From a virus, in IMG/VR virus record IMGVR_UViG_3300027906_000148, positions 1-24,553 of that record: DNA of 24,553 nt. One strand, given 5' to 3'. Positions 1 through 24,553 of the stretch are shown one piece after another. How positions within the stretch are numbered: position 1 is the stretch's first letter; each line of letters begins with the position of its first letter. Both the position numbers and the translations under genes were made by a program. The notes below the pieces were generated by a model. It saw only the letters and a list, made by a program, of their open reading frames with translations. It did not search any database and was not told the DNA's origin.

Positions 1-1175
1 TCAACGATTGATAGGACTTGATCAAGAAGGTTTTGAACTTGGCAGATAACACCATCGATTGCTGCCTGAACACCCTGCATAACCATGGTTGCTTTATCAA
101 TCACCCCATCAAGAAAACCTTCAAGAACACCCATAATACTTCCTATGGGATCTGAGATAAAACTAAGTAACTTACTATCAATGTTACAAAGAGATGAAAG
201 AATTGCTTTAACTGCTGCTTGAATCGCTGTAAATACAACAAATGGCACACCAGTTGCACCACCAAGAAGATTAACCAACTCTAATTGTTCGGCAAGATTA
301 GCAAGTGCTTGACGCATTGCAGAAATTACTTGAGCGAATACACTACTCAAGAAATTTTGAAGTTTTACAGTAAGTTGTTTTGCACTAACCAACTTACCAG
401 TAACAACATCTAAGAAATCACCATCCTCTGCACGAATCAAAGAACCAGCATGATCTGCAAGATCTTCTACAAGATATGATAACTTATACTCTAACGTTTT
501 CCAAGGACCACCAACACCATTAGCAGCAGGATTAGGTTTATTTGAATTTCTTGGTTTGACGGGATTACCACCACTGCCATTCATTACAGTTCCTATATTA
601 TTAGGAGAACCAGCACCAGAAATTTGACCAGAACCCTTCTGACCTTTTTGACTAGGAATATCTACAGTGTTATCTGTTTTTGTCCTAACATGTCCATTCG
701 CTTTGTTAGTTGCCGTACTTGTAGTAGGATGAGAAACTGAGGTTGTAACTGTATTGACACCAACGCCAGGTTCCATGTGCTCACCAGTAAAAGCAAATTG
801 CTTCACCTCTTTTGATTCTGGAGATTTTTTAACTCTCATAACACCAATAACTATTGGCATTTGAGCGTTCTCTCCATCCATGAAGAAACCCATAACAATA
901 GCACCAGGTTGTAGTTGACCAGAACTTTCACCCTGACCATCATTTCCTGATTGGCATGTATGCTGCAACACTGTTGCCCATGGAAGATTTTCTGTAGGAA
1001 GATCTGCTGTCGTCCCACCTCTTACATTAGTATAATATCCAAGCACACGAACTCTAACCCTACCCAATTCCATAGGGTCTTCATTATCTTCGACTTCTCC
1101 AACCCACCAGAAAAATCCGTCTTTCCCTACAAAGTTTACCGCAGGTTCATTAATAATTCCCTCAATTGAAGCCAT
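1..1175 (-). CDS. 5: gp5-like baseplate central spike protein, C-terminus outside the window
   Basis: The reading frame is open from the ATG at 1175 to the window edge, giving 391 visible residues. Residues about 20-113 match the gp5 OB-fold: FWWVGEVEDNEDP, then GRVRVRVLGY, LPWATVLQHT and GFFMDGENAQMPIVIGVM. A low-complexity Ser/Thr/Gly/Asn/Pro linker follows, then an Ala/Leu-rich, probably helical part. In T4, gp5 forms the membrane-piercing spike under the baseplate hub and carries a lysozyme domain after the OB-fold. No lysozyme motif is visible in the part seen here, although the end is missing. AAGGAT precedes the start, and a late promoter lies in the 3' end of pcyA. The family call is firm; the full architecture cannot be judged. 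Confidence 0.88.
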   Translation of the reverse strand, partial: MASIEGIINEPAVNFVGKDGFFWWVGEVEDNEDPMELGRVRVRVLGYYTNVRGGTTADLPTENLPWATVLQHTCQSGNDGQGESSGQLQPGAIVMGFFMDGENAQMPIVIGVMRVKKSPESKEVKQFAFTGEHMEPGVGVNTVTTSVSHPTTSTATNKANGHVRTKTDNTVDIPSQKGQKGSGQISGAGSPNNIGTVMNGSGGNPVKPRNSNKPNPAANGVGGPWKTLEYKLSYLVEDLADHAGSLIRAEDGDFLDVVTGKLVSAKQLTVKLQNFLSSVFAQVISAMRQALANLAEQLELVNLLGGATGVPFVVFTAIQAAVKAILSSLCNIDSKLLSFISDPIGSIMGVLEGFLDGVIDKATMVMQGVQAAIDGVICQVQNLLDQVLSIV

Positions 1176-1190
1176 TGTATGCTATTATCC

Positions 1191-1907
1191 TTACGATTTA
1201 TTTATTACGTTTGTGTCAAAGAGAATTTCATTGATGTAATCCTCTGCCCATTGGGGATCGAACCATTGACTCAAAACTGCTTTAGTCTTCTTATTCTTTC
1301 TCTGTTGTGTGCAGTAATAACATTGATCATCAATTCTCTTCATAGTATTGATCCATTGCATATCAAACTCAGAATTTTCTACTATACCTTTATAGAGTTG
1401 AATAGATTCTTTAATTAGATTCATATACATTTCTCTTTCTTCATCCGTTCTAATACGCATGAACTTACATCCTTGTGAAAAAACATCGTCAGTCCATAAA
1501 GGTAAGACTCTATTCTCTTTGAACTTATACTTGTATGATATGTCTCTGTATACATCAACATATTTTTGAGTTCCAAATACAGGTGATATATCGACAATTG
1601 CTGCGGTAACTGCATTAGGAGTTTCTACAATATCAGCACCGAAAATAGGTATGGGATAATCAGGAATAGGGTATAATACACAATGCATTACAGAAATATT
1701 TTCCGTGTATCCAGTTTCCAAATGCATCTTTCTAAGTTTCTTACTCTGATGCATTTCATTGATAATGAATACATTATCCTTTTCCACAATAGGATACTTG
1801 TTCTCCATAGGTTTAACATCTGGAAAACTTTTTAATTCTTCTCTCAAGTAGTTGGCAACTTCAATTGAAAGACGAACCCATGGTTTTATATACTTTCCTG
1901 AATCCAT
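1191..1907 (-). CDS. pcyA: phycocyanobilin:ferredoxin oxidoreductase (PcyA)
   Basis: A ferredoxin-dependent bilin reductase that makes phycocyanobilin from biliverdin IXalpha. The 238 residues align with cyanobacterial PcyA along their length: RKMHLE, then MHCVLYPIPDYPIPIFGADIV, then ITAA-like and DISPV segments, QCYYCTQQRKNKKTKAVL and a C-terminal ILFD. The three PcyA catalytic residues are present: Glu64 in HLE, His75 in MHC and Asp92 in FGAD (Glu76, His88 and Asp105 in Synechocystis). The retained Glu argues for PcyA over the phage PebS and, as far as I recall, PcyX types. The gene is last in a cp12-cpeT-pcyA cassette, 2 bases after cpeT. It is an auxiliary metabolic gene of host origin. 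Confidence 0.93.
   Translation of the reverse strand: MDSGKYIKPWVRLSIEVANYLREELKSFPDVKPMENKYPIVEKDNVFIINEMHQSKKLRKMHLETGYTENISVMHCVLYPIPDYPIPIFGADIVETPNAVTAAIVDISPVFGTQKYVDVYRDISYKYKFKENRVLPLWTDDVFSQGCKFMRIRTDEEREMYMNLIKESIQLYKGIVENSEFDMQWINTMKRIDDQCYYCTQQRKNKKTKAVLSQWFDPQWAEDYINEILFDTNVINKS
1199..1206 (-). promoter_or_regulatory. late promoter for gp5
   Basis: The minus strand reads AATAAATA, matching the T4-type cyanophage late promoter NATAAATA, 24 bases upstream of the gp5 ATG. It lies inside the last codons of pcyA, so gp5 can be transcribed separately from the metabolic cassette. Assigned by motif and position only. Confidence 0.65.
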
Positions 1908-1909
1908 AA

Positions 1910-2341
1910 TTAAACTCTCACAAACTTATATATTTCATCTGCACCCCAAACAATCCTACCTTTAGAGTCTAAGAATTTATCTCTCATAAAAAGTTTAGTT
2001 CCATACACAGCAAGTTCAGCATGAATATTTTCAGTATCAAACTGACCCATCCATGCTGTACCATCAAATTTTAATACCATATCACATTCTTCATTGCGAG
2101 TTAAACCACTATAGGTTCCACCCCAATGTTCTAAAATAACTTCTTTGTCCGATACTTCTACCAATTTCTTGTAAGTTTTTAAATATGGATCATGGGATGA
2201 TCTCCTACCCCAATGAATCGAATTTATAAACTCACCGTTTTGCTCCCACTTAACAGTTACAGATTTATATAAAGTAGGAGATGATTGTGCTTGATGCTTA
2301 TTAGACCAAGTTCCAAGTAACCATGATAAAAAGTTTGTCAT
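1910..2341 (-). CDS. cpeT: CpeT-like phycobiliprotein lyase family protein
   Basis: This 143-residue protein has the CpcT/CpeT family layout. An N-terminal FLSWLLGTWSNKHQAQ is followed by a VKWEQ strand, a central NEECDMVLKFDG and a C-terminal VWGADEIYKF. Cellular family members attach or handle bilins on phycobiliproteins and form a small calyx-like beta-barrel. Shorter phage versions that bind phycoerythrobilin have been described. It lies between cp12 (stop and start overlap as TAATG) and pcyA, so a bilin-related role fits the context. Lyase activity cannot be read from sequence; the protein may only bind or deliver the pigment. Confidence 0.82.
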   Translation of the reverse strand: MTNFLSWLLGTWSNKHQAQSSPTLYKSVTVKWEQNGEFINSIHWGRRSSHDPYLKTYKKLVEVSDKEVILEHWGGTYSGLTRNEECDMVLKFDGTAWMGQFDTENIHAELAVYGTKLFMRDKFLDSKGRIVWGADEIYKFVRV

Positions 2342-2568
2342 TAATCATCATACACTAAGCACTCTGGCTCGTCTGGATGCTGGTCACACCATAGTTCTAT
2401 TGTGTTGGGATCGTGATGATCTCCTGCTGCTATCTCTTCTGCGTGATGAGAAACATAATCTTCTAGATCATGTAGTTCACCTTCAATATGGCGACGCATC
2501 TGAGGATTAGTAGTTGGATCTCCAAGAATAGCTTGGTCTTTTTCAATATGTTGTTCGATACTTTGCAT
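2341..2568 (-). CDS. cp12: CP12-like Calvin cycle regulator
   Basis: A 75-residue, acidic, probably disordered protein. Its C-terminus carries the CP12 signature: Cys61 and Cys70 separated by eight residues, followed by LVYDD. In cyanobacteria and chloroplasts the oxidised C-terminal pair ties GAPDH and phosphoribulokinase into an inactive complex, and phage CP12 is thought to turn down carbon fixation during infection. Only this one Cys pair is present, and the central AWD_VEEL-type motif of cellular CP12 is not recognisable (the region reads ELHDLEDYV). The ATG has an ideal AAGGAGGT five bases upstream. First gene of the cassette. Confidence 0.87.
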   Translation of the reverse strand: MQSIEQHIEKDQAILGDPTTNPQMRRHIEGELHDLEDYVSHHAEEIAAGDHHDPNTIELWCDQHPDEPECLVYDD

Positions 2569-2573
2569 TTAGT

Positions 2574-2581
2574 ACCTCCTT
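2574..2581 (-). promoter_or_regulatory. strong Shine-Dalgarno of cp12
   Basis: AAGGAGGT on the minus strand, five bases before the cp12 ATG. It is the most complete ribosome binding site in the window, and suggests cp12 is translated at a high level. Confidence 0.75.
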
Positions 2582-2591
2582 GATACAGTAA

Positions 2592-2599
2592 TATTTATG
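2592..2599 (-). promoter_or_regulatory. late promoter of the cp12-cpeT-pcyA cassette
   Basis: The minus strand reads CATAAATA (NATAAATA) 23 bases upstream of the cp12 ATG, in the 35-base gap after the hub gene. Motif and position agree with a gp33/gp55-dependent late promoter. No consensus sigma-70 -35 box was seen at a suitable distance. Confidence 0.7.
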
Positions 2600-2603
2600 A
2601 GCA

Positions 2604-4016
2604 TTACGAAGATTTTCTTGGTATCGAATCTTTCAATAATAATGCTTCAGTAGTCATATTAGTACCAGTAATCTTATGTGTCAACCCCCCAATGACATAT
2701 CTTCCACTATATTTTCTATCTACATCTGTGGTTTGATTTCTTTTATATGTTGCAGGTAAAACTATATTCATTCCATTTCCTGCATACAGATCAAGATTAC
2801 CAGGAATTTTAATCATCAACTTAATATTCTTTAGAGACTCAATCCTCATCCATTGGTATGCCTGAAGTTCTACCAATTCCTCATATTGTTTTTGAGGATT
2901 ATCTTGAAATTTTGGATCAAAAATTTGATTTGATAAAGCAGTATATCTTGTGCGTCTTGGATAATTAACAATTGGTTTAACTGCATCATCCAATTGTGAT
3001 AATGGATTGATTGCTTTACTCTCATTTAAATGTGACATCTTTGGCCATATTGCATTAATACCATAACGGTAAGCATTCGCTTTCATATCAGTACTTAATC
3101 CCATCTTAGATTGAGTTACGGTAACAGGATCAAACCCCATACTAAATCCTGCCCAAGCACCATGACGCAATCCAGTTAGGAAGTCTCTCTCTTCTGGAAA
3201 TACTATAGTTTCAATTTTGAATTGATCAGCACCATCTGAACCAGATGACTTTGTCGAATACACATAAGTGTACAACTTAGTCTCACCTGTGGTAAAATTA
3301 CTGTCTGACTCAGTTTGATTGTTTACATTATCAATAATTTTGTCAATAGACCTAAAATTATAACCTAAACCATTTTCATAAAAAAGAAATCCATTTTGAA
3401 GAGTACCACCCTTTCGTGCTTTTCGTACTGACCTTTGTGAAAGCCAATAGATACAATCAAATGGTCTCCAATTTGTTGCTACAAACTGCTGTTTGTTTGT
3501 AGATTCTTCAATATAAATCTTCTTTTGAGTTTTTATATACCTATTATCTGTCTTCAAAAGTTGCTCTACAATATCAGAAGATGCCGTAGAATTAAATATG
3601 ACTTGACTATTTCCAAATACATTAACGATCTCATTCTGGATAAATTCATCACTAGCACAATTAACAATAAATGAATCTGCAGTATTTAATCTTGTTCTTG
3701 CCTCAATATCATATGCTCTAACCCAATAAACTCTGTCAAGAATTGTTCCTCTAATTATAATCCTGAACAATTCAGATCCAGTCATGGCACCTATAAATCC
3801 AGAACCATCATTAAAGAGAAGTTTTACCTCTATGGTTGATGAAGTAATACTTTCATAGATTTCAATACCTGTAATGAAATCGTATATATCATCAGCACCT
3901 TCAGAACTTTGAAGTTTAGCACCATTCCTAAAGACGTTAACTTTTACCTCAACATCACCCGATTCATTTCTTCTAATGCTCCCAGATGTTGTTGAGGTGC
4001 TGCTTGCTGAAGTCAT
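2604..4016 (-). CDS. gp27-like baseplate hub protein
   Basis: A 470-residue protein that has the layout of the gp27/gpD tail hub family. An N-terminal barrel strand set (IYDFITGIEIYESITSS, then EVKLLFNDGSG and GSELFRIIIRG) is followed by a small helical segment with SSDIVEQLLKT. Then come WRPFDCIYWLSQRSVRK and GFLFYENGLGYNFRSID. A C-terminal barrel reads KLMIKIPGN, then SGRYVIGGLTHKITG and ALLLKDS. T4 gp27 (391 residues) forms the trimeric ring that joins the tail tube to gp5. The ATG overlaps the stop of the preceding tape-measure-like gene by 4 bases, a position that fits the chaperone, tape measure, hub order of other tails. The call rests on pattern recognition, not on strong identity. 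Confidence 0.68.
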   Translation of the reverse strand: MTSASSTSTTSGSIRRNESGDVEVKVNVFRNGAKLQSSEGADDIYDFITGIEIYESITSSTIEVKLLFNDGSGFIGAMTGSELFRIIIRGTILDRVYWVRAYDIEARTRLNTADSFIVNCASDEFIQNEIVNVFGNSQVIFNSTASSDIVEQLLKTDNRYIKTQKKIYIEESTNKQQFVATNWRPFDCIYWLSQRSVRKARKGGTLQNGFLFYENGLGYNFRSIDKIIDNVNNQTESDSNFTTGETKLYTYVYSTKSSGSDGADQFKIETIVFPEERDFLTGLRHGAWAGFSMGFDPVTVTQSKMGLSTDMKANAYRYGINAIWPKMSHLNESKAINPLSQLDDAVKPIVNYPRRTRYTALSNQIFDPKFQDNPQKQYEELVELQAYQWMRIESLKNIKLMIKIPGNLDLYAGNGMNIVLPATYKRNQTTDVDRKYSGRYVIGGLTHKITGTNMTTEALLLKDSIPRKSS

Positions 4017-6790
4017 CTGAGTAAACCTCTCATAGGATTAAGGGAAGATTGTAAAGTGGATGCAATAGATCCTGCTGAACTAGAACTACTTGGAATCAAC
4101 TGTGGTTGATTACCACCAGTTTGACCTGCAACTGATGCTAGTGCTTGGTGTGCTGCTTGGATCGCTTGACTATTTACCCCATTTTGTTGAGCAACTGCTG
4201 CCATAACTTCTTTAATCATTTCTTGACTTCTCTCAGCTATCTGACGACGTGCTTGATTTCTTTCTTTTGTCTGTTGCTGCAGTTTTTGATCGTGTCTTCT
4301 TTGTTGGAATTGAGCTGACCTGCCACCGACTCCTGTTGCACCCTGAGCATTACTCATTCCTGGTAATCCAGCACCTTTAGCAAACCAATTACTTTTTACA
4401 CCAGAAGACTCTTCTTTATTTTTCTTTTTAGCACTCATATTACCAGAACCACTACTATATCCCTTACTTGTAGTAGAACCACCTGCTCCCATTGCCGAAG
4501 AAACCGTAGAATCATCTTCATGCTGCAATCCAACCCAAGTAGATTTCAATCTAGAAACATTACCACCAGTTTGTTTTACTAAAGCAATACCAAGTTTATT
4601 TTGAGTTGCTGGTGAAAACTGATCATTTGGACTAACAACACCTTGATTAACTAAACCCCTCAAAGTACTTCCAATAATCTGATAACGACCAACAGCATGT
4701 AACTTACCAGCTGATTCCCACTGAGCATTATTCATACTCTTATCATCATATTGCTTGTCCATGACTTCTTTAACTGTCATAGAAGTTAGTGCTTTACCAG
4801 ATGAGTTAAATGGTGCCTTTCTATAGTCTCCACTGTATCCAAGAGCAGTGTGACCACCATCAGCACCACCCTGATTGACTGCGTTATATCCTCCAACATT
4901 ATCAGATTCTCTCTTACCAATAAGATCGAGAATAGCACCATAACCTCCTGCTTCCGTAGGCATATTAGCAGTACTGCTGCTGCTGCCACCTTGAAGACCT
5001 TTACTAATCCCCTCTAAGAAACCTAGATGTAAGTGCTCTGGGTGACCTAGACTTCCAGGTCCACTTTTACCACCACCTTTGAACCATTGTCCCCATCCAT
5101 CACTGATGATTTGGGATAGTTTCATTTTATCACGAAGTTGATACGCTTGTTCTGCTAATTGTGCAGTTCTTGCTTTCCAAGCACCTGGTCTCCAATCAGT
5201 AATATCAATTGCTAAACCTTTATAGTGAAGACTGCCATCACTATGCCCACCAACACGCTCACCGCCACGTTTATTAAATCCAACTCCTCTATTAGGACCA
5301 CTACCACTATACTTATTCTTTTTGAAATTAGGATGCTCGGCAACGGTATAACCTTTATCCAATGCCCATTTACCACCAGCAACAACTGCCTGTAAACCAG
5401 CACCTATAGCAGGTTTTCCATCTTGTCCTTTCTTTGATACAGGTTCGCTTGTAGTTGGTTTTGTTGGTTTTCCACCACCACCAGTAAGATTTTTCCACCA
5501 ATCCTGTGCAAGACCCCCCAGACTAAAACCAGGTATGTCAAATCCCATACTCTTAGCTTCACCTAACCTTTTATTTGTTAAGTTTGGTTGTGTTTTTGTT
5601 CCAGGAGTATCAAAAGGAACGATGAAAGCTCCCCCATCGCTCTTTCTAGCAACGTACTCAGTTCCATGTCCGATGAACGAAGTGGATCTCCCTCCATCCA
5701 ATGAAACTCCATATCCTGATTGTGGTCCATCAATCCATCCTCCTTGTGCTGCTGAAGGTTTATTACCTACCTCGCTTTTGAATAATATATTTTTTATTGA
5801 TTCGTTTAGGTTACTCCAGAAATCACCTCCTTTAGAATCAGCACCCTCCGTATTTATTTGGATATTAACATTCTCACCTAAATTAACGTCTATCGCACCT
5901 GAGAGATTACCATCCTTATCAAGGGTTACGTTTCCACTATCACCTAATTTTATACTTGCTTGATCAACTCCTGCATATTCTTCAGACCCGTCATCTCTTG
6001 GATCTGCTCTTCCACCAGATCCATCTTCCTTCATATATTCATAAAGTTTATATCCACCATAAGCAGTTGCTGCAATCAATCCAAGTGCTCCAGCTCTACC
6101 TAGTAATCCCCTTCTTCCTCTAATTAGATTGTTATGAAGGAAAATTAATACATTACCAAAATCTGTAATAATTCTAGTTGGATTACTTAACCAACGCATA
6201 CCCAATAATAAAGTTCCAAGTCCAGTTAATCCTTGTACAAGACCTCCTATTTTTTCCCAAGGCGAAGAGGTATCTGACAGGAGAGTATATAATCCTTCAA
6301 TAGTATTAACAACACCAAATTCTGCGACTTTAAAGATGAACGTTGCCAACTTAGAAAGGGCTTCGATCATATTTGATACTTTTTCCCTGTTCGCAGGATC
6401 AGATAACCATTTCAAAGCAGGAATAACAATCGCTGCTTTAATTAGTCCACTCAACATCTTGAACAGACCTTCTAACCAACTAGGTTTTTTTACTAAAGCA
6501 GCAGGACTGAATCCAGAAAAAGTTTTCTTCTTTTGTGTTTTTGTATATGTTGCTTGAAAATCCTTCTGTTTTTTCGTTGCAAGTTCTAACCTTGCAAGTT
6601 GAATCTTTTTAAAATCTTGAGCGATTTTTGCAATAGAGTTTACAGTTCCACCCAGATGGTTGATAGCAATAGTATTCGTATTGATAGTTCTTGCAACCTC
6701 ACCATCTACCGAGTTAGTATTACCAGTAGGTTGCTTTACCTGTACAAATTTATAAAAATTAATTTTTGAACTTTTTTTTATAGTTGCCAT
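4013..6790 (-). CDS. tape-measure-like virion protein with M15 peptidase and lysozyme-like domains
   Basis: 925 residues. Residues about 104-218 (PSWLEGLF, LKWLSDPANREKV, WLSNPTRIITD) are paralogous to the same region of the gene just upstream. Residues about 515-590 resemble Zn-dependent M15 peptidases: SLHYKGLAID supplies His522 and Asp529, and HPEHLHLG supplies His586/His588. Residues about 613-745 resemble a lysozyme or lytic transglycosylase domain, with Glu628 in GKRESDNVGGYNAVN, then LTSMTV and AVGRYQI. The tail is Gln/Lys-rich and probably coiled. The likely role is degradation of peptidoglycan during injection. Its TAATG start overlaps the 909-residue gene and its stop overlaps the hub gene, which supports a place in the tail lumen or at the hub. 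Which cell-wall bonds it cuts is unknown. Confidence 0.72.
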   Translation of the reverse strand: MATIKKSSKINFYKFVQVKQPTGNTNSVDGEVARTINTNTIAINHLGGTVNSIAKIAQDFKKIQLARLELATKKQKDFQATYTKTQKKKTFSGFSPAALVKKPSWLEGLFKMLSGLIKAAIVIPALKWLSDPANREKVSNMIEALSKLATFIFKVAEFGVVNTIEGLYTLLSDTSSPWEKIGGLVQGLTGLGTLLLGMRWLSNPTRIITDFGNVLIFLHNNLIRGRRGLLGRAGALGLIAATAYGGYKLYEYMKEDGSGGRADPRDDGSEEYAGVDQASIKLGDSGNVTLDKDGNLSGAIDVNLGENVNIQINTEGADSKGGDFWSNLNESIKNILFKSEVGNKPSAAQGGWIDGPQSGYGVSLDGGRSTSFIGHGTEYVARKSDGGAFIVPFDTPGTKTQPNLTNKRLGEAKSMGFDIPGFSLGGLAQDWWKNLTGGGGKPTKPTTSEPVSKKGQDGKPAIGAGLQAVVAGGKWALDKGYTVAEHPNFKKNKYSGSGPNRGVGFNKRGGERVGGHSDGSLHYKGLAIDITDWRPGAWKARTAQLAEQAYQLRDKMKLSQIISDGWGQWFKGGGKSGPGSLGHPEHLHLGFLEGISKGLQGGSSSSTANMPTEAGGYGAILDLIGKRESDNVGGYNAVNQGGADGGHTALGYSGDYRKAPFNSSGKALTSMTVKEVMDKQYDDKSMNNAQWESAGKLHAVGRYQIIGSTLRGLVNQGVVSPNDQFSPATQNKLGIALVKQTGGNVSRLKSTWVGLQHEDDSTVSSAMGAGGSTTSKGYSSGSGNMSAKKKNKEESSGVKSNWFAKGAGLPGMSNAQGATGVGGRSAQFQQRRHDQKLQQQTKERNQARRQIAERSQEMIKEVMAAVAQQNGVNSQAIQAAHQALASVAGQTGGNQPQLIPSSSSSAGSIASTLQSSLNPMRGLLR

Positions 6791-9519
6791 TAGGATCCCT
6801 TCGCTCTCTCAAGTAAAGAATTAGGTGCAGTTACTATTATTTGGGTACCACCTCCAGTATTTATTGCTACTGCTTGAGGGATAGTAACGATTTTTTCAAT
6901 GATAGTTGGAATAGGAATAAACTCCATAGCTTGTTCCAGAGCATACTCAGCAGAAATACCACCTTTGGTTAGTGCTTGCTGATGTGCTGACTTTACTGCA
7001 CCAAGAACTTTAGGATCGATACCCATCTCTGCAGCAATTTGTGTCATAGCAGTAATTTTATCACCACCACCAAATAGACCAGTAACTGCCTTAAGGAGTC
7101 CTCCCATACCCTGTTGTTCTGCAATACCACTAATCAGACCCATAGGATCTTGCCTAAATGAATCTATCATTGCCATCCCCTTTGTAACCGCCGCACCCAT
7201 TTCAGGATTGAAAGCACCTAAAGCACCACCATAGTTACCACTCATAATATCAGAAGCAATACCACCCCACTTAGGATTAAACGTATTTAAAGCACCCATA
7301 TAGTCGCCACCCAGAACTTGCTGTCCAATTTGTCCCCATTTGGAACCCATGATATTATTAACTCCATTGGTTAAGGCACCCCATGCATTAGCACCGCTAT
7401 GATACATATTCGCTACACCTTGACCAAAACCACTAAATCGTAAGTTCTGCAACCATTGAGGTTGACTGATAGCATTAACTGTATTGATATTAGCAAAAGC
7501 ACCCAGTCCACCTAGTCCAGCAGAAAGAGCACCCATAATATCACCACTCATCGCAGAATTAACACCATTAATCACTGCCATTGGTATTTGCATACCAGGA
7601 ATGAATGATAATGCAGTACCTACTATAGGATTACTAGCTATTTTCGTTACAGCATTCCATGCACCACTAACAGCTTTCTTTATGCCTTTGAAGAAACCAC
7701 CAATGCCGTATCCTGGAAGTTTTCCTCCACTTGCCTTCTTACCCCAACTAAATGGATTCCACCAGTTTTTCTTCGTTTCATTTTTTTTCTCTTCCTTCTT
7801 CTTATTACCAAATAAACTAGACCAAGAAAAACTTGATTTTATAAATTTATCTTCGGTTTTTTTCTCTTCATTCTTCTTACTACCACCAAATAGATTACTA
7901 AACCAATTACTTGTCTTCTTCTTTTCAGTCTTGTTGTTAGATTTAAAGTTTTCAAATATTTTACTAATATCTCTATTTTCTGAAATCGTTCTGGCATAAT
8001 TAAGCTGTTTTTGCAACGTTGCTTGTCGCACATCATCCAGTTTATTTCCTTGTCCTAAACCTAACTTTCCGAACCAACCTTGTTTTGATCTTGCTTCTTG
8101 AAGTTTCGCTAATTCAGTTTCATAGAATTTTATAGTTTCTTCACTACCAGTTGCTAAGAATCTTTCATTTACTTTATTTTCATTAGATTTATCAACACGT
8201 CTCTGCATTGGATCCGTGATAACAGCGTCTACGATTTCATTAATAGTATAATCAGCAACAAGAGTAGCAATAATCTGCAATGGAGTAGCACCAGCACCCT
8301 TGATCTTTGTTCCAGCACCTTTTACCCTAGTCCACCAAGTTGGTTTAATTCCACCAGTACCTGTAGTTACAGTACCCTGTTTGAATAGGTTAGACCACCA
8401 AGTACCCAATCCAGATTTACCACCTTGACCCTTTGTTACCTTATTCCAATTTCTAGTCCACCAATTACCTGTTTGACCAGATTGAGTAAAATTCTTTTTC
8501 TTGAATAGTTTATCCCACCAAGTTGGTTTTTTTGGGGTACCACCACTACTTACTCTATCAGAAGCTTTCTGACCAAATAGTTTTTGCCACCAACCACCAC
8601 CACCTTGACCACCAACACTTACATTAGGTTTTTGCCCAAAGAATCGTTTAGTATTTTTTATCCATTCTCTAATTCCTCTAAGTGGTCCTGTTGATTGTCC
8701 TCCACTTGTTGTGGTTTTATTTCTAAATCCTTCACCAGGTCTGGTTTTTGGTTTGAATTTATTATTTGGATTCTTGTTTTTATTCTGGTTTTTATTCTTG
8801 TTTTTATTCTTGTTTTTATCACCACCACGCCTGTTACTGCCCCTATCTCCAGTAAGTAAATCGATTAGTGCTAGAATATCAGTAATAATACTGAAAGGGT
8901 TCATCAGGTATTTCAACCCGATCAAACCCTTCATTATAGTTCCAAGACCACCTAACCTTTGTATAAATGTACTATTAGGATCTGATAGAGCAGAAAATCC
9001 GTCTAGAATATTGTTAGTAAATCCTGCTGCCCAACCGAATAATTTAGAAAACACAAAGTGCGTCTTCTCTAGAAAATCTGATAATTTCTCAACATTAGCA
9101 GGATCTCCTACCCACTCAAGTAATTCCTTTGTAATAGCAATTCTAGCCAGAAATCCAAGAAATTTTCCAATCGGTGCTAAAAATTTTTCTATCCAACTAA
9201 GACTACCCTTAGCAATCTTTAAGGATCTTTTGGTTAATTTGGGTTTTCTTTTTGCTAACTTCTTATTCTCTATTGCTTCTTCTGCCGCCTGATCTAATTC
9301 TCTTCTGTCTCTGCGACGTTCTGCTTTTTCTCTTAACTTATCATTCTTAATTTGAGCAATTGAAATATTTTCTATATCCTTAACAACCGTTCCTATTCCA
9401 GAGATCGTACTCCCTAGTCTATTCAACGCTAAGGTTTGTTTTCTTGCACCAGCAACTGATGGAGATTTCACCTTTGAAACTCCAGGATTTACAAATTTGT
9501 AAGTTTGTAATTTAGCCAC
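6790..9519 (-). CDS. probable tape measure protein with Trp-rich repeats
   Basis: 909 residues from a GTG that overlaps the end of the gp51-like frame. It is the best tape-measure candidate because it directly follows the gp26/gp51-like pair. Residues about 1-110 are basic and helical. Residues 112-220 hold the hydrophobic module shared with the downstream paralogue (LLEWVGDPANVEKL, KYLMNPFSIITD). A Lys-Asn run lies at 235-250. Trp-Trp motifs recur at 310, 334, 353, 374 and 395, and related NWFSNLF, FSWSSLF and NWWNPFSW blocks lie at 538-592. Residues 600-790 are Gly/Ala-rich with near repeats such as YMGALNTFNP and YGGALGAFNP. T4's tape measure (gp29) is about 590 residues and has no recognisable similarity here. 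The role comes from gene order and composition. Confidence 0.62.
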   Translation of the reverse strand: MAKLQTYKFVNPGVSKVKSPSVAGARKQTLALNRLGSTISGIGTVVKDIENISIAQIKNDKLREKAERRRDRRELDQAAEEAIENKKLAKRKPKLTKRSLKIAKGSLSWIEKFLAPIGKFLGFLARIAITKELLEWVGDPANVEKLSDFLEKTHFVFSKLFGWAAGFTNNILDGFSALSDPNSTFIQRLGGLGTIMKGLIGLKYLMNPFSIITDILALIDLLTGDRGSNRRGGDKNKNKNKNKNQNKNKNPNNKFKPKTRPGEGFRNKTTTSGGQSTGPLRGIREWIKNTKRFFGQKPNVSVGGQGGGGWWQKLFGQKASDRVSSGGTPKKPTWWDKLFKKKNFTQSGQTGNWWTRNWNKVTKGQGGKSGLGTWWSNLFKQGTVTTGTGGIKPTWWTRVKGAGTKIKGAGATPLQIIATLVADYTINEIVDAVITDPMQRRVDKSNENKVNERFLATGSEETIKFYETELAKLQEARSKQGWFGKLGLGQGNKLDDVRQATLQKQLNYARTISENRDISKIFENFKSNNKTEKKKTSNWFSNLFGGSKKNEEKKTEDKFIKSSFSWSSLFGNKKKEEKKNETKKNWWNPFSWGKKASGGKLPGYGIGGFFKGIKKAVSGAWNAVTKIASNPIVGTALSFIPGMQIPMAVINGVNSAMSGDIMGALSAGLGGLGAFANINTVNAISQPQWLQNLRFSGFGQGVANMYHSGANAWGALTNGVNNIMGSKWGQIGQQVLGGDYMGALNTFNPKWGGIASDIMSGNYGGALGAFNPEMGAAVTKGMAMIDSFRQDPMGLISGIAEQQGMGGLLKAVTGLFGGGDKITAMTQIAAEMGIDPKVLGAVKSAHQQALTKGGISAEYALEQAMEFIPIPTIIEKIVTIPQAVAINTGGGTQIIVTAPNSLLERAKGS
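8320..8670 (-). repeat. Trp-Trp repeat region in the tape-measure candidate
   Basis: Encodes residues 284-400. WW pairs occur at intervals of 24, 19, 21 and 21 residues, each followed by a short basic stretch (WWQKLFGQK, WWDKLFKKK, WWTRNWNKV, WWSNLFKQG, WWTRVKG), with Gly/Thr/Ser-rich spacers. A second set of three degenerate copies lies at 7741-7908. Confidence 0.75.
8758..8820 (-). repeat. Lys-Asn low-complexity run
   Basis: A short tandem of AAA/AAC-type codons encodes alternating Lys and Asn (residues about 234-254) just after the conserved N-terminal module of the 909-residue protein. It looks like a hydrophilic, slippage-prone linker. Confidence 0.7.
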
Positions 9520-9706
9520 CAGCTGCTTTTTGCTCCTTCATTCTACGTTCCTCTTCTTTAAGGAAATTGACTAACATATTCACATAGATCTCCTTTTCCC
9601 ATGGCATCAGATTATCGATATACTCGATATTCCATTTATGATGATGTATTAAGGAAAAGTTACCTTCATAATAAGCCTGTAGATTGGTGTGAAGAAGAGC
9701 TATTCG
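9512..9706 (-). CDS. gp51-like extension, probably made only by -1 frameshifting from gp26
   Basis: This 64-codon open stretch lies between gp26 and the tape-measure candidate. It begins in the -1 frame at the end of gp26 and runs to a TAA at 9512-9514, overlapping the GTG of the next gene. The encoded peptide has a tape-measure-chaperone look: LQAYYEGNFSLIHHHKWNIE, then YIDNLMPWEKEIYVNML and a charged helix KEEERRMKEQ. No ATG, GTG or TTG occurs in the first 33 codons. In the same frame a TGA lies only about 11 codons upstream of the slip site. It is therefore most simply expressed as a gp26 fusion of about 298 residues. T4 gp51 is a hub assembly factor; the identity is inferred from position and pattern. 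Confidence 0.75.
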   Translation of the reverse strand, partial: RIALLHTNLQAYYEGNFSLIHHHKWNIEYIDNLMPWEKEIYVNMLVNFLKEEERRMKEQKAAGG

Positions 9707-10407
9707 AAAAAACTCGCTAGACCCTCCAGTACAACATCACTTTCAACCTTAGTGTTAGGGTTAGTAACCTTAACAGTGTGAGTTAATTTAGGCATTTTTT
9801 CAAAAAACTCCTGTATCATCATGAATTGCTTGCTATTCATTTGATCAAAAAATTCTATTAGTTCCTTTTTAGGAACAGTAGAACAATCATAAACTTGATT
9901 AGCATCACTAATTGATTCTACACAACTAGCTGCCATATCAAAAACTTGATCAACCTCAGCACCCTCACCAAAGTTCATAGCAACGAATGTTTCAATAGTG
10001 GGATATCCCATTGTAATAGCAACTTCCTCAGAAATCTTAAGATCTTTTTTATGACCTCTAGTTTTCTTGACTTTAATTTCGTCTAAGGGAATAGAAACTG
10101 ATACACTAGTTTCATCATCATCAGGACAAATTACATTGACATCTACACTTTCACCAACAGATTTTGTACGAATCTGTAAGAAAACGAATTCAATATCAAA
10201 TGTAGCAAGTTTTTCTACATCTGTAATGTCTGTACAATCTTTGATAATATCTTTGATTGCACCAACGATAGTAGTTTGATCACCACTTTCAGTAGCTAAG
10301 AGAAGGATTTTCTCCTCCTTTACAAGAAATGGTCTAAAATTCACAGTTCTACCGTCTGAGGGTAGTTTCAATTTGTACTTAGGTACACTAATCTTAGGTA
10401 ATGCCAT
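9700..10407 (-). CDS. 26: gp26-like baseplate hub assembly protein / tape measure chaperone
   Basis: 235 residues starting at the ATG at 10407 (MALPKISVPKYKL). A GTG three codons upstream is possible but less like known family starts. It resembles the T4 gp26 family through FRPFLVKEEKILLLA, the DIEFVFLQIRTKSVGE segment and a helical C-terminus. T4 gp26 (208 residues) is needed for hub assembly. By gene order, directly ahead of the tape-measure candidate, it corresponds to the chaperones of other tails. The last codons contain a frameshift heptamer, so a minor longer product of about 298 residues is likely. It starts 24 bases after gp54. No strong Shine-Dalgarno was seen. Confidence 0.82.
   Translation of the reverse strand: MALPKISVPKYKLKLPSDGRTVNFRPFLVKEEKILLLATESGDQTTIVGAIKDIIKDCTDITDVEKLATFDIEFVFLQIRTKSVGESVDVNVICPDDDETSVSVSIPLDEIKVKKTRGHKKDLKISEEVAITMGYPTIETFVAMNFGEGAEVDQVFDMAASCVESISDANQVYDCSTVPKKELIEFFDQMNSKQFMMIQEFFEKMPKLTHTVKVTNPNTKVESDVVLEGLASFFE
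9706..9712 (-). promoter_or_regulatory. -1 ribosomal frameshift site T TTT TTC
   Basis: Read in the gp26 frame the codons are AGT TTT TTC GAA TAG, so the heptamer X XXY YYZ is T TTT TTC. After a -1 slip the next codon is CGA and translation continues for 64 residues. A 5-base inverted repeat (CTTCA/TGAAG) lies downstream with a loop of about 20 bases, a weak candidate for a stimulatory structure. Confidence 0.75.
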
Positions 10408-10427
10408 AGAATTCACATCAGTACATT

Positions 10428-10435
10428 TATTTAGG
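10428..10435 (-). promoter_or_regulatory. CCTAAATA motif, possible variant late promoter upstream of gp26
   Basis: The minus strand reads CCTAAATA about 20 bases before the gp26 ATG, overlapping the end of gp54. It differs from NATAAATA at one fixed position. The same octamer occurs upstream of gp4 and gp32. Its function is uncertain. Confidence 0.35.
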
Positions 10436-11276
10436 CAGTGTTAATACCAGTAATAGTCAGTAATGAGTTAACAACGGTATCTAGAACTGATTGGTTATTG
10501 GAAGTCGAATTAGTCGTAACATCATCTAAGTTCGTACCAACCGTAAGATAGTTAATAGTATCAGTGTCAAACTGATCAGCAGTATAGAAACGATATCTCT
10601 CATAATAAAAACCAACACTCAAAGTCATTGTTTGAGCATTAGAGTTATTCAACTGAACCGAACCAATATTATATGGATATAAATTTCTGAGATCCCAACA
10701 ACCAGTTAGTTGATACTTTCTTGCCAATAATATATCTGCGTTTCCACTTTCTCTTATAGCAGCAATTAACTCAGGATCACTAACTGCTAAACCTCCACCA
10801 CCTCTTTCCCACTTGTAAATCTTCATAGTAGGACAAACATAATCACTATAATATCTTGTATATTGCTCACTATCACTTGCCATCATAGTTGTCCATCTCT
10901 CAAAGAAATTTCTTGAGTATTGAGAGCGTGGCATTCTAAAGTTTATACTAATCTGACTATATGCTGTATTTGTTGCATACTTAAATGGTGATCCAACATA
11001 AGGAGTTTGTGAAGTAGTAACCTGTTTACTTGGGAGATTTACTGTATCTGCATAGTAATCAAGTAACCAATTCAAATCATTATTTGCACCAGCATCGAAT
11101 ACTGTTGGTTGGTATGGTCCAACTGCAGGAATAACTGTTTGCAACATCGGCGGTGACATAAACCTTACCGAAAATAAATTAGTAAAACTAGGAGAATTGT
11201 CTTTGCCTTTGGTTTTAGATATAAATTCTTGAAATGAATTGTATCTTGCTCCTTCTCCGTTGACGGGATTTGTCAT
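10431..11276 (-). CDS. 54: gp54-like baseplate tail tube initiator
   Basis: 281 residues with the beta-rich, tail-tube-like pattern of the T4 gp48/gp54/gp19 group: FTNLFSVRFMSPPML, then LDYYADTVNLPSKQV, ISINFRMPRS, FFERWTTMM, a YPYNIGSVQLN segment and LSVGFYYERYRF near the end. In T4, gp54 sits on the baseplate and starts tube polymerisation. gp48 is encoded nearby on the other strand, so this member is assigned as gp54, with a swap of the two names possible. The start overlaps the gp4 stop as TAATG. The region after residue 235 is Thr/Asn/Ser-rich and poorly conserved in appearance. Confidence 0.75.
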   Translation of the reverse strand: MTNPVNGEGARYNSFQEFISKTKGKDNSPSFTNLFSVRFMSPPMLQTVIPAVGPYQPTVFDAGANNDLNWLLDYYADTVNLPSKQVTTSQTPYVGSPFKYATNTAYSQISINFRMPRSQYSRNFFERWTTMMASDSEQYTRYYSDYVCPTMKIYKWERGGGGLAVSDPELIAAIRESGNADILLARKYQLTGCWDLRNLYPYNIGSVQLNNSNAQTMTLSVGFYYERYRFYTADQFDTDTINYLTVGTNLDDVTTNSTSNNQSVLDTVVNSLLTITGINTA

Positions 11277-11695
11277 TAGATTTTAAGTTCCTTTTCTGTG
11301 ACTATCATAAATTCCCAACCATTATCTTTACAAAACTCAGTTGCTGCTTTAAACTTTGCTTGATTTACAGCATAAGTCATAACTTCACTTATATATCTTT
11401 TGGTATGTCGTTTTTGAGTTTTTGGTTCTTTCGTTTGCCTGAGTGGTTTAACTTCTGCAATATATTTCTTTTTTCCTATTTTAACGTAGAAATCTGGAAA
11501 ATATCTATGTCGTCTACCATCAACAGGTGAAATATAAGGTATAATTATCTCTTCACTACTCCATTCCTCTACCGAAGGATGAGATTCACACCATTGCATA
11601 AATTTATACTCCCACGAAGAGCGATATACAACCTTCCGTGGGTCACCTTTGTATTTCCTGGGATTGGAAACACGATACTTACCTCGATATCTCAT
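11276..11695 (-). CDS. 4: gp4-like head completion protein with nuclease-type fold
   Basis: 139 residues that match the T4 gp4 (gp50/65) head completion family: YRSSWEYKFMQWCESHP, then YFPDFYVKIGKKKYIAEVKP. The residues Glu29, Asp68 in PD, Glu81 and Lys83 form an apparently intact PD-(D/E)XK constellation like that of TnsA endonucleases. In T4 this protein is needed to finish filled heads before tails attach, and it may trim DNA ends. It is the first gene of the leftward tail run. Its ATG lies inside the CATAAATA late promoter of the divergent gp48 gene. Confidence 0.87.
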   Translation of the reverse strand: MRYRGKYRVSNPRKYKGDPRKVVYRSSWEYKFMQWCESHPSVEEWSSEEIIIPYISPVDGRRHRYFPDFYVKIGKKKYIAEVKPLRQTKEPKTQKRHTKRYISEVMTYAVNQAKFKAATEFCKDNGWEFMIVTEKELKI

Positions 11696-11700
11696 AAATA
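11693..11700 (+). promoter_or_regulatory. late promoter of gp48-gp53
   Basis: CATAAATA on the plus strand, 31 bases before the gp48 TTG. Its first three bases are the reverse complement of the gp4 start codon. On the opposite strand a CCTAAATA lies at 11717-11724 and may serve gp4, so the 36-base divergent intergenic region seems to hold both signals. Confidence 0.65.
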
Positions 11701-11731
11701 CATACAGGTCACGTAGTATTTAGGAAGAAAA

Positions 11732-12727
11732 TTGACAATATATCGCTACCCCTATAACCCGCCAGTAACAGGAAACAGTTCTGTAGAAAATCCTACGGAG
11801 TTGGTGGACTATGTAATGTTTCAGAGAAAAAGAATACAGTATGATGATGGTAACAGTTCTGCCTATTATGGTTTGAACATTCCCAACAATAACGTTGCGA
11901 TGGATACAAATCCTGATCGAGTGTATATCGCAATGCCTCAGAATCTCTCAACTCAATATGGACCAACATATCGTCAAGTTGATGTGGGAGTTACTGGAAT
12001 GGCAGCAGCTACTGGACTAGGTAGTGATATGACTTTTGATAAAGCTGCTCAAGCATTACAGTCAGCTGCTCAGGCAGCATTACCAGAATTCGCAGCTGGT
12101 ACAGTGGCATCAATTGCTAGTGGTGCTGCACAGTTTTTAGGACTAGCAGGTAATGCTAGTGCAAATGATATAATAGCATTGTCTAAAGGAAAGGTTTTCA
12201 ACCCTTACACTGAGCAACTATACAGTAATATGCAGTTTAGAAATCACACTTTCTCATTTAAGTTTTTTGCTCGTAGTGAAAGAGAATCTCAGGAAATTAA
12301 TAAAATTATTAAATATCTGAAAAAAGGTGCTTTACCGATATACGGATCAACAACAGCAAGTGGTATTACTGGTGATTCCGAGGATGATGGTGCTAATGAT
12401 TTTATTGATACAATTGATACAGGACTAGAAGGTATAGGAGCTGCTCGTTTCTTCGAAGTTCCAGATAAATTTGATATTAAATTTATTCGTTTAAATCCTA
12501 ATGCAGATGGTACAACTATAAGTTCTTCACTTCATCATAAAATTCATACATCTGTGTGTACTGGAATTGATATAAATTATACTCCAGATGGTCAATATAA
12601 TGCTATCAAAAATGCAACACTGGGTGTAGGAGACAATGCACCATTACAAGTTCCTGCAGTTATAGTGAATTGTAGATTCACAGAAACTCAACTTGTAACA
12701 CAAGGACAAATCGACAAGGGGTATTAA
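11732..12727 (+). CDS. 48: gp48-like baseplate tail tube cap
   Basis: 331 residues from a TTG start with AGGAAG upstream; the peptide then reads TIYRYPYNPPVTG. gp48-family signals are NPYTEQLYSNMQFRNHTFSF, followed by a charged SERESQEINKIIKYLKKG and a C-terminal FDIKFIRLNP with CTGIDINYTPDGQY. T4 gp48 (364 residues) caps the baseplate hub and, with gp54, nucleates the tail tube. The central residues about 85-155 are Ala/Gly-rich and look like an insertion relative to the conserved core. gp53 follows after one base. These two are the only rightward genes in the window. Confidence 0.8.
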   Translation: MTIYRYPYNPPVTGNSSVENPTELVDYVMFQRKRIQYDDGNSSAYYGLNIPNNNVAMDTNPDRVYIAMPQNLSTQYGPTYRQVDVGVTGMAAATGLGSDMTFDKAAQALQSAAQAALPEFAAGTVASIASGAAQFLGLAGNASANDIIALSKGKVFNPYTEQLYSNMQFRNHTFSFKFFARSERESQEINKIIKYLKKGALPIYGSTTASGITGDSEDDGANDFIDTIDTGLEGIGAARFFEVPDKFDIKFIRLNPNADGTTISSSLHHKIHTSVCTGIDINYTPDGQYNAIKNATLGVGDNAPLQVPAVIVNCRFTETQLVTQGQIDKGY

Positions 12728-12728
12728 A

Positions 12729-13607
12729 ATGTCAGGATATTTTTCTTATTTTCCTAATGTATACGTTGGTGAGGGTGTCGAAGATGATGAGGCATTCAAA
12801 TATCGCTTGGTTAAAAATATTTTTAGGAAAATTAGAGCAAGACCCGATTTAAATCAATATTCAACTCTTTTTGAACAATATTCAATTAGAATTGGAGAAA
12901 CTCCTTCTACACTTGCAGGAAAGTTATTTGATGATCCTAAGTTAGATTGGACACTCCTCTTAATTAATGACATCATTGATGTATATGAAGAATGGCCAAA
13001 GAGTCAAGACCAATTAGAATCTTATGTAGATGAAATCTACACTGCTGATAAAAGAGATGATATTCATCATTGGGAAACTAACGAAGTTATACTTGATGAC
13101 GGTACACCAGTTATCAAAGAAGGTATTGAAGTAACTGAAGACTGGAGAACTATATTACCAAATGGTGATGTAAAAACTGCAGAAGAATCAATATATCAAG
13201 TAACCAATTATGAGCATGAATATTTTAAAAATGAAATAAAAAGACAAATTTTAATTCCAGTCAATAATATGCTGGAAATTATGGTTGAAGAATTTGAAGA
13301 ATTAGTTGCATATGACCCCCATAATGAACTTGATGATGCAAATAACAAAAAAACAGTATTGAATATTACCTCTAGATTCTTAGATAACACAGGATCTGCT
13401 AGTTTTGCTAGTGCAATTCGTTCTGAATTGAATACAACTGGTACAATTACATATGATGATGGACCTGGTAATGTTGGTGGTACAAATACTTTATCATTAA
13501 CTGCTGGTGTTTCAAATACAGTAACTACCACTACAAGTTCAAGTTCAAGCAGTAGTTCTTCAAGTTCTAGCAGTAGTTCTTCAAGTTCTAGCGGCGGCGG
13601 ATACTAA
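12729..13607 (+). CDS. 53: gp53-like baseplate wedge with poly-serine tail
   Basis: 292 residues. The first 100 match the gp53 family: YFSYFPNVYVGEGVEDD, then RLVKNIFRKIRARPDLNQY, PSTLAGKLFDDPKLDWTLLL and INDIIDVYEEWPKS. T4 gp53 (196 residues) completes the baseplate wedges and allows them to join around the hub. This copy has a C-terminal extension of roughly 90 residues. It is Thr/Gly-rich, then holds 19 consecutive serines and ends GGGY. AAGGGG precedes the ATG. A strong terminator follows directly after the stop. Confidence 0.85.
   Translation: MSGYFSYFPNVYVGEGVEDDEAFKYRLVKNIFRKIRARPDLNQYSTLFEQYSIRIGETPSTLAGKLFDDPKLDWTLLLINDIIDVYEEWPKSQDQLESYVDEIYTADKRDDIHHWETNEVILDDGTPVIKEGIEVTEDWRTILPNGDVKTAEESIYQVTNYEHEYFKNEIKRQILIPVNNMLEIMVEEFEELVAYDPHNELDDANNKKTVLNITSRFLDNTGSASFASAIRSELNTTGTITYDDGPGNVGGTNTLSLTAGVSNTVTTTTSSSSSSSSSSSSSSSSSSSGGGY
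13536..13592 (+). repeat. 53: serine-codon repeat at the gp53 C-terminus
   Basis: Nineteen serine codons in a row, using AGT, AGC, TCT and TCA. Within it a 21-base unit (beginning AGTAGTTCTTC) occurs twice in perfect tandem at 13551-13571 and 13572-13592, consistent with slippage or unequal crossover. Confidence 0.9.
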
Positions 13608-13630
13608 AAAACCCTACAGGCAAAAAAATA

Positions 13631-13656
13631 CCCCGAATTTTTTTCGGGGTTTTTTT
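13631..13656. terminator. bidirectional intrinsic terminator
   Basis: Stem CCCCGAA/TTCGGGG with a five-T loop, followed by seven Ts on the plus strand and by a T-rich tract on the minus strand. It lies between convergent gp53 and the secreted glycine-zipper gene and can serve both. Confidence 0.88.
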
Positions 13657-13679
13657 GTAACTAAAAGTTGAATTATATA

Positions 13680-14231
13680 TCAACCTCCATCAATATCACA
13701 ACCGATTACTGAACCTCCAACGACACCTAAAGGTATTGCCCACCAACGTCCATCTCCTTGAGATATTGCTGCGGCAGCTCCACCACCTAAGATACCACCA
13801 AGAATACTTCCTTCTATACATTCATTACCATCAGGTGATGGTTCTCTTTGCCAAATTGGTGGTGATGGTCTCGATGGTCTAGACCATGGTCTGTTTCTCC
13901 AGCATGGTACTTCAACAGTATCATACCATGAATTAATGTAACCTGGTCTTCTTGCTGTACCAGGAACATACTCTTCTCTGTACTCTTGACGAGTACATGT
14001 ACTAGAGGATGAATATCCTGGTTGATAACTATTTGTCGCTACTCTATTTTCATGAGGAATAGAACTTGATGGTGGTCCAAATATACTATCAATCCAATTT
14101 TCAGAACGAACATCCTCATATGCTTGACGATTACTACGATCACCAATACTCTCTGCACTAACAGGAGGTACTGGAGCAACGTTTGCAGTTAGAATTAGAA
14201 AAATGGAGTATAGAGGCAATGCTTTTTTCAT
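13680..14231 (-). CDS. secreted glycine-zipper protein
   Basis: 183 residues, specific function unknown. The N-terminus is a clear signal peptide: Lys-Lys, a hydrophobic LYSIFLILTA core, and a likely cut after VSA near residue 26. The middle is Ser/Pro/Arg-rich with a CTRQEYREEY segment and two WRNRPW-like stretches. The C-terminal third has small-residue zippers (ILGGILGGGAAAA, then VVGGSVIG), as in glycine-zipper 2TM proteins of the cell envelope. Several Cys could form disulfides after export. The gene stands alone between two terminators and has its own TATAAATA promoter and an AAGGA site. It may modify the host envelope late in infection, or be a virion or lysis accessory; the sequence does not decide. 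Confidence 0.72.
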   Translation of the reverse strand: MKKALPLYSIFLILTANVAPVPPVSAESIGDRSNRQAYEDVRSENWIDSIFGPPSSSIPHENRVATNSYQPGYSSSSTCTRQEYREEYVPGTARRPGYINSWYDTVEVPCWRNRPWSRPSRPSPPIWQREPSPDGNECIEGSILGGILGGGAAAAISQGDGRWWAIPLGVVGGSVIGCDIDGG

Positions 14232-14246
14232 AGTAATCCTTTTTGA

Positions 14247-14254
14247 TATTTATA
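14247..14254 (-). promoter_or_regulatory. late promoter of the glycine-zipper gene
   Basis: Perfect TATAAATA on the minus strand, 15 bases before the ATG. A TATAAT hexamer directly abuts it at 14254-14259 and might be read as a host -10 box, but no good -35 box was seen. Confidence 0.72.
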
Positions 14255-14263
14255 TTATAACAT

Positions 14264-14289
14264 AAAAAAGGGGGTGTGTAACCCCCTTT
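14264..14289 (-). terminator. intrinsic terminator after the gp32 operon
   Basis: On the minus strand, stem AAAGGGGG/CCCCCTTT with a 7-base loop is followed by a run of Ts. It lies 11 bases after the stop of the 71-residue membrane protein gene and ends leftward transcription from gp32. Confidence 0.85.
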
Positions 14290-14300
14290 GTGACAGTTTT

Positions 14301-14516
14301 CTAATTGTGTGCTTGTTTGTGTCCTTCTACTATAGCGTCAACTATAATTTTTTTCAACTCTCTTGATTTTTTCTTTCCAAGACCAGCACGTGTATCAATT
14401 TGTACCTTTAACCAGTATACAAAGGCAAGTACCAGTATAAACTGAATGCCTTCTCCCCATGATAAATTCCATGCTTCATTAAGATCTAATGAAGCAGCAG
14501 CCAATAAGTTAATCAT
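14301..14516 (-). CDS. small single-span membrane protein
   Basis: 71 residues, not assigned to a family. A single hydrophobic segment (about residues 25-41, IQFILVLAFVYWLKVQI) is followed by a basic cytoplasmic-looking tail with KKKSRELKK. The gene begins immediately after the gp32 stop with no gap, so it is cotranscribed and probably coupled. A terminator follows. Possible roles include membrane anchoring or lysis-related work, but nothing in the sequence supports one of them specifically. Confidence 0.65.
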   Translation of the reverse strand: MINLLAAASLDLNEAWNLSWGEGIQFILVLAFVYWLKVQIDTRAGLGKKKSRELKKIIVDAIVEGHKQAHN

Positions 14517-15440
14517 TTATTCACCCGCAAGTTTAGCGAAGTATGAAAGAGTATCTTCAGAATCCTCAACAGGAGACGAAGCAACTGCACTCTTTAGACC
14601 AGCAAGGTCAGAATCATTAAAACCACTAGAAGGTTTTGGTTCATACTCCTCACTATCAACACCAAGGTTAGGACGTACAGGTGCAGTAACACCTTTACCA
14701 AGTACCAAATTCAAGCGTGTTGTAAGTTGCTCGTAAGACTTGAAGTTCTTCTCTGCTTCAAACTCTGCAAGAGAGTAACCCTCTTTCCAAATAGACTCTA
14801 GTTTATCATCATCGAAGTTACCTAACACTTTAGGTGCAGCGAACTCAGACTTATCATAGTTCCAGTAACCATCAACCTTGCGGATCTTCAATTTGAAGTC
14901 AGCACCCTTCCAGAAATTGAAAGGATCAACAGGAGTCTCGTCTGCAAATGCAGGTTGCATTGCTTCAATGAGTTTATCAAAGATCTTCTTACCAAACTTG
15001 TAGAGGAAGACACGACCCTCATTCTCAGGATGAGCAGGATCTTGAACAACGTAAATGTTGCTGTAGTAGGAAAGTTTACGCTTCTGAGCACGTGCGATTT
15101 CCTTATCGCTATCACGACCACTGTTCCAAAGTTCCCTGTTCAGTTCTCCAACGGGATCATCCTTACCAAGTGTAGTAAGACTGTTCTCAATGTACCACTG
15201 TCCACCTGGACCTTTAAAAGCATGACTCCAAACCTTTGCCCAAGGCATTTCTTCTCCATCAGGAGCAGGAAGGAATCGTATAACTGCGTAACCGTTACCA
15301 GACTTATCAAGTTCAGGTTTCCAGAAACGCTCATCAGCAGAAGAACCAGCAGCAGGCTGATTCAATTTCTCAATCTCTCTGGATAGTTTTGCAAAGGTAT
15401 CACCCTTAGATGATGCCTTTTTAAGAGAGGCAAATGACAT
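14517..15440 (-). CDS. 32: gp32 single-stranded DNA binding protein
   Basis: 307 residues, close to the 301 of T4 gp32. Matches include the N-terminal basic segment, YAVIRFLPAP, a KLSYYSNIYVVQDPAHPENE block followed by GRVFLYKFGKKIFDKL, and FKLKIRKVDGYWNYDKSEF. The C-terminus is acidic (SPVEDSEDTL), as expected for protein contacts. The protein coats single-stranded DNA during replication and recombination. Where T4 has its zinc ligands (after GKWYIE), this copy reads GQWYIENSLTTLGKDDP, and the whole protein has no cysteine, so the T4-type zinc site is absent. It has its own probable promoter and an ACGGAG site near the ATG. Confidence 0.93.
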   Translation of the reverse strand: MSFASLKKASSKGDTFAKLSREIEKLNQPAAGSSADERFWKPELDKSGNGYAVIRFLPAPDGEEMPWAKVWSHAFKGPGGQWYIENSLTTLGKDDPVGELNRELWNSGRDSDKEIARAQKRKLSYYSNIYVVQDPAHPENEGRVFLYKFGKKIFDKLIEAMQPAFADETPVDPFNFWKGADFKLKIRKVDGYWNYDKSEFAAPKVLGNFDDDKLESIWKEGYSLAEFEAEKNFKSYEQLTTRLNLVLGKGVTAPVRPNLGVDSEEYEPKPSSGFNDSDLAGLKSAVASSPVEDSEDTLSYFAKLAGE

Positions 15441-15487
15441 TTCGTATTCTCCGTATTAAGTGTGTTGTTTTGGATTGTTACTGTGTA

Positions 15488-15516
15488 ATCGTAACATACT
15501 ATTTAGGTTTAGTCAA
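15488..15516 (-). promoter_or_regulatory. probable sigma-70-type promoter of gp32
   Basis: On the minus strand, TTGACT and TACGAT are separated by exactly 17 bases, 48 bases before the gp32 ATG. A CCTAAATA octamer (15500-15507) lies in the spacer. This fits early or middle transcription of gp32 by host polymerase. The -10 box is only a partial match. Confidence 0.5.
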
Positions 15517-15838
15517 CCCCACGTCGTGCAGTTACGTCAAGTGTTTGAATCATAGCATCCATACACTCTGCGAGGTCTTTATACCCAAAAGCATTGGACA
15601 GGGCATTGATCCTAGATTTCATGTCTGCTGCTTCACTGTCCTCTGATGCAGCAAGACATAATCTACCATAAAAATTCTTTTGTTTATCAATCAAGTTTTT
15701 ACAATCTTCAATATGATCTAGTCTCTCTTCTCTACTCATCGTAGAAAGTTGTGCCGTCATCGATGCAACTTCTTGATAAGTGTCGAAGATATCTTGTAGA
15801 TTTGATTGTACTTGTTCTGAATTGAAAAAATTACTCAT
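15509..15838 (-). CDS. DUF1825 family protein
   Basis: 109 residues that match the DUF1825 family, also present in cyanobacteria. The typical pattern is FFNSEQVQSNLQDIFDTYQE, then MSREERLDHIEDCKNLIDKQ, NFYGRLCLA and a C-terminal AECMDAMIQTL. The protein looks all-helical. The function is unknown. It starts one base after the gp33 stop and its own stop lies just before the gp32 promoter. That places it between the late-transcription co-activator and the single-stranded DNA binding protein, and suggests a role in transcription or replication control. Confidence 0.75.
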   Translation of the reverse strand: MSNFFNSEQVQSNLQDIFDTYQEVASMTAQLSTMSREERLDHIEDCKNLIDKQKNFYGRLCLAASEDSEAADMKSRINALSNAFGYKDLAECMDAMIQTLDVTARRGVD

Positions 15839-15839
15839 T

Positions 15840-16091
15840 TTACAATGGTAGTACTCCTTTGGATCTTTTCTTCATGTAATTTAAACGCTCTGCTTCATGT
15901 CGCAAGCGTTCTTTGAGAGGTTTGGACATTAGTTTTGGAACAGTTTCAATCTCAATTTCATTCTCTTGACAGTATGTTACTACTGCTTCAATGTATGAAA
16001 TAAGACCGCTGCTACGCTTCACCAATACTTCAATTTCTTGAGAGAATTTAGTGGGAGTTAAAAACTTGTCCTCAGATTCTTTATCAGGCAT
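15840..16091 (-). CDS. 33: gp33-like late transcription co-activator
   Basis: 83 residues from the ATG at 16091, which has AGGGGA seven bases upstream and overlaps the nuclease gene by 8 bases. A start further upstream (16208) would overlap that gene by 125 bases and is rejected. The sequence KFLTPTKFSQEIEVLVKRSS, then SYIEAVVTYCQENEIEIE and a terminal KGVLPL has the cyanophage gp33 pattern. T4 gp33 (112 residues) bridges RNA polymerase and the sliding clamp to activate late promoters. The NATAAATA sites in this window are its expected targets. Confidence 0.8.
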   Translation of the reverse strand: MPDKESEDKFLTPTKFSQEIEVLVKRSSGLISYIEAVVTYCQENEIEIETVPKLMSKPLKERLRHEAERLNYMKKRSKGVLPL

Positions 16092-16767
16092 TCGTTCTTC
16101 CCCTAACAAATTCTTCAATATAGGATTTGAGTAGTTGTAAATAGTCATCAAGATTGTACTTCTGAAATACTTGAACAGATCCCTCTTCAGTGGCGATAAG
16201 TGTGACAATTTTCTGCACCTCTAAACCTGAACGTTCAAGGAACATTGCTGCATACGCAGTCTCTTGAACAAAATAATGTTCAACCCAATCTTCCTTTTTT
16301 TCTTTTGTTGAAGTTTTGAAATCGATTACTGCCAACTCACCATCAAACTCAGCGATGCAGTCTACACGACCAGCAAGACCAAGGTAATGAGAGTATAGAA
16401 AAGTCTCTAAACAATGAATGTTATTGATACGATTTAACGTAGGCTTTGCTATGTGAAACATTCTAACAGACAATGGATTATTTTCCAAGTATTTGTCTGT
16501 ATTCAATTCACCTTTGAAATAATCTTCAGTAATAGAATGGAATGCTGTACCTCTTTGTGTTGCTCTGGCAGTAATTCTGTTCGCTTCCGTTTCACCAATT
16601 TTCTTTCTCCATTTTGAGAAGAAGGCAGCGTTCTTAAACGACGTGATGGAAGTTACACTCGGATAATATTTATCCGCACCAGGAATGGGGTAGAATCTAG
16701 TACCATTACGGTCAATAGGATCAACCTCTACATGTTCTTTGAGGTCGGTATCAATAAATTTAAACAT
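16084..16767 (-). CDS. PD-(D/E)XK exonuclease of RecB/Cas4 type
   Basis: 227 residues with the RecB-like nuclease motif set. RGTAFHSITEDY supplies His77, GRVD supplies Asp136, AVIDFKTS supplies Asp149 and Lys151, and VQETAY gives the family's Gln168-x3-Tyr172. Proteins of this kind are metal-dependent DNA exonucleases. In a phage it would act in host DNA breakdown, recombination or end processing. It is coupled to phoH by a TAATG overlap upstream and to gp33 downstream. The motifs are complete, so it is probably active. The exact substrate cannot be told. Confidence 0.85.
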   Translation of the reverse strand: MFKFIDTDLKEHVEVDPIDRNGTRFYPIPGADKYYPSVTSITSFKNAAFFSKWRKKIGETEANRITARATQRGTAFHSITEDYFKGELNTDKYLENNPLSVRMFHIAKPTLNRINNIHCLETFLYSHYLGLAGRVDCIAEFDGELAVIDFKTSTKEKKEDWVEHYFVQETAYAAMFLERSGLEVQKIVTLIATEEGSVQVFQKYNLDDYLQLLKSYIEEFVRGRTNA

Positions 16768-17537
16768 TAAAAACCTAGATTATACTTAGTGACAAGATAA
16801 GATTTGACCAGTCCAGACCTCACGATGTCATCAATACCAAACTCAACGCAAGTAAACTCACGCATTTGCTGAAGGATATTAATGAAGTTTGAGATACCAG
16901 ACTTCTCATACTCTCTAGTGAGATCGGTTTGAGTGATGTCACCACAGAACATAATCTTAGAATCTTGACCAACTCTTGTTATTATACTATCAAGTTCATG
17001 ATAATTCAAGTTACTGAATTCATCAACTATAACAATAGCATTATCGAGAGTAACACCACGAATGAAACTTGTAGACCAGAAACTTATTGTTTCTTGAGCA
17101 CGAAGATTTTCATAGAGCATCTGAAAAGAGTTATCATCAGGCATACTGAACATAAATCTCACCATATTTTTATATGGTATCTGATATAGTGCAGACTTAT
17201 CTTCATGGTCACCAGGTAGGAAACCAATCTCTCTAGTAGGTACTAGAGACCTGACAATGTATATCTTATCATAAGGTGTGCTCTCGTCAAGTACTTCTTT
17301 CAAAGCAAGATACAATGTAATAAAAGTTTTACCTGTACCTGCTGCACCATGTAGAAGAAGGTTCTGACCATTTGCATACTGTTCAAACACTAACTCCTGA
17401 TTAGGAGTCAATGGATTGACAGGAACCATGTAAGATGAATCAATAGGTTTCTTTCTCTTCATCATCTTCTTTGACATTGGTTGAAGTGGTGCAGTACCAT
17501 TGCCATTACCGTTGGATTTCTTTCTTGCTCTTGGCAT
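16767..17537 (-). CDS. phoH: PhoH-like P-loop ATPase
   Basis: 256 residues. A Lys/Arg/Asn/Gly-rich start is followed by a PhoH core: LTPNQELVFEQY, Walker A GAAGTGKT at residues 64-71, YIVRSLVPTREIGFLPGD, Walker B AIVIVDEFSNL and sensor-like FCGDITQTDL. PhoH proteins are ATPases, some with RNA-helicase-like activity. They are common in marine phages, and their role in infection is unsettled. The start overlaps the preceding small gene as TAATG. No phosphate-response element was recognised nearby. Confidence 0.92.
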   Translation of the reverse strand: MPRARKKSNGNGNGTAPLQPMSKKMMKRKKPIDSSYMVPVNPLTPNQELVFEQYANGQNLLLHGAAGTGKTFITLYLALKEVLDESTPYDKIYIVRSLVPTREIGFLPGDHEDKSALYQIPYKNMVRFMFSMPDDNSFQMLYENLRAQETISFWSTSFIRGVTLDNAIVIVDEFSNLNYHELDSIITRVGQDSKIMFCGDITQTDLTREYEKSGISNFINILQQMREFTCVEFGIDDIVRSGLVKSYLVTKYNLGF

Positions 17538-17767
17538 TATGTAAAACGACTCAAGTTTGATCGAGGGTGTGCTGCTTGGACTTTGGACATGACTTCTTTG
17601 AAACCATCATCAGCTTTAGGTTTGCCATACATATGACCACCTATACCTTGACTCCAATCTTTATCCCAATCGGGATTGTCTTTACGCCACTGATCATAAT
17701 CACTCATTGACATGGAGAGTTCTTTTTTCTCTCCAGTATTTTTATTTAGAACAGGGTAGGTGGGCAT
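17537..17767 (-). CDS. conserved small protein, unknown
   Basis: 76 residues with a strong AGGAGG site. It begins MPTYPVLNKNTGEKKELSM, followed by YDQWRKDNPDWDKDW, a Gly-rich GIGGHMYG and a basic C-terminus DDGFKEVMSKVQAAHPRSN. The MPTY start and the FKEV...HPRSN end recall FmdB-like zinc-ribbon proteins, but there is no cysteine, so no zinc ribbon can form. It is translationally coupled to phoH. Function not assigned. Confidence 0.7.
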   Translation of the reverse strand: MPTYPVLNKNTGEKKELSMSMSDYDQWRKDNPDWDKDWSQGIGGHMYGKPKADDGFKEVMSKVQAAHPRSNLSRFT

Positions 17768-17911
17768 TCAAGTTTCCTCCTTTTTGTGTTTTTGTTCTTG
17801 CTTAATACGCCATCTAACTTGTTTGGCATATTTAACATCTTCTTCAGTATACCAGTCTGGGTGTTTTTTTGCAAGTTTTATTATCTTCTTTGCTGCTTTC
17901 TTATCCTTCAA
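17768..17911 (-). CDS. small basic protein, TTG start
   Basis: 47 codons that end in TGA directly before the next ATG (TTGAATG). The peptide is Lys-rich and helical: KDKKAAKKIIKLAKKHPDWY, then TEEDVKYAKQVRWRIKQEQK. It resembles short basic proteins I associate with cyanophages, with a conserved HPDWYTEEDV-like core. There is no ATG in frame after the upstream TAG, so the TTG at 17911 is the likeliest start, though no clear Shine-Dalgarno precedes it. It was too short for most gene calls. Function unknown. Confidence 0.55.
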   Translation of the reverse strand: MKDKKAAKKIIKLAKKHPDWYTEEDVKYAKQVRWRIKQEQKHKKEET

Positions 17912-17939
17912 AATTAACTAAGCATTTGTACTAATCAAC

Positions 17940-17947
17940 TATTTAGA
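17940..17947 (-). promoter_or_regulatory. TCTAAATA motif, possible promoter of the phoH operon
   Basis: The minus strand reads TCTAAATA in the 36-base gap after thyX, 28 bases before the TTG of the 47-residue gene. It belongs to the same YCTAAATA group seen upstream of gp26, gp4 and gp32. Confidence 0.35.
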
Positions 17948-18658
17948 TCACTCAATCCTCAAACATGGTTGCATATCTTCCCAATCAGTGTAACGACAAG
18001 GACATTCATCCTCTTCCTCAGGACACCATCCAAGTGCCTCAGCAATGATTGGGAACTGACAGGTGAAATGGTCTTTAACAAGGAGTGCAATGTCTTGGTG
18101 CTCCTTCTGGGTACCATTGGCAGAACGCAATTCAATATAATGAATCCAGTTACGAAGATTACCAGTCATATACATTTTTGTTGGTACAGCAAGAGGCAAT
18201 ACAAATCTTGCACACTCCTTTGCTATACCAACATCAAGCATCTCCTGATAAAGTTTCATTCCTTCATCAAAGTGCTTTTGCATTTTAATTTGAAAAGTTT
18301 GACGTTGAAACGGATCGATGTCATCAATACTATTCTGACGATTCTTTTCATCCTGTCTACGAAGTTCTGGAAGAGGAATCGTATCACCAAGCAGAGATGA
18401 ATCTGCATACCGTTGTGAAAACTCCTGAAATGTAAATGATCTATGTCTTAAGACTTGTGCTGCAATTCCACGAGTAGTTTCAATCTCTAAAGTCATTGAT
18501 GCTTGTTCAAAGACAGACCAATGACCATGCTTAATACAATACTTTAATAACCCTGCTACTTTAGGGTTCTCTTGATTATTAGGATTGCTCACACGAGCAA
18601 TGTATCCAATGGTCTTCTCTGCATCAGGAGTAACAGAGATTAAACATACTTTAGTCAT
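17948..18658 (-). CDS. thyX: flavin-dependent thymidylate synthase ThyX
   Basis: 236 residues from the ATG at 18658, which overlaps the preceding stop as ATGA. A longer frame to 18757 would run into the upstream gene and is rejected. The ThyX signature RHR-x7-S is present as RHRSFTFQEFS (residues 71-81), followed by QRYAD. ARVSNP, KHGHWSVFEQ and NLRNWIHYIELRS are also typical. The enzyme makes dTMP from dUMP with FAD and methylene-tetrahydrofolate, and supplies thymidine for this AT-rich genome. A C-terminal acidic, Cys-containing tail (EEEDECPCRY) follows the catalytic core. Confidence 0.95.
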   Translation of the reverse strand: MTKVCLISVTPDAEKTIGYIARVSNPNNQENPKVAGLLKYCIKHGHWSVFEQASMTLEIETTRGIAAQVLRHRSFTFQEFSQRYADSSLLGDTIPLPELRRQDEKNRQNSIDDIDPFQRQTFQIKMQKHFDEGMKLYQEMLDVGIAKECARFVLPLAVPTKMYMTGNLRNWIHYIELRSANGTQKEHQDIALLVKDHFTCQFPIIAEALGWCPEEEDECPCRYTDWEDMQPCLRIE

Positions 18659-18930
18659 GGGTTCTTTAATAATATACGAAAGACTACATACAATCCCATT
18701 GCAGACCAGTATCCTAGGGTTGCTAATCCAAAGAGACCTGGTATGCAAGCATTCCATACTAGCATAAGAGCTAGAGGTGATAGAAACAGGTTGCCAATTG
18801 CATTAACAACTTCCCTACCCTTCTCAGCATTCTTTTCTTTTTCTGCCTCCTTATCTATTTCTTCCTGTTTTATTTCTTCTTCTTCCTTTTTTTGTTCCTC
18901 TAAGGCACGTTTATCAAAGTAAATTGTCAC
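18655..18930 (-). CDS. small two-span membrane protein
   Basis: The GTG at 18930 gives 91 residues, overlaps the upstream stop as GTGA and has AGGAAAAA before it, so it is preferred to a longer start at 18978. A highly charged Glu/Lys helix (about residues 8-42) precedes two hydrophobic segments: NLFLSPLALMLVWNACIPGL, then GYWSAMGLYVVFRILL. The layout is a cytoplasmic coiled coil on a hairpin membrane anchor. No family was recognised. It is coupled to thyX downstream, but nothing ties it to nucleotide metabolism. Confidence 0.65.
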   Translation of the reverse strand: MTIYFDKRALEEQKKEEEEIKQEEIDKEAEKEKNAEKGREVVNAIGNLFLSPLALMLVWNACIPGLFGLATLGYWSAMGLYVVFRILLKNP

Positions 18931-19202
18931 TTTTTCCTGCCTTTCTTTGGAGGTTTTGGTTTGGTTGGATCGTTCCATAATTTAGGGTTACTTCTACCTT
19001 CTGATTGTGTGAATTTTACAAAGTTCTTTTTATAAAGATCATAATAATAATCAAATAAATCTGCTTCCTTTCCTGTAAGTGCGATGTCAAAACATGATTG
19101 ATCATCTACTTTATACTCAACCAGATAGGCAGTATATGGTAAAGATGTATCCTTTGCATCATCGACAGTACATTTTTCTTTATAGACTCTTACTCCTTTC
19201 AA
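18927..19202 (-). CDS. conserved small protein, unknown
   Basis: 91 residues from a TTG that overlaps the upstream stop as TTGA, with GGGGAGG nearby. The body (AYLVEYKVDDQSCFDIALTG, then EADLFDYYYDLYKKNFVKF) looks like a small alpha/beta domain. The C-terminus is Pro/Lys-rich (KPKPPKKGRKK), suggesting contact with nucleic acid or membrane. Function not assigned. Confidence 0.65.
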   Translation of the reverse strand: MKGVRVYKEKCTVDDAKDTSLPYTAYLVEYKVDDQSCFDIALTGKEADLFDYYYDLYKKNFVKFTQSEGRSNPKLWNDPTKPKPPKKGRKK

Positions 19203-19663
19203 CTTCTACCTCCCCACTCAATCTGAGGGAATGCTTCGGATACCATTGCTTTAGTAATACGCTTATACTTTTTGTTAAGTCCACCATCCTTGGCAAGAAC
19301 TACAAGTTCTGCTTCATCCTGATGGAGTCCCTCCAAGAGTTGAACAAACATAGATTCTCTCTTCAAACCTTTGAGTCTAGGTTCTCCACCTTTAAAGAAT
19401 CTATAAAGACCACGATACTCTTGCTCAAGGCGAGAGTGATCTGTTCCTATAGGTGCATCATTAGGATTATAAGGTACATCTCCTTCTGGCATCACAGATT
19501 CAATACTCTCATCAAAATTGATGATTAACAACTGCCTGAGAGCATTGCTATTATGTTTACGAAGAAGATCTACTTTCTCCTTTTTTGTCTTTGCATTAGA
19601 GACCTTTCTCAAAATCTCACTGAGTAGTAACCTAGGGTTACTGTTGTCCATATTACGTGGCAT
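19199..19663 (-). CDS. DUF6433-like conserved phage protein
   Basis: 154 residues resembling a protein family widespread in T4-like phages, which I recall as DUF6433: LLLSEILRKVSNAKTKKEKV, then ALRQLLIINFDESI, VPYNPNDAPIGTDHSRLEQE, RESMFVQLLEGLHQDEAELV and a C-terminal AFPQIEW. It looks mostly helical. The function is unknown to me. The family label is from memory and should be verified. AGGA lies upstream of the ATG, and the downstream gene is coupled by overlap. Confidence 0.72.
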   Translation of the reverse strand: MPRNMDNSNPRLLLSEILRKVSNAKTKKEKVDLLRKHNSNALRQLLIINFDESIESVMPEGDVPYNPNDAPIGTDHSRLEQEYRGLYRFFKGGEPRLKGLKRESMFVQLLEGLHQDEAELVVLAKDGGLNKKYKRITKAMVSEAFPQIEWGGRS

Positions 19664-19679
19664 AATTTAGTTCCTGTAA

Positions 19680-19922
19680 TTAGTCTTCATCGTCTGCATC
19701 CTCAAAATTCCAGTATGGATTTGTTGGTCTGATGTAGATAAGTTCGTCATGTAACATGTTACCATCTTCATCAAACATTTCAGGATGTGAAACTGATTTA
19801 GAGTATGCTGCATTTTCTATGTAGTCTTCTACATATCCTTTTGCCAACCAAGAAACAGTTACCCCAAGGATAAATGCTCCTATAACAAATAACACAATCA
19901 GTGCAACAATGATTGGTTCCAT
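19680..19922 (-). CDS. small N-terminally anchored membrane protein
   Basis: 80 residues. The first 28 form one hydrophobic segment (IIVALIVLFVIGAFILGVTV). A soluble acidic tail ending FEDADDED follows. A CGGAGA site precedes the ATG. No family was recognised. The short spacing to the next gene suggests one operon with 19663-17948. Confidence 0.65.
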   Translation of the reverse strand: MEPIIVALIVLFVIGAFILGVTVSWLAKGYVEDYIENAAYSKSVSHPEMFDEDGNMLHDELIYIRPTNPYWNFEDADDED

Positions 19923-19944
19923 AGGGTTTCTCCGCAGCTATTTT

Positions 19945-19952
19945 TATTTAGT
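19945..19952 (-). promoter_or_regulatory. ACTAAATA motif upstream of the small membrane gene
   Basis: The minus strand reads ACTAAATA, followed by AAAATA, 22 bases before the ATG of the 80-residue gene and just after the glutaredoxin stop. It could be a degenerate late promoter. Evidence is weak. Confidence 0.3.
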
Positions 19953-19954
19953 GA

Positions 19955-20194
19955 TTAAATCAAATTGTTCTCTCTCAAATATAGAACAGTCTCTGTACAA
20001 CCCCCAAGATTCTTACCATCTAAGATAACTTGAGGGAATGTACTAGCAGCACCAAACTGTTCGTAAAAACCTGTTCTATCGAAGTGTGTATCTAAACGAT
20101 ATTCAGTAAACGTGTGTCCTTTGCCAGCAATAACTGCTTTAACTTTTGAGCAATAGGGACATCCATTACGGGTGTAGATAGAAAAATTAGCCAT
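19955..20194 (-). CDS. glutaredoxin
   Basis: 79 residues from the internal ATG at 20194 (MANFSIYTRNG). It carries the redox motif CPYC at residues 12-15, the cis-proline segment TFPQVILDG and a GGCTETVLYL helix, all classic for small glutaredoxins. Phage glutaredoxins are thought to supply electrons to ribonucleotide reductase. A GTG start at 20260 would run through the terminator of the upstream gene, so it is rejected. An extra Cys sits in GGC after the cis-proline, as in many family members. Confidence 0.92.
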   Translation of the reverse strand: MANFSIYTRNGCPYCSKVKAVIAGKGHTFTEYRLDTHFDRTGFYEQFGAASTFPQVILDGKNLGGCTETVLYLRENNLI

Positions 20195-20222
20195 AGGAAA
20201 TCTGTTTTTAAAATTATAGCAT

Positions 20223-20249
20223 AAAAAAGGAGGGGTCGCAACCCCTCCT
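20223..20249 (-). terminator. intrinsic terminator after the outer-membrane protein gene
   Basis: The minus strand holds stem AGGAGGGGT/ACCCCTCCT with a 4-base loop, followed by six Ts. It begins 20 bases after the stop of the beta-barrel gene. Confidence 0.9.
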
Positions 20250-20269
20250 GTATTATTCACTATGTGAAT

Positions 20270-20665
20270 TTAGAATACGAACTTAGCACCGATTTTAGCA
20301 CCCCAGTTACGGATGGTGTCGCCATCGCTGTCTTCGCCAGCAGTAGCACCAGAGATCTCAGCATAAGCAGAAAGATCATCGCTAAGAGGAGCAGAAGCAC
20401 CGATCTTACCAGAGATTTCTGTCTCTGTATCGTCAGCAGATTCTGTATGGTTCAATGAAGGACCACCTTGTACATAATAAGCGATCTTACCTTCTGTTCC
20501 AACAGTTCCTTCGTATCCAAGATGGATGTCAGTTGTTGCTGCACTGTACTCTCCATCAGGATAAGAAAGATTGCTTTCTACATTCACGTATGGACCAGCA
20601 AAAGCTGCACCAGCGAGAAGGAATGGAGATGCTGCAACAGCAGCGATTGTTGATTTAATAGTCAT
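20270..20665 (-). CDS. predicted outer-membrane beta-barrel protein with signal peptide
   Basis: 131 residues from the ATG at 20665. The signal peptide (MTIKSTIAAVAASPFLLAG, cut after AFA near residue 23) is followed by alternating amphipathic strands such as YVNVESNLSY, TDIHLGYEG, KIAYYVQGG, EISGKIGA, SAYAEISGA and a terminal WGAKIGAKFVF. The final phenylalanine is a typical signal for insertion by the Bam machinery. The mature part (about 108 residues) would form a very small barrel. The role is unknown; possibilities are altered permeability or superinfection exclusion. It has its own promoter, leader and terminator. Confidence 0.72.
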   Translation of the reverse strand: MTIKSTIAAVAASPFLLAGAAFAGPYVNVESNLSYPDGEYSAATTDIHLGYEGTVGTEGKIAYYVQGGPSLNHTESADDTETEISGKIGASAPLSDDLSAYAEISGATAGEDSDGDTIRNWGAKIGAKFVF

Positions 20666-20776
20666 GATTGTTTTTAAAGTATCTCGCAAGGGAAAAACCC
20701 TGCGGATGATAGACTGCCCCGACATGGGAGTCTTTTTTACATCTACACAGGGTTACGATTATTTCGAGTCCTTTGT
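20666..20776 (-). other. long 5' leader of the outer-membrane protein gene
   Basis: About 110 bases separate the predicted start site from the ATG. The minus strand contains a hairpin (GCAGGG, five Ts, CCCTTGC with one bulge) 30 or so bases before the ATG, and no obvious Shine-Dalgarno. A regulatory leader is possible; no known riboswitch was recognised. Confidence 0.4.
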
Positions 20777-20783
20777 ATGATTC

Positions 20784-20817
20784 TATTTATAATAACATAA
20801 ACCTATGTATTTGTCAA
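20784..20817 (-). promoter_or_regulatory. overlapping sigma-70 and late promoters of the outer-membrane protein gene
   Basis: On the minus strand, TTGACA (20812-20817) and TATTAT (20789-20794) are separated by 17 bases, a near-consensus host promoter. A perfect late motif TATAAATA (20784-20791) overlaps the -10 box. The -35 box overlaps the stop codon of the upstream gene. The likely start site leaves a leader of about 110 bases. Confidence 0.7.
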
Positions 20818-21050
20818 GCGTTCGGTTTCTTCGCTAATCTCTGCTGCTTCAAATACTCATGTGATTTCTTTCTTGATTCTAGAAGCATGTTAGCAACCCT
20901 TGCACGATCTTGTTGGTCTTGTTCAGGATTAAGATAAACGTCAACAATATCCATAGGATCTACAATTGATTCGAACTCAGCATCTCCGTCACCAAGAATC
21001 TCTTTCAATTCTTTAGGTAAATTTTCATTTTTAATTTTTGGTAATTCCAT
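20814..21050 (-). CDS. small partner of the large adhesin gene, unknown
   Basis: 78 residues, soluble and charged. The start overlaps the stop of the 1120-residue gene as TAATG. The sequence (NLPKELKEILGDGDAEFESI, then VDPMDIVDVYLNPEQDQQDR, and a basic LESRKKSHEYLKQQRLAKK tail) looks helical. Position suggests a chaperone or attachment partner for the adhesin, but this is inference only. Confidence 0.62.
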   Translation of the reverse strand: MELPKIKNENLPKELKEILGDGDAEFESIVDPMDIVDVYLNPEQDQQDRARVANMLLESRKKSHEYLKQQRLAKKPNA

Positions 21051-24000
21051 TAGACAGCCTCCTTGTATGTGTACCCTATAGCATCTCTAGTATTCCAAAC
21101 CAAATTACCTCCCTCTATGAAAGGTCTTAAATCTAGAGACGAAGCTATTATAGCATTAGTGGCAACCCCTTGGTTAATTGTTCCAATATCTATGTGAGCA
21201 GTACAACGTTGAGGATAGACAACAGATACTATATCTCCAAGGTCTCCTTCATTTCCTAATGGATTGTTTGTATACGAAGTAAAGATTAGAAATTTGAGTC
21301 CATCAAAAAGAGTTGGGTCAACAGGACCATTCAATGATCCACCACTGTTAAGATAAGAAATAACCCAATAAGTCATACCACTCTCATCTGGTGCTCTACC
21401 TCTGTTTGGGAAGGTACCTGTGCGTCCAAACCTACCACTAGTATACTCTTCAGCGATTGCTCTGACAATAGGATAATAATACACTGTAGCATCTGTGTGA
21501 TCTTCAAATCCCAAATCATTATACTCAGTAAATGAACCTGTACGATTGATCTGTACATTTCTCATGAATGACATGTAAGGATTACTACCACTATTATCAT
21601 TCAAGCAAAGTCTTTGTCCATCGTTTTCAGTTCGTATATTATCTGTATAAAAAGAACTACTTGAATATGTTCTACCTTGTGCTCCACCACCTTCTACTTC
21701 AATATTTTTAGTAGTAGAAACAGCAGATGTAGTCTGAATAAATGATTCTCCACCAATGTAGTAAGAAACTTGAGATGTACTACCATTAACTCTAATAGTT
21801 GCAGTTTGACTACCAGATGTGCTAGGAGTCTGAGTAAATGTTTGACCTAAGAGTATCAAACTTCCAACTGATCGTCCAGATACATTCACTTGGTCATCCC
21901 ATGCAAAATCAAATACAACATCAGCAGATCCTACTCCAGTTATATCGATACCAGTTCCATCAGAACTAAACGTAACACCTACATTTGAACCACCTATCTG
22001 AGTAATACTTGAAATAGTAAGACTAGCATTTTCATCAAACCCACCACCAATATCATCGTCCCACATAATCTTAGTAGGAGATGCTATTTGATACCCCGAA
22101 TCAGATGAATTACCTGCGATTGTCCAATCAACACTAGTAGCACTAGCAGCAACAGATGTAAAGGTCAATGGAACTTCTCCAAAACCTTCTCCTGTTACTA
22201 ACAAATCACCATCATTTTTAAACCTAGCTGCAATACTAGATGCACTTGCTTGAGGAGTTAGAGTCCATCCTATACCTGCAGGATTCCTAGTCCAATCATC
22301 ACTGTCTTGCATCTGCGTTTGATTCTCAACAGTAACTGCTATTACGTGAGGACCAGCAGTAAGATTATTGATAGTATATGTTGATGAACTTGGAGCATTA
22401 TATGTAGAGCTTACAATCTGTGTTCCATCTAATGAAATAGTTCCAGCATCATCCACAGCATATTCCAAAGTATAATTACCTGGAAAAGGAACGTTAATAT
22501 TATAAGATGTTGAATGAACAGTTCCCTTCATAACAAGATTGTTAGATGGATAAACCAGATATGTATCCGCAAAATCTCCCCAAGAACTATGAGGACCAGA
22601 TGGAACCCATTCAACAGTTGATGGATCTGTACATGGTCCACCTCTACAGATTTTCAGATACCATCCACCAGGATTCCTATCCCATCTGAATGCATCTCCT
22701 ATTGGGTCACCATTAGCATCTACAAATCCAGCAGCAGAGTTTTCACACCAAACAACAATTTTTAATTGACCTGCCGTCAATGATCTACTAGCAGAGTATG
22801 GAGTGTTGTATGTTCCTCCAGCAAAAATACCTCCTGGACCTTGAATTACAGGAGTAGTTTCATCATTTAAATATACTCTAAAATTATCATCACAACCACC
22901 AGTAATAGTATAGTTGTCTGTTGCAGGAATATCTACAAGATATGTCACCTCTTGAGGTAAGAACGGTAAAGTACAAACCTCTGGATTAACCCATACTGCA
23001 TACTTATTCCCTTCCTCAGACCACCATCCAGTTGTATTACTCACCTGAGGTTCTGCTTCGAATCTAGTAATTGATAAGGTTGCATTCCAATCTTGTCCAT
23101 CAAGATCATAAAAACCAATGGATTTATTATATACTTCCTTTCCACCATATCCTGTACCAGGATTAATTGTTATTGGGTAATCAGTACTATGTGCAACCGT
23201 AAGTACACCATCAGTCTCTCCACTTCTTCCTGTCTGATTAAATGTAACACCATCAATAACGACAGAACTCAAAGCAGTTCCAGCAGTGTTAGGATTATCA
23301 TTCCATTTAAATTCAAGTCCAACAAGACCAGCAGCATCACCAGTTACCCTAAGTTTTAGATCACCACCTGGTAGAACTCTATTCCTAACACGTGTCTCTA
23401 TAGTATAGACACCTGCAGCTAATGTTAAGGAAATAGTTTCTTCTCCCCAACCAGCAGTAGGGTTATAATATATCTCTCTATCAAGAATATCGATAGCAGC
23501 AGAGTTTGTAATCTTAATGTAACCATCGTTATCAGACTCTATCCTTATATTATATGTGCCAGAGGTAGCAAAACTAACAGTAGTAGTATGTGTCTGCCAC
23601 TGTCCGATGTAAGGATCTTCTTCCGTATCTAAAGGTACTGCTGGATAGATACCATAATCAATCATGTGTTGTGTCCAACCATTAGCAGGATTATTTGATG
23701 CACCTACCTGTACCCAAGTACCTTTTTTGAGAACAGAGTTAGTAATTTGTGTATTAGTAGAGTCTGTAATACGCCATGCTAGTGTTGCTGGATTGGTATA
23801 CCAAAGGTTATCTGCATTAACTTCTACAAAATCCGCACCAACATTTCCATCAGCAATAGTTGACACACCACTTCTCACAGCAAAAGTTGGTGGTGAAGAT
23901 CTTTCTGTTAGATATTTCAGTACAAAAGTTCCATCAGATCGATACATCTTCAAAGGAATTATATTAATGTCTGGATCAAAAGGAGCACAAGTATAAGGAT

Positions 24001-24412
24001 GTATGGTAAGTTCATTAAAATCATCCTCCAATCCCCAAGGGACTTTTGATATGGTTTCCCAATTATATGTTGGTTCTATTAAAGGATAACCAGTTGGTAT
24101 TCCAATTGGAGTTAACAAATCATCTACGCAATCATAATACTCTTGAGTTCCATCAGCAAGAGTTCTAATTCTACATCTTCTAGTAGTAAGTGCAGGGATA
24201 CCACTACCTGTTATACGTTCTATATCACCGTAATCTACAGGACCATAAGTTGCTTGTCTACCATCACCCAGTGGAACACACCGACCATCAACACAAATAT
24301 ATCCTGGAGGACAGTCAGCATCTGAAGAGCACCCACGACCATCATCATCATCTGCGACGTAATCACATATTGGACCCAACGGTCCTTCTGGATAATAATA
24401 TTGAATTGCCAT
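21050..24412 (-). CDS. large repeat-rich adhesin / virion structural protein
   Basis: 1120 residues from the ATG at 24412. Near the N-terminus a disulfide-type module has Cys28, 34, 40 and 45 (CSSDADCPPGYICVDGRC). Three beta-sandwich units of about 110 residues recur near 247-357, 463-590 and 605-720. Each has a G-x-Y-x-I-type strand, a D-D/N turn, and an AG-x-y/h-x-I strand; in the last two this is followed by NPxG and W. A second repeat pair (KWNDNPNTAG...DGVTFNQTG and AWDDQVNVSG...LGQTFTQTP) lies near 364-410 and 832-880. The pattern recalls PA14-like or carbohydrate-binding sandwiches on tail fibres. The C-terminal 200 residues look distinct. It has no signal peptide, consistent with a virion part. 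The receptor is unknown. Confidence 0.68.
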   Translation of the reverse strand: MAIQYYYPEGPLGPICDYVADDDDGRGCSSDADCPPGYICVDGRCVPLGDGRQATYGPVDYGDIERITGSGIPALTTRRCRIRTLADGTQEYYDCVDDLLTPIGIPTGYPLIEPTYNWETISKVPWGLEDDFNELTIHPYTCAPFDPDINIIPLKMYRSDGTFVLKYLTERSSPPTFAVRSGVSTIADGNVGADFVEVNADNLWYTNPATLAWRITDSTNTQITNSVLKKGTWVQVGASNNPANGWTQHMIDYGIYPAVPLDTEEDPYIGQWQTHTTTVSFATSGTYNIRIESDNDGYIKITNSAAIDILDREIYYNPTAGWGEETISLTLAAGVYTIETRVRNRVLPGGDLKLRVTGDAAGLVGLEFKWNDNPNTAGTALSSVVIDGVTFNQTGRSGETDGVLTVAHSTDYPITINPGTGYGGKEVYNKSIGFYDLDGQDWNATLSITRFEAEPQVSNTTGWWSEEGNKYAVWVNPEVCTLPFLPQEVTYLVDIPATDNYTITGGCDDNFRVYLNDETTPVIQGPGGIFAGGTYNTPYSASRSLTAGQLKIVVWCENSAAGFVDANGDPIGDAFRWDRNPGGWYLKICRGGPCTDPSTVEWVPSGPHSSWGDFADTYLVYPSNNLVMKGTVHSTSYNINVPFPGNYTLEYAVDDAGTISLDGTQIVSSTYNAPSSSTYTINNLTAGPHVIAVTVENQTQMQDSDDWTRNPAGIGWTLTPQASASSIAARFKNDGDLLVTGEGFGEVPLTFTSVAASATSVDWTIAGNSSDSGYQIASPTKIMWDDDIGGGFDENASLTISSITQIGGSNVGVTFSSDGTGIDITGVGSADVVFDFAWDDQVNVSGRSVGSLILLGQTFTQTPSTSGSQTATIRVNGSTSQVSYYIGGESFIQTTSAVSTTKNIEVEGGGAQGRTYSSSSFYTDNIRTENDGQRLCLNDNSGSNPYMSFMRNVQINRTGSFTEYNDLGFEDHTDATVYYYPIVRAIAEEYTSGRFGRTGTFPNRGRAPDESGMTYWVISYLNSGGSLNGPVDPTLFDGLKFLIFTSYTNNPLGNEGDLGDIVSVVYPQRCTAHIDIGTINQGVATNAIIASSLDLRPFIEGGNLVWNTRDAIGYTYKEAV
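22253..23674 (-). repeat. three divergent beta-sandwich repeats in the adhesin
   Basis: Encodes residues about 247-720. Shared landmarks are SGTYNIRIESDNDGYI, TDNYTITGGCDDNFRV and PGNYTLEYAVDDAGTI, then AAGVYTIETRV, TAGQLKIVVWCEN and TAGPHVIAVTVEN. The DNA itself has diverged, so this is an old duplication. Confidence 0.65.
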
Positions 24413-24413
24413 T

Positions 24414-24434
24414 AAAAAAGAGGGTCTTACCCTC
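24414..24434 (-). terminator. terminator hairpin directly before the adhesin ATG
   Basis: The minus strand reads stem GAGGGT, loop AAG, ACCCTC, then six Ts, ending one base before the adhesin start. It should stop transcripts coming from the gene at the right edge. Its 5' arm overlaps the expected start site of the adjacent late promoter. Confidence 0.75.
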
Positions 24435-24436
24435 AA

Positions 24437-24444
24437 TATTTATT
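24437..24444 (-). promoter_or_regulatory. late promoter of the adhesin gene
   Basis: The minus strand reads AATAAATA, containing the stop codon of the upstream gene, 24 bases before the adhesin ATG. Matches NATAAATA. Confidence 0.65.
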
Positions 24445-24553
24445 CTTGCATCACACTACCGTTTCGGTATCGTGCATTTACTTGTATAGATTCGATGTAA
24501 GTAGGATCATCCCACTTAGATTCTTTAACTTCATCCATTGCAACTGACGCTAT
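24440..24553 (-). CDS. 3' end of an unidentified gene
   Basis: An open frame enters from the right edge and ends at TAA (24440-24442). The last 37 residues include MDEVKESKWDDPTYIESIQV and end ARYRNGSVMQE. Too little is visible to name a family. It is included because the frame is open to the edge, the spacing to the next signals is tight, and a terminator follows immediately. By context it may belong to the structural or tail fibre set. Confidence 0.6.
   Translation of the reverse strand: MASVAMDEVKESKWDDPTYIESIQVNARYRNGSVMQE

Follow-up and report, generated by a model that had tools for sequence, protein, structure and literature searches.

A conserved −1 frameshift site probably joins gp26 to a gp51-like C-terminal extension in a T4-like phage and its relatives

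Introduction

In bacteriophage lambda, a −1 slip shortly before the first reading frame closes yields the long tail assembly chaperone gpGT beside the short form gpG, from a locus ordered tail tube, chaperone and tape measure. According to PMC5009743, the tape measure is bound by G and GT and the tail subunit by the T part, and both proteins are absent from virions; the same source describes slippage in certain tailed phages as seemingly independent of stimulatory signals. Shine-Dalgarno (SD)-like sequences such as GAGG, when placed 6–17 nt before the second base of the slippery motif, stimulate frameshifting, as stated in an extract of PMC4066793.

In T4, gp26 and gp51 serve as hub assembly chaperones, and gp51 is needed yet absent from the particle (PMC3004832, in the passage on these proteins). 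An observation from 2010, recorded in a section of PMC3037559, was that the gp51 proteins of cyanophages and marine vibriophages seem to be without their first ~200 residues. Vladimirov et al., 2022, as cited in PMC10885494 and PMC12846349, described some T4-like phages as having a short gene and a fused long gene. Judging from those citations, the idea of a frameshifted 26/51 chaperone seems not to be new and to have been largely in print by 2022. Here, we describe a probable locus of this kind in an environmental virus of marine cyanobacteria and compare it with its relatives.

Results

The window analyzed is a 24,553-nt stretch of DNA (IMG/VR record IMGVR_UViG_3300027906_000148, positions 1 to 24,553), and all features described below lie on its minus strand. 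Its gp26 gene (9700..10407), which encodes the predicted short form of a tail assembly chaperone (235 aa), starts with the ATG at 10407 and stops with the TAG at 9702–9700. The 3' end reads AGT TTT TTC GAA TAG and thus contains the heptamer TTTTTTC at 9712–9706 in the phase T TTT TTC, as the original prediction had claimed. After a −1 slip, the first codon lies at 9706 and the frame stays open for 64 codons up to a TAA at 9514–9512 (extension, 9512..9706). The first ATG, GTG or TTG in this extension is codon 34, in agreement with the claim that its first 33 codons hold no start, and the joined product would have the expected ~298 residues (234 + 64 = 298). The TGA that had been placed about 11 codons upstream of the heptamer in the −1 frame is present, but at a distance of 27 nt (9 codons).

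The gene upstream (10431..11276) encodes a tail tube family protein (phrog_45 tail tube, E 4.3e-57). Downstream, a gene for a 909-aa protein (6790..9519) has a GTG start at 9519 that overlaps the −1-frame stop. The prediction that a candidate tape measure follows directly is correct as to layout; the protein, singled out by position and length, carries the name by position only, since it had no match in a Pfam profile search and its top PHROG is labeled 'endolysin'. The order of tail tube family, chaperone and large candidate tape measure would match that of lambda if the 909-aa protein is indeed a tape measure.

We examined the heptamer in a best-match sample of relatives from the IMG/VR viral collection (the best 80 per scan, hence no census), from which four of 174 loci were dropped because the contig ends inside gp26. 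T TTT TTN was in phase in 170/170 usable loci, and the heptamer was likewise in phase in 80/80 loci among the matches listed. Seven loci have the variant TTTTTTA, which changes Phe to Leu but keeps the heptamer in phase. When near-identical loci were removed (171 to 101), the codon before the heptamer ended in T in all 101, and the T run was closed by C in 92/101, though TTT also encodes Phe. In a set drawn from the window and 80 loci (81 reduced to 57 sequences), the TTT TTC pair was found in 57/57, where the usage of Phe codons in these genes predicts 10.6, and a T-ending preceding codon in 57/57 against 35.5 expected.

Among 18 named divergent phages, 17 keep the heptamer. The remaining one, Vibrio K445, is the only example of the case that the original prediction had named as counting against it, namely a relative that retains the frame without the heptamer; it also has a TAATG. 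The arrangement occurs in T4-like cyanophages, in Pelagibacter and KVP40-type phages, in Aeromonas phiAS5, in Sinorhizobium and Stenotrophomonas phages and in other relatives, so the suggestion that a single frameshifted 26/51 locus is perhaps shared by relatives holds well beyond this phage.

The −1 frame past the slip was free of stops in 100/100 non-redundant loci (one of the 101 was too short for the frame and folding counts), compared with 0/100 for the other frames, and its pN/pS was 0.20 across these loci. The 64-codon tail alone matched phrog_634 (E 4.5e-30) and was matched in 544 phage records; in 59/60 rows among the matches listed, the match begins at the first query residue, that is, at the slip point.

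gp26 matched PF12322 with an E-value of 1.9e-76 and 250 bits (curated cut-off, 24.5), and PF12322 is also matched by both T4 gp26 and T4 gp51. A profile of the joined product, from which three of 81 loci with incomplete tails were omitted, aligned with T4-type gp51 straight through the junction (E 6.4e-18). The tail-only profile did so with E 1e-8 (reversed-tail control, 0.75), phrog_634 is common to the tail and T4 gp51 residues 147–246, and we regard the extension as the probable counterpart of the gp51 C-terminus. In the profile comparison, gp26 of the frameshift type aligned with T4 gp26. The conservation in 170/170 and 80/80 loci, the stop-free −1 frame with its low pN/pS and the gp51 alignment together rule out a chance heptamer. 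Collectively, these comparisons support conservation of the slip site, selection on the protein encoded in the −1 frame and continuous homology to T4 gp51.

The original prediction held T4 genes 26 and 51 to be separate. They are indeed two genes, divergently transcribed, with gp51 in one continuous frame, in contrast to the single frameshifted locus here; they are not, however, unrelated, since besides sharing PF12322 their products match each other by BLASTP (E 2e-6). By sequence, the two are paralogues, gp26 corresponding to the short form and gp51 to the long one. In a PF12322 tree, the T4-type gp26 branch was weakly supported (73/53), with long branches and a root that is not fixed.

The best alignment of a predicted gp26 model (residues 1–84) was to the HK97 tail assembly chaperone 2ob9 (Z 7.7, rmsd 4.3, 83 aligned; following rows at Z 7.0, 5.0 and 4.7), a Z of 7.7 being also reached by common arrangements. 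With Foldseek alone, no PDB entry matched the gp26 model significantly, the T4-type gp51 model had no match at Z ≥ 5, and a PDB sequence search returned only weak, unrelated-looking rows.

Upstream of the heptamer, the window has the SD-like sequence GGAGGG (9722..9727), whose GAGG (9726–9723) ends 10 nt from the heptamer. A GAGG 9–10 nt 5' of the heptamer was present in 66/101 non-redundant loci, compared with 33.9 ± 4.2 in synonymous shuffles (maximum 47 of 300 shuffles), while AGGA was rarer than in the shuffles (14 vs 25.3). The Glu column within GAGG prefers GAG 48 to 9; another conserved Glu column near the gp26 start does so equally, 41 to 5. From its position and the enrichment in the family, GGAGGG likely stimulates the slip in this phage. 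We rejected the possibility that GAGG drives initiation, since a −1-frame start 3–9 nt before the heptamer was found in 0/101 non-redundant loci.

A covarying stem-loop 3' of the heptamer was found in a sister clade, where it went beyond shuffles in 3/5 measures; double-change pairs were equalled in 187/500 shuffles and pair types in 500/500. Twelve members of the window's clade had no consensus pairs downstream, and the downstream folding z of the window was +0.98, which does not support a stem-loop in this phage. An alignment of P-HM1-like loci showed no covariation (0.038, shuffles 0.040), perhaps because the register of the stem-loop moves between subclades. A single stem-loop common to all clades was rejected on the latter alignment and on the window's clade. 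In 7/100 loci, both the GAGG and a folding z below −1 were lacking, which tempers these findings.

The dnaX −1 frameshift signal has all three parts: an SD-like element, a heptamer and a stem-loop. Our loci resemble it in the SD-like element 5' of the heptamer and, in some sister clades, the downstream stem-loop; they differ in that the heptamer consists of T rather than A and in that the clade of the window gave no support for a stem-loop. They also differ from the tailed phages treated in PMC5009743, in that GAGG is enriched upstream and one sister clade has support for a stem-loop.

Could gp51 instead be a small protein in its own right, translated by ribosomes that re-initiate past the gp26 stop, with the heptamer incidental? 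Stop-start overlaps (TAATG or TGATG) do occur in 7/18 named phages (phi-pp2, phiN3, PhiW-14, Moby, K445, S-CRM01 and RL2RES), an ATG lies within six codons past the slip in 43/101 non-redundant loci, and most records examined annotate 'gp51' as its own gene. Nevertheless, the heptamer is there in 170/170 loci, nearby ATG or not. The window has no such ATG, its first start (codon 34) falls inside the conserved peptide, and SRB7757 has no ATG, GTG or TTG anywhere in its −1 frame. Moreover, conservation starts at the slip, and a re-initiated product would miss the N-terminal portion present in T4 gp51. We consider this explanation highly improbable for the locus as a whole; given the nearby ATG in 43/101 loci, those relatives may additionally make the C-terminal part as a free product of re-initiation.

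Slippage of RNA polymerase, not the ribosome, on the T run is less probable still. It would suit a poly-T run, which reaches eight consecutive T in HTVC008M-type phages, but the run in the window is only six T, C closes it in most non-redundant loci as noted above, the codon phase is fixed, and the upstream GAGG and sister-clade stem-loop fit a ribosomal slip. We rejected gene decay or an error of sequencing in this contig, to which the unbroken single frame of T4 gp51 might point, as of negligible probability, given that the break recurs at the heptamer in every usable environmental locus and nearly all named phages and that selection past it is purifying.

Discussion

We conclude, with a probability of roughly 0.92, that the locus encodes a lambda G/GT-like pair of tail assembly chaperones, a short form and a 298-residue long form made by a −1 slip. 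This reading, proposed originally by analogy of arrangement, is backed by the conservation of heptamer and frame, the gp51 alignment, the shared PF12322 domain, the tentative HK97 chaperone fold match and the gene order with its candidate tape measure. Most ribosomes would end at the gp26 TAG and release the short chaperone, whereas a minority would slip by −1 on T TTT TTC, no longer read the TAG in frame and extend the chain by 64 residues, yielding a long form equivalent to T4 gp51. Both forms would presumably bind the tape measure protein, and the C-terminal part may recruit tail tube subunits in hub and tail assembly, as for lambda.

A short and a long form are also what the texts citing Vladimirov et al., 2022, report for chaperone genes of some T4-like phages. 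Our analysis appears to add the breadth of conservation, the upstream GAGG and the covarying stem-loop in a sister clade. More speculatively, and with considerable doubt, the switch between 26 and 51 could be a tuned multi-part signal in T4-like phages other than the T4 group, with clades using the SD-like element and the stem-loop differently, and T4 could have replaced it with two paralogues. The slip may then also link production of the long chaperone and of the tape measure, because ribosomes that have shifted terminate at or close to where the following gene begins: the −1-frame end overlaps the start of this large gene, or lies ≤3 nt from it, in 84/97 loci.

None of 17 annotated frameshift-type records that we examined marks gp26 as joined to gp51 in one gene, and these annotations would therefore need correction. 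The ~200 residues reported missing from marine gp51, in the section of PMC3037559 cited above, would be explained as gp26 itself, joined by the frameshift. Phages that are abundant in the ocean and have the arrangement in one locus would offer a way to test the role of gp26 and gp51.

Conservation of the slip site and of the –1 frame

In the window, a virus record of 24,553 bases, the minus-strand gene gp26 (10407–9700) ends AGT TTT TTC GAA TAG. The heptamer T TTT TTC in phase (9712–9706) and the 64-codon –1 frame beyond it (the tail, minus strand, TAA at 9514–9512), on which the original prediction of a programmed –1 frameshift was built, were both read there. Among the matches listed, the gp26 of a named phage closest to that of the window comes from Prochlorococcus phage P-SSM7 (94.4% identical); the gp51 annotated in P-SSM7 is a fragment starting at an internal ATG that sits within the conserved peptide.

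gp26 was matched in 614 records, and the tail, by tblastn, in 544 phage records, with at least 80% of it covered in 528; of the 60 tail matches listed, 59 start exactly at the slip, with query residue 1. Comparison across relatives bore out the expected conservation of both heptamer and frame. Among the matches listed, T TTT TTC is in phase in 80/80 IMG/VR relatives and lies ten bases ahead of the stop in 79/80; after further IMG/VR scans, T TTT TTN was kept in 170/170 listed loci (174 collected, four left out for contig ends), with C as the seventh base in 154, T in 9 and A in 7. TTTTTTA loci encode Leu instead of Phe, and retain the heptamer nonetheless. The codon preceding the heptamer is T-final in 101/101 non-redundant loci (window included), though it codes for Ser, Asn, Asp, Ala or Thr. 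Seventeen of 18 named divergent phages carry the heptamer: P-SSM7, Syn9, HTVC008M, phi-pp2, phiN3, DLP6, pf16, PhiW-14, Moby, SRB7757, S-CRM01, phiAS5, RL2RES, P-HM1, P-SSM2, Mosig and S-SSM7. HTVC008M, phiN3 and pf16 have T as the seventh base, whereas RL2RES has G.

Past the slip, the –1 frame is stop-free over 50 codons in 100/100 loci, and each of the other two frames in 0/100. pN/pS, from 2661 non-independent pairs, was 0.20 in the –1 frame versus 1.22 and 3.54 in the others. By these sequence measures, the second frame is coding.

Start codons in the second frame

Counting first-ATG positions, we found no conserved start codon in the –1 frame among 170 loci: with codons numbered from the slip, the first ATG falls at codon 3–5 in 58, 9–10 in 44, 19–20 in 37 and beyond 20 in 31. 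The –1 frame after gp26 in Nitratidesulfovibrio phage SRB7757 (unannotated record) is devoid of ATG, GTG and TTG, hence the extension is hardly reachable there except by frameshift.

We noted a TAATG or TGATG stop-start overlap at the gp26 stop, alongside the heptamer, in phi-pp2, phiN3, PhiW-14, Moby, S-CRM01 and RL2RES. A free C-terminal protein is therefore possible as a third product, and relatives with an ATG beside the gp26 stop may make it in addition.

In Vibrio phage K445, gp26 ends CTT TTC AAG TAATG, with the heptamer lost, the –1 frame retained and a start overlapping the stop. A relative of this kind had been named beforehand as evidence against the frameshift; it is the sole exception among the 18 named phages, and possibly marks a change from frameshift to re-initiation.

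Candidate stimulatory signals

GAGG ends 9–10 nt before the heptamer in 66/101 loci, versus 33.9 ± 4.2 (maximum 47) in 300 synonymous-codon shuffles. PMC4066793 reports that –1 slipping has been stimulated experimentally by such sequences lying 6–17 nt upstream. Folding over 45 nt (about 51 loci) is strongest directly past the heptamer, where z averages –2.70 (offset 3), against averages of –0.39 for offset 30 and –0.21 for offset –150. A 10-bp stem in the P-SSM2-like clade (38 loci) has a covariation of 0.154 versus 0.058 ± 0.010, equalled by 0/500 shuffles, and one of its pairs occurs as U-A, G-C and A-U. The window clade averages z –1.02 (8 loci) with no consensus structure among 12 sequences, and the window's own downstream folding gave z +0.98; in this phage, support is thus confined to the heptamer and the SD-like element.

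Relation to T4 gp26 and gp51

T4 genes 26 and 51 are separate: they are neighbours transcribed apart, likewise in 44RR, Pm5461 and Konradin. The Konradin record already gives both gp26 and gp51 the name 'tape measure protein assembly chaperone'. In KP15 they stand in tandem, provided that the gene labelled 'baseplate hub' corresponds to gp26, an identity suggested by where it lies. T4 gp26 and gp51 resemble each other (BLASTP E 2e-6; profile-profile 2.4e-22), and both match PF12322, whose seed may include T4 sequences. The joined cyanophage profile (78 sequences) aligned with T4-type gp51 across the junction (E 6.4e-18), and the tail-only profile at E 1e-8 (reversed-tail control 0.75); the window tail shares a PHROG with T4 gp51 residues 147–246. 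Together with the conserved heptamer and –1 frame, the joined alignment supports the prediction of a single frameshifted 26/51 locus in this phage and perhaps in its relatives.

An N-terminal-domain tree, whose unsettled root does not fix the direction of change, placed 18 frameshift-type proteins, K445 included, on one branch (97/91) and eight gp51 on another (100/100); five T4-type gp26 made up a third, weakly supported one (73/53). In a T4-like IMG/VR contig (L093), gp51 (2501 onward) is interrupted at residue 120, by either a sequencing error or a real break, where relatives read through.

The window gp26 model (pLDDT 87.4) had no significant PDB match with Foldseek alone. Structural comparison against 1000 candidate chains, in which Z below 8 can reflect merely a common arrangement, ranked HK97 tail assembly chaperone 2ob9 first (Z 7.7, rmsd 4.3, 83 aligned) and YqbN 3klu second (Z 7.0, rmsd 4.2, 84 aligned), both within residues 1–86, followed by 5.0 and 4.7. 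YqbN is presumably related to phage tail chaperones. The T4-type gp51 model has a predicted helical C-terminal part, and its structural search gave no match at Z ≥5.

Prior work and proposed mechanism

G/GT frameshifting is described as widely conserved, T4 excepted (PMC5009743), and gp51 of cyanophages and marine vibriophages was reported in 2010 to be without about 200 N-terminal residues (PMC3037559); PMC10885494 and PMC12846349 both cite Vladimirov et al. on T4-like tail assembly chaperones. No paper on this cyanophage locus was found by title or abstract start in the open-licence literature. Given Vladimirov et al. and the other cited work, the core frameshift claim is already known or nearly so; the breadth of conservation and the proposed stimulators are additions here, and may also be in Vladimirov et al.

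In 84/97 loci the next open frame (at least 100 codons) has a start that either overlaps the tail stop or is no more than 3 nt away from it, so translational coupling is possible. Two large tandem minus-strand proteins, at 6790–9519 (909 aa) and 4013–6790 (925 aa), are related to each other over some 230 N-terminal residues (BLASTP E 1e-14). This resemblance suggests duplication of a tape-measure-like gene, although the PHROG families of both proteins carry the label endolysin.

A conserved slip site and a coding second frame are the parts of the mechanism that our alignments support. The ribosome would slip –1 at the end of gp26, yielding many short forms and few long ones; for other tail chaperone genes, 6–7% slipping was found experimentally (PMC3711429). 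While hub and tail are assembled, both forms would serve the tape measure as chaperones.
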